From: Scytonema millei VB511283
GTDB taxonomy: Bacteria > Cyanobacteriota > Cyanobacteriia > Cyanobacteriales > Chroococcidiopsidaceae
DNA: 64,000 nt
Assembly (NCBI RefSeq): GCF_000817735.3
Contig: NZ_JTJC03000001.1
Span: 753,710-817,709 of the forward strand
Reading direction: 5' to 3'
The translations under genes and the position numbers were made by a program. Under the pieces are notes generated by a model. That model was not told the origin of the DNA and ran no database searches. It was given only the letters and a program-made list of their open reading frames with translations. Numbering within the stretch: position 1 is the stretch's first letter; every line of letters starts with the position of its first letter. Of this stretch, positions 1-64,000 are shown one piece after another.

Positions 1-142
1 ACATTCCTTGATAATATGCGATTCGAGAAGCACGGCGATCGCCCAACTCTGCTAATATTTGCTCAAAATCATCCCAGCTAATATTGCGTAAAGTTACCTT
101 TTGCCCTGGTTGCACATCAATTTGACTTAATTGAAGTAGCAT
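1..142 (-). CDS. Uma2-family (DUF820) protein, N-terminal part only
   Basis: The first 47 residues run off the left edge of the window. They read as the start of an Uma2-like protein, a PD-(D/E)XK nuclease-fold family that is greatly expanded in cyanobacteria: a PGQKVTL stretch, then SWDDFEQIL, then GDRRASRIAYYQG. The start is an ATG at 140-142 with a good AGGAG ribosome site just upstream on the minus strand. The catalytic part lies outside the window, so activity cannot be judged. The family call rests on the N-terminal pattern alone. Confidence 0.65.
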   Translation of the reverse strand, partial: MLLQLSQIDVQPGQKVTLRNISWDDFEQILAELGDRRASRIAYYQGM

Positions 143-185
143 TTTCACACTCTCCTTTTAATACTTTTGACTCACGAAAAATCTC

Positions 186-1136
186 TTAATTAACTTTTGC
201 GTCTTTGCTACGGACACTTTCCTCAACGGGGAAAACCCCCGCATGGAAGTGTCCTCGCCTTTGCGTGACATTTTTATTCTCTACTTGCTTAACAAACTGC
301 TGCACCACCTGAAAATACTGACTACCAGCGACCTCAGCAGTATTATTATGCCCTGCCCCTGGAACTAAAAAAATTTGTTTTGGTTGCGGTGCAGCTTGAT
401 ATAATTGTTGACTCATACTAGCAGGAACTTGCCAGTCAGCAGTACCATGAATAAACAATACTGGCATTGCTAAAGAACCCATCTTATTAATAGAATCAAA
501 ACGCTGGTGTAACAATAAATCTATCGGAAAAATTCGATAAACTTGCTGATGATTTACCATATCCGCAACTGAAGTGAAAGAACCTTCCACAATTAATCCA
601 GCCGCATCTGGTTGTTTTACCGACAGATCGATTGCCACTGCACCACCTAAAGAATGTCCGTAAATAAAAATCCGATTGGCTGGAATCTTTCTCTCCTTAA
701 CCAAATAATCCCAAGCCACTTGTGCGTCTTGATAAACTTGCGATTCAGTCGGAAAACTCCCCTGACTCAAACCATAACCGCGATAATCGGGAAGTAATAC
801 TGAAAATCCCATGCGATGAAATCGATTTGCGTGAGCCACATTTGCGCCAATATTAATTCCATTACCGTGCAAATATAGCAGTACTCTGTCGCTTGTTGTC
901 GAGACAGGTATCCACCAACTATGTATTTTTTCTACCTGCTTAGATGCCGTTTTTACAGGTAGCCACACCTCTTGATAAGGTAAATTAAATGCTGCTGGTG
1001 TAGTATCAATAGTAGCGCGAGGAAAGAAGATAAATCGCGTTTGTTGAAAGTAGAGAAATAAACCAGCAATGATATACATAGTACCTGCGAACGCAGTGTT
1101 ATATAATAGCGATCGCCAAATAAGCTTTATTGACAT
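186..1136 (-). CDS. Alpha/beta hydrolase, membrane-anchored, BAAT/ABHD13-like
   Basis: A 316-residue alpha/beta hydrolase with one hydrophobic N-terminal segment (about residues 12-30), so it is probably membrane-anchored with the catalytic domain outside the cytoplasm. The oxyanion-region motif HGNG, the GYGLS strand, the nucleophile elbow GHSLGG and a late GAGHN histidine are all present. A serine esterase, lipase or peptidase activity is expected, but the substrate cannot be read. The last 20 or so residues (after FVKQVENK) are encoded by a palindromic repeat at 212-254 and look like an acquired tail. The gene lies 12 bp downstream of a same-strand Ser/Thr kinase gene, so the two may be co-transcribed. 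Confidence 0.85.
   Translation of the reverse strand: MSIKLIWRSLLYNTAFAGTMYIIAGLFLYFQQTRFIFFPRATIDTTPAAFNLPYQEVWLPVKTASKQVEKIHSWWIPVSTTSDRVLLYLHGNGINIGANVAHANRFHRMGFSVLLPDYRGYGLSQGSFPTESQVYQDAQVAWDYLVKERKIPANRIFIYGHSLGGAVAIDLSVKQPDAAGLIVEGSFTSVADMVNHQQVYRIFPIDLLLHQRFDSINKMGSLAMPVLFIHGTADWQVPASMSQQLYQAAPQPKQIFLVPGAGHNNTAEVAGSQYFQVVQQFVKQVENKNVTQRRGHFHAGVFPVEESVRSKDAKVN
212..254. repeat. Palindromic small repeat inside the 3' end of the hydrolase gene
   Basis: Arms GGACACTTTCC (212-222) and GGAAGTGTCC (245-254) form a hairpin with one bulged base around an AC-rich/GGGG loop. It is read in frame as the C-terminal tail of the alpha/beta hydrolase. Confidence 0.7.
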
Positions 1137-1148
1137 GGATGCAAACTG

Positions 1149-3230
1149 CTATTCGCTAATAATTAGTTTAAGCTGATAATCGCTCTTACCAGACGCAGTA
1201 GATACGACAACAAACTCATAAAAACCGGATTCTGGGAGATTACCATCCCAAGTGCGATCGCGAGAATCTTCCATCAGCTTAATTTTACCTGTAGGAGAAT
1301 ACACTGAAATTAATACTTGCGGATCGGCTTCCAGTTCCAGTTGCATCACTTGTTCTTCTGTCAATTCGGCAACAAAAGTTTTCCCTTCGCCTGACTTCAA
1401 TCTACCACTAACTTGTCGTTCGCTAGTTCCAGAATCAAACTCAATTTTCTCATAAGCGTTTCCCTTCAGGATAGCTTGCAACTTCTCCTCAGCGATCGCA
1501 TACCAAACCTGATTAATCGGTTTGTTCATAAAATTTTGTCCCCTCTGTTGGGGAAACATTTGTAAAAAGGCAGCATCAGCTAAATCGTATAAAGCTCTAT
1601 TACTGAGGTTTAGCCGATCCAATTGCTGTTGCCAACGCGATCGATCTTTTTGTGAATAACTACCCAAACGCTTGCGAGTTTCTGAAGGCAGAAAATGCAA
1701 CCAATCTAAGCATTCCGCAGCTAAATTATCCCAGTCAGCCCTAATTTTTGCATCTGCGGGATTAGCCGTGAGACGACGACCTTTATACTGAGGATATCTT
1801 TCCCAAAAAACTTGGTCTACTAAAGCAATGTAATACCTGTTATTTATCCCCATTCGCTGACGGCGATCGCGCAATTGATTTTTACGACGTTGTTCGGCAG
1901 CAGAAAACTGAGGTTTAGCCGCAACTTTTTGCGTCTGGGGTGTTTTCTTTTCAGTCAAATTTGATTGAAATTGCAACCAACCACTTACCACTAACCAACC
2001 CATATATGCAGATATAATTCCGATTGGTAATGCAAACCAAAGTTTTTTAGTTTTGAAGAAAGTAACGCTAGGAATTTTAATAATTGATTTGGGGATATTA
2101 ATAACTGGTTTAGGGAAGTTAATTACAGGCTTGGGAAACTTATGAACCAACTGAGAAAAATTAATAACTGGTTGAGGAATGTTAATAACTGGTTGGGGAA
2201 TGTTAATAACTGGCTTGACAGCAACGGCATTGGGTGATTTATTAACTGCTACCGTCATAGGAGTAGGTACGAGTGTTGCGGCAGCTTTACTATGCTGTTG
2301 TAAAAGACGTAAAACGTGTTGTGCGGAATGATAGCGATCGCTAGGGCGAGGAGATAGCATTTTATCTAACATCGTCCCCAACATTGGCGTGAGATTGACT
2401 TCTCGCCGCCAGTGCCATGTAAGATCGCGATCGTCGATTAATTCTTGTGGTTCTTTACCCGTGAGTAACACCAATACTGTAGCAGCCAAGGCATACAAAT
2501 CGCTGTGAGGATAAACTACCCCCTGCTGCATTTGTTCGGGTGGTGCGTAACCGACTTTTCCTAGTAGCGTAGCCGTTTGCGTTCCCCTACCAGACTTAGC
2601 AGATGAAACAGTCGCAACAACTTGTTTGACACCACCAAAATCAATCAACATTGGTAGGCGATCGCTAGCGCGTAAAATTAAATTTTCTGGGGAAATATCC
2701 CGATGAATGACTCCTACACTGTGGATGTAATCTAATACAGGAAGAATTTGCTGCAAGAGGTGAACGATCTCTGTCTCGCTAAAAAATTTTCCTTGCTGCA
2801 TTCTCTCATCTAATAAACTGCGGTAGGTTTCCCCTTCTACGTAATCTTGGACGAGAAATAAATGTTCTTTACTGTCAATTTTGACGCGAAATAATTCGCG
2901 AAAGCGGGGAATTTGCGGATGCTGCAATTTGTAAAGAACTCCCGCTTCCCGTTCAAACAATTCTGCTGCTTTGCGTAAAAGAGTATTACTCTGTGCTTGC
3001 GGCGCAAATTCTTTCAAAACGCAGAGTTCGCGAAAGCGGTTACTATCCTCCGCTAGATAGGTGCGCCCAAAACCACCTTGTGCTAGTAAACGCACGATTG
3101 AGTAGCGATCGCCTAGCACCTGTCCTGAATACAAGCCATTTCCCGACGCTAGAGACAGCTTCTCGCCGCAATGCATACAAAAACGACTTTCAGGCAAGTT
3201 TTCGTGACCTTGAGTGCAGTATACGGGCAT
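1149..3230 (-). CDS. Serine/threonine protein kinase with zinc ribbon and C-terminal beta domain
   Basis: 693 residues. An N-terminal zinc-ribbon-like stretch (C5, C18, C21) is followed by a Hanks-type kinase domain from about 38 to 315: glycine-rich loop QGGFG near 51-55, lysine K73, catalytic HRD at 176-178 and DFG at 197-199. The usual LKPEN after HRD reads ISPEN. A spacer of 7-8-residue repeats rich in PVINIP (about 343-390) leads to one transmembrane helix (about 397-417) and a non-cytoplasmic C-terminal part. Its last 100 residues resemble a bacterial pre-peptidase (PPC) beta domain. This matches cyanobacterial transmembrane kinases that pair an outside sensor with an inside kinase. The ligand and the substrates are unknown. 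Confidence 0.88.
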   Translation of the reverse strand: MPVYCTQGHENLPESRFCMHCGEKLSLASGNGLYSGQVLGDRYSIVRLLAQGGFGRTYLAEDSNRFRELCVLKEFAPQAQSNTLLRKAAELFEREAGVLYKLQHPQIPRFRELFRVKIDSKEHLFLVQDYVEGETYRSLLDERMQQGKFFSETEIVHLLQQILPVLDYIHSVGVIHRDISPENLILRASDRLPMLIDFGGVKQVVATVSSAKSGRGTQTATLLGKVGYAPPEQMQQGVVYPHSDLYALAATVLVLLTGKEPQELIDDRDLTWHWRREVNLTPMLGTMLDKMLSPRPSDRYHSAQHVLRLLQQHSKAAATLVPTPMTVAVNKSPNAVAVKPVINIPQPVINIPQPVINFSQLVHKFPKPVINFPKPVINIPKSIIKIPSVTFFKTKKLWFALPIGIISAYMGWLVVSGWLQFQSNLTEKKTPQTQKVAAKPQFSAAEQRRKNQLRDRRQRMGINNRYYIALVDQVFWERYPQYKGRRLTANPADAKIRADWDNLAAECLDWLHFLPSETRKRLGSYSQKDRSRWQQQLDRLNLSNRALYDLADAAFLQMFPQQRGQNFMNKPINQVWYAIAEEKLQAILKGNAYEKIEFDSGTSERQVSGRLKSGEGKTFVAELTEEQVMQLELEADPQVLISVYSPTGKIKLMEDSRDRTWDGNLPESGFYEFVVVSTASGKSDYQLKLIISE

Positions 3231-3378
3231 ATGACAGAGAAGGAGTGATGAGGCGCTAGGGAATTCGGAATTTCTGAATTACACGCTACCCCTAGCTTTT
3301 ACAGGGCATTATGAGTATATCTACAAATTTAGATAACTCACGATTTCTCCCTTAAACTCATCTCCAGTGACACTTTTT

Positions 3379-3498
3379 TCAGTTCTCAGTGATCAGTTAT
3401 CAGTTATCAGTAAAGAGTGACTAGTGGCTGGTGGCTAGTGGCTAGAGTTTCTCCCTTGTCTCCCCGACTCCCGACTCCCGACTCCCGACTCCCGACTC
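3379..3498. repeat. Intergenic short tandem repeats
   Basis: The gap 3231-3590 holds three repeat blocks: GATCAGTTATCAGTTATCAG near 3390-3411, copies of GTGGCTGGTGGCTAGTGGCTAG near 3423-3445, and about five copies of CCCGACT at 3463-3498. These are the short-tandem-repeat families that recur in most gaps of this window. No gene is visible in the block. Confidence 0.8.
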
Positions 3499-3590
3499 TT
3501 TATCAAGAATTCTTAAGCTGATGAACGTGGGTGTGGTTATAGCCTGAGAATATTGACAAATAAATCTTGGTGCAAGAGGGATAAGCCACA

Positions 3591-3800
3591 ATGTCGATCG
3601 CTCGAACTTCCACATCTACACCAAAAGCAAGAGATACTAAGCTGACAGAGCAGGAACTCATTCAGCAAATTCGGGCAGAATTAGTATCTACAATTAGAAT
3701 TACGCCAGATGAAGCATTGGCAGACTGGCAGAGAACCTCTATCGGACAGGGATGTTTTAGCGGTACGTTAGAAAGCGAAATCTACCGTTCTTTTTTGTAA
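3591..3800 (+). CDS. Small hypothetical protein, 69 aa
   Basis: ATG start preceded by GAGGGATAAGCCACA, a usable ribosome site. The product is soluble and mixed-charge, with a Ser/Thr-rich start, a helix-forming TEQELIQQIRAELV stretch and a hydrophilic C-terminus. I do not recognise a family. It is the only open frame between the kinase start and the next gene, has no competing frame, and codes with composition like its neighbours, so I keep it. Function unknown. Confidence 0.5.
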   Translation: MSIARTSTSTPKARDTKLTEQELIQQIRAELVSTIRITPDEALADWQRTSIGQGCFSGTLESEIYRSFL

Positions 3801-3870
3801 CTAGCTGTTTTGTCATTTAATAGTAGTGAGTTGCGATCGCGACTCACTCATGATGGCAGCGATTGCCGAA

Positions 3871-4053
3871 CTACGAATTACTGTCGCTTGTCTTACCACG
3901 GATTAAAATACTCACAAGCGTCCAGCCTGTCCACAAAATAGCTGAAGCTAGCAGGAAAATCATCAGTAAGGCTAAGCCAGAAAATGGCGCTACGATGAAG
4001 CTGAGTAGCAAACCCAACAGTAAAATCATCAACAAAATCCTATCCATCACCAT
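3871..4053 (-). CDS. Small membrane protein, 60 aa
   Basis: 60 residues made almost wholly of two hydrophobic segments (about 4-20 and 26-50) followed by a short charged tail RGKTSDSNS. An opposite-strand frame covers the same bases (3863-4057), but its product is basic and featureless. The membrane-protein frame is the more likely real one. The start is an ATG with a weak AGGAG-like site (GGAGTTAAATGGTG on the minus strand). No family recognised. Confidence 0.5.
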   Translation of the reverse strand: MVMDRILLMILLLGLLLSFIVAPFSGLALLMIFLLASAILWTGWTLVSILIRGKTSDSNS

Positions 4054-4168
4054 TTAACTCCTAGTCTCGCTCTCATTCACCAAGTTAGCAAGCGCGATCG
4101 TCATCTGTCCTCTAACTAGAGTCATTCGTCATTGGTCATTGCTCTCTCCCTCAGCTCCCTCAGCCCCC

Positions 4169-5959
4169 TCAGCTCTCTTTTCTCCCCCGCCTGTAAGCTT
4201 GAGGACAAAAATTCTGTTGGGCTGTGACCACCGCACAGATAGAATTAGCTAGCTGAGTTAGTGGTAAGGATGAAACGAGACTCACATCTAGCGGTGCTTG
4301 GCTGACGGTTTGAATATAGGAGGAGCTGAGATAGGGACGATACTGGGGGTTTCGATCGAGATAAGTTTCCATGAATGCCACGCTCAAAATGCTAACGTAG
4401 CGGCGTGCGATCGCCGGATTGGGACCGATAACTTGTGCAGGTAGGGGGATCGGATCGGCATCTTCCGCAGCTGATTCACCAATCGTAGAAAAATGGCTGG
4501 CGCGATCGATGGAGATCAAGTATTTTCGCGCTGTTGTCAACCAAGCAAAGGGAATAATCTGTTCTGGTAAGGCAGGAGCGATTGTATCTGCACTGCTGCT
4601 AACGATCGCTACGGGAATTTGAATCTTCCTCAACCCTAATTCCCCAAAAATACTACTAGTAAATGGGTTAATGGCGATCGCGGCTTTAATTCTCCAGTCT
4701 TTCAAATTATCTTGAGTCAATGGTAAAGCCAAAGCACGACACTGAAGCAGTAGCGATAGATTCCAGACATCTTTAGGGTTATTACAGTCTCGGCGCAGTT
4801 GGCTAAAATTCAAGCCTGCACCTGCTAAAGCTAAGGCAGTATAACCGCCAAACGATTGACCAATAATCGCTGCTCGTTGTACATTCAACTGCCAACTGGG
4901 ATTAGCTGCGTTCAATCGCTCTAATTCATCCAATAAGTATTTCACGTCTAAAGGACGGTTGACAAATTCGCTCGGTTCTGCAACATCCGCGGCTTGACCG
5001 GAAAACAGCGATCGTAATTGTTCTGCATTGCTACCAGGATGTTCGGGAACTGCAACAGCAAAACCATAACTTGCCAGTTGCTCGGCTAGATAAATAAAAC
5101 TCGTGCGATCGCTCCCTAAACCGTGCGATATGACTATAACTGGGAATTTTTGGCGATCGGTAATTGGTAATTGGTAATTGGTAGTTGCTCCCTTGTCCTC
5201 TTGTCCCCCTTGTCCTCCCTGCTCCCTGCTCCCTGTTCCCTGCTCCCTTGGTAAATAAAGATCGGCAACAAAAGCCCGATCGCGGCGACGATCGCTTAAT
5301 TTTAAGGTTTGCTTGCTCCAACTAAAACGTCCAGGCGAGCGCAAATCTGGTAACTGAGAAAAATTTATTCCTTGGACTTGAGCAGCTGCGGCTGTCGAAT
5401 TTTCAGAAATTAAGGCGATCGCTCTGCGAGATTGGCTAATCAACGTTTCTAGGGCTTCAGCCATCTGAAGCATCCGCCCCATATTAACTCGTACGTTAGT
5501 CGGGAATTTGTGTAGTATGTTCAGGAGTGTTAAGCCTTTTGGATCTGCTGCTGCTAAAACGAGTGCCGAGCGCAGGGCATAAAATCCCGATTGCCGAGAT
5601 TCAGTTTGGACAACCTCGCCTAGTCTTTTTAACAGGGTTGTTCCAGTTGGCGTATAAAGAAACTGGGATACTGCAACCGGACTTAGATCGATCCGTTTGA
5701 GTAAAACTCGCTGTAATTGTAACAATCGTTGGGGACTGACATATGCTGCATAGGTAGCTAGCTCGTCGTCAACTATGCCTTTTTTAGCGTAGCTTTCCAA
5801 GGAGTTTACAGAAATAGACCGTTCGATCGCTCCATAGGAAATATAAATTTTTTTTGCCGCGATCGCCGAGTTGGCAATTCCAGGTATGGGTAAAAACCAC
5901 AGTCCTAAACTACTTACCACAACTCCTAGCCACGTCCGAGCAGAAAAATTAAATGACAT
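4169..5959 (-). CDS. DUF1400-type secreted alpha/beta hydrolase
   Basis: 596 residues from the ATG at 5957-5959. A longer frame starts at 6046, but its first 29 residues come from intergenic repeat sequence. A signal peptide (hydrophobic WLGVVVSSLGLWF, then an Ala-rich cleavage region) is followed by the cyanobacterial DUF1400 helical domain and then a dienelactone-hydrolase/PAF-acetylhydrolase-like alpha/beta fold. The motifs are SHGLGSDR (oxyanion hole), GQSFGGYTAL (nucleophile serine) and ASHFSTI (histidine). It is probably a periplasmic or outer-layer esterase or lipase, substrate unknown. Odd feature: about 25 residues rich in Gly, Gln and Glu, coded by intergenic-type repeats at 5158-5252, are inserted just before the core fold. 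Confidence 0.82.
   Translation of the reverse strand: MSFNFSARTWLGVVVSSLGLWFLPIPGIANSAIAAKKIYISYGAIERSISVNSLESYAKKGIVDDELATYAAYVSPQRLLQLQRVLLKRIDLSPVAVSQFLYTPTGTTLLKRLGEVVQTESRQSGFYALRSALVLAAADPKGLTLLNILHKFPTNVRVNMGRMLQMAEALETLISQSRRAIALISENSTAAAAQVQGINFSQLPDLRSPGRFSWSKQTLKLSDRRRDRAFVADLYLPREQGTGSREQGGQGGQEDKGATTNYQLPITDRQKFPVIVISHGLGSDRTSFIYLAEQLASYGFAVAVPEHPGSNAEQLRSLFSGQAADVAEPSEFVNRPLDVKYLLDELERLNAANPSWQLNVQRAAIIGQSFGGYTALALAGAGLNFSQLRRDCNNPKDVWNLSLLLQCRALALPLTQDNLKDWRIKAAIAINPFTSSIFGELGLRKIQIPVAIVSSSADTIAPALPEQIIPFAWLTTARKYLISIDRASHFSTIGESAAEDADPIPLPAQVIGPNPAIARRYVSILSVAFMETYLDRNPQYRPYLSSSYIQTVSQAPLDVSLVSSLPLTQLANSICAVVTAQQNFCPQAYRRGRKES
5158..5252. repeat. Intergenic-type repeat inserted in frame in the DUF1400 hydrolase gene
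   Basis: Three copies of GGTAATTGGTAATTG-type sequence (5159-5183) are followed by CTCCCTTGTCC/CTGCTCCCTG-type repeats up to about 5252. The same sequence types fill non-coding gaps elsewhere here, for example at 42870-42900 and 27085-27120. Here they are read through without a stop. Confidence 0.75.
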
Positions 5960-6042
5960 AGAGCAAATAATGAATTGAGTGGTGCGTGATGCGTGGGGAC
6001 AGGGAAGACAGGGAGACAAGGAAGCAAAGGAAGCATTTCTAG

Positions 6043-6100
6043 TCACCAGTCACTAGCCACTAGTCACTGATAACTGTCAACTGTCAACTAACAACTAACT
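6043..6100. repeat. Short tandem repeats in the gap 5960-6355
   Basis: Overlapping copies of CTAGTCACCAGTCACTAGCC, CACTGATAACTG and TCAACTGTCAAC occupy the gap upstream of the DUF1400 hydrolase. The rest of the gap (6100-6355) is AT-rich with no gene. It probably carries the promoter of the coiled-coil gene at 6356. Confidence 0.7.
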
Positions 6101-6355
6101 TTCTTCAATTGAGGTGGTGGAGGTAAAATAGCTACAGGATAGAAACGAGAGTAACAACTCGCCTAATTATTTTATATTTCTGCATACAGAATTTGGGAAA
6201 AGTTACCAGTATAAATACCGAAAAATTCATTTATGGTAGAAGATCTATTTTTTTTAAGAAAGTCTGAATCTTTAAAAAAATCTTTTAAAAGTGGATGAAT
6301 AATAGAAAGTCTGATACCGGGGCAGCTAAGAATTTTTACAGCGGGGTACAAGACC

Positions 6356-7687
6356 ATGAGTGAAGCAGAAAAAGTCAATAGTGCGCCATTTTCTGAATGG
6401 TTTAATTTTGCTAATAGTGGGCTTGCCGATGGTGAGGCATCCCCAGCAAACCAAGACGAAACCAATTTATCTGAGTCAGCGGACGATGCTGCTGTTGCCC
6501 GCGACGTTTCTGTGGAACCAGAACCCGCAGTAGGTTCTTGGTCGTCCGTTGCTCGCTGGATGGACTCGGCAGAGAATGGTGGAGCATCCTTAACTCCTGA
6601 AGAAGTCGCGACGTTATTGAGTTTCATCCAAGAGATGCGCGGCTCCAACACCAAACTAGTAGAACGGGTAATTCAGTTAGAGAGAGCGCTAGAAAACAGC
6701 CAAAATGAATTGCATTACCTCAGAGGGCAATCGCGCGAGGCAGATTTGAAGCTTACCCAAAAAATTCAAGCTCAGGAGCAAGCGCGATCGCAAGTAGAAT
6801 CTTTATCTGCCAAGCTAGAGACGGCAGAACAAGCCATCCAGCAGCAGAAAATTGTGGTTGAGACCCTTACCGATGACTTAAACGCCAGCCAAGAACGAAT
6901 CGCTCAAATGGAAAGAGAATGCTCTCTCGTGCAGTCTAGATATAACGAGCAATCCTATCAGCTCATGCAAGTCGAGACATCCTGCCGCGATCTCCGCTCT
7001 CGCTTACTGCGCCAGCAACGCTACACCATGCAGTTAAAAGTAGCGCTAGAAAAGTGTGCGGAATCACCCGCTTCCACAACCGATCGACCCCCAGAAAATA
7101 ATGCTAGTAGTTTGAGAACGCAATCGTTATTCCCCAACCCGCAACCGATTACTCCGTGGTCGATTCAAACCCCGAATTTTATCGATCGCGACCGACAAGA
7201 ATCCTCAGATTCACCATTGAATGAGTGGACGGCGGAAAACTTGTTGAGCGATCGCCAAGCGCCTTACAGTTTCAATTCCACCCCCAGTACTGGAGCTTTC
7301 GATTTGCAAAGCGTTAATAGCTCGGCAGAGCGAAGTTTTTTCTTTTCAGAAACTAACCAAGAAGTAGACCTAGACGATTTCTTGAGTTTGTTACAAGAAG
7401 AAGCCTCAGCAGAGGCGATCGAGACTGACGATACAACGTCGCTCGACCTCGATCGTCTCGCGCCCCAACCACAGATATCAGAATCGCACCCAATCAATGA
7501 ATTGCAGACGGATGAACCAGCAGGCGAAGCAGAAGCTTCACCAGCCGATGCTTCCCCATCCAGCCAGAATCAGGTTAACCTCAACTGGCCCTCACCAGTT
7601 GTTTATCCTTGGCACCCACCCAAAGGTAGAAAATCACTAGCATCAATTGAATTACCAAAATTTCCACCCAGAAACCAGAATCAGTGA
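6356..7687 (+). CDS. Coiled-coil protein of unknown function
   Basis: 443 residues, no signal peptide and no membrane segment. Residues 1-75 are acidic and Ala/Ser-rich. A long coiled coil, rich in Glu, Gln and Leu with heptad spacing, spans about 80-235, followed by a Pro/Ser/Gln-rich disordered region with short acidic motifs and a basic end (KGRKSLASIELPKFPP). The ATG follows CGGGGTACAAGACC, a weak ribosome site. It could be a structural or scaffold protein, but nothing in it names a function. Downstream is a repeat-filled gap and a convergent gene. Confidence 0.7.
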   Translation: MSEAEKVNSAPFSEWFNFANSGLADGEASPANQDETNLSESADDAAVARDVSVEPEPAVGSWSSVARWMDSAENGGASLTPEEVATLLSFIQEMRGSNTKLVERVIQLERALENSQNELHYLRGQSREADLKLTQKIQAQEQARSQVESLSAKLETAEQAIQQQKIVVETLTDDLNASQERIAQMERECSLVQSRYNEQSYQLMQVETSCRDLRSRLLRQQRYTMQLKVALEKCAESPASTTDRPPENNASSLRTQSLFPNPQPITPWSIQTPNFIDRDRQESSDSPLNEWTAENLLSDRQAPYSFNSTPSTGAFDLQSVNSSAERSFFFSETNQEVDLDDFLSLLQEEASAEAIETDDTTSLDLDRLAPQPQISESHPINELQTDEPAGEAEASPADASPSSQNQVNLNWPSPVVYPWHPPKGRKSLASIELPKFPPRNQNQ

Positions 7688-7689
7688 GC

Positions 7690-7850
7690 AGTTGTCAGTT
7701 ATCAGTTGACAGTTGACAGTTATCAGTTGTCAGTGACTCTTGACTTCTGAGCAGTTAACCAACAACCGTCAACACGTCCGTGTAGCGAGCGCGTTTACCG
7801 TCAACCGTCAACCGTCAACTGTCAACCAACTACTAACTACTAACTACATC
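7690..7850. repeat. Short tandem repeats between convergent genes
   Basis: Copies of CAGTTATCAGTTGACAGTTGACAG and, further on, GTCAACCGTCAACCGTCAAC surround CGTGTAGCGAGCGCGTTTACC, a small GC-rich unit seen in related form near 17455-17480 and 45868-45890. The block fills the gap between the coiled-coil gene and cruA and enters the last codons of cruA. Confidence 0.75.
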
Positions 7851-9944
7851 TTGAGAACCAATTGCAGGCGTGCGGGGATGAGGGGCGATCGCGAGTTGGG
7901 GTCTTCCCATGCCAGTTGTCAGGGCGTAGCTTTGTGCCAGCAGCCTCAGCCACAATCTAGGATAGCGGGGTTCTAACCACGGTTGGATCTGGTGCAAAAA
8001 ACTCGGCAACCAGCCGCTAAAACAAAGACTTAGCAAGGCATTCCAGCTAAAGTTAAAGTAACTCAGCAGCCATCGCAGCAGATCTTTAGCTCCAGCTAAT
8101 TCCCAAATCCAGAGCAGCAAGACGGGATTTTTTCTGGCAGCTTTCAGCGCCAAACGATTAAAAGTAAACCAATCAAAGCGGTCTTTAATAAAGCGATCGG
8201 CAACTTCTAAAGGTTCGTCAGTCAACAGTCCGAAGAAATTATTCAGCATCGAGTTGACCCGTTCTGGTGGTAAAAATTTACCCGTGGGAACCATCATGCC
8301 TTTAGAAAACATCCAAGTCACGGCAACATTGCTTTGATAGGCGCGAATTTGATTCAAATCGCTAGCACTGAGCAAATCGTGCTTGAGCGCTGTATCTAAT
8401 AAGGCTGTGAGACGGCTGAGATTGCGGACTAGGGAGCCAAAACCAGTAAAGACGAGGGGAGATTGCAGTGAAGCTGCATCGCCGATCGCGACTAAGCGAT
8501 CGAAAGCAACCGTGCGATCGCGACTCCCAACGCTAAAATGTCCCGGAATATAACCAAACGTAGGTTTTTTCCATACGAGTTTATCGAGGTCGCAACGGCG
8601 ATACTCTGGCAAAATTGTGAAAAAGTCCTCGTACATCTCCAGCAACGAACCAGGATTTTCTCGATTGACTTGATGGTAGTGGAACAAATAAACTGTGATT
8701 TCTTCGCCCGCACCAGGAAATAATTCCCAAATTAACTGTCTTCCCCGCGAAATGTCGCCGTGGCTGTTGAGAACATCGCCATATTGAGCATCCCATACCC
8801 CAGGCTCGAAGCCGCCATTAACGACCGCTCCTACCGTCGGACAGACGCTATCAAAAGCACGACCGCCATTGAGTTGCCAAGCAATCGGAGAAGCCGTTCC
8901 CATTGCATCTACTAAAACTCTGCCACTAGCTTGTTTTTGAGTTTGGCTGGGTAAATGCCGAGCTTGTAACGTAACTTGCGATCGCTCGATATCAGCGCGG
9001 AGAAACTCGGTTTCGTCCCAAATTTCACCCCCCGCAGCTTTTAACTTTTCTCCACACAGCCGCAGCAGCCTTTCTGCATCTAAGGCTATATTCAGCACCG
9101 TTGGAGTATGAAGGATCGGTGCTTTTAAATGGGGTGGATTGTTCCCATCAAAAAACTTATTAAATCCGTCTTTATATTCTCGTGCAATAACGCTTTCGCA
9201 TTCTGCGGGAGTTAGCAAACCCAGGTCGATTAAACTTTGTAATTCCGTGCGAGAGATATTCCACTCCCGATTCATCCGTCCAAATGGCAAACGCTCCAAC
9301 AACAACACGCGATAACCCAGTTGCGCCATCACCGCCGCATGAATCACTCCTAATGCGCCACCGATGTAAATGAGATCGTAGGATGGCTGTAGAGGCGTTA
9401 CATGTAACGTCTCTACATTCTTTTTAGAAAACACAACTTGACGCGGCTGCTGCGGATTCTGCACTCCTTCGCGCCACCTTTGCTCCCACCAGTAAACTCG
9501 CTTGAGATCGTATTCGCCATTAGGTATCTGCTGAAAATACTTGACGGTGAGGGGGTAGTGGGGAGCAAGCGCCTCAAAAATAGACTGTTGGGATAAATCT
9601 ATCGCTGGTGGTGCGGGATAGTGATGCGGAAACTTGGCTCTAATCTGCTTTACAAGACTTTGCAGAATTTGCCGTTCTCCTGGTAGGGGACAATCTGCCC
9701 AACGGAAAACCTTGAGATATGTAGTACGCTGTACAGACCAAACAAAAGCGGAGATCTCCCCTAGCTTTTTTGCCGTTGGATCTGAAATATTTGTCTTTAT
9801 CGCTGTATCTATAGGTATCTGCAAGCGAAAACCTTCAGGAGCGATCGCTTTTTGCCCGATTCCTGGTTCAAATTCCGCTTGCAACCAGTTCCGAACGACA
9901 GATGTGTCTGGTGTGGGGATTTCAATATACAAGAGTTCTTTCAT
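7833..9944 (-). CDS. cruA: Lycopene cyclase family protein, CruA type
   Basis: 703-residue FAD-dependent enzyme of the CruA/CruP group, which cyclises the ends of lycopene in cyanobacteria that lack CrtL. The dinucleotide-binding motif is YIGGALGVIHAAV followed by LGYRVLLLER. The group signature RMNREWNISR follows directly, and a second FAD-contact motif AIGDAASLQSPL lies in the C-terminal half. The length and the long C-terminal extension (WIWELAGAKDLLRWLLSYFNFSWNAL) fit CruA rather than the shorter CruP. CruP remains possible. The C-terminal few residues run into an intergenic repeat, and a 30-bp palindrome sits in frame near residue 180. Confidence 0.78.
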   Translation of the reverse strand: MKELLYIEIPTPDTSVVRNWLQAEFEPGIGQKAIAPEGFRLQIPIDTAIKTNISDPTAKKLGEISAFVWSVQRTTYLKVFRWADCPLPGERQILQSLVKQIRAKFPHHYPAPPAIDLSQQSIFEALAPHYPLTVKYFQQIPNGEYDLKRVYWWEQRWREGVQNPQQPRQVVFSKKNVETLHVTPLQPSYDLIYIGGALGVIHAAVMAQLGYRVLLLERLPFGRMNREWNISRTELQSLIDLGLLTPAECESVIAREYKDGFNKFFDGNNPPHLKAPILHTPTVLNIALDAERLLRLCGEKLKAAGGEIWDETEFLRADIERSQVTLQARHLPSQTQKQASGRVLVDAMGTASPIAWQLNGGRAFDSVCPTVGAVVNGGFEPGVWDAQYGDVLNSHGDISRGRQLIWELFPGAGEEITVYLFHYHQVNRENPGSLLEMYEDFFTILPEYRRCDLDKLVWKKPTFGYIPGHFSVGSRDRTVAFDRLVAIGDAASLQSPLVFTGFGSLVRNLSRLTALLDTALKHDLLSASDLNQIRAYQSNVAVTWMFSKGMMVPTGKFLPPERVNSMLNNFFGLLTDEPLEVADRFIKDRFDWFTFNRLALKAARKNPVLLLWIWELAGAKDLLRWLLSYFNFSWNALLSLCFSGWLPSFLHQIQPWLEPRYPRLWLRLLAQSYALTTGMGRPQLAIAPHPRTPAIGSQDVVSS
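9388..9417. repeat. 30-bp palindrome inside cruA
   Basis: TGTAGAGGCGTTACATGTAA followed by CGTCTCTACA is a near-perfect palindrome with one mismatched pair. It is translated in frame as part of a loop between the N-terminal region and the FAD-binding core, so it looks like an inserted small repeat. Confidence 0.8.
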
Positions 9945-10108
9945 CTTGGCGCTTTTGTCTAGGGGTAAACTACCAATTTGGACAGAGGTGACAAGGGTTT
10001 AGACTAGGCTAAGCTTGCCAAAAATAAGCTTGCTTAGAACAAGTTTAAGAAAATTTACAATTGTGTTTGGATTTATTAAAACAGTTTTTCATCTTGTAAA
10101 CTCCCGCC

Positions 10109-10342
10109 ATGCATTATCCCATCCCAACCAGCCCCGAAGAAATTATTAATCTCAGACAAAAACCAATTAGCGATGAATTGGTAGCCACTGCGATCGCGGG
10201 TGTCATCCAATTCGTCCGTTCCCAAGGACAATCTTTAGAACAGCTAACTGCCCAACTGCTTGCAGATGATAGCTTATTAGACGATCGCCAGCGCCGCAGG
10301 CTGAGCGAGATTGTCACCCAGGCGTGGGAAAAATTTGCATAA
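10109..10342 (+). CDS. Conserved-looking small protein, 77 aa
   Basis: A 77-residue soluble protein, all-alpha by appearance (DELVATAIAGVIQFVRSQGQ, then LTAQLLADDSLLDDRQRRRL). Cyanobacterial genomes carry small helical proteins of this size and start (MHYPIPTSPEEI), but I cannot give a family name. The ATG is preceded by CTTGTAAACTCCCGCC without a strong ribosome site. It is convergent with the porin gene 10 bp downstream. Function unknown. Confidence 0.6.
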   Translation: MHYPIPTSPEEIINLRQKPISDELVATAIAGVIQFVRSQGQSLEQLTAQLLADDSLLDDRQRRRLSEIVTQAWEKFA

Positions 10343-10352
10343 TCTGTTGCGA

Positions 10353-12095
10353 TTAAAATTCAAAAGCAGTGCGGATTGTCCCAATGATAATGTCTTCGTT
10401 CTCAGTATTATGATTTGGAGCTGTCAGCCAAATCAAACCAGGGGTGATGGAGATATTATCTGTAACTTGATGTTTGTAAAAGCTTTCAATGTGGATTGAC
10501 GTATTAGGGTCGCTGGATTGCCCTACCGCTCTCAAACTGCTACTCGTACCAGTTAATTTCGGTTGCATTCCAATAATAATTCCGCCGAGATTGCCTTCTT
10601 TGCCCAGATCGGGAAATCCGAAGGTGATGGCGTAATTCCAAATCGATGCATCTCCCAAACCGATCGCACGGGCAGCAGTATAGCCCACCCAGCCACCGAT
10701 CGCAAAATTCTCGCTAATTCTGTAACTGGCTTCAATGCCATAGGAGTTACCGACTACAGGCAGTTCGAGATCTGGCGTGCCGATTTGAGTTAAATTAGCT
10801 GCCGTGCTACCCGTACCTGTATCTAGACCTTGACCAGCACCTCCATAAGAATGAATATAAGTCAAGCCGACAGCAAGGCGATCGCTGGGCGTTAGAGTTA
10901 ATTGCGCGATCGCACCGTAATCGCCGTTAAATAGTCCCGCACCAGCTGCCGGATTGTTAGCATCTCCAGCTAGATAAGCGAAATCGAAACTCATCGCCTC
11001 AGATAACTGTAACCTCGCTCCAATTCCCGTGTTGCTATTGGGGACGCGATAAATGGGATTGCGTCGCCCAAAGCGAGAAATTGCCCCCGTATCGCTGTCT
11101 TCAAACAAGGGATTGATGACATCGGTAAAATCATCGCTGTCTGAATCGTTGAATTGGAACAACAGCGTGATTTTTTCACCCACTGGTAGTTCATATTCTA
11201 GGCTCCCCAGTTCCACGCTTCCTTCGGTGTTCGAGTCAAAACCCAAACGCCCTTCATCTGTTGGTAAGTCAAATTGCTCGAAGTTGCCAAAATCCAGCCT
11301 AGTAGTCAGCGTATCCTTTCCAGTAAAACTGGTTTCAAAAGCAAGTCTGGCTCGGCTTTGCAGCACTGTATTGTTGTCGTCGCCATTGTCCTCGCCCCCT
11401 CCGCCAAAAGCATCGCTGAGGGCAAAAATTACCGTTCCTTCTAGTTTAGTGGTGGTAGAGAATTGATTAGATTCTAAGTGAGCTGTCTGTACCTCTAAGC
11501 GATCGACTCGCCCGCGTAGAGTTGCCAGTTCGGTAGCAAAATCAGTTTGCAGTTTTTGTAGGGTGGCTAAATCTGTTTGAGTTATCGGATTGCCAGCCGC
11601 GATCTGTTCGTTGATTCTTGCTAATGCTGCATTCAACCCCGCCGCAAATTCATACCGCGTCATTGCCCGATCGCCTCTAAACGTGCTGTCGGAATAGCCA
11701 GCAATGACTCCGTAGCGCTCCACTAAAGATTGCAAGGCTTGAAAAGCCCAATCGCTAGGCTGGATATCAGATAGCTGCGAAACAGATGTGACTTGGCTCA
11801 TTTGAAGATCCCCCCTTCGCCCCCCTTGATAAGGGGAGTTGGGGGGATCTTCACGATCGCGACGATCGGCGATCGAAATTAGTTTTTTATTCTGGTTAAT
11901 GTTATCGATGATACTAGTCCTTAAGGGGATGTGTTTTGGATAAAAGTTATTTTTTATACTTTGACGAGCGTTGCTATTCGGGTTAATTTGTGTATCTTGC
12001 AGAATTTGTTCGGCTCTGACTGTAGGAGAAAGCAATAATTCGATTGCTAGAGGAGCGACGCTCAAAATTAGTTTTTTTATCAAAGTTTGGGTCAT
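10353..12095 (-). CDS. SLH-domain outer-membrane porin (iron-uptake porin / OprB type)
   Basis: 580 residues. Signal peptide about 1-29, then an SLH domain (DIQPSDWAFQALQSLVERYG, then GDRAMTRYEFAAGL) of the kind that anchors cyanobacterial porins to pyruvylated cell-wall glycan, a short coiled coil (about 155-210), and a C-terminal beta-barrel of about 370 residues ending in the aromatic FEF typical of outer-membrane proteins. It belongs to the iron uptake porin group that includes Synechocystis slr1841/slr1908. Transport of iron or small solutes is a family-level statement. About 15 residues between the signal peptide and the SLH domain (DPPNSPYQGGRRGD) are coded by a palindromic repeat at 11804-11852. 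Confidence 0.88.
   Translation of the reverse strand: MTQTLIKKLILSVAPLAIELLLSPTVRAEQILQDTQINPNSNARQSIKNNFYPKHIPLRTSIIDNINQNKKLISIADRRDREDPPNSPYQGGRRGDLQMSQVTSVSQLSDIQPSDWAFQALQSLVERYGVIAGYSDSTFRGDRAMTRYEFAAGLNAALARINEQIAAGNPITQTDLATLQKLQTDFATELATLRGRVDRLEVQTAHLESNQFSTTTKLEGTVIFALSDAFGGGGEDNGDDNNTVLQSRARLAFETSFTGKDTLTTRLDFGNFEQFDLPTDEGRLGFDSNTEGSVELGSLEYELPVGEKITLLFQFNDSDSDDFTDVINPLFEDSDTGAISRFGRRNPIYRVPNSNTGIGARLQLSEAMSFDFAYLAGDANNPAAGAGLFNGDYGAIAQLTLTPSDRLAVGLTYIHSYGGAGQGLDTGTGSTAANLTQIGTPDLELPVVGNSYGIEASYRISENFAIGGWVGYTAARAIGLGDASIWNYAITFGFPDLGKEGNLGGIIIGMQPKLTGTSSSLRAVGQSSDPNTSIHIESFYKHQVTDNISITPGLIWLTAPNHNTENEDIIIGTIRTAFEF
11804..11852. repeat. GATCCCCCC-type palindrome inside the porin gene
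   Basis: GAAGATCCCCCCTTCGCCCC then CCTTGATAAGGGGAGTTGGG and GGGATCTTC: a long inverted repeat of a type widespread in cyanobacterial genomes, normally intergenic. It is in frame between signal peptide and SLH domain. Confidence 0.85.
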
Positions 12096-12486
12096 GTTTA
12101 CTATTTTTATTTATTTTTTAAAATTAAAGCAACTATATTTGAAATTTCGTAAAATAATTAGGTTTTCAAAGGATTTCTGAAGCATCTTCGGATAATTTCG
12201 AGCGAATAACCTCTCTTTTGATTTTTACAAGTGCAAAAATAAAAGATTTCAAAAACTTCAAAATTACGTTGGCAAAAACACTATAAATCAATCTATGAAA
12301 AAAGTTAGATTGAGGTAAAAACTTCTGCCTTCCATCCCAGGGTAGATACTTAGAGAAGAAATTAAATCTACTTTAAGAAGATGTTAGTCTCTGATTAAGC
12401 ACGGGCGATCGCTATCATCAGTTGAGTGAAACAATCACTCAGTACAGGTCGTCATACCGCACATTAGTTGGTGACTAGGAGGAAAG
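12096..12486. other. Divergent intergenic region, porin / SLC13 permease
   Basis: 391 bp, AT-rich near the porin side. I see no ORF, RNA gene or clear operator. It must hold the promoters of both divergent genes. A strong ribosome site, CTAGGAGGAAAG, precedes the permease ATG. Confidence 0.55.
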
Positions 12487-13992
12487 ATGAGTAAAGCTGC
12501 TGCCACTCAAAAGGCAGGTGGCAAGGAGCGACTAAGCACAACTAGCATTTGGTCGCGGATTGAGAGCAAGCGCCCTCTACCTAAAACTCCCTCACGTCAG
12601 CGACGGTTTCGTTGGGTGGTTGATGCCGTACTGCCTTTGGTGCTGACTCTCATAGCAGGAATCGCCATTCTTCTACCGAGTTCGCTGCCAACAGAGGCGC
12701 GATTATCTCTATTTGCCTTCGCCCTAGCGGTAATTTTGTGGTCAACTACAACCATAAATGCAGCATACGTTGCTCTGGCAACGGTGGTGTTGCTGATATT
12801 ATCTGGTGGTAGCGAACAAGAAGCATTGTTTGAGGCACTGGAATCAGACGTAATTTGGCTGATGATCGGTGCTTTCATTTTAGGTGGAGCCGTACAGCAA
12901 ACTGGTTTAGCGGCAAGATTAACGCAGCTAGTCGTCAGTCGCGCCCGTAACGTCAACGGCGTGTTTTGGCTGTTGACAACTATATTAATTCCCTTGTCCT
13001 TCGTCATTCCTTCCACTTCTGGTAGAGCAGCTGTAGTCATTCCCGTATTTCGCAGCATTGCTAACGCCGCAGGCGATCGCCGCATTACCCGTGCGATGGC
13101 GCTACTGATGCCGACAATTATTTTAGTTGCCACAATTTCTACTTCGATCGGTGCTGGTTCCCATCTGATCGCGATCGACTTGTTAGACGAAATTGCTGAT
13201 GTCAAGCTCTCCTACGCGCAGTGGGCGCTTTATGGCGTGCCGTTTGGAGTTGTCGCCAGTTATATCTCTTGCTGGGTAATTTTGCGCTTATTTTTAGACA
13301 AAAATCGCCGCCAGCGCCAACTTCAGATTCCTTATCAGCAAAAAAAACCCTTTTCTACAGCAGAACGAACAACGCTGCTTGTCGTTCTGGTCATGGTAGG
13401 GCTATGGCTGACGGAAAGTTGGCACGGGTTGGAAATTGCCACCGTCACGGTGATTGGGGCTTTGGTACTAACTGCGCCTAGAATTGGAGTCATTAGCTGG
13501 AAAGATGGACTGAAAGCAGTTTCTTGGAACTTAATTGTATTTGTAGGTGCAGCTTTAGTTTTAGGTGAGGCATTGATTGAGTCTGATGCAGCCCAGTGGA
13601 TTATCAATCATTTATTTGCCGCAAGTGGAATTGCTGGCACAGAATCGCGCCTCTTGATCTTGCTCGTATTATCTCTAATTGCCCTGACTTCCCACATTTA
13701 CATGACTTCGCATACAGCTAGAGCTGTAGCTCTAGTCCCAGCGCTGTTATATCTAGGCAACAGCTTGCAGCTCAATCCCGTAGCGGTTTTATTCCTCAGC
13801 AACGTTGGCATGGACTACTGTTTGACTTTTCCCGTCAGTTCCAAAGCACTGCTGATGTTTCAAGAATTAGAAGGCGAAACCTACAAACCAGCAGATTTGT
13901 TGCGTCTGAGTTCCGTACTCTTGCTAGTTCATTTGGGACTGATCGTGGTGTTCTACTACGGCTATTGGCAATGGATTGGGTTGAGGTTGTGA
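12487..13992 (+). CDS. SLC13/DASS-type permease
   Basis: 501 residues, about 11-12 membrane helices after a 45-residue charged cytoplasmic N-terminus. It resembles the divalent anion:Na+ symporter (SLC13) group. The two helical hairpins that carry SNT motifs in canonical members read here as IPSTSGRAAVVIP (about 175) and TSHTARAVALVP (about 415). The transported anion is therefore uncertain: sulfate, a dicarboxylate, or another organic acid. A clear AGGAGG ribosome site sets the start. Downstream on the same strand are a sensor kinase (111-bp gap) and glycerate kinase, which could point to an organic-acid substrate. That link is inference. Confidence 0.8.
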   Translation: MSKAAATQKAGGKERLSTTSIWSRIESKRPLPKTPSRQRRFRWVVDAVLPLVLTLIAGIAILLPSSLPTEARLSLFAFALAVILWSTTTINAAYVALATVVLLILSGGSEQEALFEALESDVIWLMIGAFILGGAVQQTGLAARLTQLVVSRARNVNGVFWLLTTILIPLSFVIPSTSGRAAVVIPVFRSIANAAGDRRITRAMALLMPTIILVATISTSIGAGSHLIAIDLLDEIADVKLSYAQWALYGVPFGVVASYISCWVILRLFLDKNRRQRQLQIPYQQKKPFSTAERTTLLVVLVMVGLWLTESWHGLEIATVTVIGALVLTAPRIGVISWKDGLKAVSWNLIVFVGAALVLGEALIESDAAQWIINHLFAASGIAGTESRLLILLVLSLIALTSHIYMTSHTARAVALVPALLYLGNSLQLNPVAVLFLSNVGMDYCLTFPVSSKALLMFQELEGETYKPADLLRLSSVLLLVHLGLIVVFYYGYWQWIGLRL

Positions 13993-14102
13993 CAGTTATC
14001 AGCGATCGGTGACCAGTGACCAGTGGTTTTTCCTCTGCCCCTGAAGCTCTCTCAGCTCTCTGACTCTGCTCGTGCGCTCTCTACTCCCTGCTCCCTTAAA
14101 TC

Positions 14103-15581
14103 ATGAACTTAAGAAAGAAACTATTAACAACATTTAGCGGGTTGGCGCTGCTGGCGCTGGCAACGGCAGGTGTGACTGTGTGGGCGATCGCGCAGTGGCA
14201 AAATAGCGAACGTAGATTGCAAGGGCATTACCAACGTAGTTTGTTACTTGAGAGCGTGCGAACGGCAACTTTTCGCGCTTTTAAAGAAGTTCCTGACGCG
14301 ATTATTAGCAATGACATAGACGCACGACAAGAATTTGAAGCTTTTCTCAAACCAGCAGAAGCAGATTTTAAGCGCTGGGCAGAATTAGCTGATACAGAGG
14401 CAGAACGAAAACAAGTTCAGCAAGTCCGTAACGCATACCTGGCTCTGATACAGGATGCCCGCGATGCCTTTAGATTAGTAGAACAAGGTCAGCGCGATCG
14501 CGCCTTTACAGTTTTAGAAAAACAACTAGAAGACATAGACTTTATCAGGTTTGAGCAAGTCACTCAACAAGCCGTTGCTTCGGATCGCCAAAATCGCCAA
14601 ATCATCACTCAACAAACACAAAATACGCGGCAAACTGCGCAATTAGTTTTAGCGATCGCGGCTTTTGGCACTATTTCATTGATATTACTTCTCGCAGCTT
14701 ATTTAGCTTCTGACTTATTTGCACCATTGCGAGAAGTGGAAAATGCACTAGACGACGCAGCTAAGGGAGACTTCAAACGCCGTCTCAGTGAAGAACGTCA
14801 AGATGAGCTAGGAGCAGTCAGCCGAGCTTTCAATCGCATGATGGAGGTGATGGCAGAACGGCAGCAGGTTGCGGGTTTGGCTGCCGTTCCTAATGGTGTT
14901 GTTAAAGATGGCGTAGAAGATTCTGCTTGGCAGCATTTGCCTTCACGAGTCACTTTGCATCGATTATTGTCGCAATTGCGATCGCGAGTGACTCAGTTAC
15001 AGCACCACAATGGTTTTAAGGGCAACGAAGAATTTGACGGGCAACAACAGGCGGCGATCGGACAGCTCGACTTGCTATTACAAGCCGTGTCGCGAATTAC
15101 TGATTTTGGCTTTCCCTTAGATTTGAATCTTGCCCGTACCGATGTCAGAGCGCTGCTTTACGATCTGCTGCTGCGATTTCAATCCGAATTCGTCGAACGC
15201 GCCGTGAGCATCGATCTAGATATTGCTCCAGAAGTCAGTTATGCAGTTGTCGATCGCCCGAAGTTACGAGAGGTTTTGAGCGAACTCGTACGGAATGCCT
15301 TAGCAGCGTTGCCAGAACAAGGTGGACGTATTGGTTTGCGGACGCGCATCGATCCCGATGCCACGAATCTCTTAATTGAAGTCGCTGACAACGGCAAGGG
15401 AATTCAACAACCCGCGATCGAACGGGTTTTTTCTCCCACAGTCACTACCAACGGTCAGCGTGCAGGTGTGGGACTTACCTTAAGCAAAGCAGTCATCGAA
15501 CAGCATGGAGGTCAACTCACTATTGATAGCGAACCCGCTCAGGGGACATACGTACAGATTTCATTGCCACTACGAGAGTAG
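14103..15581 (+). CDS. Membrane sensor kinase with HAMP domain; phosphoacceptor region atypical
   Basis: 492 residues. Transmembrane helix 1 (about 8-30), a 150-residue periplasmic helical region, helix 2 (about 180-203), then a HAMP domain (APLREVENALDDAAKGDFKRR to about 255) and a C-terminal HATPase_c domain with N box (ELVRNALAAL), G1 box (DNGKGI) and G2 box (GVGLTLSKA). The segment between HAMP and ATPase, where a HisKA helix with an H-E-L-R/N-P motif should be, has only histidines in loose contexts (LHRLLSQLRSRV, then QLQHHNG). It may use a divergent phosphoacceptor or act as an unusual kinase. No response regulator lies beside it. Confidence 0.82.
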   Translation: MNLRKKLLTTFSGLALLALATAGVTVWAIAQWQNSERRLQGHYQRSLLLESVRTATFRAFKEVPDAIISNDIDARQEFEAFLKPAEADFKRWAELADTEAERKQVQQVRNAYLALIQDARDAFRLVEQGQRDRAFTVLEKQLEDIDFIRFEQVTQQAVASDRQNRQIITQQTQNTRQTAQLVLAIAAFGTISLILLLAAYLASDLFAPLREVENALDDAAKGDFKRRLSEERQDELGAVSRAFNRMMEVMAERQQVAGLAAVPNGVVKDGVEDSAWQHLPSRVTLHRLLSQLRSRVTQLQHHNGFKGNEEFDGQQQAAIGQLDLLLQAVSRITDFGFPLDLNLARTDVRALLYDLLLRFQSEFVERAVSIDLDIAPEVSYAVVDRPKLREVLSELVRNALAALPEQGGRIGLRTRIDPDATNLLIEVADNGKGIQQPAIERVFSPTVTTNGQRAGVGLTLSKAVIEQHGGQLTIDSEPAQGTYVQISLPLRE

Positions 15582-15661
15582 ATATCAGTGACCAGTGACC
15601 AGTGACTAGAACAAAACTCAGAATCTAGTGACTAGCCACTCATTCATCACAGGAGATAATT

Positions 15662-16825
15662 ATGACCTTACGTATTTTGATTGCACCTTCGGGATTTAAA
15701 GAGAGTTTGGAAGCCGATGAGGTAGCAGATTGTATTGAATCGGGAATTTTGCGAGTTTTACCCGATGCTACTATCCACAAAGCTCCTTTAGTCGATGGTG
15801 GAGAAGGTTTCACCAAAGCCCTCGTAACCGCCACGGGCGGGACTTTACACCATCTGACGGTTGCTGGTCCTGTCGGACAACCTGTAGATTCGTACTTTGG
15901 GTTTCTGGGTAATACTCAGACAAAAACTGCTGTCTTAGAGATGGCAGCAGCGGCAGGACTGAGATTAGTACCGCATCACGAACGTAATCCGTTAGTGACA
16001 ACAACCTATGGCGTGGGAGAACTGATTAAAGCAGCACTAGATGCTGGTGCAGAACGGATACTGGTTGGTTGTGGCGATTCGGGTACGAATGATGGTGGTG
16101 CGGGGATGGTGCAAGCTCTAGGAGTACGCCTGTTAGATGCAGATGGGAAGGAACTCGATCGCGGTGGTGGCGAACTGATAAAACTAGAACGCATCGATCT
16201 TAAAGGTCGCGATCGCCGTTTGGGATCGGTACAAATTGATGTGGCGTGTAACTGGCACAATCTGTTGTGTGGCGAAAAAGGTGTAGCGCGAGTATTTGGA
16301 CCTCAAAAAGGTGCTTCACCAGAAACTGTGGAGCAGCTAGCCGCAGCACTTGATAATTATGCTGCTATCATCGAACGCGACATGGGTATAGACGTGCGAG
16401 AAATGCCTGGAAGTGGTGCTTCTGGTGGCTTGGGTACGGGCTTGTATGCTTTATTAGGGGCAAAATTGCATCCTCGCTATGACATTGTGATGCAATATCT
16501 CCACCTCGATCGCTTATTAGAAGATGCCGATCTGGTGATTACAGCGGAGGGAAGTATTGACTTTCAAACTCCACGCGGCAAAATTCCGGCAGAAGTGGCA
16601 CAAAGAGCCAAGAAATATCAGTTACCAGTTATTGCCCTTGCCGGAACCATCGGGCGTGATGCTGAGGTAAATTTTGATTGCGGCATCGACTCGTTTGAAA
16701 GCATTCTCGATACACCCTGTAGTTTAGGAGATGCGATCGCCAATGCTCCAGAACTCGTTACTAAGGCTGCCGAACGGGTTGTCCGCTCTGTTTTAGTAGG
16801 ACAGAAATTAGCAACTGGAAGTTAG
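15662..16825 (+). CDS. Glycerate kinase (GlxK/GarK family)
   Basis: 387 residues, the usual length of the type I glycerate kinases (glycerate 2-kinase in characterised bacterial members), which phosphorylate D-glycerate with ATP. Visible family motifs: IAPSGFKESL at the start, LVDGGEGF near 42, VGCGDSGTNDGGAG near 138-151, and GSGASGGLG near 252. A good AGGAG site precedes the ATG. In cyanobacteria this reaction can feed glyoxylate- or glycolate-derived glycerate into central metabolism. Classical photorespiratory glycerate 3-kinase (GLYK) is a different family. The last bases overlap the convergent gene at 16822 by 4 nt. Confidence 0.9.
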   Translation: MTLRILIAPSGFKESLEADEVADCIESGILRVLPDATIHKAPLVDGGEGFTKALVTATGGTLHHLTVAGPVGQPVDSYFGFLGNTQTKTAVLEMAAAAGLRLVPHHERNPLVTTTYGVGELIKAALDAGAERILVGCGDSGTNDGGAGMVQALGVRLLDADGKELDRGGGELIKLERIDLKGRDRRLGSVQIDVACNWHNLLCGEKGVARVFGPQKGASPETVEQLAAALDNYAAIIERDMGIDVREMPGSGASGGLGTGLYALLGAKLHPRYDIVMQYLHLDRLLEDADLVITAEGSIDFQTPRGKIPAEVAQRAKKYQLPVIALAGTIGRDAEVNFDCGIDSFESILDTPCSLGDAIANAPELVTKAAERVVRSVLVGQKLATGS

Positions 16826-17106
16826 AAAATAGCGGGAGGAACTGAGGAGGCTGAGGAAGGGTTAGGATTCCCAACTTCCTGTTTCTCTCGATGCCCCGAC
16901 TTTGGTTTCAGGAACAACCAAGCGATGAAGAAAAAGGCTGCTGTAAACAGCTGGAGCGTATCTACGCTCGATAGGGAGCCATCAGAGAAAGAAGCAATGC
17001 TTCGGTCAATGATGCCAAACAACCAAAAAGATATTCCCAAGAACCAAATCCCGTTTCTGAGATAACTCAAAAAGATAGATGCTTCCGATGGTGAGCGCTC
17101 GCTCAT
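16822..17106 (-). CDS. Small two-helix membrane protein
   Basis: 94 residues: a charged N-terminus, membrane segments at about 16-33 and 48-66, and a Lys/Glu/Ser-rich tail. The pair of helices with a short loop recalls YiaA/YiaB-type inner-membrane proteins, but the match is only general and I would not name it. The stop codon overlaps the convergent glycerate kinase gene by 4 nt. The tail is coded by sequence close to intergenic repeats, so the true end may have drifted. Confidence 0.5.
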   Translation of the reverse strand: MSERSPSEASIFLSYLRNGIWFLGISFWLFGIIDRSIASFSDGSLSSVDTLQLFTAAFFFIAWLFLKPKSGHREKQEVGNPNPSSASSVPPAIF

Positions 17107-17520
17107 AACTTTATTCCTATAAATTCAACGAGTCATTGATTGGGCAGCAATGTACGGACTTTTCGGTTAAATTCTCTGTCTGGCTTTGCCTCCAGATTAA
17201 GAAATATCTCTTTTAACCGCCATTGTTCTAAAGAAGTATTTCATCAGCTTGACAAGTTTACCGTTGTTTGTATCGTATTCTATCTCATCAAGACAGATTT
17301 GCCCGTTGCCAACAGGAATATTTGCTTGAATTTATGGTTTTGGTGATGATTTCTTGACCAGCGATCGGTGACTAGTGACTAGTGGCTGGTGACTAGAAAA
17401 GATTCCAGCCAAAGCGTCATCGGTTCCACCAGCCACTTCTCAATAACCGTCTTCACGGAGTGTAGCGCCAGCATTTACCATCAACCGTCAACTGTCAACT
17501 GTCAACCAACAACTAACCAA
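17107..17520. other. Repeat-containing intergenic region
   Basis: 414 bp. 17107-17350 has no convincing gene: an open frame at 17140-17346 has no ribosome site and an unlikely composition. 17355-17520 is repeats (GTGACTAGTGACTAGTGGCTG, GTCAACTGTCAACTGTCAAC) around a small unit with TCTTCACGGAGTGTAGCGCC. Confidence 0.6.
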
Positions 17521-17778
17521 TTAACGATCGCAGTCTTCTTTCGGTGTTAAATCTGAGGGGGGGCGATCGTTACTCCATGCCCACCAGACACAACCGCATT
17601 GACACTGGTAAAACTCTTGCCACTTGCGACAATTATTTTCGGTAAACACGGGCGATCGTCGATTTAGCCAGACTCTTTCTGCTTCGCGGCTACCAGAACG
17701 ACAACGGGGACAACAAAATTCACTGGCATGAGTTGCCTGTTGAGTCCATTGAGGCGGAATCGGTGCAAATGCATCCAT
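17521..17778 (-). CDS. Zinc-ribbon-like small protein
   Basis: 85 residues with two Cys pairs, FCCPRC (about 22-26) and CQCGC (about 59-63), spaced like a zinc ribbon. Trp-rich middle (WQEFYQCQCGCVWWAW) and a charged tail. Several cyanobacterial hypothetical proteins share this layout, but I cannot assign a function. It may bind nucleic acid or protein through zinc. The start is an ATG. The upstream neighbour is divergent (DUF3318). Confidence 0.6.
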   Translation of the reverse strand: MDAFAPIPPQWTQQATHASEFCCPRCRSGSREAERVWLNRRSPVFTENNCRKWQEFYQCQCGCVWWAWSNDRPPSDLTPKEDCDR

Positions 17779-17903
17779 TGAAGAGATAATTTTTTAAGTC
17801 TATTAGTTTATTATCAGCGATCGGCAAACAAGGTGTAGGGTATAGGGTGTGAGGTGTAGTGAGCTTTTGACTTTTAACTTTTGACTTTTTCCAACCCCTA
17901 TTC

Positions 17904-18512
17904 ATGGAACCAACTACTGAAATTCGTCGCCTTCTGGACTTGATGCCTGCTTCTGGTCGGATGTTGACTAAGATTGTCGGCAAGCGGGAGCAAACTAAAG
18001 TTATCGATTATGCTTTTCCTCTGCCGTGGCAGCAAGAACGCCGTATTTTCATTAATTTCGATCTCTGGCGGCGGCTGCCCCAACCACAGCGAGATTTGTT
18101 GCTGTTGCGGACTGTTAGCTGGTTGACGGCAGTAAAGTGGTTTAAACCGGATGTCTATCAAGGAGTTGTCTTAGCTGGGCTTGTGGGGACGGTAGTAGAG
18201 ATCGTGCAGGGGGATGTGGTGGGTACTGTGGCAGCAGGAGCATTAACCGCGATCGCAGGGACTCGGATCTGGCGCAATAACCGCAGTTCTCAGATTGAGG
18301 TAGAAGCAGATGAGGCAGCAGTGCGCGTTGCTGGAAGACGGGGTTATAGTGAGGCGGAGGCGGCTCAACATCTTTTTTCGGCAATTGAAGCGGTGGCACA
18401 GATGGAAGGACGACCGACTTTAGATTTTATGGAACTACTCCGCCGTCAAAATCTGCAAGCGATCGCTGGTCTTTCTGCTGTTGGTATTCCAGAAACTCTC
18501 AGAGAAAAATAA
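17904..18512 (+). CDS. DUF3318 family protein
   Basis: 202 residues, matching the cyanobacterial DUF3318 pattern: RRLLDLMPASGRM at the start, FPLPWQQERRIFINFDLW, then a Trp-containing helix (LLLLRTVSWLTAVKWFKPDVYQ), two hydrophobic segments (about 85-125) and a DEAAVRVAGRRGYSEAEAA region near 133-152. The helix that follows the membrane segments has the look of a membrane-associated peptidase fold without an HExxH. Function is not established for the family. No operon partner is visible. Confidence 0.75.
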   Translation: MEPTTEIRRLLDLMPASGRMLTKIVGKREQTKVIDYAFPLPWQQERRIFINFDLWRRLPQPQRDLLLLRTVSWLTAVKWFKPDVYQGVVLAGLVGTVVEIVQGDVVGTVAAGALTAIAGTRIWRNNRSSQIEVEADEAAVRVAGRRGYSEAEAAQHLFSAIEAVAQMEGRPTLDFMELLRRQNLQAIAGLSAVGIPETLREK

Positions 18513-18867
18513 TATGTATATGACTTACTTAATAAGCACAACGATCGGCTATAAAAAGGGGTTGTCCCGTGCTATTTTTGCTGCTACAATTTAGCATATA
18601 CGCTTTATAATGGGAATATTTGAAGAATTGAAAATTGCAAATATATTTCTATTATATACAGAGTCTATCAAAACTAAATCGCAAAGTCAATATCCCTTTG
18701 TCTTTTTATTCATTACAATTCATTCCTAATAAATTTTATTAGCACCTTTTTCTGCGTAAGTTAGAATTTAAGCCTTAACTTAGCACCAAGACTCATGTAT
18801 TAAACTCGGTGTCAAAAGGTGTCGAAATTATGATTTTAAAAACCCGAATAGCAGAACGCAAATAGTA
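18513..18867. other. Intergenic region upstream of cofH
   Basis: 355 bp, AT-rich, without a credible ORF or repeat array. It presumably holds the cofH promoter. I see no recognisable riboswitch. Confidence 0.5.
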
Positions 18868-20013
18868 ATGATAACTCAAACAATTGAACCTATTCTCGAT
18901 CGCGCCTTATCTGGAAACGATATATCTCCAGCCGAAGGAGTAGAGTTATTACAACAAACTGCACCGGAAGCAATTGCTCTCATCCGCGATACTGCCGATA
19001 AACTCCGCCATCAGCAAGCGGGCGATATCGTTACTTATGTCATTAACCGCAATATCAACTTTACCAATATTTGCGAACAACACTGTAGTTTCTGCGCCTT
19101 TCGTCGCGATGCGGGCGAAGCAGGTTCCTACTGGTTGGAATGGGGACAAATCTTAGAAAAAGCTACCGATGCCGTGCAAAGAGGGGCAACAGAAATTTGT
19201 ATGCAAGGGGGACTTCACCCTACAGCAAAAATAGATGGCAAATCGATGCCATACTATTTGCAATTAGTCAAAACTATTAAAGCAGAATTTCCCCAATTGC
19301 ATTTACATGCTTTTTCTCCCCAAGAAGTGCAATTTATTGCTAGGGAAGACGGTTTGAGCTACGCTACCGTTATCGCTGCTTTGCGGGATGCTGGTGTTGG
19401 TTCAATGCCAGGAACAGCAGCAGAAGTATTGGATGATGATGTTAGGCGAATTCTGTGTCCAGAAAAGATTAACACAGCGACATGGTTAGAAATTGTGAGT
19501 ACGGCACACCGACTTGGCTTAACCACAACCAGTACGATGTTATCTGGACATATTGAAACGCCACAACAGCAGATCCGTCATCTGGAACATTTGCGATCGC
19601 TTCAACAAATTGCGATCGAGCGACAATATCCTGCGAAAATCACAGAATTTATCTTATTACCTTTTGTCGGACAAGAAGCACCTAAGCCTTTAAGAAAGCG
19701 GGTAGGAAGAGATCAACCAGTTTTAGCAGATGCTTTGCTACTCACAGCGATGGCGCGAATTTATTTAGGCAAATGGATTCCCAACCATCAACCGAGTTGG
19801 GTCAAACTCGGACTCGCAGGCGCAACAACAGCTTTAGAATGGGGTTGCAACGATATTGGTGGCACGCTGATGGAAGAACACATTACCACAATGGCAGGCG
19901 CAGTTGGCGGTACTTGCATGGAAGTAGACACACTACAAACAGCGATCGCTTCCCTCAATCGTCCCTACCGTCAAAGAGGTACACTGTATGACAAAATCTC
20001 GTTTGAATTATGA
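18868..20013 (+). CDS. cofH: FO synthase subunit CofH (radical SAM)
   Basis: 381 residues. CofH joins 5-amino-6-(D-ribitylamino)uracil to tyrosine. With CofG it makes the deazaflavin FO, which cyanobacteria use as antenna chromophore of some DNA photolyases and which is also the core of F420. The radical-SAM cluster motif CEQHCSFC lies at about 72-79, followed by [15 protein letters not shown] and the MQGGLHP signature. The C-terminal half has the family's [11 protein letters not shown] and [12 protein letters not shown] stretches. cofG is not in the window, as is common in cyanobacteria where the two subunits are encoded apart. Confidence 0.93.
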
Positions 20014-20047
20014 AATCTTCTTGACAGAATCGCCTACTACAAATAGC

Positions 20048-20899
20048 CTAGTAAACCTGCGGAACGAAAAACTGTTCGTTGAGGGGTGGACGATGATAGC
20101 CAGTTCCAGGCTTTCTAGGTGGTAGATCGAATGCATCTGGAGTCATATCTTGGTAGGGAATCTTGCTCAAAAGGTGTTGAATTAAGTTCAGTCGCGCCCG
20201 TTTTTTATCATCGGCTTCCACTGTAAACCAAGGAGCTTCTGGAATATTAGTATGAGCTAGCATGACATCCTTAGCTTTAGAATATTCCTCCCAGCGATCG
20301 CGAGCTTCAATATCCATTGGACTAAGTTTCCAGCGCTTAGCTGGATCTTTAACCCGCGCTTGAAAGCGGCGTTCCTGTTCGTCATCGCTGACGGAAAACC
20401 AATATTTCAACAAAATAATTCCCGATCGCACCAGCATTCGCTCAAATTCAGGGCAAGATTGCATAAACTCTTGATATTGCGCCTCAGTGCAAAAACCCAT
20501 CACCCGTTCTACCCCCGCACGATTGTACCAACTGCGATCGAACAGCACAATTTCCCCCGCCGCAGGAAGATGGGCAACATAACGCTGAAAGTACCACTGC
20601 GTCTTTTCCACATCTGAAGGCGTACCCAAAGCCACCACGCGACAGCCACGCGGATTGAGGTATTCCGTCACGCACCCAATTGCGCCTCCCTTTCCTGCTG
20701 CATCTCGTCCTTCAAAAATCAGCGCTACCTTTAAACCTTGATGTTTAACCCAGTACTGCAATTTCACCAACTCCGTTTGCAGTCGTGCCAATTCTTTTTC
20801 GTAAAACTTACCGTTCAGCTTTTTCTTCGATTTGTTCTCTTTGGTGCTGTCAGCAGATTTGACTGCTGCATGAGTTCCATTTCGATCTGTAGCTGACAT
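20048..20899 (-). CDS. ppk2: Polyphosphate kinase 2 (PPK2)
   Basis: 283 residues from the ATG at 20897-20899, which has a clear AGGAG site. A TTG start at 20929 would add 10 residues but has no ribosome site. PPK2 enzymes transfer phosphate between polyphosphate and nucleotides. Motifs: Walker A FEGRDAAGKGG (62-72), lid-region LFDRSWYNRAGVERVMGF (119-136) and KRWKLSPMD, in the order of class I PPK2. The N-terminus is a 40-residue Lys/Ser-rich extension. Direction (NDP to NTP, or NMP to NDP) cannot be read from the motifs alone. Confidence 0.92.
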   Translation of the reverse strand: MSATDRNGTHAAVKSADSTKENKSKKKLNGKFYEKELARLQTELVKLQYWVKHQGLKVALIFEGRDAAGKGGAIGCVTEYLNPRGCRVVALGTPSDVEKTQWYFQRYVAHLPAAGEIVLFDRSWYNRAGVERVMGFCTEAQYQEFMQSCPEFERMLVRSGIILLKYWFSVSDDEQERRFQARVKDPAKRWKLSPMDIEARDRWEEYSKAKDVMLAHTNIPEAPWFTVEADDKKRARLNLIQHLLSKIPYQDMTPDAFDLPPRKPGTGYHRPPLNEQFFVPQVY

Positions 20900-21020
20900 G
20901 GGTTTTTCTCCTAAACGAGTTTTTTTCAAAAAAGTTAACCTATTCTTTCCTTGTCAATATAGTTCGCTTGTACTAATATGCAGTTAAAATTTGAGCGGCG
21001 ATCTCCCATCGAGAAGTAGT

Positions 21021-21527
21021 ATGACAAAACTCAAATCCAACTTAATTCAATTTCCCATCCAGCAGCATCTGGGGCGTTCTAGAGTCGTAACACTACCAGT
21101 ATCTCCCGAACGCCACCAACTGTGTGTAACGGCGATCGCAATCCCAAAGCGAGAGCATCAGGCAATACCACCCTTGCAGCCTCAAATTCCATCAGAATCG
21201 TCTCATAGCGATCGCCCCGAATGGCAGCACTTGGTAGCACAAGCAGACAAAATTAATCAATTAGCCGCAGAACTAGAAGCAGCGATCTTTGGATTAAAAG
21301 CGATCGCCAGCCAATTAGAATACACTCAACGACTATCTACAAGTGCTTGCGAGTATCGCTCAGTAGTTGTACCCCAAGTCAAGCGTCGCAATACAAATAA
21401 ATTCATTTTGACAACCAAAGTCATCGATTTATTTCAAGCTGAAAGAGAAGCGCAACAGCTAGCGCAAACATTGAGACAAAAGACAAAAACCAAGCAAAAA
21501 TTCCCCCTACTGAATTGGCTGTTATAG
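21021..21527 (+). CDS. Hypothetical protein, 168 aa
   Basis: I start it at the ATG at 21021 (GAGAAGT upstream). A TTG at 20991 would add ten residues of poor quality. The product is soluble, with a basic N-terminus (KLKSNLIQF), a Pro/Gln-rich middle, and a C-terminal helical region (ADKINQLAAELEAAIFGLKA, then VIDLFQAEREAQQLAQTL) likely to form a short coiled coil. No family recognised. It is divergent from ppk2. Confidence 0.55.
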   Translation: MTKLKSNLIQFPIQQHLGRSRVVTLPVSPERHQLCVTAIAIPKREHQAIPPLQPQIPSESSHSDRPEWQHLVAQADKINQLAAELEAAIFGLKAIASQLEYTQRLSTSACEYRSVVVPQVKRRNTNKFILTTKVIDLFQAEREAQQLAQTLRQKTKTKQKFPLLNWLL

Positions 21528-21760
21528 ATTAGGGAAGAGTAGTGTTGTCAGTTGTTGGTTGACGGTTGACGGTTGACGGTTGACATTAGAGAGTGACTAG
21601 TGGCTGGTGGCTAGTGGCTAGTAAATGGGGTGTGGGGAAATTTTGAATGCGTGAATGCGTGAATTTTGAGTTGCTCCCTCAGCTTCCTCAGCTCTCTTCT
21701 CCCTGCTCCCCGATCGCTGACAACTGATAACTGACAACTGATAACTGACAAGAGGTAAAG
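21528..21760. repeat. Repeat block between hypothetical and DUF6464 genes
   Basis: Copies of TTGACGGTTGACGGTTGACG, GTGACTAGTGGCTGGTGGC, TGAATGCGTGAATGCGTGAA and TGATAACTGACAACTGATAA fill the whole gap. The last block ends about 15 bp before the GTG start of the next gene. Confidence 0.8.
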
Positions 21761-21765
21761 CACAG

Positions 21766-22068
21766 GTGGGAGCAGCACTCTGGATTCTTGCTTTAGGACT
21801 AATGCCATCATTGCTATCGCTGTGGCTACTGCGCCGAAGAGAGGCGCAAATACAAGCGAGATTTAGGCAAGCGATCGACTTTACCCCTAGAGTCAGAACA
21901 CAGAGAAGCGAACCTACACCACTTCATCGCGATCGCTACTATCTAGAAGGAGTAGGATATCTGGTTGGTGACATCAGCTGTCGCTACAACGCTCGTTCCG
22001 GCTATATTAGATGTGCGGTCAATCCTGAAGGACCCTGTGAGGGTTGTCGCTACTACGAACCGCGATAG
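21766..22068 (+). CDS. DUF6464 family small membrane-anchored protein
   Basis: 100 residues from a GTG start (AGAGGTAAAG upstream). One N-terminal membrane helix (about 4-22) with a RRRE stop-transfer, then a soluble C-terminal part with the family pattern GDISCRYNARSGYIRCAVNP and GPCEGCRYYEPR. The four Cys residues could form disulfides or bind metal. DUF6464 is a cyanobacterial family without known function. The gene precedes a GT39-like gene by 52 bp on the same strand. Confidence 0.75.
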   Translation: MGAALWILALGLMPSLLSLWLLRRREAQIQARFRQAIDFTPRVRTQRSEPTPLHRDRYYLEGVGYLVGDISCRYNARSGYIRCAVNPEGPCEGCRYYEPR

Positions 22069-22123
22069 CTGCTTGAATAATTTATTGGTGTAATTTATTT
22101 GGTGTAAGGGGTGTGGAGGGTTG

Positions 22124-23881
22124 GTGAATTTTACCCAGAGAAGTTGGCTTCAGTGGCTGACACTTTTCGGATGGATAGCGATCGGCACGATTATTAGATT
22201 TATTAATTTGGATGCGAAGCCACCTTGGTCAGATGAATTTGCCACCTTAGTATTCAGTTTAGGTAATAGTTTTCGCAGTGTCCCTTTAGATCGAGCGATC
22301 GCCCTAGACACCCTACTACAACCACTACAGCCTCATCCAGCAGCCAGCTTCGGCGATGTTTTTCACAATTTGATGACAGAGAGTACTCATCCTCCTGTCT
22401 ATTTCCTCTTAAATCACCTGTGGTTGCAGCTATTTCCCTCAGACGAGGGACTAGTCTCATTATGGGCAGCAAGAGCCTTCAGTGCCATTCTGGGAGTGGC
22501 TGCAATTCCTGCTAGTTTTGGTCTGTGCTGGCTAGCTTTTCGTTCCCGCCTGGTAGGACAAATCGCCGCCGCAATGATGGCAGTCTCACCCTATGGCATC
22601 TACCAAGCCCAAGAACCGCGTCACTATACCCTAGCAATCTTAATTATTATTGCTTCTTTGGCTTGCTTAATCGTTGCTACACGCTGTTTAGAGAACCGAA
22701 AACCGATCCCAATTTGGTTAGTCTTCACTTGGGTGGGAATTAACACATTAGGAATCGCCGTTCACTACTTTTTCACCCTCACCCTCTGTGCTGAGGCAAT
22801 AGTTTTGCTTGCCGTGGTGTGGAAACAATTGATGAATTGTAGGGGCGCACAGATGTGCGCCCCTACAATTTCCTACCTCTCACTCATCGCCGTTGCAGCT
22901 GGAACCATCGCTGGGGGTTTAATCTGGTTGCCTTTCTTGCAGAGTATTCCAGATAACCAAATGACAGATTGGATTTATCGCGGTAATCCTTTCGGCAGTA
23001 TTTTAGAAAGCACGGCGAGGTTTTTAGCTTGGATGATTTCAATGCTGTGGCTGCTACCCGTCGAGGGCGTAAGTCAACCAATTGCCCTAGTTTGCGGTGC
23101 AATTGTCATCGTTTTTCTATTTTGGACGTTGCCTATACTCGTTAACGGTTGGAAAATTCAGTTATGGCGATCGCCATCTCGAAGTGGGATTCAAGTTGTA
23201 GGTGGATTTGTTTTGGTAGCAATTGCATTATTTTCGATTGTTACCTATGCCTTGGGTGCAGATTTGAGTATTGCCTCGCGCTATCATTTTGTTTACTTTC
23301 CAGCCTCGATTGCGATTGTCAGCGCAGCATTAGCAATTTGTTGGGATAGCGATCGATTAGTTCGACATGCAGAGTTAAACTGGACTCCTCGTCAGCAGTT
23401 GCGACTCAAATTTCTGCAAACAAGAGGTCGAGTTGCAGTCGTGCTAATTTGGCTGCTAGGTTTCTTTGGCGCTTTAACTGTCGTTTTTAACTTTGGTTAT
23501 CAAAAGATTGAAAGACCCGATCGCCTCGTACCAATTATGCAACAAGGAGCGCAAAATCCAATTTTAATCGCTACAGCTCACTATACTCGCGCACAGGTGA
23601 GAGAACTCATGACACTGGGTTGGCAGTTTAAACATCTGTATGGTTCTCAAGTAAATTCTCCTTTGTTTCTTTTAGCTCAGCACGATCGTAGCTCGAATCG
23701 CTCAGTCGAAACTCTTTACAAAACAATTGCTGAACTACCAAAACCCCTAGATTTATGGGTCGTCAACTTTACTAGCGCCAGGCACGATTTAGAGAAAGGT
23801 AACCATAAAACATGTGTCCCAGATTCACAACGCCGAGCTAAAGTCAATGGCTACCGAGCCAAGCTTTTTCACTGTCAATAA
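22124..23881 (+). CDS. GT39/PMT-like polytopic glycosyltransferase
   Basis: 585 residues with about 11 membrane helices. The first periplasmic loop carries the acidic pair of the dolichyl/undecaprenyl-phosphate-mannosyltransferase (GT39/ArnT-like) group in KPPWSDEF near residue 35, followed by a STHPPVYFLLNHLW stretch typical of these enzymes. It likely transfers sugar from a polyprenyl phosphate on the outer face of the membrane. Acceptor and sugar are unknown. GTG at 22124 is preferred over TTG at 22121 because of the spacing to GGAGG. A 36-bp perfect palindrome is translated in frame in a loop near residue 240. Confidence 0.8.
   Translation: MNFTQRSWLQWLTLFGWIAIGTIIRFINLDAKPPWSDEFATLVFSLGNSFRSVPLDRAIALDTLLQPLQPHPAASFGDVFHNLMTESTHPPVYFLLNHLWLQLFPSDEGLVSLWAARAFSAILGVAAIPASFGLCWLAFRSRLVGQIAAAMMAVSPYGIYQAQEPRHYTLAILIIIASLACLIVATRCLENRKPIPIWLVFTWVGINTLGIAVHYFFTLTLCAEAIVLLAVVWKQLMNCRGAQMCAPTISYLSLIAVAAGTIAGGLIWLPFLQSIPDNQMTDWIYRGNPFGSILESTARFLAWMISMLWLLPVEGVSQPIALVCGAIVIVFLFWTLPILVNGWKIQLWRSPSRSGIQVVGGFVLVAIALFSIVTYALGADLSIASRYHFVYFPASIAIVSAALAICWDSDRLVRHAELNWTPRQQLRLKFLQTRGRVAVVLIWLLGFFGALTVVFNFGYQKIERPDRLVPIMQQGAQNPILIATAHYTRAQVRELMTLGWQFKHLYGSQVNSPLFLLAQHDRSSNRSVETLYKTIAELPKPLDLWVVNFTSARHDLEKGNHKTCVPDSQRRAKVNGYRAKLFHCQ
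22835..22870. repeat. 36-bp palindrome inside the GT39-like gene
   Basis: Perfect 16-bp arms AATTGTAGGGGCGCAC and GTGCGCCCCTACAATT around AGAT. This small repeat type is common in cyanobacterial gaps. Here it codes for NCRGAQMCAPT in a membrane protein loop. Confidence 0.9.
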
Positions 23882-24074
23882 GGAACAATTCCCAAATTCT
23901 ATCAACGATATTCGCGAAGTTGTACGAACTACGGGTAACAAATTAATTTCTGAAAAAACGACAAACGGTTATAACTGAGGTTGTGGTAAAGATGGAAGTA
24001 GTCAAAAATGGCTAGGTAAAATTTTGATGGCAGTGAGGTAAATATTGCGCCATCACTCTGCTGGAGAATAAATT

Positions 24075-25181
24075 GTGCTGGAAGGCTTAGAAGTAATTAA
24101 TTGGCACGCACTCGAACACGCTTACGGTATGGCTGATGATGTACCCGATCTACTCAGAAGTTTAGCCTCCGCTGATGCCCCGTTTCGTCAAGATGCTTTG
24201 TCTAAATTGTACAGTAACATTTATCATCAAGGTACTGTTTTTGAAGCTACAGTATACGCAATACCATTTTTAATAGAATTGATTCAAACTGAAGCAGTAC
24301 AAGATAGAGATAAGATTTTAATTTACTTAGCACATCTAGCACGCGGTCATTCTTATTTAGAAGAACATCAAAACTTATTGTTTTATAGCGACGAATTAGA
24401 TAACCCAGAGTTTCAAGTCCAAATTCAACAAGAAACAACTTGGGCAAGACATGTAAATTATGCTGTCTGTAGCGGTACGAACATTTATCTAAGTTTGCTA
24501 GAACATAACAATTCAAAACTCAGAACTGCTGCACCTTACATCCTAGCTTGCTGCCAACAGCGAGCGTCAGAAATTATTCCTCACTTTAAGCGCTGTTTAG
24601 CGCAAGAACGAAGTCCTCAAGTTAAAGCTAGCTTAATATTAAGTCTGGGCCTTTTGGAGCTGCCGCAACTAGCAAATATAGAACTGTTTATACAATTTCT
24701 GAGTTCTGAGGAAAGCGATCTCGTTCGGTTATCGGCTGCAATGACACTTGTAAGACTAGCAAAAGATAAAACTCCACCAGAAGCCATAGCAATACCGATC
24801 GAAATTATTGAAAATCCCATATCTGTGAGAGAATCGTATGCTCGATTAGCTTGGGCTAATAGCGATGTTATTAGCGATGTTTGCGCTTGCTTATGCTATC
24901 TAGGTGGAGCAGGAAATGTTGTCATTCCAGCCTTAATAAATGCTCTGAACACTGTAGATGGTTATAGTGCTTTAAGTATAGTACGAACGCTACTGTATCT
25001 AGCTTTTAACGGACACAAATTAGCAGATACGATCGAACAAAAGAACGCAGATCTACAAATATCTGTAATAGAGGCGATCGCCTCGTACGATAACGTTTGG
25101 CAGTTCAATAGTAATATGGCGCATCTGCTCGGGTCGTTTGGGTTACCACAGGAGCGAAATCAGTTGCAAGCATTTCTATAA
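24075..25181 (+). CDS. HEAT-repeat protein
   Basis: 368 residues from a GTG start. The N-terminal pattern (INWHALEHAYGMADDVPDLL, then NIYHQGTVFEATVYAIPFL) is shared by a set of bacterial HEAT-repeat proteins. Helical repeats continue through the length (for example KASLILSLGLLELPQLANIE, VRLSAAMTLVRLAKDK). Such proteins are usually protein-binding scaffolds, and some act as immunity or regulatory partners. No catalytic motif is seen, and no toxin-like neighbour. Composition is AT-richer than nearby genes. Confidence 0.72.
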   Translation: MLEGLEVINWHALEHAYGMADDVPDLLRSLASADAPFRQDALSKLYSNIYHQGTVFEATVYAIPFLIELIQTEAVQDRDKILIYLAHLARGHSYLEEHQNLLFYSDELDNPEFQVQIQQETTWARHVNYAVCSGTNIYLSLLEHNNSKLRTAAPYILACCQQRASEIIPHFKRCLAQERSPQVKASLILSLGLLELPQLANIELFIQFLSSEESDLVRLSAAMTLVRLAKDKTPPEAIAIPIEIIENPISVRESYARLAWANSDVISDVCACLCYLGGAGNVVIPALINALNTVDGYSALSIVRTLLYLAFNGHKLADTIEQKNADLQISVIEAIASYDNVWQFNSNMAHLLGSFGLPQERNQLQAFL

Positions 25182-25366
25182 GATAAGTAAAACAAATATT
25201 ATTCAATCGTAGATTATATACAAATTCATCGCTTTTAATCTATCTATTTGATAGACAATCTATAGGTTTAACTGTTGCTACTTATACATAATCTCTGCCG
25301 CAAGTAATAGGGAGTATCTTCTTACGTCATCCCAAAATCATCTCTTACAGATCGGCAAGCCGATAG

Positions 25367-25630
25367 CGAAAATTAGCAGTACCTCCTCAAGAATTTTGGT
25401 TGGGATATGGCGAGACAAGGGAAGAATACTTGTCGTCTGGAGCAGAAGACACGCAGAAGATGTTGGAATTAGCCAAATCTTCAGGACTTACACTAACTGC
25501 AGGCGATCGCATTTTGGATTTTGGCTGTGGTGCATGTAGAATGACTCGTCATTTGCAAAAATACGCGCAGTCATGCGAGATCTGGGGAGTAGTCAGGTGG
25601 GTAACGCCCACCTACAGCAAAAGTAGTTAG
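25367..25630 (+). pseudogene. Truncated class I SAM methyltransferase remnant
   Basis: The frame reads KLAVPPQEFWLGYGETREEY, continues to the SAM-binding motif ILDFGCGACRMTRHL (motif I), and breaks off after CEIWG at a palindromic repeat at 25595-25613, where a full enzyme would need roughly 150 more residues. There is no proper start codon in context: the first possible one is a TTG inside the conserved LGYGE. This is the N-terminal stump of a small-molecule or lipid-type methyltransferase. Confidence 0.7.
25595..25613. repeat. Palindrome at the break point of the methyltransferase remnant
   Basis: Arms AGGTGGG and CCCACCT around TAACG, part of GTCAGGTGGGTAACGCCCAC. It sits where homology to the methyltransferase stops. 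Confidence 0.75.
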
Positions 25631-25632
25631 TG

Positions 25633-26979
25633 CTACTGGCAAACTTGTTGCAGAGTTGGGATGAAATCTGGATAAGAAATTGCTGCGGCTTCAGCTCGAC
25701 TTATAGTTGTCGTACCGCTTGCGTTCAAAGCCGCGATCGCCAAACTCATAGCAATGCGATGATCGGTATAACTATCTACCTCCGTACCCCTTAAAGCTGT
25801 TCCGCCACTAATTTCTAAACCATCGGGTAATTCCGTGACTTTCGCACCCATGCGATTTAACTCGGTTGCCATAGCTGCAAGGCGATCGCTTTCTTTAACC
25901 CGTAATTCTGCTGCATCCCGAATCACCGTCGTACCGTTAGCAAAGACTGCTGCTACTGCTAAAATCGGAATTTCGTCTATTAGACGCGGAATTAAGTCAC
26001 CTGCGATCGTGCACGCTTTTAAATCGCCAGAACGCACCCGCAAATCGGCGACTGGTTCCCCTGCGACAACTCGCTGATTTTCTAGTTGAATATCTGCCCC
26101 CATCATTTCCAAAGCTGCTAAAATCCCTGTGCGCGTAGGGTTAACGCCAACATTTTCAACGACCAATTCTGAATCTGGGACGATCGCCCCAGCCACCAAC
26201 CAAAAAGCAGCCGAACTAATATCACCAGGAACGACTACCTGCTGTCCTTGCAGTTGCGCTGGTCCCGTCACCGTGACACTATGGATTTGGGGATCGACGC
26301 TCAATTGCGCTCCAAAAGCTTGCAACATCCGTTCGCTGTGGTCGCGGGATAAAGCTGGTTCTGTCACCGTTGTTTTTCCCTCAGTCATCAACCCAGCTAG
26401 CAGAATACAAGATTTCACCTGTGCCGAAGCAATGGGAGATTGATAGTGGATTGGCTTGAGGTTTTGCCCTTGAATTGCCAAAGGTGCGAGAGAATTACCC
26501 TTACGTCCCCAAATTTGCGCCCCCATTTGTTGCAAAGGTTTGACGACGCGAGACATGGGACGCGATCGCAACGAACTATCTCCCGTCACTGTAAAAAATC
26601 TTTCTGAATGAGAAGCTAAAATTCCCAACATCAACCGGATCGTTGTCCCAGAGTTGCCTGCATCCAATACGTCTGCTGGTTCCTGCAACTGACCCAAACC
26701 GATCCCTTTCACCCGCACCAAATCTGTATTGAGTTCTGAGATTTCCGCCCCCATTGCCCGGAAACAGCTAGCCGTACTCCTGGGATCTTCCCCCAATAAC
26801 AGCCCTTGAATTTGGGTTTCCCCATTTGCCAGCGCCCCCAGCATCAAAGCCCGATGAGAAATTGATTTATCGCCAGGAACCCGAATGCGACCGCGCAAGC
26901 AAAACCCTGTCTGGGGTCTAGTGACAATCAGATTTTGCTGGCGATCGATAGTTTCAACTGCGAACGGAGAAGCCAACAT
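25633..26979 (-). CDS. aroA: 3-phosphoshikimate 1-carboxyvinyltransferase (EPSP synthase)
   Basis: 448 residues, normal family length. It condenses shikimate 3-phosphate with phosphoenolpyruvate, step six of the shikimate pathway. Motifs in order: [14 protein letters not shown] near the start, [29 protein letters not shown], and the C-terminal [19 protein letters not shown] and [12 protein letters not shown]. All key Lys, Arg and Asp/Glu positions are visible. It lies 125 bp downstream of the NRPS gene on the same strand but looks like an ordinary housekeeping gene. A link through aromatic precursors would be speculation. Confidence 0.97.
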
Positions 26980-27104
26980 GGGGATAAACTAACAGATTGA
27001 GTGCGCTTGTTAGTTTATCTTGTTTGCCGACTCTGCGATCGCCTAAGTGCAAATATAGAAAGAAAAATCATTCACCACTTGTAAGTATGGGAATTCCCTG
27101 CTCC

Positions 27105-30100
27105 CTACTCCCTGCTCCCTTCTAACTGTTGATAAGCCTCCAACAATCCCTTAACTTCACTGGGAGAAAGATGCTCGATCCGTTCCAACAATTCAACTGC
27201 CATTTTCTCCGGTGTTTGTCCCGAAGTATTGCTCAGATCGGGTCGGCTAGAGCGGCTGGAATCAACATAGCCTCCTAGCGTGGAGTGAATCAGGATATGG
27301 GTGTCCTTGAGCTTAAACCAGGAACGAATCCGTTCAAAAGCAATACTACCGACTTGACACATCCCAATTCCGTAACTTGGAGCCGAAACCTCTAGCTGAT
27401 GTGCCATAATTCCCGATTCCAAGGTAACAAAGTGAATTCCTCGATCGCCATAGCCAGGTCCAATCGCATCTAAATCGGCAATGAAGAAGATGGAGAAGGC
27501 ACATTCATCAAACATTGGTGCATTAATGGATGGAATATGGACTCCTCTGTCAATATCGACATTAGGTGTCAAAACAACGAGTTGATGTTCTTCTGGATGA
27601 TAGTAGTAAACACCAGCTGGCACATTTTCAATGCGTCCGGGTTTGATATGCAAGTAAACTTGAGTTGGATTCAAACCGCCAGGGGAAGCGTAGAGAAACT
27701 TAGATTGACCGTCTAGGATAATTTGAGACAAACAGCTCAAAAACAAACTGAATTTCTCAAATGGGATCGATTTTAATAAAAACTTACGATAACTGCTGCG
27801 ATCGCTATACTTTTTCCGTAAGCTCTCATCAATAACAGGTTGCTGTAATTGAATTGCAACCATTTCGCTCAGATCTCGCCGGATTCCTGGGCGCGATTTC
27901 TTAAATTTCTCCCGCTCTTCAGGATCGAGAATAATTTTATAGGAAGACAGCAGCGATTTATTTCCTAATAAACTGTCATCTGTATTGCTAGAAACAGATC
28001 GATCTTCTTGCCGCTCGTAATAATCAACTAGAGCTTGAATTGACTGCAAGCGGAACAATTCATCAATACGGGGACGGTTTTTGAATTCCTTCTCCAGTTG
28101 ATTGCCAATTCTCACCATATCGAGAGAATTCGCACCTACACTCAGTAAGTTCGCATCCAAATCGACATTTTCCAGCTGCAATACTTCACGCACAATTCGA
28201 CTGACTTTCGCCTGAATCCCTGAAGACTGCTTTTGAGATTTATTTTTGGTAGGAGTCGCGTCCGTTGCAAAAGGTGCAGGTAATGCCCGACGATCGACTT
28301 TACCATTACGAGTCAAAGGAAACTGCTTCAGCATTACGAAAGCAGCAGGAACCATGTGTTCTGGCAACTTAGAGCGTAAAAACAAGCGCAGTTCGTCAGT
28401 ATTTAACTCTGGCTCTTTCGCCGGAATGACGTATGCTACTAAAAGTTTTTTGCCTTTCTGGTCGTAAGTCGTCGCGATCGCCGAGCTAACACCTGCGTGT
28501 TGTTGTAAAGTTGACTCAATTTCCCCCAGCTCGATCCGCTGACCGTTAATTTTAACTTGGAAATCGACTCGCCCCATAAACTCAATCGTCCCGTCGGGGC
28601 GGAAACGCCCCATATCCCCAGTTCGATAAATTCGTTCGCCAGTGCGGGGATGTTGAATAAATTTGGCGTTGGTTTTCTCGGTGTCATGCCAATAGCCTTT
28701 AGCAACTCCCACGCCAGCAACGCACATTTCCCCCGATACCCAGGCGGGACACTCGACTAAAGCCTCGTTGAGAATGTAGTAGCGAGTGTTAGGAATCGGT
28801 CGTCCGTAGGGTATGCTTTTCCAGTTCAGATCGAATGCCTCCACGGGATACCAAATATTCCACAGCGTTGTTTCCGTGGGACCACCAACACTAACTACCT
28901 TAGCTCCCTCTACCAGAGCCTCAAGACGCTTCGGAATCGTCAGCGGAATCCAATCCCCACCCAGGAACGCCAGCCGCAATGTCGATGGAATGACATCCGT
29001 GCGTTCGCCTGCATATTCCAAAAACATATCCATCATTGCCGGAACCGAATTCCAGAGCGTAATCTGATGCTTCATGCACAGATCCGACCAATGGGAGGGG
29101 TCGCGTCGTCCGCTTGCGTCAGGAATAATTAGACTTCCTCCAGCACCTAACACGCCAAATAGGTCGAAGATAGACATATCGTGATGCAGGGCTGTCAACC
29201 CTAAAACGCGATCGCCAGAATTAATCTCAAATTGCTTTTGAGTGCAGACAACTGCATTCACCAATCCGCGATGGCGAATCATTACGCCTTTCGGCAAGCC
29301 AGTAGAACCCGAGGTGTAGAGGACAAAGGCGAGATCGTCAGGTGTTTGAATCGGTTCTAAGGGGCGATCGTCAATATTTTCCAAGTTTTCGCGATCGACG
29401 CAGAGGCGCTGCACGCGATCGAACCACTCCAGGCGATCGTCTAACCAAGATTGAGTCAGGACAACTTCAACTCTGCCATTCTCCAGCAGGTAGTCAAGCC
29501 GTTCTTTCCCAACTGTGGCATCAATCGGGAGGTAAGCAGCACCAGCGTGTAATACGCCCAGAGCAGCTATCACTTGCTCCCAACCCTTTTCCATCACGAT
29601 TGCGATCGGTTGGTTTGGTTGCGCTCCTAAATTCCGCAAATGCCGTCCCCAACGGTTTGCGAGGGAATACAATTCTTGATAGGTTAAGGTTTTTTGAGTT
29701 GTAATAACCGCAGGTTGGTCTGGGCGTTGAGGTACTTGAGCCGCAATCAGATCGTGAAGCAAGATTTCCGGCATTGGCTGCTCGTCTCCGGCAGCTACCA
29801 ACTGCTGACCTGTCGCCACTATCACCCGCCGCATGACTTCCGACCAACTCTGCTGCCAGAGATTCTCATCAGTACCTAACAGATGGAGCAAATGGATAAA
29901 AGCATTTAAGAGATTTTGGGATAGCCCTTCAGGAAAAAGTTCTTCCACGGTATCCCAGTGGCAATAAAGCGCACCATTATGTTCAAAAACATGGTTATTC
30001 AGCCATACTTGGGAAGTTTGGTTAATGGCAAAGACAACCTCCCCCAGAGCTTCTGCTTGCTTCGTAGCGTAGGTACTTTGTCCGGTTTCATCTGCTGGAA

Positions 30101-31343
30101 TTGCGGTAAATACAACTGGCATCAGCGAACCAGAAAGCCGATTTTGAGCAACAGCAAGTTCCCGCAGGACTTCGACCCCGTTAAAGAAACGATGCTCTAT
30201 ATCGCTCCAAAGTTGCGCCTGTAAACGTTGCGATCGCTCGGCAAAGGAAGCATCTCCCCTATTGTCAATTTCCAGCACCGTGAATGAGGCATATTCCCCA
30301 ATCAAACGGTTCACCTGTGAATGCAGTGGTAGGCGATTGAAACTTGGTATGTTAATGCAGAAATGCCGCTCTTTATTCCACAACGTCAGAACTTCAGCGT
30401 AGGCTGCTGCCAAAATGCCTGGTGCAGTAATCCCCAATTGAGTCGCCTGCGATTTAAGGCGCTGCCAAATAGGAGCTTCTACCACCCTTTCTCGGCGCAC
30501 AAACCTGCCACTGGTGAGAGCTGACGGCTGCTTAGCAAGGGGTAAATCTGGTCTTAAGGGTAAAGAATCGATTCGTTTGCGCCAGTAATCCTGCGATCGC
30601 CTGTACTCCTCGGAATTAGCCAACGATCGCTCTGCCAAGACATAATCGCGAAAGGTAATTTCTAAAGGCTCCAGTTGAGTTTCAGGATTGTGGTAAAGCG
30701 CCGCCCATTCCCTATAGGTAATTGCAATACTCCAACCATCAAAGATTAACTTATCTAAACTCACATGAATCCGCGTGCGTCCATCGTCCAGTAAAGTTGC
30801 TTGAATATCAAATAGGGGATACCGATCGCTAGGGAGGATTTGATGCGACATGCGATCGCGCACGTCTTTTAGCTGAGCTTTGACTGTTTCTACATCCCGT
30901 CCCCGCAAATCTAGCATCCGAAACTGATAGGGAGGCACATTTTCCAATACCTGTTGAGTTCCATCCGGCAGTACGACCGCTCGCATCATGTCATGACGAT
31001 CTATTAATCGTTGCCAAGCTTGAGTCAAGCGTTCCAGATCGAAGTTGCCTTCCAATTCCACATAGCTGTGACTGGCAACCTGTCCCATTTCCACTTCACC
31101 ACTGCGCCCAACCCAGTAAGCTTGTTGCAATCCAGTCAATGGAAAGGGGTGAAATCGTTCGTCAGGGGCAGCAGTAATCGTTGGTAGGTTAAATACTGCT
31201 CGCTGCGGTTGCCGCTCTTGTTTGACACCTACTTTTTTCTCGCGAATTAACTGAGCTAGCAAAGCTTTTCGTTCGGGTGAAAGAGATTGGAGCTTGTCAA
31301 CGTGCGCTTGGGAATTTAACTTTTGGCTTATAATTTCAGTCAT
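27105..31343 (-). CDS. NRPS module: heterocyclization-adenylation-carrier-oxidase (Cy-A-T-Ox)
   Basis: 1412 residues. Cyclization domain about 60-500: Cy1 motif FPLTGLQQAYWVGR (67-80) and the catalytic DxxxxD as DKLIFD (197-202), which replaces the HHxxxDG of normal condensation domains. Adenylation domain about 525-1025: A3 YTSGSTGLPKG, A7 YRTGD, A10 NGKVDRR. Carrier domain about 1043-1112 with the phosphopantetheine site GANSL (S1073). C-terminal FMN-dependent SagB/nitroreductase-type oxidase domain about 1135-1362. Read by eye, the specificity pocket is D-M-F-N-F-G-V-L-W-K, nearest the cysteine code DLYNLSLIWK. Such modules make thiazolines (or oxazolines) and oxidise them to thiazoles (or oxazoles). 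It is probably co-transcribed with the gene at 31445-36100 (101-bp gap). Confidence 0.92.
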   Translation of the reverse strand: MTEIISQKLNSQAHVDKLQSLSPERKALLAQLIREKKVGVKQERQPQRAVFNLPTITAAPDERFHPFPLTGLQQAYWVGRSGEVEMGQVASHSYVELEGNFDLERLTQAWQRLIDRHDMMRAVVLPDGTQQVLENVPPYQFRMLDLRGRDVETVKAQLKDVRDRMSHQILPSDRYPLFDIQATLLDDGRTRIHVSLDKLIFDGWSIAITYREWAALYHNPETQLEPLEITFRDYVLAERSLANSEEYRRSQDYWRKRIDSLPLRPDLPLAKQPSALTSGRFVRRERVVEAPIWQRLKSQATQLGITAPGILAAAYAEVLTLWNKERHFCINIPSFNRLPLHSQVNRLIGEYASFTVLEIDNRGDASFAERSQRLQAQLWSDIEHRFFNGVEVLRELAVAQNRLSGSLMPVVFTAIPADETGQSTYATKQAEALGEVVFAINQTSQVWLNNHVFEHNGALYCHWDTVEELFPEGLSQNLLNAFIHLLHLLGTDENLWQQSWSEVMRRVIVATGQQLVAAGDEQPMPEILLHDLIAAQVPQRPDQPAVITTQKTLTYQELYSLANRWGRHLRNLGAQPNQPIAIVMEKGWEQVIAALGVLHAGAAYLPIDATVGKERLDYLLENGRVEVVLTQSWLDDRLEWFDRVQRLCVDRENLENIDDRPLEPIQTPDDLAFVLYTSGSTGLPKGVMIRHRGLVNAVVCTQKQFEINSGDRVLGLTALHHDMSIFDLFGVLGAGGSLIIPDASGRRDPSHWSDLCMKHQITLWNSVPAMMDMFLEYAGERTDVIPSTLRLAFLGGDWIPLTIPKRLEALVEGAKVVSVGGPTETTLWNIWYPVEAFDLNWKSIPYGRPIPNTRYYILNEALVECPAWVSGEMCVAGVGVAKGYWHDTEKTNAKFIQHPRTGERIYRTGDMGRFRPDGTIEFMGRVDFQVKINGQRIELGEIESTLQQHAGVSSAIATTYDQKGKKLLVAYVIPAKEPELNTDELRLFLRSKLPEHMVPAAFVMLKQFPLTRNGKVDRRALPAPFATDATPTKNKSQKQSSGIQAKVSRIVREVLQLENVDLDANLLSVGANSLDMVRIGNQLEKEFKNRPRIDELFRLQSIQALVDYYERQEDRSVSSNTDDSLLGNKSLLSSYKIILDPEEREKFKKSRPGIRRDLSEMVAIQLQQPVIDESLRKKYSDRSSYRKFLLKSIPFEKFSLFLSCLSQIILDGQSKFLYASPGGLNPTQVYLHIKPGRIENVPAGVYYYHPEEHQLVVLTPNVDIDRGVHIPSINAPMFDECAFSIFFIADLDAIGPGYGDRGIHFVTLESGIMAHQLEVSAPSYGIGMCQVGSIAFERIRSWFKLKDTHILIHSTLGGYVDSSRSSRPDLSNTSGQTPEKMAVELLERIEHLSPSEVKGLLEAYQQLEGSRE

Positions 31344-31444
31344 TGGCTTGATTTACACCAACAGAATAGATTTAGAAAAATTTATGCAGGGGTTTTAAGT
31401 GGCTAGTTGGCGATCTCCCTCTCAAAGAGCGATCGCCAGCATTG

Positions 31445-34400
31445 TTACTTCAGCAGCGCCATCACTTCTTCATCAGACAATTGCGCCAAATACTCGATCG
31501 TGTCTTCCATGTCATCTAGATTGACTTGCATAGCTTGAGCTTGTTCGATCTGTCGAGCCATACCCCCGACAGTCGGGAATTGAAATAAATGAATCAACGG
31601 TAAGTCAATACTAAATGTCGAGCGGATCGTTCCCATCAATGACACGGCGATCAAAGAGTTGCCTCCCAAACTAAAGAAGTTATCTCCCGTACCAATTTCA
31701 GACACCTGAAGTAAGTTTTGCCAAATCGCCATTAGGGTTTGCTCAACCTGATTTTGAGGTGCTGTCTGCTCGATCGCCCTATTCAACTGCACCGTCGTCG
31801 GCGCAGGCAGTGCCTTGCGATCGACCTTATTGTTTGGCGTGAGTGGAAAAGCCTCTAGCACGACAAAGTTGGAGGGAACCATGTACTCTGGTAATTGAGC
31901 GAGTAAGTATTCTCGCAACTGTGAGTTAGCAGGCTGCTGTCCTGGCTGTAGTAGTAAGTAGGCAACCAGGCGCTTATCACCCGGTACATCTTCGCGAACT
32001 ACGATCGCTGCTTCTCGAACTGCCTCGTGGCGACTTAAAATTGTCTCAATTTCGCCTAGTTCGATGCGATATCCCCGCACCTTGACTTGAAAGTCGATGC
32101 GACCGAGGAATTCTACGTTCCCATCCCTGCGGTAACGTACCAAATCTCCCGTGCGGTAGAGACGGTCGGTCGGATTTTGACTCAAAGGATGGGGAATAAA
32201 CCGCTCTTGAGTTAACTCCGGTCGGTTCAGATAACCGCGAGTCACACCTGCTCCCCCGATCAGGAGTTCGCCTGCGACTCCGATGGGAACGGGCTGCCCG
32301 TTCCGATCTAAGATATAAAGTTCGGTATTGGCGATTGGACGACCGATGGGAACAACTCCATCTACTTGGGTTAGTGTATGAGTCGCCGACCAGATGGCGG
32401 TTTCTGTAGGACCGTACATATTATGAACTTGTCCCGCCACAATTTGCTGGAGTTGAAGCGCCAAGGCTTCGGTCAAAGCTTCGCCGCCAACCATCATCTG
32501 ACGTAACTGTTTCATGGCGGCGCGAGTAGCGGGATCGGCAATTAACAAACTCGCCATTGAGGGAGTGCATTGCAGGTGTGTCACTTGATGGCGCTCGATC
32601 AGTCCCGCCACAGAATGGTTCTGTGTTGCGGCTTCAGTCATAGGCAGATTGGACTGTTCCTTCACGCGATCGAGTAGCGGTAGTTGGGACAAGACCAGAT
32701 CGGTGTCGATGCCATAGTCAATCAAACAGGCAATTTCATCCACGTCAATGCCTTTGATGCGATCGACTATCTGCAAACAAGTTTCTACAGTCCCGAACAA
32801 ACCACTGGTTTCAAAGTATCGTTCAAAGGAGAAATCCAGCACCTCATCCAGATCTCGCTCGGATAAGTGAGATATCGCAAATTGTCCTTTGTCGTTCGTG
32901 GTTTTCTGCTTGAAAGTGGGAAAAGCCCATGCAGCTTGCTTGATTAAATCGAGAGAAGTGGCGAGATATTGCCGCATCGGTTGACGCACAATTTCGCGGA
33001 CGGCATCATCGCTCTGACCTACAAAGGTATGGAGCATCAAGGTTACAGTCCCCTGACCGGAATGTCCGTTTTCTGCCCATGCTTGTCGGTAAAGGGCAAT
33101 TTTTTCTGCTAATTCTTCTAGGCTCTGCCCCAATAAGTGAGTCAGAATATGAAAACCTTTAGCACCTGCCATGCGAAATGTTTCTGGATTGCCTGCGGCA
33201 GTAATCCAGACTGGAAGTTCGGGTTGAATCGGACGTGGCAGTGTTTGAACGGCTACAGCTTCACCTTTTCCATTCGGATAAGTTACAGATTCCCCGCGCC
33301 AGAGCGATCGCACCTCCTCAATCTGCTGGAACATAATGTCCTTACGATTCTCGAAGGTTTCCGGGCGCAGGACAAAATCATTTGGTTGCCAGCCAGGGGC
33401 GAAGGAAATCCCCACCCGACCACCTGACAAATTATCCACAATAGACCAATCTTCGGCAATTCGTACCGAGCTATGCAGTGGAGAAACACAGCTACCCGCC
33501 CGAATCTGGATCTGTTTGGTCGTTGCCGCGATCGCCGCACTGGTAACGGCAGGGTTGGGAAATAGCCCCCCGAAGGCATGGAAGTGCCGTTCTGGAGTCC
33601 AGACGGCTTTAAATCCGTTCGTATCGCCAAACTTAGCGCCTTCAGTCAATAGACGATATTTAGCGGCAGCATCTCCACCATTCTCATCACTAGAGAAATA
33701 GAACAAACTGAAATCGATCGCCTTGTTAGCATTCTGGAGCGATAACGGCTTAGCAGCGGTACGCTCTTTCTTGGCATTGTAGATGACGACCTTAAACCCC
33801 CGTGCTAGCGTCCAAAACAGCTCTAACACGGAAATATCAAAGGACAAACTCGTGACCGCTAACCAGACTCCAGGGGGGTTATGCTCGATAACCCCATCCA
33901 TTCCCGTAAAGAAGTTGACTGCATTACGGTGTTCTACCATTACACCCTTCGGCTTGCCCGTAGAACCAGAGGTATAGATGACGTAGCTGAGATTTTCTGG
34001 CTTGACTCCACTATCGGGATTGGCGATCGCCTCTCGCTCGATCTCATCCCACATCGTATCGATGGGAATAAGATTAACACCAGGCTCGACCACTAAATTG
34101 CTAATTAACTTCTGCTGGGTGACGATAACCGCAGCTTGAGAGTCTTTCAGCATGAAGCCAATTCGGTCTGGGGGAAAATCTGGATCGAGAGGAACGTAAG
34201 CACCCCCTGCTTTGTGAATTCCTAACAACGCTACCATCATCTCCAGCGATCGCTCTACGTGCAACCCTACGAGAACATCGGGACCTACGCCTTGTCTTTG
34301 TAAATAACGAGCTAGTTGATTGGCTTTGGCATTCAACTCTCCGTAGGTTAACTGTTGCTGCTCAAAAGCAACGGCGATCGCATCGGGGTTAAGGGTGACT

Positions 34401-36100
34401 TGCTGCTCGAACAACTGATGGATGCAGCGATCGCTAGAGTATGGTTTGACTGTTTGGTTCCACTCCACCAAAATTTGGTGTAGTTCTGTAGCCGAGAGTA
34501 ACGGGAGTTGGTGCAGTAATTGTTCGGGATGTTCGACGCAGGCGCTAATTAAATTCTGAAGTCGTTGAGCGATCGCTGCACTATTTACTTCATCAATCGA
34601 GCCAGCATGAACCAATTCCGGCAAACTACCATCTTCATAGGCAACAAGGGCAATCGTTGCACCCAAATGAGTCCAGTCTAGTTGCTCGGGGCTAGCTGCC
34701 AGGACAATCGCTACTTGAAAAGAATTCTGGGAAAGCTTTTGTAATTCTGGATGACGGGCAAAGATATCTAAAGTATAACTACCTAAACGAGACGCACGAT
34801 CTAATCCTGCTGCCAAGCGTTTCTGAAAATCGGTAAAGGAATCCTCAGCAACAGACTGAACGCGAATCGGAACTTGTTGAGCAAAAATTTCTGGAGCAAT
34901 ACTGCGCTGTGCTGCGGTTTGCAGCCCCAAGTCAAACTCTGGCTCTGTTGCCAATCGCGTGCAATAAGCTGCGAACATGGTTAGTAGCGATCGCGGTTCT
35001 ACCGGTTTGGGTGGCAGCAAGATGGGGTATCGGTGCAAACGCTCGGACGACGCATTCAGCGCTCCAACCTGTAAATAGGGATGTTGAAACGGAGTCAGTT
35101 GTGCCAGTTGCTTGACCCACGACCGTTCGTGGCGAGCGATCGCCGCATTACGCTGACCGATCGCATCTCTCAGTTCGGCATCCAGTTCGGGTAAAATAAC
35201 GCCAATACGCACGCCGTAAGATTGCTGCAAGTTTTCTAACGTGAGGGGTTTTCCCTCAAGCGATGTCAGACGGCTGAGCCGTACCGCACCATCCTGAGTG
35301 GCAATGCAAATTCCATCTGCATCAAGTTCCAACACCTGCCTCGCGCTCCCGTATGAGGTTACTACTGCATCAGCAGCTCCCACAGCAACGACTCCACCTG
35401 GTAAACAGAGTTTTGGTAAGCCTAGTGGATTGCGGATTGGACCAAAATCTAATGCTCGCACTAAATTACAAAGCTCTTTACTGCTCGTGTCAAACGACAA
35501 AACGCAAGCTGCTGCTGGGCGATCGCTGGAACCAAAATAACTCTGTTGCGAGCGATCCTGTGCTAATGGTTCTAGCCGATCGGTTGCCAGTTCCTCGATT
35601 AATTCGTCAAAGGTAGCGATCGCCACATCCAAGCAGCGAGCATTTAGATCGAATGCTGTATCAGTGGGTTCAATAGGTACTATTTGCTGTTTGAGAATGC
35701 GTCCAGCGTCAATGTCAGAGACAACTTCATGCCAGGTGATGCCGTGTTGCCGTTCGCCATGCAGCAGCGCCCAAGATGTTGCATATAACCCCGCATACTT
35801 TGGTAAAAGTGAATCGTGAAAGTTAATTGTTGCTTTTCGTGCCTGGGCAATGACTTTTGGTGGTACGATCCACCAGACGTTGTTAATACTAAAAAGGTAG
35901 TCGTACTCAGTACTAAGTAGCCGATCTTGAAAAGCAGATAGAGAAGGAGCATGAGGAATATTACGTTCCTCTGCAAACTTAACTAGTGAGTTCTCTGCTG
36001 AAAAAACTCCAAGGACTTTGTGTTCTGCTGTTAATAAAATCTCTAAGCACTTTACGGCAAGGACACCATCACCTACAACAAAACAAGAGAAACTAGACAT
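31445..36100 (-). CDS. NRPS: formyltransferase - condensation lobe - adenylation with inserted luciferase-like monooxygenase - carrier
   Basis: 1551 residues. 1-300: methionyl-tRNA-formyltransferase-like domain with the catalytic Asn-His-Asp set (INFHDSLLP, N93 and H95; DAG, D131). 320-545: resembles only the C-terminal lobe of a condensation domain, with no HHxxxDG. 555-1435: adenylation domain with A3 YTSGSTGKPKG (709-719), interrupted at about 793-1145 by a complete MupA/Atu3671-type FMN luciferase-like monooxygenase (DFSLFYFSSDENG, VWTPERHFHAFGG, NLSGGRVGISFAPGW). The A domain then resumes (VHNMYGPTETAIW, YRTGD). 1448-1520: carrier with GGNSL (S1482). Pocket residues read D-I-L-Q-M-G-M-I-W-K, close to known glycine codes. 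It probably loads and N-formylates glycine, with an FMN-dependent oxidation. Confidence 0.92.
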   Translation of the reverse strand: MSSFSCFVVGDGVLAVKCLEILLTAEHKVLGVFSAENSLVKFAEERNIPHAPSLSAFQDRLLSTEYDYLFSINNVWWIVPPKVIAQARKATINFHDSLLPKYAGLYATSWALLHGERQHGITWHEVVSDIDAGRILKQQIVPIEPTDTAFDLNARCLDVAIATFDELIEELATDRLEPLAQDRSQQSYFGSSDRPAAACVLSFDTSSKELCNLVRALDFGPIRNPLGLPKLCLPGGVVAVGAADAVVTSYGSARQVLELDADGICIATQDGAVRLSRLTSLEGKPLTLENLQQSYGVRIGVILPELDAELRDAIGQRNAAIARHERSWVKQLAQLTPFQHPYLQVGALNASSERLHRYPILLPPKPVEPRSLLTMFAAYCTRLATEPEFDLGLQTAAQRSIAPEIFAQQVPIRVQSVAEDSFTDFQKRLAAGLDRASRLGSYTLDIFARHPELQKLSQNSFQVAIVLAASPEQLDWTHLGATIALVAYEDGSLPELVHAGSIDEVNSAAIAQRLQNLISACVEHPEQLLHQLPLLSATELHQILVEWNQTVKPYSSDRCIHQLFEQQVTLNPDAIAVAFEQQQLTYGELNAKANQLARYLQRQGVGPDVLVGLHVERSLEMMVALLGIHKAGGAYVPLDPDFPPDRIGFMLKDSQAAVIVTQQKLISNLVVEPGVNLIPIDTMWDEIEREAIANPDSGVKPENLSYVIYTSGSTGKPKGVMVEHRNAVNFFTGMDGVIEHNPPGVWLAVTSLSFDISVLELFWTLARGFKVVIYNAKKERTAAKPLSLQNANKAIDFSLFYFSSDENGGDAAAKYRLLTEGAKFGDTNGFKAVWTPERHFHAFGGLFPNPAVTSAAIAATTKQIQIRAGSCVSPLHSSVRIAEDWSIVDNLSGGRVGISFAPGWQPNDFVLRPETFENRKDIMFQQIEEVRSLWRGESVTYPNGKGEAVAVQTLPRPIQPELPVWITAAGNPETFRMAGAKGFHILTHLLGQSLEELAEKIALYRQAWAENGHSGQGTVTLMLHTFVGQSDDAVREIVRQPMRQYLATSLDLIKQAAWAFPTFKQKTTNDKGQFAISHLSERDLDEVLDFSFERYFETSGLFGTVETCLQIVDRIKGIDVDEIACLIDYGIDTDLVLSQLPLLDRVKEQSNLPMTEAATQNHSVAGLIERHQVTHLQCTPSMASLLIADPATRAAMKQLRQMMVGGEALTEALALQLQQIVAGQVHNMYGPTETAIWSATHTLTQVDGVVPIGRPIANTELYILDRNGQPVPIGVAGELLIGGAGVTRGYLNRPELTQERFIPHPLSQNPTDRLYRTGDLVRYRRDGNVEFLGRIDFQVKVRGYRIELGEIETILSRHEAVREAAIVVREDVPGDKRLVAYLLLQPGQQPANSQLREYLLAQLPEYMVPSNFVVLEAFPLTPNNKVDRKALPAPTTVQLNRAIEQTAPQNQVEQTLMAIWQNLLQVSEIGTGDNFFSLGGNSLIAVSLMGTIRSTFSIDLPLIHLFQFPTVGGMARQIEQAQAMQVNLDDMEDTIEYLAQLSDEEVMALLK

Positions 36101-36726
36101 AATTATTTCCTATTGCACATGGTCAACTGAATCATCTAATTCACCGTACTAACAGGGGTATTACTCATAAGCACTGCAAAGCTGTATACCCTGTTTTAGT
36201 AAGAATATTGGGTAGTAATTGATAAGTAACTACATATTTTTTTGAAACGATATTTATATTTAGAATATAATTAAATTTAGTTTTGGCATTCATTCATACT
36301 TTACACTTTGAGAACGTAAATTGACTCAGTAAAACTTCTGTCAGCACATTCACTTAGAAATAAGTTTGAGAGATAATAAGAGATAAAGAATGAGGCTTGG
36401 TTGCAATAAAGTTGGTGGCTTGACCAAGAGCGATTGCTAAAGCTAATTCAATGTTTAGTTCTAACTTAACTTTCTATCAACCGAGACAAAATTTTTAAAC
36501 TGTAAATCACAATCAATAAATAACCTATAAAAAGCTAATCTTTTATGAAGATAAAACAAAGGTTTAGAAGATGCGCGTTAAGATTTAGTGAAACTCTTTT
36601 GTCTTTATACTAGATTGAGCTATTTGCTAAGTATCATTTGCTTGCAAGAGGCTGAGTATTTAATAGGCGATCGCAGTTTGAATCGTTTGTTGATTCAGTA
36701 TTTCTACTTCAAAGATATCTAGAGCA
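36101..36726. promoter_or_regulatory. Divergent promoter region of the NRPS locus
   Basis: 626 bp between divergently transcribed NRPS genes. AT-rich, with no ORF, no tandem-repeat block and only one HIP1-like site near 36668, unlike most gaps here. Promoters for both transcripts must lie in it. I could not pick out a dependable operator or -10/-35 pair by eye. Confidence 0.55.
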
Positions 36727-39492
36727 ATGGCAACACTTACTACAGATCCCAATCTTTTTCAAAGTTTAGTTAGATTATCAACAGAACAACGTCAGTTATT
36801 TGAACTACTACTCAAAAAGCAAGGTGAGGATTTAGCTCAATTTGGTATTCCGAAGCGAACGATATCCGAGCTGATGCCGCTGTCATATTCTCAGGAAAAA
36901 ATTTGGACGATTGCACAGTTAACTCCAGATTCATTCGTTGATAACGTACCTGTGGCTTTTCATGTTTCTGGAGAGCTGAATTTACCAGTCTTTGAAAAAA
37001 GTGTAAATCTTCTGATCGAGCGGAATGAAATTTTACGGACTACATGTAAAGTTCGCGATCGCCAGCCAATTCAAACTTTAATGCCTACCTTTAAACCTTG
37101 GGTAAAGACAATCGATCTCAGTAGTTTTACTCGGGAAGAAAGATTAGAACGTGCTGCAAATAGAGCGAAAGAAATTGCACAGATGCCATTCGATCTATCA
37201 CAAGATGTGCTTTTTCGAGCTACAGTATTTTGCCTTGGGGAACAAGAGTTTCTCATGCTCCTGGTGACGCATCAGTTTGCCATTGATGGATTGTCTGTCA
37301 GATTTTTACTGCAAGAATTAGCAATTTTGTACAAAGCAATTTTAGTTGGCGATCGCCCATCTCTTCCAGAGCCAAATATCCAATATGCTGACTTCGCAGT
37401 TTGGCAGCGACAATGGTTTTCTGATGCAATCTTTGAACCGCAAATTACTTACTGGAAAAAACAGCTCAGCAGCGTGCCGTCACAGTTACAATTACCCATT
37501 TATCAAAGTCGTCAATTTGCCACGCTTGAAGCAGGATGTGAAAAATTTGAGTTTTCCCTAACTTTATCTGATAAATTAAGAGCGTTATGTCGCCAGCAAG
37601 GTGTCACATCCTTCATGGCATTTGTAGCTTTGTTTCAAATCATCCTACATCGCTGTACGTTAGAAAATGACATAAGTATCGGTACGATTATTTCAAATCG
37701 TAACCGTAGCGAAATCGAGAAAGTTGTAGGAAACTTCGCTAACAACCTTCTCCTCCGTACAACCTTTTCTAACGATTTGAACTTTGGTGATGTTTTAGCA
37801 AAAGTTCGAGAGACAATCCTTGATGCTTATACTTATCAAGATGTACCTTTTCAATGCTTAGCTGAATCTTTAAAAAGCCTGCCTCAATTTCAAGCCTTGC
37901 TGTTGGTAAGAGATAGTACCACGGCTCAAAATTTGGCTCTACCCGATCTTCAAGTGCAAGACTTTCCAGTCAATCTGGGTGTTACTCGAATGGAATTGAA
38001 CTTGGACATCACCGATAGTGGCAAAGGTTCTATTTTTGGAAAGCTAGAGTACAAATCAGCATTATTTGAAGCGTCAACCATCAAACAAATTTTGAAGAAT
38101 TTGCAAGCTCTGTTAGAAAGCGTGACTGAAAATCAAGATCGGAAAATCGCCGATATCGTACTGCCTGAAGCGATCGATTGTTCCCTATACAATGAGAATT
38201 TACAAGACAAATCAACTACGGCACAAATCTCTAGCAAACAAGTTGTAGCTCCTACAACAGAGATGGAAAAAGAACTTGTCGCAATATGGTCGGAAATTCT
38301 GGGTCATCCGCAAGTTGGCATCCACAATAACTTTTTTGAGTTAGGTGGTCATTCTCTATTAGCTGTGAAACTATTTGCTGAGATGGAGAAGCGGTTTGGG
38401 AAAAACTTACCGCTATCTACTCTATTTCAAGCACCAACTATTAACCAGCTAGCCGATATTGTCCAACGTACTGAAGAGACAGTTTCTTGGTCTCCTCTAG
38501 TGACTATTCAAGCTGGTGACTCCAAGAAACTCCCACTTTTCTGCGTACACGGTGCTGGATTTAACGTACTGATCTATCGTGATGTAGCACTCAATTTAGG
38601 CTCAGACCAACCTGTATATGGATTGCAAGCGAGGGGTTTAGATGGCAATAGACCCGTACACCTAGACTTTGAGAGTATTGCAGCTGACTACATTCGTGAA
38701 GTTCAGTCTGTTCAACCTGAAGGACCCTATATGATAGGAGGGTTATCAAATGGCGGTTGTATTGCATTTGAAATGGCGCAACAACTTCACGCTCAGGGAC
38801 AAGAAGTGATTTTGCTAGCTTTGTTCGATACTTATACTCCAGATGCTATTGCGCTACTTCCTCCTTTGCCACGATTTCTATCCTCTGTTAATTATCTTCG
38901 GCAGCACATGCTTCCTCCTTACCTGCTAAAAGTGCGATCGCAGCCTCAGATTTTACTGAGCGAGTTGCAAGTAGCTTTGGGAGCAATTGGGAAAGTTTTG
39001 CGACAATCTAAAGCTGGAACACAGGCATTAGAGCGAGAAAAGAAGCGTGCCTTGTTCTCAAAAGTTCATACGCAAAAGTCAAGTTCTATGTTTGCAGATC
39101 CAGAGGATATTTCAGCCTCTAGTTTTTTGGAACAGAGATTAGCTCAAATCAGCCAATATATTCTCCAACGTTCTTCATGGTCATTTCTCACGCCGTCAAC
39201 TCAGCTTGATGAAATGGATGATGTCATATCCACAAATCTGAAGAATTTAGAGGAGATTTATAGCAAAGGTCAAGAGACTTACAACCCTCAGCCATATTCA
39301 GGAAAAGTGACTGTCTTTAAAGCTGGAGAAACTCCTCCAGGTCATCAGGTAGATGCTAAATTGGGATGGAGTCGTATTGCTCAAGCTGGAGTCGAAGTGT
39401 ATGAGATTCCTGGTAATCATACGTCTATCATGGCATCTCCACTTTTAGCGGAAAAATTGAGATTGTGTATTGAAAAGGCTGTCGGCAGCTGA
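36727..39492 (+). CDS. NRPS: condensation - carrier - thioesterase (no adenylation domain)
   Basis: 921 residues. Condensation domain about 45-480, opening with LMPLSYSQEKIW. The active-site motif at 182-188 reads HQFAIDG, so the second histidine, normally the catalytic base of HHxxxDG, is Gln. Carrier domain about 505-580 with GGHSL (S543). Type I thioesterase about 590-921: CVHGAGFN, nucleophile elbow GGLSNGG (S674), D701 and a final GNHTSIM histidine. There is no adenylation domain anywhere in the gene. Either an amino acid is loaded in trans or the module only receives and releases the chain. Transcribed away from the other two NRPS genes. Confidence 0.92.
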   Translation: MATLTTDPNLFQSLVRLSTEQRQLFELLLKKQGEDLAQFGIPKRTISELMPLSYSQEKIWTIAQLTPDSFVDNVPVAFHVSGELNLPVFEKSVNLLIERNEILRTTCKVRDRQPIQTLMPTFKPWVKTIDLSSFTREERLERAANRAKEIAQMPFDLSQDVLFRATVFCLGEQEFLMLLVTHQFAIDGLSVRFLLQELAILYKAILVGDRPSLPEPNIQYADFAVWQRQWFSDAIFEPQITYWKKQLSSVPSQLQLPIYQSRQFATLEAGCEKFEFSLTLSDKLRALCRQQGVTSFMAFVALFQIILHRCTLENDISIGTIISNRNRSEIEKVVGNFANNLLLRTTFSNDLNFGDVLAKVRETILDAYTYQDVPFQCLAESLKSLPQFQALLLVRDSTTAQNLALPDLQVQDFPVNLGVTRMELNLDITDSGKGSIFGKLEYKSALFEASTIKQILKNLQALLESVTENQDRKIADIVLPEAIDCSLYNENLQDKSTTAQISSKQVVAPTTEMEKELVAIWSEILGHPQVGIHNNFFELGGHSLLAVKLFAEMEKRFGKNLPLSTLFQAPTINQLADIVQRTEETVSWSPLVTIQAGDSKKLPLFCVHGAGFNVLIYRDVALNLGSDQPVYGLQARGLDGNRPVHLDFESIAADYIREVQSVQPEGPYMIGGLSNGGCIAFEMAQQLHAQGQEVILLALFDTYTPDAIALLPPLPRFLSSVNYLRQHMLPPYLLKVRSQPQILLSELQVALGAIGKVLRQSKAGTQALEREKKRALFSKVHTQKSSSMFADPEDISASSFLEQRLAQISQYILQRSSWSFLTPSTQLDEMDDVISTNLKNLEEIYSKGQETYNPQPYSGKVTVFKAGETPPGHQVDAKLGWSRIAQAGVEVYEIPGNHTSIMASPLLAEKLRLCIEKAVGS

Positions 39493-39534
39493 ATTTAAAT
39501 TTTTATTCCTTGTCAACATCATAGAGATTTAATT

Positions 39535-39572
39535 GAGGCGATCGCATTTTTAATGTAATGCGATCGCTTCTC
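39535..39572 (+). terminator. Hairpin after the condensation-carrier-thioesterase gene
   Basis: GAGGCGATCGCATT pairs with AATGCGATCGCTTCTC across an 8-base loop (one G-U pair). The stem contains two HIP1 octamers. A following U-run is weak (TCTATCTTT), so it may be a terminator or simply a HIP1 palindrome. The rest of the gap 39493-39764 shows no gene and no cobalamin riboswitch core. Confidence 0.45.
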
Positions 39573-39836
39573 TATCTTTAGGTATAGAAATAGAGGATGC
39601 ACACAATTAGCATTTAGCTGCTTAAATTTAGACATTTTTTCCATCTCATAAAAATAATCTAAAGCTTGATTTGTATGCCCCCCTATAGGATTGAAATTTT
39701 TATACAAAATCGTTTTGATTAAAAGGCTGATTAAGATTATGTTTGCTGAATAAAGCATAAAGCTATGCCAATCGTTCCATTGATGCAAGCTCTTTCTTCT
39801 GGTTGGTTGTATCATCCTATACAGCCATATTTAGCA

Positions 39837-40517
39837 TTGCATATCCCAGATGGCTTTTTAAACCTACCCGTAATTGCTGTTACCTGGATACTAGCGATCG
39901 CCCTGATCGCTATATCTCTAAATCGCGTGCAGGCAGACTACCAGGAAAAGGCAGTGCCTCTAATGGGCGTTTGCGCTGCATTTATCTTCGCCGCACAGAT
40001 GATCAACTTTCCCATTCCAGGTGGTACATCCGGTCATTTGCTGGGAGGTACTCTAGCAGGAGCGCTTTTAGGTCCTTGGGCGGGAACGCTAGTGATGACA
40101 GTCGTATTCATCGTGCAAGCAGTGGTGTTTCAAGATGGAGGCTTGACGGTATTAGGAGCCAACATCTTCAATATGGGTCTGATCGGCACGTTTGCCGGTT
40201 ACTACCTTTACAAAGCAATTCGCTTTGCCATTGGTAGAAATAAATTATCAGGGATGGCTGTAGGAGCAGCAGTCGCGGCTTGGGCGAGTGTCATGATTGC
40301 CGCGATTATTTGTGCGATTCAACTTGCTGTCTCTGGAACCGTTCCTTTGGCAGTTGCAATCGGAGCAATGGCAACATGGCACGTCCTGATTGGGATTGGT
40401 GAAGCCGCAATTACAGTTGTAGCGCTTGTCTTCATCTGGCGGACTCGCCCCGATATGTTTTACGATCCACCCCGTCGGGCTGTATCGCCAAGAAACAGAA
40501 TAGGAGTTGGGAGCTAG
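39837..40517 (+). CDS. cbiM: ECF transporter substrate-specific subunit CbiM (cobalt/nickel)
   Basis: 226 residues with about 7 membrane helices. CbiM/NikM proteins bind Co2+ or Ni2+ through their very N-terminus, Met-His-Ile-Pro-(D/E)-Gly. Here that motif is coded by a TTG followed by CATATCCCAGATGG, so TTG at 39837 as start gives M-H-I-P-D-G-F-L. An in-frame ATG at 39765 would add 24 residues (MPIVPLMQALSSGWLYHPIQ..) that would have to be cleaved off. The family sequence FPIPGGTSGHLLGGTLAGALLGPWAG with its second histidine is present. It heads a four-gene cobalt/nickel uptake set. Which metal is carried cannot be read. Confidence 0.85.
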   Translation: MHIPDGFLNLPVIAVTWILAIALIAISLNRVQADYQEKAVPLMGVCAAFIFAAQMINFPIPGGTSGHLLGGTLAGALLGPWAGTLVMTVVFIVQAVVFQDGGLTVLGANIFNMGLIGTFAGYYLYKAIRFAIGRNKLSGMAVGAAVAAWASVMIAAIICAIQLAVSGTVPLAVAIGAMATWHVLIGIGEAAITVVALVFIWRTRPDMFYDPPRRAVSPRNRIGVGS

Positions 40518-40542
40518 AGAAAAAGTCAAAAGTCATGCATTG

Positions 40543-40611
40543 GTAGGGGTGGGTTTTGACCCAAAATTTCCAGTTGTGGCTGTCCATCGATTTGCGCGCA
40601 CCCGCCCGTAC
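40543..40611. repeat. MITE-like inverted repeat between cbiM and the PDGLE gene
   Basis: Imperfect ends GTAGGGGTGGGT (40543) and ACCCGCCCGTAC (ending 40611) about 70 bp apart. The unit is flanked by copies of AAAAGTCAAAAG (near 40520-40531 and 40612-40622), which look like a duplicated target or two copies of an older repeat. Confidence 0.55.
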
Positions 40612-40690
40612 AAAAGTCAAAAGCAGACATTTATCTCGTGTCCCTCTCGATTTTGAAAAGCCTTGGAACTGATTTTAGCGAGACTACCGT

Positions 40691-41041
40691 ATGAGTAATA
40701 ATTTGACGCGATCGCGTAACCGTGCTTTTGCGATCGCTGGATTGGGAATTGCCCTAATCGTTGCCGTTTTCCTCTCTCCCTTTGCTAGCCAAGATCCCGA
40801 TGGCTTAGACAGAGTTTCCCAAGACCTTAAATTTGAAGACAAAGCCGCAGAGGATGCCCCAGCTAGCAAGTTACCTTTTTACTCCATTTTCGATGAATAT
40901 GCCCTTCGAGGAGTTCCTGAAGGGATAGCAACCCCCATAGCTGGGTTAGTCGGTACGCTGGCTACTTTCGGCTTAGCTTGGGGAATAGGGAAATTAGTTG
41001 TCCGTGGTGAGTCTAGCCCCTCCGACGAAAGCGATCGGTAA
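40691..41041 (+). CDS. PDGLE-domain subunit of the cobalt/nickel ECF transporter (CbiN/NikN-like)
   Basis: 116 residues, with a helix at about 13-32, a periplasmic loop opening with the family motif DPDGLDRVSQ (PDGL-E type), then a second helix at about 83-102. Proteins of this type take the place of CbiN or NikN next to CbiM/NikM and help metal loading. Position between cbiM and cbiQ supports the call. ATG start without a strong ribosome site. Confidence 0.85.
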   Translation: MSNNLTRSRNRAFAIAGLGIALIVAVFLSPFASQDPDGLDRVSQDLKFEDKAAEDAPASKLPFYSIFDEYALRGVPEGIATPIAGLVGTLATFGLAWGIGKLVVRGESSPSDESDR

Positions 41042-41042
41042 G

Positions 41043-41173
41043 CAGTTATCAGTTGTCAGTTAACAGTTATCAGTTGTCAGTGGTGCGTGGTGCGTGGTGC
41101 GTGAAATGACCAATGACCAATGACCAATGACCAATGACCAATGACCAATGACCAATGACCAATGACCAATGAC
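41043..41173. repeat. Tandem repeats, nine copies of the heptamer AATGACC
   Basis: 41043-41081 holds CAGTTATCAGTTGTCAG-type repeats. 41082-41103 holds three GGTGCGT units. From 41105 to 41167 there are nine perfect head-to-tail copies of AATGACC and a tenth partial copy. The ATG start of cbiQ at 41169 is part of the last copy. The unit length is 7, so successive ATGs fall in all three frames. Confidence 0.95.
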
Positions 41174-41951
41174 ACTATTACATATTGGGGCATTTCATCT
41201 AGATATTGATAGCCACAAAAATACTGTTTGGCACGCCCTTGCACCACGCACTCGCATTTTGTGTGTTTTACTGATGGTTTTTGCCATTGTCTTGACTCCC
41301 AACGGACGCTGGTGGACGTGGGGAATCTACGCCGTAGCCGTTATTAGCTTATTATTCCTCACTCGCATTACTTTACCCGTACTGCTCAAACGCATAGCCG
41401 TGGAATTGTCCTTTGTAGGTGTAGTTTTACTCGGGACTTTGTTTCGGGATGGAGGCGAGGTTATTTGGGCATGGGGATTTTTACGCATCACCACCACAGG
41501 ATTAACCGTATTGGGTAGCGTCACGCTGAAGGCGTTGCTATCGCTCATGATGTTAAATTTACTGACTTTAACGACATCAGTGCCAGCTTTGTTAAATGGT
41601 TTATTAGAATTACGTATTCCACCTTTACTCGTTGCAACTATTGCTTCTATGTATCGCTATTTGGGTGTATTGATAGGTGAATTCAACGCGATGCGACGGG
41701 CAGCAGCCTGTCGTAATTTAATGACTAATAGGTACTGGCAGCGATTAGTTATTGGAAATACGATTGGTTCTCTATTCATTCGGACTTACGATCGCGGCGA
41801 ACGAATTCATCATGCTATGTTATCGCGAGGTTATCGGGGAGCATTTCCAGTTGAAAAAATCCCCTCAGCAGGAAGACGCGACATTGTAGCTTTAGCGCTA
41901 ACTTTAATTGCGATGCTAGCAGGACAAAGCGTTTATTTATTTATAAAGTGA
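41169..41951 (+). CDS. cbiQ: ECF transporter transmembrane subunit CbiQ
   Basis: 260 residues, about five membrane helices. The coupling region has the T-component signature with ERIHHAMLSRGYRG near 213-226 and an earlier RRAAACRNL pair near 175, which contact the ATPase. N-terminal DIDSHKNTVWHALAPRTRIL is typical for CbiQ/NikQ. The start ATG is the last copy of a heptamer repeat and has no ribosome site. The coding similarity begins right after it, so the start is likely right but translation may be weak or coupled. Confidence 0.9.
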   Translation: MTLLHIGAFHLDIDSHKNTVWHALAPRTRILCVLLMVFAIVLTPNGRWWTWGIYAVAVISLLFLTRITLPVLLKRIAVELSFVGVVLLGTLFRDGGEVIWAWGFLRITTTGLTVLGSVTLKALLSLMMLNLLTLTTSVPALLNGLLELRIPPLLVATIASMYRYLGVLIGEFNAMRRAAACRNLMTNRYWQRLVIGNTIGSLFIRTYDRGERIHHAMLSRGYRGAFPVEKIPSAGRRDIVALALTLIAMLAGQSVYLFIK

Positions 41952-42030
41952 CAGTTATCAGTTGTCAGTTATCAGTTATCAGTTATCAGTTGTCAGTTAA
42001 TTCCGACTTACGACTTACGACTTGGTAACT
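41952..42030. repeat. Short tandem repeats between cbiQ and cbiO
   Basis: CAGTTATCAGTTGTCAGTTA with four further TATCAGT units, then CGACTTACGACTTACGACTT. No gene. Confidence 0.85.
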
Positions 42031-42063
42031 GCGTTGCGGCTCTCTCTTCTAGTCCTAGTTAAA

Positions 42064-42858
42064 ATGCATCACAACCCGATCCTTGTGGAAAATCTCAGTT
42101 ATGCCTACCCTGATGGTACGCAGGCACTTAGGAAAGTGAATTTGGCGATCGCTGCTGGCGAACGAGTTGCCTTAATTGGGGCGAATGGTTCGGGAAAATC
42201 GACATTACAGCTACACTTAAACGGAATTATTCTGCCTCAAGAAGGTAGGGTAATGGTAGGAAAGTGGACTGTGCAACCAGACAATTTACAATTAATTCGG
42301 AATTTTGTCGGGCTGGTATTTCAAAATCCTGACAATCAAATATTTATGCCCACAGTCTGGGAAGATATAGCTTTTGGTCCGATGAATTTGGGTTTGCGGG
42401 GAGAAGAATTGCATAAACGAGTTTTGCAAGCGATGGCACATGTAAACATCGATCCAGAATGGTACGGACATCGCAGCACGGAGAACCTCTCAGGAGGAGA
42501 GAAAAAAAGAATTGCGATCGCGGGTGTTTTGGCTATGCAACCCCAGATCTTAGTGCTTGACGAACCCTCAGCGCAACTCGATCCTCGTTCCCGCCGCCAA
42601 TCGATTGAATTGCTCAAATCTCTTCCGATTACTCAACTCGTTGCCACCCACGACTTAGACTTAGCTTTAGATTTGTGCGATCGCACCGTGGTTTTGAGTC
42701 AGGGTCAAGTGGTTTACGACGGTACAACCGAACGAGTCATGGGTGATGCCAAATTCTTACTAGAACACGCCCTCGAACCACCACTTAGCTACAGTCGTCC
42801 CTACTGTAATTTGGCAGATGCACCTTGGAAGGGAGAAGTCGTAAGTCGTAAGTCGTAA
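42064..42858 (+). CDS. cbiO: ECF transporter ATP-binding subunit CbiO
   Basis: 264 residues from the ATG at 42064. A TTG at 42022 would add 14 residues coded partly by repeats. Walker A GANGSGKST, Q-loop LVFQNPDNQIFMP (the NPDNQ form typical of ECF ATPases), ABC signature ENLSGGEKKRIAIAG, Walker B ILVLDEPSAQLDP and switch histidine VATHDLDLA are all present. It energises cobalt or nickel uptake with CbiM, the PDGLE protein and CbiQ. The last residues (VVSRKS) read into a CGTAAGTCGTAAGTC repeat. Confidence 0.94.
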   Translation: MHHNPILVENLSYAYPDGTQALRKVNLAIAAGERVALIGANGSGKSTLQLHLNGIILPQEGRVMVGKWTVQPDNLQLIRNFVGLVFQNPDNQIFMPTVWEDIAFGPMNLGLRGEELHKRVLQAMAHVNIDPEWYGHRSTENLSGGEKKRIAIAGVLAMQPQILVLDEPSAQLDPRSRRQSIELLKSLPITQLVATHDLDLALDLCDRTVVLSQGQVVYDGTTERVMGDAKFLLEHALEPPLSYSRPYCNLADAPWKGEVVSRKS

Positions 42859-43076
42859 GTCACAATTAAACCCTACTCCCTGCTCCCTGCTCCCTGCTCT
42901 CTTTCTTCACTAATGACTGACTTTTGTTACTCTACAAAAAGTCGGTACACCTCTATCTTAAGTATCAAAAATTATCACTGATTTATTGACAGTCATTTTC
43001 TCTAAAACTATACTGAAGGATCTAAAAATTATTTGGGAATATTTCTCAAAAAAATCCGCCAATAGACTGGCATATC

Positions 43077-44081
43077 ATGCCGAACAAATTTTTTCTGAGC
43101 AAATCCAAAATTTGGAACCGCCGCCAATTGTTGCAATGGGGGTTAGCGGGTGTGGGAACTGCTGGTGCTGCTGCTGTAGGGCTACACTTTGCATCCCGAA
43201 GTCATTCCGCCGTGCGCGTGCCACCCATACCACCTAGCGATCCCTCAGACGATCGTGGTTTGCAACCCATGACCGTTCTCAGAAATTTCGATTACGGCAC
43301 GCTGAAACGAGAAAACGGACGGAATATTCGCGAATTTCGGATTACAGCTCAAAATACGACGATTCAACTCAATCGCGCTGTTGTTTTTAATACCTGGAAT
43401 TTTAACAATCGCATTCCAGGACCAACTTTACGCGCCAAACAAGGCGATTTCGTCCGCGTTGTCTTTCTCAATCAAGGCGGACATTCTCATTCAATGCACT
43501 TTCACGGCATTCATCCTACAGAAGAAGATGGCGTGCGTCCGATTCGGCACGGTGCGGCAACAGTTTACGAATTTGAGGCAAAGCCATATGGCATTCATCT
43601 CTACCACTGTCACGCCGAGCCTGTGACCCGTCACATCGGTAAGGGATTGTACGGTATGTTCATCATCGATCCGCCTCAAGGACGACCGCCAGCGGATGAA
43701 ATGATTTTAGTTATGGGTGGCTTTGATGTGGATGAAGATAAGCACAACGAGCTGTATGCCTTTAATGGTTTGCCGGATTACTACCACATGCACCCAATAC
43801 CTGTTTACCAAAATCAACTCATTCGGCTTTATTTGCTGAACATGATCGAGTTAGATCCGGCGGTGACATTTCACATTCACGCTAACTTCTTCAAGGTTTA
43901 TCCCACGGGGATGACTCTCAACCCCAGCCACGAATCAGATGTCATCACAATGGGGACAGCCGAACGTCATATTTTAGAATTTGCCTACCCTTATACGGGC
44001 AAGTATATGTTTCATCCCCATCAAGACGCGATCGCCGAAGCAGGATGCATGGGCTATTTTGACGTGATTGGTCAAGCATAA
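43077..44081 (+). CDS. Two-domain multicopper oxidase, Tat-type signal
   Basis: 334 residues. The N-terminus has a twin-arginine-like signal (NRRQLLQWG followed by a hydrophobic AGVGTAGAAAVGLHF). Cupredoxin domain 1 carries HSMHFHGIHP and HLYHCHAEPVTRHI, and domain 2 carries FHIHANFFKVYP and MFHPHQDAIAEAGCMGYFDV: the His and Cys residues of type 1, 2 and 3 copper sites are present. Two-domain oxidases of this kind include ferroxidase- and nitrite-reductase-like members. Position upstream of a bacterioferritin-like protein and an FTR1 permease suggests a ferroxidase that feeds iron uptake. Substrate is inference. Confidence 0.85.
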   Translation: MPNKFFLSKSKIWNRRQLLQWGLAGVGTAGAAAVGLHFASRSHSAVRVPPIPPSDPSDDRGLQPMTVLRNFDYGTLKRENGRNIREFRITAQNTTIQLNRAVVFNTWNFNNRIPGPTLRAKQGDFVRVVFLNQGGHSHSMHFHGIHPTEEDGVRPIRHGAATVYEFEAKPYGIHLYHCHAEPVTRHIGKGLYGMFIIDPPQGRPPADEMILVMGGFDVDEDKHNELYAFNGLPDYYHMHPIPVYQNQLIRLYLLNMIELDPAVTFHIHANFFKVYPTGMTLNPSHESDVITMGTAERHILEFAYPYTGKYMFHPHQDAIAEAGCMGYFDVIGQA

Positions 44082-44152
44082 ATACTAGTTTTTGTCAAAT
44101 CAGTTGACAATAATTTTCACCGAAACTCACTTTTCAATAAGGAAGGCTGAAA

Positions 44153-45259
44153 ATGTTGCGGAAATTACCAAACGGGCGGAGAGTGGCACAAGACAAAGAT
44201 TCCTGGTTTCTAAACTTCGATCGCAGACTGAGAGCGATCGCGCGGTTCTTGTTACTCAGTATGAGCGCTGCAATGTTGGCGATCGTTGTTAGTTGCACTC
44301 AACAAACACCAGATACCAGTAACAATCCCTCTCCAGCCCCTGCAACGAATACAAGCGCCTCTGCACCCAACCATCAACAACACGGTGGAAAAGAGCAAAT
44401 TAACATCAACACTGCCATCCTTTCAGAATTAGATAAATTTGAAGCCATGTTGGGCGTACCTGCCTTGTCTAATAAAATTCAAGCCAGCCGCCCCTACGCT
44501 AACCCCGAAGAACTCGTCTCTAAAAATGTCGTCACCCAAGAGCAATTCGACAAAATTAAGGACATGGTAACGGTAGAAGATGTGGTGCTGACTGGGGAAG
44601 CTAAAGATGTAGACTACATGTCCAAACTCGGCTTGATGAAAGGACACTTAATCGTAGCAAAAGAGTTACTCGACAAGCAGCTACCGAAGCAAGCAGAACC
44701 CCACATCGGACACCCAGTAGAAGAAATCTACGTAGATGTGGAAGATCAGCTTAACGAACGCAACGTCAAAGAATTTAAGACAACTTTGATTGGCTTGCAA
44801 GATTTAATTAAAGCTCAACCCAAGTCCGATAAAGTGCAAGCCGACTTTTCAGCTTCTATGCAAGCAGTAGACGGCGCGATCGCGGCATTACCAGAAAAGG
44901 AGCGTTCCTCTGCCGCATTTAACCTGCAAGTCATCAACGAATTACTCGATGCTGCTAACTCCGAATATGGTGCGGCGATCGCTAATGGTAAAATTTCAGC
45001 TGCGATTGAGTACCAAGACTCCCGTGGTTTTGTCATCTATGCCAACAACCTTTATCAAAAGATCGCCGACCAAATGGCAAAGGAAAACCCCGAAGCACAC
45101 AAGACAATAGAGACTAGTCTAAAAGACCTTGCCAAAGCTTGGCCCTCTCCCGTTCCACCAGCCAAACCTGTCAACACTCCCGAGGAAGTAACCCAGTTAG
45201 TCAAGGCGATCGAGCAAAACTCGCAGCAAGTTATTAGCAAATCTAATCCCTCTGCCTAA
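44153..45259 (+). CDS. Lipoprotein with helix-hairpin-helix and helical domain, iron-cluster associated
   Basis: 368 residues. A long basic N-terminal region precedes a lipobox (AIVVSC, Cys at about 48). A Pro/Ser/Thr/Asn linker follows, then a ComEA-like helix-hairpin-helix unit (INTAILSELDKFEAMLGVP to about 140) and a four-helix-like C-terminal region (GHLIVAKELLDKQLP, HPVEEIYVDVEDQL, AIAALPEKERS). It is anchored in a membrane with its domains outside the cytoplasm. In this position it may play the part EfeO has in EfeUOB systems, holding or passing on iron. That is inference: the helical part only loosely recalls EfeO. Confidence 0.7.
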   Translation: MLRKLPNGRRVAQDKDSWFLNFDRRLRAIARFLLLSMSAAMLAIVVSCTQQTPDTSNNPSPAPATNTSASAPNHQQHGGKEQININTAILSELDKFEAMLGVPALSNKIQASRPYANPEELVSKNVVTQEQFDKIKDMVTVEDVVLTGEAKDVDYMSKLGLMKGHLIVAKELLDKQLPKQAEPHIGHPVEEIYVDVEDQLNERNVKEFKTTLIGLQDLIKAQPKSDKVQADFSASMQAVDGAIAALPEKERSSAAFNLQVINELLDAANSEYGAAIANGKISAAIEYQDSRGFVIYANNLYQKIADQMAKENPEAHKTIETSLKDLAKAWPSPVPPAKPVNTPEEVTQLVKAIEQNSQQVISKSNPSA

Positions 45260-45317
45260 ACCCAGATTTGTTAAAGTTAGAAATTGTCTATCGTCAGTAG
45301 GTAGTACATTATTATTA

Positions 45318-45376
45318 TCTACTGACAACTGACAACTGATAACTGATAACTGATAACTGATAACTGATAACTGACA
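45318..45376. repeat. Short tandem repeats ending at the bacterioferritin start codon
   Basis: CTGACAACTGACAACTGATAACTGATAACTGATAACTGAT and so on: seven or eight alternating 10/7-bp units ending CTGACA directly before the ATG at 45377. Confidence 0.9.
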
Positions 45377-45823
45377 ATGCGCGAACTCGACCAAAAACAG
45401 ACAATCGAACTGCTAAACTCCATCATGGAGTTTGAACTGGCGGGGGTAGTACGCTACACCCATTACTCTTTGATGGTGACTGGTCCCAACCGGATTCCAA
45501 TTGTCGAGTTTTTCAAACTGCAAGCTACCGAGTCTCTCACCCATGCCCAACAAGTAGGAGAAATTTTAACTGGTTTGGACGGACATCCCAGCCTGAGAAT
45601 TGCTCCGATGGAGGAAACCTACAAGCATACGGTACGGGATATTTTGGAAGAAAGTCTTTCTCACGAACGGAAAGCGCTAGATTTATATAAAAAACTGCTC
45701 GATACTGTAGAAGATGCCAGCGTTTATCTAGAAGAATTTGCCCGTACCATGATTGGCACGGAAGAACTGCACAACATCGAAATTAAAAAGATGCTGCGCG
45801 ACTTTAGTGGTAGTGCTGTGTAA
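45377..45823 (+). CDS. bfr: Bacterioferritin-like iron-storage protein
   Basis: 148 residues, four-helix ferritin-like fold. Ferroxidase ligands are visible: E19 (NSIMEFELAG), E52 and H55 in ATESLTHAQQ, E91 and H96-type pattern in ILEESLSHERKAL, and E129/H132 in IGTEELHNIEI. Size is slightly short for bacterioferritin (about 155-160). It oxidises and stores iron, or protects DNA in a Dps-like way. The start abuts a tandem repeat with no ribosome site. Neighbours are iron-linked. Confidence 0.85.
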   Translation: MRELDQKQTIELLNSIMEFELAGVVRYTHYSLMVTGPNRIPIVEFFKLQATESLTHAQQVGEILTGLDGHPSLRIAPMEETYKHTVRDILEESLSHERKALDLYKKLLDTVEDASVYLEEFARTMIGTEELHNIEIKKMLRDFSGSAV

Positions 45824-45921
45824 TGTCAAGAGTTGACAGTTGACAGTTGACAGTTGACAGTTTTCACGCAGTGTAGTGCCAGCGTCTACAGTTGACAGTC
45901 AACTAACATCATGAGAGAAAA

Positions 45922-46860
45922 ATGAATTTTAGTGCCGCTCTACCTACTTTTGTCATTACTCTGCGGGAGGGAGTAGAAGCAGCCCTCGTCGTGGGGATCG
46001 TTTTGGCTCTGCTCAAGAAAGCCAAACAGAGCAAACTCAACTCCTGGGTTTATGCTGGTGTTGGAGTTGGAATTGCCGCGAGTGCGTTGGTGGGGTTGTT
46101 ATTCAGTGCCATTATTCAAGCTCTAGGTTCAATAAATCCTGAATATACTCCAGTGGTAGAGCCACTGATGGAAGGAGCCTTCAGTGTTGTGGCGATCGCT
46201 ATGCTTAGCTGGATGCTGATTTGGATGACTCGTCAAGCGCGGTTTTTGAAGGCGGAAGTGGAAGGGACGGTAACGGCGGCGCTCAAACAAGACAATGGTG
46301 CGGGTTGGGGCGTTTTTAGCTTAATTTTCATTGCCGTACTGCGAGAAGGCTTTGAAACCGTCTTATTCATTGCTGCCAATTTTCAACAAGGTTTTTTTCC
46401 AGCGATTGGGGCAATTGGTGGTTTAGTGACGGCGATCGCGATCGGAGTTTTGTTATTTAAGTGGGGCGTAAAAATCAATATTCGCCTCTTTTTCCAAATC
46501 ATGGGCGTTCTGTTATTGCTGATTGTGGCAGGGTTAGTTGTTTCTGCACTAGCACATTTTGACACTGCTGTTGCTACTCTTGCCAAATTAGATCGACAGT
46601 CAGAAAGTCTGTGTTTTTATTACGAACGCTTCACCCGCAATCCTTCTTGTATTCTGGGACCAAGAGTATGGAACACCTCGAAAATTTTACCAGACGAGCA
46701 ATTTCCTGGCGTAATTTTAAAAGCCTTATTTGGCTATCGAGACGACCTATTTTTAGTCCAAGTGATATCTTACATAGGGTTTTTAGTGACTGTAGGCGGG
46801 ATTTATTTCCGCAGTTTAGGTATGGGTGCAAGTAAGCCAAAATCAGAGGCAGCGACTTAA
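45922..46860 (+). CDS. FTR1-family high-affinity iron permease (EfeU-like)
   Basis: 312 residues, seven membrane helices. Both iron-binding REGxE motifs are there: REGVE (15-19) and REGFE (near 140-144). FTR1/EfeU permeases take up iron that an oxidase has just oxidised, so the multicopper oxidase two genes upstream is the likely partner. GAGAGAAAA precedes the ATG. A repeat block separates it from the bacterioferritin gene, so it may have its own promoter. Confidence 0.93.
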   Translation: MNFSAALPTFVITLREGVEAALVVGIVLALLKKAKQSKLNSWVYAGVGVGIAASALVGLLFSAIIQALGSINPEYTPVVEPLMEGAFSVVAIAMLSWMLIWMTRQARFLKAEVEGTVTAALKQDNGAGWGVFSLIFIAVLREGFETVLFIAANFQQGFFPAIGAIGGLVTAIAIGVLLFKWGVKINIRLFFQIMGVLLLLIVAGLVVSALAHFDTAVATLAKLDRQSESLCFYYERFTRNPSCILGPRVWNTSKILPDEQFPGVILKALFGYRDDLFLVQVISYIGFLVTVGGIYFRSLGMGASKPKSEAAT

Positions 46861-46866
46861 TTAGTA

Positions 46867-46888
46867 GGGTGCGTTAAATAATGCACCC
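46867..46888. terminator. Hairpin between convergent genes
   Basis: GGGTGCGTTA pairs with TAATGCACCC (one G-U) around AA. It lies 6 bp after the FTR1 stop and 15 bp before the stop of the convergent glycosyltransferase, so it could serve as a two-way terminator. The unit also belongs to the small palindrome repeats of cyanobacteria. Confidence 0.5.
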
Positions 46889-46903
46889 AACAATTATGAA
46901 ATG

Positions 46904-48163
46904 TTATACATGCTGAAAAATTACCTTGGCGTATTCCTCGGCAGTATTTTGCTCGGCAAACTGTTTCATGCTAATGCGATCGCCTAAAGTTGCAGCGTCA
47001 GTCAAAAATTGAGTTAATCCTTGAGCAATTTCACTTGGGATAGTCGAATCTACACCTAGTCCTAACTGATAGCGTTTTACCATCTCTCCCATTAAACCGT
47101 AGTTGGAACTGAGAACTGGTTTTTGAGCTGCGGCAGCCAATAGTAAAATACCACTCATACCAATATGACGCTGATATGGAGCTAAGATAACATCAGCAAG
47201 TTGAAAATATGCTTGTACGGTATCTTCAGAAATATATTCAAACTGCGTCAGAATTTGTACGGGTTGCGACTGTTGAACCCGCTTGATTTGAGATTGGATG
47301 GCTGCTTGCTCTGGCGGATATGCATTGCCGACAATTAAGAGACAGATTTGTCCGCTAAGATTTGATGGCAACTGCGATATCGCTTCCAGCGTTTGATACA
47401 CTCCTTTACGTTCAGCTTCAAACGAACCAAACAGAAGAAATATTTGCCGATTAGCATCAATACTTAATTTTGTTTTGAGAAGTTCTGGCTGTATGATTTC
47501 AGAAACATGGCGATCGACTTGGACTGGATCTGGTAAATGTACGGCTGCTACATGAGAATTTAATCGAGCCAAATGTTTGATGACAAAGGGATCGAGACAG
47601 AAGAGAGTCTTCAATTGTGGATGTTTTAGCATCCGTGCTATGACAGTTTTCTCCCGATATTGTTGCAGAAAACTTTTTCTAGAAGGTACGTAGCTACTAA
47701 AGTCGCTATAGTGAAAAGTTGGCTTGAAGTATATTCCAGATACTTTGCAAGGTGACTTGAATCCTAGAGCTAGGGGAATTTGACAAGTATCTAAATACAT
47801 AATCAGACACTCACTAGCATTTAAAAATTTAGCATATCGACAAAGTAGCTGCCATTCTTGAAAGTTGCGCCAAGTACGCTTCAACTTGGAATTTCGAGAT
47901 TTGAGCGCAGCGTCTTCTGCAGCGGCGATCGCTACTACTTGAATATTATTTTGATTATATTCGTTAACGAGTTCGACAACATCAGCATGTTTTTCAAGAA
48001 ACATTGGTGATACAACTACGTCGAGTCTATCTGCTAACTGGCGATCGCCCCAATATTGTATGAGGTATTTAATGTATGCTGCATGATGACCTAAAATAGA
48101 GAGGTCAAATAGCATCAAATTGCGTTTTTTTATCACAGTTTTGTGTACTTTCTTATAATTCAT
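46904..48163 (-). CDS. Glycosyltransferase family 4-like protein
   Basis: 419 residues, GT-B appearance. The C-terminal half has the sugar-nucleotide-binding pattern of GT4 enzymes: LFGSFEAERKGVYQTLEAI (about 265-283), LLIVGNAYPPEQ, and YQRHIGMSGILLLAAAAQKPVLSS, where a Glu of the usual E-x7-E is replaced. The N-terminal half starts with MLFDLSILGHHAAYI (second Met, about residue 17). A later start there is possible. Probably makes or extends a cell-surface polysaccharide. Acceptor unknown. Stands alone between FTR1 and an IS element. Confidence 0.78.
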   Translation of the reverse strand: MNYKKVHKTVIKKRNLMLFDLSILGHHAAYIKYLIQYWGDRQLADRLDVVVSPMFLEKHADVVELVNEYNQNNIQVVAIAAAEDAALKSRNSKLKRTWRNFQEWQLLCRYAKFLNASECLIMYLDTCQIPLALGFKSPCKVSGIYFKPTFHYSDFSSYVPSRKSFLQQYREKTVIARMLKHPQLKTLFCLDPFVIKHLARLNSHVAAVHLPDPVQVDRHVSEIIQPELLKTKLSIDANRQIFLLFGSFEAERKGVYQTLEAISQLPSNLSGQICLLIVGNAYPPEQAAIQSQIKRVQQSQPVQILTQFEYISEDTVQAYFQLADVILAPYQRHIGMSGILLLAAAAQKPVLSSNYGLMGEMVKRYQLGLGVDSTIPSEIAQGLTQFLTDAATLGDRISMKQFAEQNTAEEYAKVIFQHV

Positions 48164-48524
48164 TACTATTTAAGTTTGCCCATTTTTAGTTTCCAGGTGA
48201 ACTTGATAGAGGAATCCGGTTTGATGAGTAAAAAGTTGCGGGGCGCTCAAATTCCTATCCCCGCCGCAAGCGGACGGGGCATTACGGAATTTGCCCTTCG
48301 GGACGCACTCCCGCTGTGTTCATGAACGTGACAAGCCACGGGGAATCTACCCTTGATGAGATTGAAAAAATCTCAGCATGGGTAGGATGCGTTACGCCAA
48401 AGGCTAACGCATCCTACATAAATTTCGAAAATTAAAATTGCTCTATCTCTATAGCAAACATTTCACTCACTTGTCATTAGTGAAACTACTGAGCGATATA
48501 AAAACCAAGAGAAAATACTTTATG
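48164..48524. other. Gap with GC-rich hairpins, left of the IS element
   Basis: 361 bp. 48236-48360 carries a GC-rich stem (CCCCGCCGCAAGCGGACGGGG) and CGTGACAAGCCACGGGGAAT, which recall the non-coding ends of IS200/IS605-type elements, but no transposase frame survives and I cannot confirm it. 48382-48417 is a separate palindrome. No gene is seen. Confidence 0.4.
48382..48417. repeat. Palindromic small repeat
   Basis: GTAGGATGCGTTA and TAACGCATCCTAC are perfect 13-bp arms around a loop that itself holds GCC/GGC. A widespread cyanobacterial repeat type. Confidence 0.85.
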
Positions 48525-49539
48525 AAACGTGAGTTCGACGGTGGGAGATGAGCCAAAAAGAAAAAAGAGACCTATGCTCAAAATACACAGCGCTCGGCCT
48601 CAGTTATGAATAGCACCATTGTATCTCGCCTAGATGTGACGCAAATTTTTTGTGAGGTAGACGACTTCTATCAAACCTTTGAACGACATTGGCAGCAACA
48701 GATGCTATTGACGGCAAGTTGTGGAGAACGCTTGTGTCGCTCTCGTTTAAGTCTGAGTGAGGTGATGACGATAGTAATTGCTTTTCATGGCTCGGGATAT
48801 CGTACTTTTAAAGAATTCTACACGCTACAAGTCCTACCAGGCTGGCGTCAAGCTTTTCCTCATCTAGTCAGCTATACTCGTTTTGTCGAATTGATGCCTT
48901 GGTCGTTGATGCTGTTATGCTGCTTTGTACAGACCCGTAAGGGAGAAGTCACTGGCATTTCATTCATTGATTCAACTCCGATTGAGGTGTGTCATCCAAA
49001 ACGTTCTAGAAGCCATCGTGTGTTTGAAGGCATGGTGGGTTGGAGCAAAAATTCGGTCGGGTGGCACTATGGGTTTAAGCTGCACCTAATTATCAATGAC
49101 CGAGGCGAGTTGCTAGCTTTTAAGCTGACCCCTGGCAATGTAGATGACCGCAAGCCTGTGCCGGACTTAACCCAAGACCTAATTGGTAAGCTATTTGGCG
49201 ATCGTGGTTATATATCTCAGGAATTGTTTGAGCAACTCTATCAGCAAGGCTTGGAGTTAATTACACGGCGTAAGAAGAAGATGAAGCAACAGTTGGTCAA
49301 GTTGATCGACAAAATTCTCTTACGTAAGCGAGCCTTAATTGAAACAGTTTATGACCAACTGAAGAACATTTCTCAAATCGAGCATTCCCGACATAGAAGC
49401 ATCTGGAATTTCCTGGTCAACTTGTTAGCTGGATTAACAGCTTATACTTATTTGCCCCGAAAACCTTCTCTCGATTTAGAACCCAAAGGCTTACCTGCTC
49501 TTCCTCCTGCTGTCTTTTAACCCCGTCGAACTCACGTTT
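48525..49539 (+). mobile_element. IS982-family insertion sequence, complete
   Basis: 1015 bp bounded by perfect 17-bp inverted repeats AAACGTGAGTTCGACGG (48525-48541 and, inverted, 49523-49539). The trinucleotide ATG flanks both ends (48522-48524 and 49540-49542) and may be the target duplication. One intact transposase gene fills it. Length, layout and transposase type agree with IS982. It inserted directly at the 3' end of the GHL10 gene. Confidence 0.88.
48606..49520 (+). CDS. IS982-family transposase
   Basis: 304 residues, intact. A DDE catalytic triad is visible: D122 in FIDSTPIEVC, D199 in LFGDRGYIS, and E246 in RALIETVYDQLK. The YGFKLHL and LTPGNVDDR stretches between the two Asp residues are typical of this family. 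Intact reading frame plus perfect terminal repeats suggest a recently active element. Confidence 0.92.
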   Translation: MNSTIVSRLDVTQIFCEVDDFYQTFERHWQQQMLLTASCGERLCRSRLSLSEVMTIVIAFHGSGYRTFKEFYTLQVLPGWRQAFPHLVSYTRFVELMPWSLMLLCCFVQTRKGEVTGISFIDSTPIEVCHPKRSRSHRVFEGMVGWSKNSVGWHYGFKLHLIINDRGELLAFKLTPGNVDDRKPVPDLTQDLIGKLFGDRGYISQELFEQLYQQGLELITRRKKKMKQQLVKLIDKILLRKRALIETVYDQLKNISQIEHSRHRSIWNFLVNLLAGLTAYTYLPRKPSLDLEPKGLPALPPAVF

Positions 49540-50794
49540 ATGAAGCGTTTCTAGAGAGATGATCTGGTTGCCAACCCAATAAAGTATTTGGTCGATTTAC
49601 AGGAAGAGAAAATATTTTCTGAAATCCTAATTGGCGTTTTTGCGGGGATTCTTTGGCTAAATTCCATAAAGTTTCATAGAAAAAGAAAGAAACTCCTGCA
49701 AAGCTGTACCTGCGAGTTACTTGAACTTGATTTTGAATTTGTCCCCACGGAACGTATTTACCTTTTAACCCTGATAAAATTCCAATTCCTACTGGAATAT
49801 GTTTTCGTGCTGCTTGCACTTCTGGGTATTGTAATTCGCTTAGAAATACTTTGAGGTCGTTGCGATAGACTTGCAAAACTAATTCTTCAATCAATCCTTG
49901 TTTGTCCCATTCTGCCCAATCTGCGAGAAAAAGATCGTAGGAAACTCTTTGAGGATTGGGAGCAATTGAAATTATGCAATTAGGTTTTTGTTGTTTGACG
50001 GTTTGAAATACCTGTTTCAAAAAAGCCGTAATTTTATCAGCACGCCAGCGCAGCCATTCGGAATCTTGGGGATCGCTAGGTGGCTTTTTTCCTTGATGTT
50101 CTTGCTGATATAAATTCACTGTAAATGGATCGTAACCAAATTCTGAAGGTAAACCGAAGTGATCGTCAAATTGAATTCCGTCTATATCGTATTTCGTAAC
50201 AACTTCTAGAATTAAACTTTGAATAAACTGCTGTACTTCAGGATGAAAAGGATTGAGCCAGACTCGTTTGTGTTTACCTTCTAACCAAATTTCTTTGTTA
50301 TTATATCTACGAGTTAGCCACTGAGGGTGACGTTTTGCTAATTCGGAATCAGCAGGAGCCATAAACCCAAATTCAAACCAGGGAATGACTCCCATGCGTT
50401 GTCGATCGCCCTGCAAAGTCATTTGTGGATGTCCTTGCTGGATAATTTCTTGTAAGATATCTCGTCCTTGTAATCCAGGCGTGGGATCGAGCGATCGCCC
50501 GATGGTTTGTGCGGCAATCGAGCTAGGATACAACGTGTATCCCCAGTTCCAAATCGTCGGATAGATAGTATTAAAATTCAGTTGATGTAGGGTTTGAATT
50601 GCTTGACTGAGGCGATCGCGTTTAAATAATACATCACTATCAATATTCGTCAGCCATACTCCCCTAATTTCGGCAGAGTTTGAATTGGGTTTGGGAGGAG
50701 TTGGCGCGGCTATGAGAGTTACAGAAGAAAAGCAGAGGATAACCGCTAGGCTGAACAGGGCGATCGCGAGGGGAGTAAAAAATTTCCGGCGCAT
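49538..50794 (-). CDS. GHL10 / family 10-like glycosylhydrolase, secreted
   Basis: 418 residues. Signal peptide (FTPLAIALFSLAVILCFSSV) then the GHL10 (DUF187) barrel: EIRGVWLTNIDSDVLF, LNFNTIYPTIWNWGYTLYPS, GVIPWFEFGFM, VWLNPFHPEV, DIDGIQFDDHFGLP and IISIAPNPQ. The paired Asp and Glu residues in FEF and DDH are the likely catalytic acids. Probably cleaves a cell-wall or surface polysaccharide outside the cytoplasm. The stop codon TAA sits exactly at the right end of the IS element, and removing the element would leave the same TAA in place. Confidence 0.88.
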   Translation of the reverse strand: MRRKFFTPLAIALFSLAVILCFSSVTLIAAPTPPKPNSNSAEIRGVWLTNIDSDVLFKRDRLSQAIQTLHQLNFNTIYPTIWNWGYTLYPSSIAAQTIGRSLDPTPGLQGRDILQEIIQQGHPQMTLQGDRQRMGVIPWFEFGFMAPADSELAKRHPQWLTRRYNNKEIWLEGKHKRVWLNPFHPEVQQFIQSLILEVVTKYDIDGIQFDDHFGLPSEFGYDPFTVNLYQQEHQGKKPPSDPQDSEWLRWRADKITAFLKQVFQTVKQQKPNCIISIAPNPQRVSYDLFLADWAEWDKQGLIEELVLQVYRNDLKVFLSELQYPEVQAARKHIPVGIGILSGLKGKYVPWGQIQNQVQVTRRYSFAGVSFFFYETLWNLAKESPQKRQLGFQKIFSLPVNRPNTLLGWQPDHLSRNAS

Positions 50795-50887
50795 CTTGAT
50801 TAAGTGAACCTACTGACGGCAAATTCTACAGTATGGGGAAAGCTATCTGTCAGAACTCTTAAAAGAATTTTGCCAATCGATAAGTTT

Positions 50888-51832
50888 ATGCAAGTTATAG
50901 TTCTGCTAGCCTTACTCCTGGGGATACTTGTAGCAACATTCGTATTTGGCATTGTGACGAAAAATTTTCTGCTATCCCTCGTTGCATTGCCATCGATCTA
51001 TTTCTATGTAGCGGCTGTACTAAAAGAATGGCGATATATTCCTTTACGAGAGCGCAGCTTTTATCTATGTAAATTAAAACGCTATCAAGAAGCGATCGCG
51101 GCTTGCGATCGTTTTCTCGGACGTTTGCCGGGATACGGTTTTACTTGGTTTAACCGAGGTTTATTATTATTTGAGTTAAAACGCGATCGAGAGGCGATCT
51201 CGAGCTACGATAAAGCTTTAGATTGTGCTAAAGATTACTACAAAGGATTTCCCTATCGAGTCTGGTATCATCGAGGTTTGGCATTACATCGCTTAGGGCG
51301 TTATAAACAGGCGATCGCCAATTACGACGAATCACTCAAATATACAAAAACATATCATCGCAATTTACGCTATCAGGTTTGGTATCATCGAGGTCTGGCG
51401 TTGCAAGAATTGGGACTGTACAGAGAAGCAATTTCTAGCTACGACCGAGCAATGCAGTATATGCACCGATACAAACAGGGTTGGCAGCAAAAAGGAGAAA
51501 ATGAGGTAGAGATTGCCGAGCCGCAAGACTTCTGGTATGCTCTGGATAATTTGTGGTGTGACTGTTTGGATAAGTTACAGTCCGTCCGCTTGCGCTACGA
51601 AAAGGCGATCGCCAGCCATAATCCAGACTCTAAGCACAAACCAGATTTTGGCGATGCTTTCTACAATCGCGCTTGCTGTTTTGCAGCCGCAGGAGATACG
51701 GATTTGGCTTTGGCAAATTTGCAACAAGCAATCTATCTCAATCCAAGCGAGTATAGGGAAAAAGCCAAGGCTGATGCGGGATGGGATGAATATCGGCGCG
51801 ATCGACAGTTTCAACGGTTGGTTGTTGGTTGA
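50888..51832 (+). CDS. TPR-repeat membrane protein
   Basis: 314 residues from the ATG at 50888. A GTG at 50804 would leave only 9 bp to the divergent gene. Two hydrophobic stretches (about 4-24 and 29-44) are followed by four or more tetratricopeptide-like repeats, with tandem WYHRGLALHRLGRYKQAIAN and WYHRGLALQELGLYREAISS as the clearest pair. Likely a membrane-anchored protein-protein interaction module. Partners unknown. Confidence 0.78.
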   Translation: MQVIVLLALLLGILVATFVFGIVTKNFLLSLVALPSIYFYVAAVLKEWRYIPLRERSFYLCKLKRYQEAIAACDRFLGRLPGYGFTWFNRGLLLFELKRDREAISSYDKALDCAKDYYKGFPYRVWYHRGLALHRLGRYKQAIANYDESLKYTKTYHRNLRYQVWYHRGLALQELGLYREAISSYDRAMQYMHRYKQGWQQKGENEVEIAEPQDFWYALDNLWCDCLDKLQSVRLRYEKAIASHNPDSKHKPDFGDAFYNRACCFAAAGDTDLALANLQQAIYLNPSEYREKAKADAGWDEYRRDRQFQRLVVG

Positions 51833-51922
51833 TCTCAACTCTTGCACAGGGGCGACTGTAAGTCGCAACTACACAGAAGCGGGCGATTGGGCAACGGGTT
51901 GCTCAACATTAGCCGCGTACAA

Positions 51923-51940
51923 AACCCGCCTGCGCGGGTT
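51923..51940. repeat. Palindrome upstream of the VOC gene
   Basis: AACCCGC and GCGGGTT around CTGC. A near twin (AGTCCGC/GCGGACT around the same CTGC) lies in the coding region at 52481-52498. The gap 51833-52025 otherwise holds no gene. Confidence 0.75.
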
Positions 51941-52025
51941 AAGAATAAGGTTGATAGTTGTTATTTGGTAACTTAGTATATGGGCGCATGGCTGTGCGCC
52001 TTGACAGTTATCTCCTTGGCGATCT

Positions 52026-52412
52026 ATGCACGTTACAGGTGTCCATCACGTTGCAATTATTTGTTCTGACTACGAGCGATCGAAGAAATTTTATACAGAA
52101 GTTTTGGGATTTTCCATTATTGAAGAAACATTTAGGGCGGCGAGAAATTCCTATAAATTAGATTTAAGAGTCAGCGATACGGTTCAAATTGAATTATTTT
52201 CTTTTCCTACGCCGCCGTCAAGACCGAGTAAGCCTGAAGCTTGTGGATTGAGACATTTAGCTTTTGCTGTTGACGATCTCGATCGCGCTGTCACCGAGCT
52301 AAATTCTCAAGGAGTGCAAGTAGAAGATATTAGAATAGACGAAATTACAGGTAAACGTTTTACTTTTTTTCAAGACCCAGATAATTTACCACTGGAACTT
52401 TATGAAAATTAA
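52026..52412 (+). CDS. VOC-superfamily metalloprotein (YaeR/GloA2-like)
   Basis: 128 residues, one full vicinal-oxygen-chelate unit: VTGVHHVAIICSDYERSKKFYTEVLGF, then LRHLAFAVDDLDRAV, ending with FFQDPDNLPLELYE. Metal ligands H7/H8, E near 55, H77 and E at the end match the glyoxalase I-like YaeR group. Substrate unknown. The predicted start is ATG. Confidence 0.88.
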   Translation: MHVTGVHHVAIICSDYERSKKFYTEVLGFSIIEETFRAARNSYKLDLRVSDTVQIELFSFPTPPSRPSKPEACGLRHLAFAVDDLDRAVTELNSQGVQVEDIRIDEITGKRFTFFQDPDNLPLELYEN

Positions 52413-52446
52413 TATGTTTGTTCTTTTTAAAGAAGGTTTCACGAAT

Positions 52447-52950
52447 ATGGGGCAAATTAAATTCGCAGCGATACCAACAAAGTCCGCCTGCGCGGACTAT
52501 AGAACAATTGGTTTTTTGAAATTTCGTCTAGCAACTCGCCTACCAACAAGGAGTTTTTTAACTCTGGTTTTGATTTGTAGTTTATTTTTGTGTTTTAGCG
52601 TTAATTTTATTTCTAGTGCTGTAGCTGCACCAAGTCAGATTGCTGAAAATGTAGACGCGAACAGTCAAACTGATCGCTTGCCTCCTAAAGTAGTTAAAGC
52701 TGTCATTGCCGATCTGACTAAGCAGCAAAACCTTCCTCCAGAAAAACTAGAAGTGACTCAATACAGTCGCGAAAGTTGGTCTGATGGTTGCTTGGGACTA
52801 CCTCAACCGGAAGAAATTTGCTCGCAAGCGATCGTTGAGGGTTGGCGAGTTGTGGTGTCCGATGGTAGCCAAAAATGGGTTTATCGTACTGATAATAGTG
52901 GGAGAAACGTGCGATTAGAATCACCAAGGATTTCTAAAGTCAAAATTTAA
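52447..52950 (+). CDS. Secreted protein of unknown function
   Basis: 167 residues from the ATG at 52447 (GAAGG upstream). An ATG at 52402 would overlap the VOC gene by 11 bp. A long basic lead, coded in part by a palindrome at 52481-52498, is followed by a signal-type hydrophobic stretch (about 41-60, ending AVAAPSQ). The mature part has the pattern LPPKVVKAVIADL, SWSDGCLGLPQPEEICSQA, GWRVVVSDGSQKWVYRTD, with two Cys likely to pair. I have seen this pattern in cyanobacterial hypothetical proteins but know no function. Confidence 0.65.
   Translation: MGQIKFAAIPTKSACADYRTIGFLKFRLATRLPTRSFLTLVLICSLFLCFSVNFISSAVAAPSQIAENVDANSQTDRLPPKVVKAVIADLTKQQNLPPEKLEVTQYSRESWSDGCLGLPQPEEICSQAIVEGWRVVVSDGSQKWVYRTDNSGRNVRLESPRISKVKI
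52481..52498. repeat. Palindrome inside the secreted-protein gene
   Basis: AGTCCGC and GCGGACT around CTGC, in frame upstream of the signal-peptide core (codes for SACAD). Same loop as the palindrome at 51923. Confidence 0.75.
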
Positions 52951-53030
52951 AAGTCAAAAGTCAAACTTTAGTCAAAATCTTGAAGTTACGTCAGGATGTT
53001 GTACTGGCGTTTCAGCCATTATGCTTAGCT

Positions 53031-53689
53031 CTAGCTCGCAGCAACGCAGCAAAGATGTTCGTTTCTCCAAGCTTGAGGACTCGTACCGTAGAACTGGCGA
53101 AAATAGCGGCTGAAGTGGCAAATATCTTGATAACCAATGCTTTCAGCAATTTGTCCGATTGTTTGTTCGGTTTTTTGCAGCAAGTAAATTGCTTGTGCTA
53201 TGTCACATAGGGTAATTGGTTGTCGGTAATTCTCTTCAATGAAGCGGAATACAGCCGCCATTTGAGAAGAGGTAGGAAAGATTGAGTGTACCATTTCTCA
53301 AGGGTATCTCTTTTTTCTAATTGGACGTGAATTGCTCAGAGCAATTCTTTCACAGTACAGGGTTTAGTCAGATAATCATCTGCCCCTAACTCCATGCCTT
53401 TACGGATGTCATCTCGACTTATTCTACTAGTGACAAATATAAAGGGAATCACTGCTGTGGTAGGATTTCTACGAACTGCACTCAGAACCCCAAAACCGTC
53501 GAATTCCCCGACTCTAGTAACGCCGCAAACGATTAGATCGGGTAGCTGTTTTTGTAGTTGTTGTATACCAACTGTACCATTTTCAGTGGCGATCGCGTGA
53601 AAACCTTTAGCTGTCAAACACTCTGAAAACAAGCTGCGAGTTTGTGCGTTCTCTTCAATGACCAAAATCTTTTTCACCACATCCTCCAC
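53031..53689 (-). pseudogene. Decayed response regulator with AraC-type DNA-binding domain
   Basis: Two adjacent open frames on the minus strand are pieces of one gene. The first (53336-53689) is a receiver domain to TKPCTVKELL. Its phosphorylation site reads DLIVCG in place of the expected Asp after Cys. An in-frame TGA stands where CGA (Arg of ELLRAI) is expected, after which the frame reads AIHVQLEKRDTLEKW. The second (53031-53294) continues in another frame with SIFPTSSQMAAVFRFIEENY and an AraC HTH region that jumps from LCDIAQAIYL to LQKTEQTIGQIAESIGY, so about 35-40 residues of helix-turn-helix 1 and the linker helix are missing. Receiver-AraC proteins of this layout are common in cyanobacteria. 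Confidence 0.75.
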
Positions 53690-54697
53690 GACTAATTATC
53701 GTTCACATGGGAAGGAGCGATCTGGATAAAACAGATTTTTCAAAAGCATTTTGTAATACTCTTGTCCTTCCAATGAATGCAAGAGTCGCTAAATCCTACA
53801 AGCAATAGTCTATTCGATTGAAGTCTCATAGCAGAGTCATTCAGGTACTACAGCACGTCCAATTCAATCAGCGAACGCTTACTGTATGGAATCTCACCTT
53901 AGAAAACACATGTTAAGTTGGTTGCTTAACACGGTAGGAATTGAGACAGCCTAACAAGTCACTCATTGGGAGCTTAACAGATATCTTGTCTGCTTGCGAA
54001 AGCTACTATGTATAGTTTATGTCTAACTTATGTCTAACTTACTTTTTTTGATGAGCCAGCAAATATTAATAAATAATTGTAATCAAACTGGTAATTCTGG
54101 TTTTTAAACGAACACTTGTTATGCAGCGATCGCAGATCGAGTTAACGCCTACACAATATTTTCTATAAATTTGAAATATTGTATTCGAGCGCACCAGTTG
54201 TATTTAATCTAAGCTGATGCTTTTGATAGACGCGCTGACAAGAATAGAGGAACTATTCTATTGCTTGTCGTTAATTCCCGTGCAATCCGATCTACAAGTT
54301 TTCAGCAGAGCTAGGTTAGCAGAAAATTGTTTCCAAAATCGCCTATTGCGTTTACTGTATCAAAATTCACTCAAATTCAGCCTAACAAAATCAAACTTTT
54401 ACCTGTTGGTGTCACTACGAAAACCAAATTATATATCTTAGTTCAAAATCATTTTTAAGGGGACTTTGCATTGCTGTCAATTAGTCGCGGAGTGTCTGCA
54501 ACAGCGACGATCTCGATCGCTTCACAAAGTAGGATTCCGATCGGACGGCGGTTGTATATATCCTCACAATTTGATGAAATACTAGCTCATCTCTTTTGGT
54601 GGAAGGGGAAGTTGAGCGCCTGGTGCTAGAACAAACGTATGTTGGGTGAAGCGATCGCCCATCCCATTTTGTTTATAGCTTCAGGGAGAAATGAGAA
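53690..54697. other. 1-kb gap without a supported gene
   Basis: AT-rich. A 74-codon frame at 54217-54441 has no ribosome site and unlikely composition. A direct repeat TATGTCTAACTTATGTCTAAC lies at 54016-54037. It may be decayed sequence linked to the neighbouring pseudogene, and the last 40 bp may hold the leader of the small gene at 54698. Confidence 0.5.
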
Positions 54698-54892
54698 ATG
54701 AATGATGCATCTGCGCCCGATCGAGCAACCAAGCCAGAGCCAGAAGTTGACGCAGCTGGGCAGGCTCAACTTCACGCACCTCCTGATGCAGGTGGAAGTG
54801 CTGTTCTAGATGCAAACATCGCCTTCGGAGCTAGCACAGATCCAGAGGGAGAAGCGATCGCCAATCCCATTGCTACCAATTTCTCAGCGTAG
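54698..54892 (+). CDS. Small acidic Pro/Ala-rich protein, 64 aa
   Basis: ATG preceded by AGGGAGAAATGAGA, a fair ribosome site. The product is disordered, rich in Ala, Pro, Asp and Glu, with no hydrophobic segment and no Cys. No family recognised. Same strand as a DUF4383 gene 73 bp downstream. Could be real or chance. Confidence 0.4.
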   Translation: MNDASAPDRATKPEPEVDAAGQAQLHAPPDAGGSAVLDANIAFGASTDPEGEAIANPIATNFSA

Positions 54893-54965
54893 CAACCTTA
54901 TTACTTGGGGCATCCCGTTTCTGGATTTACTAAATCAAATGTTTTAAATCGTAGGGAGTTCAATT

Positions 54966-55418
54966 ATGAAAGCAGGACAATACTTTGCCTTAATTACTGG
55001 CATCATCTTTCTTCTTGTTGGTGTGATGGGATTTATACCAGGCTTTGTGCAAGCGCCTACGGGTACAGCTGATGCAGTTGGACTTGCGTTCACGTCTGGA
55101 TACGGTGATTTGCTGGGATTATTCCCGATCAACGTCTTACACAATATCGTTCACCTGCTTGTAGGAATTCTGGGAATTGTTGCCTCTGTCTCGTTGGGTA
55201 GTAGCCGCCTCTATAGTGGAGGACTGGCAATCTTCTACGGACTGTTAACTATCATGGGGCTGATTCCCGCTACTCAAGCGACTTTGGGCTTGATTCCAAT
55301 TTTCGGGAATAATGTCTGGCTTCATGCAGTTACTGCGGCGATCGCCACTTACTTTGGCTTTATCGCTACACCAGATTTATTAGAGCTACGCACAGGGAAG
55401 AGGGCATTCAACAAGTAG
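54966..55418 (+). CDS. DUF4383 four-helix membrane protein
   Basis: 150 residues, four membrane helices, with the family pattern FALITGIIFLLVGVMGFIP, LLGLFPINVLHNIVHLLVGI and a NNVWLHAVTAAIA end. AGGGAG lies upstream of the ATG. DUF4383 proteins are small membrane proteins of unknown role, found in many bacteria and often stress-linked. It precedes the PHA locus by 309 bp. Confidence 0.82.
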   Translation: MKAGQYFALITGIIFLLVGVMGFIPGFVQAPTGTADAVGLAFTSGYGDLLGLFPINVLHNIVHLLVGILGIVASVSLGSSRLYSGGLAIFYGLLTIMGLIPATQATLGLIPIFGNNVWLHAVTAAIATYFGFIATPDLLELRTGKRAFNK

Positions 55419-55727
55419 CAATGTTTCTATTGCGTGACGTAAGCAGCGACTGCGGCAAGAATCGGGATAGAGGCGATCGCACAAGAAAGTTCTAATTGGC
55501 GCTGGCAGTGGAGCCAAGATATTTATGATTCTCACTGGTCTGGTAGCTTCGATCGCCACTGAGAAGTGCGGCACAGCCGGCAGGATTGTCAACCTAGCGA
55601 GTGATGTATGCGAGCTGGCTCTGACGTATTTATTAACTATTAGAAGTGAATCTCGTGAGTTCAACCAAGTTGGCTGCGGATTCAAGCTGGATAAATTCGT
55701 CCTTCAGACTTTAAGGAGTAACATTAG
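55419..55727. promoter_or_regulatory. Gap upstream of the PHA locus
   Basis: 309 bp. A 70-codon frame at 55525-55737 overlaps the next start and is not convincing. The region likely carries the promoter of the SDR-phaE-phaC unit. TTAAGGAGTAAC just before the ATG at 55728 is a strong ribosome site. Confidence 0.5.
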
Positions 55728-56741
55728 ATGCAACTGAAGCCAATAAATCAGCAGGTCGTTGCAGTAGTTGGGGCTTCTAGCGGCATCGGGCGCGAGGCAG
55801 CACTTCAGTTTGCAAAAAAAGGGGCGAAGGTAGTTGTCTCTGCTCGCAGTGAGTCGGGTTTGGCATCCCTGGTAAACGAGATTCAAAGCTTCGGTGGTGA
55901 GGCAACCGCTATAACCGCCGACGTAACGGTATTTGAGCAGGTTCAGGCGATCGCAGATAAAGCCGTCGAGGTGTACGGGCGACTCGATACATGGGTACAT
56001 TGCCCTGCTAACAATGTCTTTGCCACTGTCGAAAACATAAAGCCAGAAGAGTTTCAGCGCGTGATTGATGTCAGTCTGATGGGGCAGGTATACGGTGCTA
56101 TGGCAGCACTACCCCATCTCAAGCGTGAGGGACGAGGGGCGCTGATTCACATCTCTTCCATGTTAGGTAGGCGTAGTCTCCCGCTCCAAAGCGCCTACTG
56201 CACGGCAAAGCACGGCATCGAAGGTTTTCTCGAATCCCTGCGCGTCGAGCTACAACATGAGAAAATACCGATCGGCGTCACGAGCATCATGCCTGCCGCA
56301 GTCAATACACCCTTCTATAACAATGCTCTGACAAAGTTGGGAGTGAAGCCATCAGCACCACCGCCCTACTACCAACCCAGCTTGGTAGCTGACGCAATCC
56401 TCTACGTTGCCGAACACCCGACTCGCGATTTTCCTGTAGGGGATGCGGCTAGAGTCATAGATCTGCTACAGCGTCTCTCGCCATCATTGTTAGATTACTT
56501 ATTTGCACGTGTTGCTTTCCCACTCCAGCATACTGACGAGCCGAAGTCTGAAGATGCGCCCAACAATCTTTATGAAGCCGTACCAGCCCATGACAAAGTT
56601 AAGGGAGACTTTGACAACCTGGCGATCCCAAGCGTTACTGACTGGCTGGATAAGAATCCACCGCTCAAGTGGGGTGCGATCGCTACCATAGGAATATTAG
56701 CCTTGCTGTCGGCACAAGCATTCAAAGGGGGACGAGTTTAG
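55728..56741 (+). CDS. SDR-family oxidoreductase with C-terminal membrane helix
   Basis: 337 residues. Rossmann motif GASSGIG (15-21), catalytic Ser near 143, Y157 and K161 (SAYCTAKHG). The usual NNAG reads CPANN (92-96). After the reductase core there is an extension of about 90 residues ending in a hydrophobic helix (about 316-333). It is a long-chain SDR with NAD(P)H use. Substrate unknown. It lies 1 bp upstream of phaE, which suggests a shared transcript with phaE-phaC. Its role in polymer metabolism is inference. Confidence 0.85.
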   Translation: MQLKPINQQVVAVVGASSGIGREAALQFAKKGAKVVVSARSESGLASLVNEIQSFGGEATAITADVTVFEQVQAIADKAVEVYGRLDTWVHCPANNVFATVENIKPEEFQRVIDVSLMGQVYGAMAALPHLKREGRGALIHISSMLGRRSLPLQSAYCTAKHGIEGFLESLRVELQHEKIPIGVTSIMPAAVNTPFYNNALTKLGVKPSAPPPYYQPSLVADAILYVAEHPTRDFPVGDAARVIDLLQRLSPSLLDYLFARVAFPLQHTDEPKSEDAPNNLYEAVPAHDKVKGDFDNLAIPSVTDWLDKNPPLKWGAIATIGILALLSAQAFKGGRV

Positions 56742-56742
56742 G

Positions 56743-57399
56743 ATGGACTCGGCAACGCCCAAAAATCCGATAGAGTTATGGCAAGTCTACATACAGGGGC
56801 TGCAAAAGTTGGCTCAGCTATGGGCAGAGCTACTACAGCAGTCACTAGAGAGCGCCCGCAGGACGGCAAGCGGCGATTTCTTTATATCATTCGAGCCGAT
56901 AAACTTCTACTGGAACATCTACGAACAAACCTTGGGTAGCTTTCTGCAAACCCCAAGTTTGGGTTACACCCGCGAGTTCAACCATAAACTACTTGCGGGC
57001 TTCGATAGTTGGATAAACTTTTATAAGGCGAGTTTTGACTATCAACTAGTGCTGCTCGGTGTCTGGGCAAGGGCTTTTGACGAGTTGATGCGCGAATTGG
57101 CAACTTCCGAGGAAAAGGACAAAGCGATTCAGAACTGGCGACAGTTTCTCCAAGTTTGGAGTAGTTTATTCGATCGAGTATTTGCCCAAACGTTTCATTC
57201 AGAGGATACCCTGAAGATCCGAGGCAAATTCTTGAGTGCAGCAATGACCTACAGGCTACAACAGCAACAGCTAATGGAAGTCTTTCTGAAGATGAATGAC
57301 TTACCAACTCGGAGCGAAGTAGACGAAGTTCATCGCAGCATCTACGAGATGCGTAAGGAAATCAAAAGCCTGAAAAAAGCTGTGGCAGAAACACAATGA
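56743..57399 (+). CDS. phaE: Class III PHA synthase subunit PhaE
   Basis: 218 residues, helical, no catalytic residues of its own. PhaE is the partner that activates PhaC in class III synthases. Recognisable pattern: PIELWQVYIQGLQKLAQLWA near the start, TPSLGYTREFNHKLLAGFDSW in the middle, and a C-terminal coiled coil EVHRSIYEMRKEIKSLKKA. Shorter than the Allochromatium protein, as usual in cyanobacteria. The stop overlaps the phaC start by 4 bp (ATGA), which indicates translational coupling. Confidence 0.93.
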   Translation: MDSATPKNPIELWQVYIQGLQKLAQLWAELLQQSLESARRTASGDFFISFEPINFYWNIYEQTLGSFLQTPSLGYTREFNHKLLAGFDSWINFYKASFDYQLVLLGVWARAFDELMRELATSEEKDKAIQNWRQFLQVWSSLFDRVFAQTFHSEDTLKIRGKFLSAAMTYRLQQQQLMEVFLKMNDLPTRSEVDEVHRSIYEMRKEIKSLKKAVAETQ

Positions 57400-58472
57400 A
57401 CAGAGCAGGGGAAGCAGGGGGAGAATGGGAGTTAAGCCAAAAGCTGTTTAAAGGTGTCGAGAGCTTCAGCCATCTGCGCGAGGAGGATATTCAAATTGGG
57501 GTCACTCCTAAAGAAGAGGTCTACCGCGAGGACAAGGTGGTACTTTACCACTTTAAGCCCAAGGTAGAGCATTCGCTGAATATTCCCATCCTCATCGTTT
57601 ATGCCCTAGTCAATCGTCCTTATATAGTCGATTTACAGGAAAATCGGTCATTTGTTGCCAATTTACTCAATCTTGGTATCGATGTCTACCTGATCGACTG
57701 GGGTTATCCCAGCCGAGCCGATCGCTGGCTTACCCTTGACGACTATATTAATGGCTATATTAATAACTGCGTAGACGTGGTGCGCGATCGCCACAATCTC
57801 GATCGGATTAATCTGTTAGGAATTTGCCAGGGTGGAACCTTTAGCCTTTGCTACAGTTCCCTTTACCCTGAGAAGGTGAAAAACCTAATTGTTATGGTTA
57901 CACCTGTTGATTTTCACATCAAGGAGGGACTTCTCAACGTTTGGGGTGGATGCACTCTGCGATCGCAAGCTCAGGATATAGATCTCATGGTCGATGCTTT
58001 AGGTAACATCCCTGGTGACTTCCTGAATTTAGAGTTTTTGATGCTAAAGCCCTTTCAACTGGGAGTGGAAAAGTATATCAATCTGCTCGATAGCATTGAC
58101 CGAGAGGACAAGCTGATTGACTTTGTGCGGATGGAAAAATGGATTTTCGACAGTCCTGACCAAGCCGGAGAAGCCTACCGACAGTTTATGAAAGACTTTT
58201 ACCAGGGAAACAAATTGATCGAAGGTATGCTCGAAATTGGCAACAAACGGGTGGATCTAGGGAATATCCGCATCCCAGTTTTAAACATTTACGCCGAGCA
58301 GGATCATCTGGTTCCGCCAGCATCCTCCTTGGCGCTTGAGAAATACATTGCTAGCGTTGACTATACAGTGCATTCCTTCCCAGTTGGGCATATTGGCATG
58401 TACGTCAGCGGCAAGGTGCAACAAAACCTGCCTCCAACTATTGTTGAATGGCTGAAGCTAAAAGCTGATTGA
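57396..58472 (+). CDS. phaC: Class III poly(3-hydroxyalkanoate) synthase subunit PhaC
   Basis: 358 residues, the size of class III PhaC. It polymerises (R)-3-hydroxyacyl-CoA, chiefly 3-hydroxybutyryl-CoA, on granule surfaces. The lipase-like box is GICQGG with nucleophile C144. The partners D303 (YAEQDHLVPP) and H332 (VGHIGMYVSG) complete the triad. Conserved WGYPSRADRW and the VTPVDF stretch are there. Coupled to phaE by a 4-bp overlap. Confidence 0.96.
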   Translation: MNRAGEAGGEWELSQKLFKGVESFSHLREEDIQIGVTPKEEVYREDKVVLYHFKPKVEHSLNIPILIVYALVNRPYIVDLQENRSFVANLLNLGIDVYLIDWGYPSRADRWLTLDDYINGYINNCVDVVRDRHNLDRINLLGICQGGTFSLCYSSLYPEKVKNLIVMVTPVDFHIKEGLLNVWGGCTLRSQAQDIDLMVDALGNIPGDFLNLEFLMLKPFQLGVEKYINLLDSIDREDKLIDFVRMEKWIFDSPDQAGEAYRQFMKDFYQGNKLIEGMLEIGNKRVDLGNIRIPVLNIYAEQDHLVPPASSLALEKYIASVDYTVHSFPVGHIGMYVSGKVQQNLPPTIVEWLKLKAD

Positions 58473-58661
58473 ACTTGTATAGATGAACACAAAATTATTG
58501 AACTTCGATCCTTTCTCTGTGCAGAGGACAAGTCAGATAACAAAGATTATTTTTATAATGAAATATGACAAATGGCGAAAACAAACTAAGCCTCTAGTTA
58601 TTTAATTTTGTTCTGTACTAGCGGCTTATATTATGATGCAAAATAAACGTAGTTCTATGAA

Positions 58662-58946
58662 TCAATCAACTTTTTTTTCTGGCGTTTTCTTCAGCAGATT
58701 GAAATAACCCTCCCAAAATTGCTTCTGAGTTTCGATAGACATACGGGCTAACAGAGCTTGGAATTCTAAAGAACTCGTTACTACCTCTTCCTGAAATCTC
58801 AGAGTCTTATTGAAAGTTTCAGTAAAATTCAGTGGGTTATAACTGGATGTAGTAAATGGTACAGCAGCAGTCATGTTATTGATAAATTCTCGCTGCCAGT
58901 CACTGAACTGGTGCAAGAACCGTTCAAAATTGTTGTTCCAATCCAT
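58662..58946 (-). CDS. phaP: Phasin-like granule protein (PhaP)
   Basis: 94 residues from the ATG at 58944-58946, which has a proper AGGAG site. An upstream ATG at 58982 has none. Amphipathic helices, no Cys, pattern MDWNNNFERFLHQFSDWQRE and FQALLARMSIETQKQFWEGY. It recalls the small cyanobacterial phasin of Synechocystis (ssl2501) in size and Trp-rich start. It would coat PHB granules. The place between phaC and phaA, on the other strand, strengthens the call. The flanking gaps 58473-58661 and 58983-59196 carry no other gene. Confidence 0.75.
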   Translation of the reverse strand: MDWNNNFERFLHQFSDWQREFINNMTAAVPFTTSSYNPLNFTETFNKTLRFQEEVVTSSLEFQALLARMSIETQKQFWEGYFNLLKKTPEKKVD

Positions 58947-59196
58947 TGCTATTGCTCCTTTTACTTTATTTTGAAATAGCAATTGTCTTGCTTATCACTC
59001 TATCAAAAAATGATTGTTATTTGTCAATTATAACTTCACAATTCACAATTAAACACTACTCACAAATGACCAAAGACTAATGACAGCCGTAACGCCAATT
59101 CTTATAGATTGCTTAGGTTGCTATGTAAGCATCTGCCTTTAGTTAGTAGCACTTAAAAACATAACGGTTTAAAAGAAAAGAAATTAGTGAAGATGT

Positions 59197-60390
59197 ATGC
59201 AAGAAGCCTATATTGTCTCGGCAGTACGCACGCCGCTTGGTAAGTTTGGAGGTGTCCTAGCATCCTTTTCGCCAGTAGATTTAGGCGCGATCGCCATGCA
59301 AGCAGCGTTGGAACGAGCCGGAGTATCGGGAGAAGCTTTAGACTTGTATATCTTTGGCAACGTACTCAAGGCAGGTCATGGGCAATCCTTGCCGCGTCAG
59401 GCAGCTTTCAAGGCTGGAATTCCAGAGACGGTGAACGGGTATGCAGTGGATATGGTCTGTTCTTCGGGCATGATGAGCGTGATGAATGCTGCTACTGCTA
59501 TCCGCTCTGGTGAAGCTGAAATTGTACTTGCTGGTGGAATGGAATCCATGTCGCAGACGGGGTTTTTCCTCTCGCACCGAGCCAGGTGGGGGTATAAGTT
59601 CCTGCTAGGTGCGCCAGAGCAACTGACCGATATTCTGCTCTACGACGGTCTTACCGATCCGACTACTGCTGAAGCGATGGGAGCGCAAGCCGAGCGCCTG
59701 GCAGCAACTTATAATATTGGACGGACTGACTTGGATGAAATCGCTCTTTACTCACAGCAACGGGCAGCGATCGCCACCGAACAAGGCTGGTTTAAGCATG
59801 AGATTGTTCCGATTAAAATTGAGGGAAAGAAAGGTTTGCTCCTGGCGGACAAAGATGAAGGAATCCGCCCCGAAACCACATTAGAGAGCCTGACAAAACT
59901 CAAGCCTGCTTTTGGCGAAGATGGAGTATTTACAGCTGGCAACAGCAGCCAGATATCGGATGGAGCAGCAGCTTTGGTCTTGGCAAGCCGAGAGGCAGTG
60001 GAACGATACGAACTCAAGCCCCTAGCGCGGGTAATTGGAGGAGCTTGGGCAGGTGGAGAAGCTTGGCGCTTCCCCGAAGTGCCGATTTTGGCAGTGAAGA
60101 AGCTTTTAGACAAGCTGAAAATGAGAATTTACGATTTTGACTTGTTTGAGAACAACGAGGCTTTTGCTCTGAGCAACGTGCTGTTTCACCGGATGCTGGG
60201 GATTCCTTACGAGAAGCTCAATATCTATGGGGGCGCGATCGCCTTGGGGCATCCCATCGGAGCTTCGGGGGCAAGAATCGTAGTCACGCTGCTGAATGCC
60301 TTGCAAAAGCGAAATGGACAGCTAGGGCTAGCAGCTATTTGTCACGGTACTGGCGGTAGTACGGCGATCGCAGTGGAGCGACTAAGATGA
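59197..60390 (+). CDS. phaA: Acetyl-CoA acetyltransferase (beta-ketothiolase)
   Basis: 397 residues. Condenses two acetyl-CoA to acetoacetyl-CoA, the first step of PHB synthesis. Thiolase residues are in place: acylated C88 (VDMVCSSGMMS), H352 (GHPIGASGA) and C382 (ICHGTGGST). The last motif is CHGTGG where many phaA enzymes have CIGGGMG, so it is a divergent branch. The next gene, phaB, starts 4 bp before its stop. Confidence 0.93.
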   Translation: MQEAYIVSAVRTPLGKFGGVLASFSPVDLGAIAMQAALERAGVSGEALDLYIFGNVLKAGHGQSLPRQAAFKAGIPETVNGYAVDMVCSSGMMSVMNAATAIRSGEAEIVLAGGMESMSQTGFFLSHRARWGYKFLLGAPEQLTDILLYDGLTDPTTAEAMGAQAERLAATYNIGRTDLDEIALYSQQRAAIATEQGWFKHEIVPIKIEGKKGLLLADKDEGIRPETTLESLTKLKPAFGEDGVFTAGNSSQISDGAAALVLASREAVERYELKPLARVIGGAWAGGEAWRFPEVPILAVKKLLDKLKMRIYDFDLFENNEAFALSNVLFHRMLGIPYEKLNIYGGAIALGHPIGASGARIVVTLLNALQKRNGQLGLAAICHGTGGSTAIAVERLR

Positions 60391-61151
60391 AGGAATTGCT
60401 CAATATAGATGGGCTAGGAGAGCAGATTGGGATCTCTTTGGGGCTGGAAGATAAAGTTATTTTGGTAACAGGCGGTAATAGAGGCATTGGAGCGGCGATC
60501 GTCAGATTGCTAGAAAAGTTGGGAAGTAAGGTAGCTTACACCCACCGGAGCGATCGCAATACTCAGCATCAAGCTCTGGCAATTCAAGCCGACGTGACCG
60601 ACAAAGCAGCGATGGAGGCAGTGGCAGAACAGATCGAACAAAAACTCGGCTCGATCTATGGGGTTGTCGCTAATGCTGGGATTACCCGTGACAACTTTTT
60701 TCCCAAACTGACCTCCGAAGACTGGGATGCCGCGATCGACACCAACTTAAAAGGAGTCTACAACACGTTGATGCCCGCGATCCCCAAGATGTACGATCGC
60801 AAAGAAGGCTCTGTGGTCTGCATCAGCTCAATTTCGGGCGAACGGGGAAATCTCGGTCAGACCAACTATGCAGCATCCAAAGCGGCGATCGTTGGTCTGA
60901 CCAAATCCTTAGCCAGAGAAGCGGCGCGGTACGGGGTGCGAGTTAACGCTGTAGCACCAGGATTCATTGAGACTGACATGGTTAAGTCGATCCCCGACAA
61001 AGTGCAAGAACGCATTTTGTCCGAGATCCCTTTGAATCGCTTTGGCAAGCCGGAGGAAGTTGCCTGGGCAGTAGCGTTTTTGCTCTCCCCAATCGCCAGC
61101 AGCTACATCACGGGCGCAGTTCTCCGCGTCAATGGGGCGCAGCACACTTGA
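60387..61151 (+). CDS. phaB: Acetoacetyl-CoA reductase (SDR)
   Basis: 254 residues, about 20 longer at the N-terminus than most PhaB/FabG proteins. NAD(P)-binding VTGGNRGIG (27-35), NAG at 96-98, catalytic S147/S148, Y161 and K165 (TNYAASKAA), and the PG segment VAPGFIETDM. It reduces acetoacetyl-CoA to (R)-3-hydroxybutyryl-CoA, probably with NADPH. Sequence alone does not separate PhaB from FabG. Coupling to phaA decides it. Confidence 0.93.
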   Translation: MKELLNIDGLGEQIGISLGLEDKVILVTGGNRGIGAAIVRLLEKLGSKVAYTHRSDRNTQHQALAIQADVTDKAAMEAVAEQIEQKLGSIYGVVANAGITRDNFFPKLTSEDWDAAIDTNLKGVYNTLMPAIPKMYDRKEGSVVCISSISGERGNLGQTNYAASKAAIVGLTKSLAREAARYGVRVNAVAPGFIETDMVKSIPDKVQERILSEIPLNRFGKPEEVAWAVAFLLSPIASSYITGAVLRVNGAQHT

Positions 61152-61158
61152 GAACTGT

Positions 61159-62013
61159 CTAAGAAGCAACTTTTGTCAGAAACTCGTTTAATGCATTCGT
61201 AAAAAGTTCGGGGCGCTCGACATGGGGTAGATGACCGCAATCTGGGATCAAGGCGAGGTGTCCTTGCTGTAGACGACTAACAGCAGCTTGAGCCTGCTCT
61301 TTTGGAAAAATCTTGTCGTCAGTTCCCCACACCACAAGAGTTGGCATATTTAACTGTGGTAGAGAGTCGAGCAACACTTCCCGCTGTCCGGTTACATTCA
61401 GTGAAGCCCGTAGCGAGGACAGGGTAGCCTCAAGATAGCCAGGAAGAAGCGCCATTCGCTCCTGATCCGTCAGCCACGCAGTAGGAGCTTTCATGGGTTG
61501 GGCGAAAAACAGCGCCGCCCGCGCCCACGAACGCTGCTTCGCGCCAAGCGGTGTTCTACACCAGGTAGTGGCAAGTTCTCCATATATGGGCAATGTCAGT
61601 TGAGACAGCAGCGGGGTGACTGAGGAACCAAGCCCAGCGCTGTCTACTAACACTAGACCTGGCACTTGTTCGGGATGTGACAGGGCAACACGCAGGGCAA
61701 TTAGACCACCGAGCGAGTTGCCGACTAACACAGCTCGCTCGATCCCAAGCGCGTTGAGAAAATCGAGCGCAAACTGCGTCAAAAATTCTAGAGAATAGAT
61801 AACGTTGGGTTTAGCACTATCGCCAAAACCTGGAAAGTCTGGGGCGTAGACGCGATGCGTAGCTGCCAGCGCGGGCAGTACCCATGACCAATCAAGCGCA
61901 CTATCACTATCTCCATGTAGCAATACTAACGGTAGACCATCATTACCCGCTGTTAAGTAACGAGTGGTTAGACCGTTTATATTTATTCGCCGTTCTTTAA
62001 CCGTCGTTTTCAC
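61159..62013 (-). CDS. Alpha/beta hydrolase next to the PHA locus
   Basis: 284 residues from a GTG start (GGAG site 7 bp upstream). Typical alpha/beta hydrolase: LLHGDSDSA, DFPGFGDSAKP, nucleophile elbow GNSLGG (about 100), VVWGTDDKIFPKE (Asp) and DCGHLPHVERP (His). The stop lies 8 bp from the phaB stop, on the opposite strand. A PHB oligomer hydrolase or depolymerase role is possible by position. The sequence is of the general 2-hydroxymuconate-semialdehyde-hydrolase/epoxide-hydrolase-like type, with no granule-binding domain. Confidence 0.82.
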   Translation of the reverse strand: MKTTVKERRININGLTTRYLTAGNDGLPLVLLHGDSDSALDWSWVLPALAATHRVYAPDFPGFGDSAKPNVIYSLEFLTQFALDFLNALGIERAVLVGNSLGGLIALRVALSHPEQVPGLVLVDSAGLGSSVTPLLSQLTLPIYGELATTWCRTPLGAKQRSWARAALFFAQPMKAPTAWLTDQERMALLPGYLEATLSSLRASLNVTGQREVLLDSLPQLNMPTLVVWGTDDKIFPKEQAQAAVSRLQQGHLALIPDCGHLPHVERPELFTNALNEFLTKVAS

Positions 62014-62383
62014 AATTTACTCCATGACAATTACACTTTAACGGTAATTTGCAGAGCTACTACGCAGGTATTTTCTAAATTTTTTGCAACACAATTACTT
62101 TTTGGAATCTAGATGCAATATCTAACCAAGGTTAGGTGTACTATAACTGGATTGTTCTCAGATTGAGGAAGATATTTAAGTTTTTTCTGCTCGATCTAAC
62201 TGAATCTAACTTTCCTTGTGTTATTTCTTATACTTAGTTAGAGCTAATTCATATAAAACAATCTCTATCAAAAGGTAATTGCGTTTGAAAAGATCGAGCT
62301 AGAGACAAGTGGAAAATTCATCAGTTTGCGCTTGCATCGGGTCAAAGGCAAAATTTCTATTTTTCCAGCTCTTAGGCTAGTTA
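62014..62383. other. Gap with possible decayed 3' end of the CheR gene
   Basis: 370 bp. Right after the CheR stop the minus strand reads two stops, then LA, a stop and ELEK in the same frame, as if a longer helical C-terminus had been lost to point mutations. The rest is AT-rich with no gene, and includes the promoter of the hydrolase. Confidence 0.35.
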
Positions 62384-63619
62384 TTAACGATCGCTCACAT
62401 CAATGAATGTCAAATTGACTCCCAGCAAATGTTGTTTTTGACTGAAAACAGGAACGATGGAAATATCAAAGTAACTTGTACCTTTTAAAGTGTTCCACTC
62501 AATATTTTTCAAAGTGATTCGACGACGATTGCGATAAAACGCTTTCATCGAAGTATGGGAACCCAATAGCTTTCCAGGTTCGAGTTCTTCAAAAGGACGG
62601 TGATAATTGTTTAGGGTTAATCCGAATAAGATATTTGCCTGCTCGTTGGTAGCGACTAAACGACCATTAACGTCTACTGCTAGTTGAGCCTCATGACTCG
62701 TTTCGTAAGCAGTTTGCCAGATGCGAACTTGGTACGTCATGGCATCAAGCGCTTGCTTTTTACTAGATTTGGGGTTGATTAATAGGTGATTGTCCAGTTC
62801 TAGATTTAGCCCTTTTGCATAAACGTGATGCTTTAAATTAATCGGCGTAAAAATTTGTCTGTGGTTGACTAATGTTTCTGACTTACCTAAGAAGAGAAAA
62901 CCAGTGTTTTTCAGCGCAAAGTGGAAGCGAACAAAGATCGATGCTTGTGTCTCCCCGTTGAAATAAATCAGCACATTCCGACACGATAATAGATCGATTT
63001 TGGACATCGGCGCATTTTTAGCCAGGTTGTGACGACCGAAGACGATCTGGCGGCGCAGTTGTCGGTGAAACACATAACCATTAGGAGTTGGCTCAAAGTA
63101 TTTCTCCAGCAGTTGGGGAGGAATTGATGTAACTTCTTTGGAGTTATAAGTGGCAAGACGCGCTTGTCCAATCGCGGCTTCATCCACATCTGTGGCATAA
63201 AATTGAACTCGCTGCAAACAAGCTTCGATCCCTAAAGCTTCGGCAAACAACATCAGTAGGGTATACACTTCATGTCCAGCAGCACAACCCGCACTCCAGA
63301 CTCGAATTGATTCATCAGGTTGCTTGCTGGCAACGATTTTGGGAACGATCTCATGTGCTAGATAATCCCAAGCATCGCGATCGCGAAAGAAACTAGTAAC
63401 ATTAATCAGAACAGTATCTAAAAGTGCCATCCACTCCTGGTCATGGCTTTGCAAATACTGTAAGTAGTCCTGATAGCTACCAATGTTGATACTCTGCATT
63501 CGCACTCGTAATCGCCGCACCAAGCTAGAGCGTTTATACTCAGTCAAGTCACAACCCCGATTGTGCTTGAGATAATCTAATAACGCTTCAAATTCTGGCT
63601 CGGCTTGGGACAGATTCAT
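62384..63619 (-). CDS. CheR-type methyltransferase with PAS domain
   Basis: 411 residues. CheR N-terminal helical domain (about 1-75, DLTEYKRSSLVRRLRVRM) then the SAM-dependent methyltransferase domain with VTSFFRD, IRVWSAGCAAGHEVYTLLM (motif I), FYATDVDEAAIGQAR, and the LLSCRNVLIYF motif. A PAS domain follows at about 290-410 (AQLAVDVNGRLVATNEQANILF). No CheB part is seen. It lies 47 bp downstream of a histidine kinase on the same strand and is likely part of that signal system. The methyl-accepting target is not in the window. Confidence 0.9.
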   Translation of the reverse strand: MNLSQAEPEFEALLDYLKHNRGCDLTEYKRSSLVRRLRVRMQSINIGSYQDYLQYLQSHDQEWMALLDTVLINVTSFFRDRDAWDYLAHEIVPKIVASKQPDESIRVWSAGCAAGHEVYTLLMLFAEALGIEACLQRVQFYATDVDEAAIGQARLATYNSKEVTSIPPQLLEKYFEPTPNGYVFHRQLRRQIVFGRHNLAKNAPMSKIDLLSCRNVLIYFNGETQASIFVRFHFALKNTGFLFLGKSETLVNHRQIFTPINLKHHVYAKGLNLELDNHLLINPKSSKKQALDAMTYQVRIWQTAYETSHEAQLAVDVNGRLVATNEQANILFGLTLNNYHRPFEELEPGKLLGSHTSMKAFYRNRRRITLKNIEWNTLKGTSYFDISIVPVFSQKQHLLGVNLTFIDVSDR

Positions 63620-63666
63620 GGAAGGGTTTGAGATTTATTCTCTAACTCCAGCTTATAATGAAGAAT

Positions 63667-64000
63667 TCACCACTCTGGTAAAATTGGTAGCTTAACGGTA
63701 AAGGTTGCACCTTGCCCAACTCCTAAACTGGCGGCGTGGATCGTGCCGTTGTGGAGTTCGACTAGGTGACGGGCGATCGCTAATCCCAGTCCCAATCCCT
63801 TAGCCGAATTTGAACCTTCGGCTTGACTCAAGCGATCGAAAACATGGGGAAGAAATTCAGCAGCAATACCAATACCCGTATCCATAACACGAATTTGGGC
63901 GTAAGAGGCATGAGGATAATTGCCGTCCTCGTCGATCGCTGACAGTTCAACAGTGACGCTGCCTGAATCTGGGGTAAATTTAATTGCGTTGGTCAGGAGA
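63667..64000 (-). CDS. Histidine kinase, C-terminal ATPase part (runs off the right edge)
   Basis: The last 110 or so residues of a sensor kinase: N box LLTNAIKFTPD, G1 box DTGIGIA, F box FDRLSQAEGS, G2 box GLGLGLAIA, ending KLPILPEW. The reading frame is open to base 64000, so the rest lies beyond the window. The ATP-site residues are all present, which suggests an active enzyme. Transcribed towards the CheR/PAS gene. Confidence 0.93.
   Translation of the reverse strand, partial: LLTNAIKFTPDSGSVTVELSAIDEDGNYPHASYAQIRVMDTGIGIAAEFLPHVFDRLSQAEGSNSAKGLGLGLAIARHLVELHNGTIHAASLGVGQGATFTVKLPILPEW

Follow-up and report, generated by a model that had tools for sequence, protein, structure and literature searches.

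What would a three-gene NRPS locus make when its starter module carries both a formyltransferase (F) domain and a flavin monooxygenase? The locus that raises this question lies at 27105-39492 of the window, a 64,000-nucleotide stretch of Scytonema millei VB511283. It had been described as a compact three-gene NRPS locus, and this description was confirmed. The three genes were all intact and encode F-[C-lobe]-A(LLM)-T (gene 1), Cy-A-T-Ox (gene 2), and, divergently, C-T-TE (gene 3). Their frames at 31445-36100 (minus strand, 1551 aa), 27105-31343 (minus strand, 1412 aa), and 36727-39492 (plus strand, 921 aa), respectively, were all open. The Pfam/NCBIfam matches were formyl transferase N (5.9e-20), AMP-binding (4.1e-92, split in two around a luciferase-like monooxygenase [LLM]), and PP-binding for gene 1; Condensation (1.5e-40), AMP-binding (6.2e-89), PP-binding, and Nitroreductase (2.2e-14) for gene 2; and Condensation (6e-79), PP-binding, and Thioesterase (4.2e-23) for gene 3. 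Reading these domains together, we give about even chances to a three-protein line that would make an alpha-oxidised, formylglycine-derived thiazole-4-carboxylate. The features of the locus are as follows.

31445..36100, minus strand: gene 1, F - C-lobe - A(LLM) - T, predicted initiation module (Pfam/NCBIfam; 93% identical orthologue in congener G148)
35201..36100, minus strand: formyltransferase domain, residues 1-300, N93/H95/D131 (Pfam, residue conservation)
34451..35188, minus strand: condensation-domain C-terminal lobe, without N-lobe (hhalign 98.7%)
33731..34435, minus strand: A domain of gene 1, N-terminal part with a4, code D-I-L (Pfam, code reading)
32660..33712, minus strand: MupA/Atu3671-family LLM in the A domain, between a4 and a5 (TIGR04020, 2.7e-154; PuwE 6ket, 2.9e-111)
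31796..32635, minus strand: A domain of gene 1, C-terminal part, code Q-M-G-M-I-W (Pfam, code reading)
31550..31741, minus strand: carrier domain T1, GGNSL (Pfam)
31448..31540, minus strand: C-terminal tail of gene 1, possible docking element (orthologue comparison)
27105..31343, minus strand: gene 2, Cy - A - T - Ox (ORF, Pfam)
29883..31142, minus strand: heterocyclisation domain with DKLIFD (Pfam; aligns to FmoA3 and BmdB)
28299..29741, minus strand: A domain of gene 2, Cys-like code DMFNFGVLW (code reading)
28020..28208, minus strand: carrier domain T2 (Pfam)
27273..27803, minus strand: Ox domain, nitroreductase family (Pfam; BmdC, 4.5e-32)
36101..36726, no strand: divergent intergenic region; the congeners' DUF362 gene is absent, with ~1244 bp gone at 36721-36725 (comparison with congeners)
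36727..39492, plus strand: gene 3, C - T - TE, divergent (ORF, Pfam)
36871..38166, plus strand: condensation domain, HQFAIDG (37270-37290) replacing HHxxxDG (Pfam, alignment)
38272..38460, plus strand: carrier domain T3, in a protein without an A domain (Pfam)
38533..39489, plus strand: thioesterase, GLSNGG and GNHTSIM (Pfam, motifs)

Several features of gene 1 point to a formylating starter that would load glycine. First, the catalytic Asn, His, and Asp of F domains were kept in nearly all unique sequences (N93 in 84/84, H95 in 84/84, and D131 in 83/84), which supports the N-formylation predicted for this domain, and the domain stands upstream of A-T as in LgrA-type formylating initiation modules. 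The same order and the same catalytic residues are found in linear gramicidin LgrA and conglobatin CongA, the latter predicted to formylate glycine (PMC4504003); unlike in these, a C-lobe separates F from A in the window protein, and an LLM interrupts A. Second, the stretch between F and A matched the C-terminal lobe of the condensation domain (hhalign 98.7%, covering template positions 194-450 of 455, in a profile of 25 rows of which two came from the window; an LLM profile used as negative control scored 0.2%), so the condensation lobe noted earlier stands. Third, the code of module 1, D-I-L-Q-M-G-M-I-W, resembles the glycine code DILQLGLIW and supports the glycine loading proposed before. 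The Gly-like I-L|Q pattern was found by regular expression in 58 of 84 F-A(LLM)-T sequences, counted as distinct in their LLM, with 16 unreadable and 10 read otherwise.

The LLM occupies residues 797-1147 of gene 1, between motifs a4 (FDISVLELF) and a5 (NMYGPTE). This arrangement resembles the terminal modules of the myxothiazol and melithiazol lines, MtaG and MelG. There, a flavin monooxygenase inserted at the same a4-a5 site of a Gly-type A domain hydroxylates glycine, after which cleavage gives an amide and a glyoxyl thioester (PMC10204066). Solanimycin SolF likewise has a flavin monooxygenase inserted in a Gly A domain, reportedly at a8-a9, unlike that of the window, and solanimycin B retains alpha-hydroxyglycine (PMC10204066). 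In contrast to these systems as described, the window LLM sits in a formylating starter ahead of Cy. The sole close solved relative was PuwE; the puwainaphycin monooxygenase domain has a proposed part in making a 3-amino-2-hydroxy acyl chain (PMC4219810). In vitro, the family member MupA hydroxylates the position alpha to an ACP thioester (PMC10952193). Based on this site and these relatives, the LLM probably hydroxylates formylglycine at the alpha carbon. However, MupA requires a beta-keto group (PMC10952193), which glycine lacks, and this was counted against a hydroxylating line.

How far the function can be carried over also depends on the relationships of the LLM. In a tree of 91 LLMs, midpoint-rooted for drawing only and leaving out the MtaG, MelG, SolF, and MupA sequences, the window LLM fell in a cyanobacterial clade (100/100) among F-linked LLMs, the first branch of which was the C-linked LLM of a Xenococcus. 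Apart from that one, the window LLM grouped with F-linked LLMs, although a single clade of all F-linked LLMs was not recovered (2 changes needed). A separate clade (99/94) held PuwE together with four C-linked LLMs, and the function is therefore carried over at a distance. In place of F, the Xenococcus orthologue has a complete C domain (Pfam 2-455 of 456), and it retains the LLM and the following Cy-A-T-Ox. This means that F and C may both act as N-acylators. Formyl would be the smallest N-acyl group enabling the monooxygenase in a starter module. In the Acaryochloridaceae metagenome-assembled genome (MAG), a C domain stands ahead of F, and this was counted against a pure starter role of the F module.

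Two other fates of the glycine were weighed. If the LLM were inactive, the line would make plain 2-(formamidomethyl)thiazole-4-carboxylate, for which F, the Gly-type code, Cy, and Ox are all present, and solanimycin A is a case in which a step of this kind is bypassed (PMC10204066). We regard this as very improbable, since the LLM was 77-83% identical in non-congener cyanobacterial relatives compared to 45-64% for F and the C-lobe (68-81% for the second A half), which makes it one of the best-conserved stretches of gene 1. The preliminary description had inferred a molecule near this compound, with oxidation of the glycine only as a possibility; given the LLM, the alpha-oxidised form is now the likelier of the two. 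The LLM might instead oxygenate nitrogen and give an oxime or N-hydroxyformamide, that is, an althiomycin-like oxime-thiazole start or a metal ligand. Necroxime modules are proposed to convert a glycine primer to an oxime by an oxygenase domain (PMC7318616), and althiomycin begins with Gly and a Cys-derived thiazole, built by Alb4 modules 1-2 with Cy and Ox (PMC3445576). Unlike in the window, althiomycin is made by a longer NRPS-PKS line, and its oxime is attributed to Alb2, a separate oxidase resembling AurF (PMC3445576); the described relatives of the LLM act at carbon (PMC10204066, PMC10952193). We consider N-oxygenation quite unlikely. Membership in an althiomycin cluster was rejected, as the AurF-like oxidase, the O-methyltransferase, and the PKS module are absent from the three island genes. 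Neither "formyl" nor "monooxygenase" occurs in the text of the althiomycin paper (PMC3445576).

A metal-acquisition link had also been considered, via the cobalt-transport operon adjacent to the locus, and was weakened. In G174, a genome of another genus, aroA lies ~850 bp from cbiM without an NRPS island, and thus the cobalt-transport neighbours are not evidence of metal use. The other four of five cbiM loci examined from other genera were without aroA within ~1.5 kb upstream. Downstream of the cobalt-transport operon, at 43077-46860 of the window, are genes that resemble those for multicopper oxidase and the FTR1 iron permease.

Gene 2 has the parts of a heterocyclisation module. Its Cy domain carries DxxxxD (DKLIFD), Cy-A aligns to FmoA3/BmdB, and Ox is homologous to the thiazoline oxidase BmdC of bacillamide (4.5e-32). 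The earlier expectation of a thiazole or oxazole from Cy plus Ox thus holds for these two domains, but the A2 code is Cys-like rather than canonical. The code DMFNFGVLW was the same in the window and in its orthologues from G148, G186, Xenococcus, and the MAG, whereas BmdB has the canonical Cys code DLYNLSLIW and DLYN(L/M)SLIW is the reading in six other Cy-A domains from cyanobacteria. A conserved departure of this kind would fit a module that takes Ser, Thr, or a modified Cys and forms an oxazole or a substituted ring, and we hold this to be possible but less likely. However, nine other Cy-A domains have intermediate codes, for instance DLYNIGIIW, DLYNFGIVW, and DMYNFGVLW, that connect to the Cys code. 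Our preferred reading stays with a Cys-type residue.

Gene 1 and gene 2 may also be matched by a terminal element. The tail after T1 ends LSD(E/R)EVMALLK in the window, G148, and G186 and LSEAEVLALLHQ in the MAG, with weaker likeness in Xenococcus and in an Ignavibacteriaceae locus (L053). A tail of similar type occurs in Cy-partnered versions of gene 1, and none was seen in the stand-alone or PKS-associated versions compared. From this pattern, the tail is a possible docking element.

The C domain of gene 3 has HQFAIDG rather than HHxxxDG, a point absent from the preliminary description. HQxxxDG was found in 5/5 orthologues (window plus four), whereas the 19 remaining C domains of that alignment had HH in 18 cases and HR in 1. 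Pfam found no A domain in the protein. The release claimed for TE is consistent with the Thioesterase domain, but extension by one unit, also suggested earlier, found no support given HQxxxDG and a T3 without an A domain. Gene 3 could still add a unit if T3 were loaded by an A domain elsewhere, or if its C domain condensed a free amine, as the terminal C3 of bacillamide BmdB reportedly does with tryptamine. The C-T-TE order is conserved in full-length orthologues (dN/dS 0.17), and the genome has a 562-aa A-like open frame, which scored below the family cutoff. BmdB does end in C3 (PMC8795117). Weighed against the altered motif and the lacking A domain, unit addition is possible but holds a minor share of our confidence. 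The probable role of this C domain in the preferred reading would be docking or hand-over only, and its conserved HQxxxDG is a second testable oddity of the locus.

Taken in the predicted order gene 1, gene 2, gene 3, the line would work as follows. Gene 1 would load glycine, formylate its nitrogen, and hydroxylate its alpha carbon by the built-in flavin monooxygenase. Gene 2 would add the Cys-type residue, cyclise it, and oxidise the ring to a thiazole. Gene 3 would take up the thiazole-4-carbonyl, and TE would release it. The putative product is a small thiazole-4-carboxylate (or amide/ester) whose C2 arm would be formamido(hydroxy)methyl, or an aldehyde after loss of formamide. Counted for this pathway were the Gly-type code, the F residues, the Cy-A/Ox homology, the tail, the dN/dS values, and a 288-aa open frame in the genome that matches the PPTase family. 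Counted against it were the nonstandard A2 code, the missing DUF362 gene, and the absence of flavin reductase and transporter genes from the three-gene island. The aldehyde would arise if formyl served as a traceless group: formylation would turn glycine into a substrate of the built-in monooxygenase, and the resulting N-formyl carbinolamide would shed formamide, giving a glyoxylyl thioester and finally 2-formylthiazole-4-carboxylate (calculated [M+H]+ 157.9906). We put this forward tentatively and think it doubtful. If true, the logic would extend to the F-A(LLM)-T modules that stand alongside PKS genes across many phyla. For the other candidate products, the calculated [M+H]+ values are 203.0121 (formamido-hydroxymethyl), 187.0172 (formamidomethyl), and 173.0015 (oxime).

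A search for the same three genes in other cyanobacteria, as the preliminary description had proposed, found the set in three congeners including the window (the others being G148, locus L028, and G186, locus L029), in a Xenococcus, probably MO_188.B8 (G267, loci L037/L049), and in the Acaryochloridaceae MAG RU_4_10 (L077). The copies differ in condition. In G186, genes 1 and 2 are interrupted, and two of the intruding ORFs are transposases. The Xenococcus locus L037 has extra NRPS genes, and in the MAG the ORFs are split and gene 3 is truncated at its T. Pairwise dN/dS values against G148 were 0.14, 0.10, and 0.17 for the three window genes, and on these values their degradation was rejected; the G186 copy, however, is broken. 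No frameshift, named earlier as a ground for doubt, interrupts the three frames; as to inactive domains, likewise named, the C domain of gene 3 is without the second His. Gene 3 may also differ in history. Its region is AT-rich (37-41% GC in 2-kb bins compared to 47-51% for genes 1-2), and dS to G148 was 0.24 for gene 1, 0.35 for gene 2, and 0.63 for gene 3, compared to 0.12-0.13 for four flanking genes. As the value for gene 3 is much above those of its neighbours, this gene may have been exchanged.

A DUF362 gene adjoins the set in the four other loci. The window's genome has no match to PF04015, and the ~1244 bp holding the gene are missing, which indicates that the window lost it. Together with the interrupted genes in G186, this would suit a set decaying in the genus and an ancestral product no longer made in the window strain; we hold this unlikely, as the three window genes are open with dN/dS of 0.10-0.17. 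The function of DUF362 was not indicated by a search of solved structures (nothing better than E 0.87), and structure prediction from six sequences was poor (mean pLDDT 53.4). Five of the six DUF362 proteins have what we take to be a Tat-like start. The family belongs to Pfam clan CL0471 (PMC11770544, PMC7955657), which it shares with the DUF2088 of LarA (PMC11770544). The genes lie at L028 6326-7402, L029 12456-13556, L037 3133-4242, L077 1723-2556, L032 12804-13931, and L033 12222-13349. They accompany F-A(LLM)-T both in the Cy set (four loci) and in the hexapeptide-transferase loci (2/7).

The three-gene set and its starter module differ in distribution. Gene 1 matched (at 1e-150) in 20 of 291 genomes of the order, some partially, and in 3 of 19 genomes of the family, all three belonging to the window's genus. 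When GTDB species genomes were scanned, 465 stretches matched, and the analysis covered the best 80 of them; F and LLM lay within one open stretch in 78 of these 80. Among the 70 non-cyanobacterial loci of the best 80, F plus LLM was found in all 70, a KS-motif ORF in 55, such an ORF also with a TE match in 47, and a Cy match in 1, the KS tally being of a short motif in ORFs of >600 aa, not of Pfam matches, with some contigs too short to show a partner. The KS motif was found in 0 of the 10 cyanobacterial loci of the best 80. A partner checked by Pfam (L084) had KS, AT, KR, DH, ACP, and TE; the one Cy locus, L053, had Cy and the start of an A domain after gene 1, followed by the contig end. 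Across the best 80 of 465, the module was seen in Cyanobacteria, Chloroflexota, Myxococcota, Rhodobacteraceae, Burkholderiales, and others, so F-A(LLM)-T itself is common in many phyla. Gene 3 matched only in the window's own genome (1/386 across the phylum at 1e-200), which says little on frequency because G148 and G186 would match but evidently lay outside the sample.

Each part of the locus is known from described systems. Bacillamide BmdA/BmdB/BmdC is likewise a three-protein thiazole pathway with homologous Cy-A and Ox; it is given as A1-PCP1-Cy2-A2-PCP2-C3 plus a separate oxidase, a list without F, LLM, or TE (PMC8795117). The calyxamide/keramamide lines combine a formyl starter, heterocyclisation, and a thiazole but, unlike the small line of the window, make large multimodule cyclic peptides (PMC12858407). 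The open-licence PMC papers searched yielded neither a system that joins F to a lone C-lobe, a Gly A domain interrupted by an LLM, and Cy-A-T-Ox, nor a cluster with exactly this three-gene set. The earlier statement that no characterised cluster has this set stands within that literature, but F-A(LLM)-T alone is common. No product assignment for the F-A(LLM)-T starter was found in the same open-licence literature. With three genes, the locus is small enough for expression, which would reveal what this starter makes.

Other settings of the module were also observed. All seven stand-alone F-A(LLM)-T genes (Dolichospermum/Anabaena-type and Chamaesiphon; within L030-L036 and L040-L042) were adjacent to or one gene from a hexapeptide transferase of 218-232 aa, and in the same group of loci this transferase was near 3/3 A-T genes that match F in part and have no LLM. 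L030 also has sugar-transferase and glycosyltransferase genes. Such loci may serve to transfer an acyl group from a carrier to a sugar. In the F-A(LLM)-T plus KS loci (L050-L122), a formamido-furanone product can be drawn on paper as speculation; a PPTase gene was present in both of the loci checked (L050 and L084). Finally, G148 has a gene at L144 6436-9996, set among polysaccharide genes, with part of a C domain followed by A-T-TE. Its A domain is 85-91% identical to A1 of the window, and an in-frame deletion probably removed the LLM, since only a scar of the LLM's C terminus is left.
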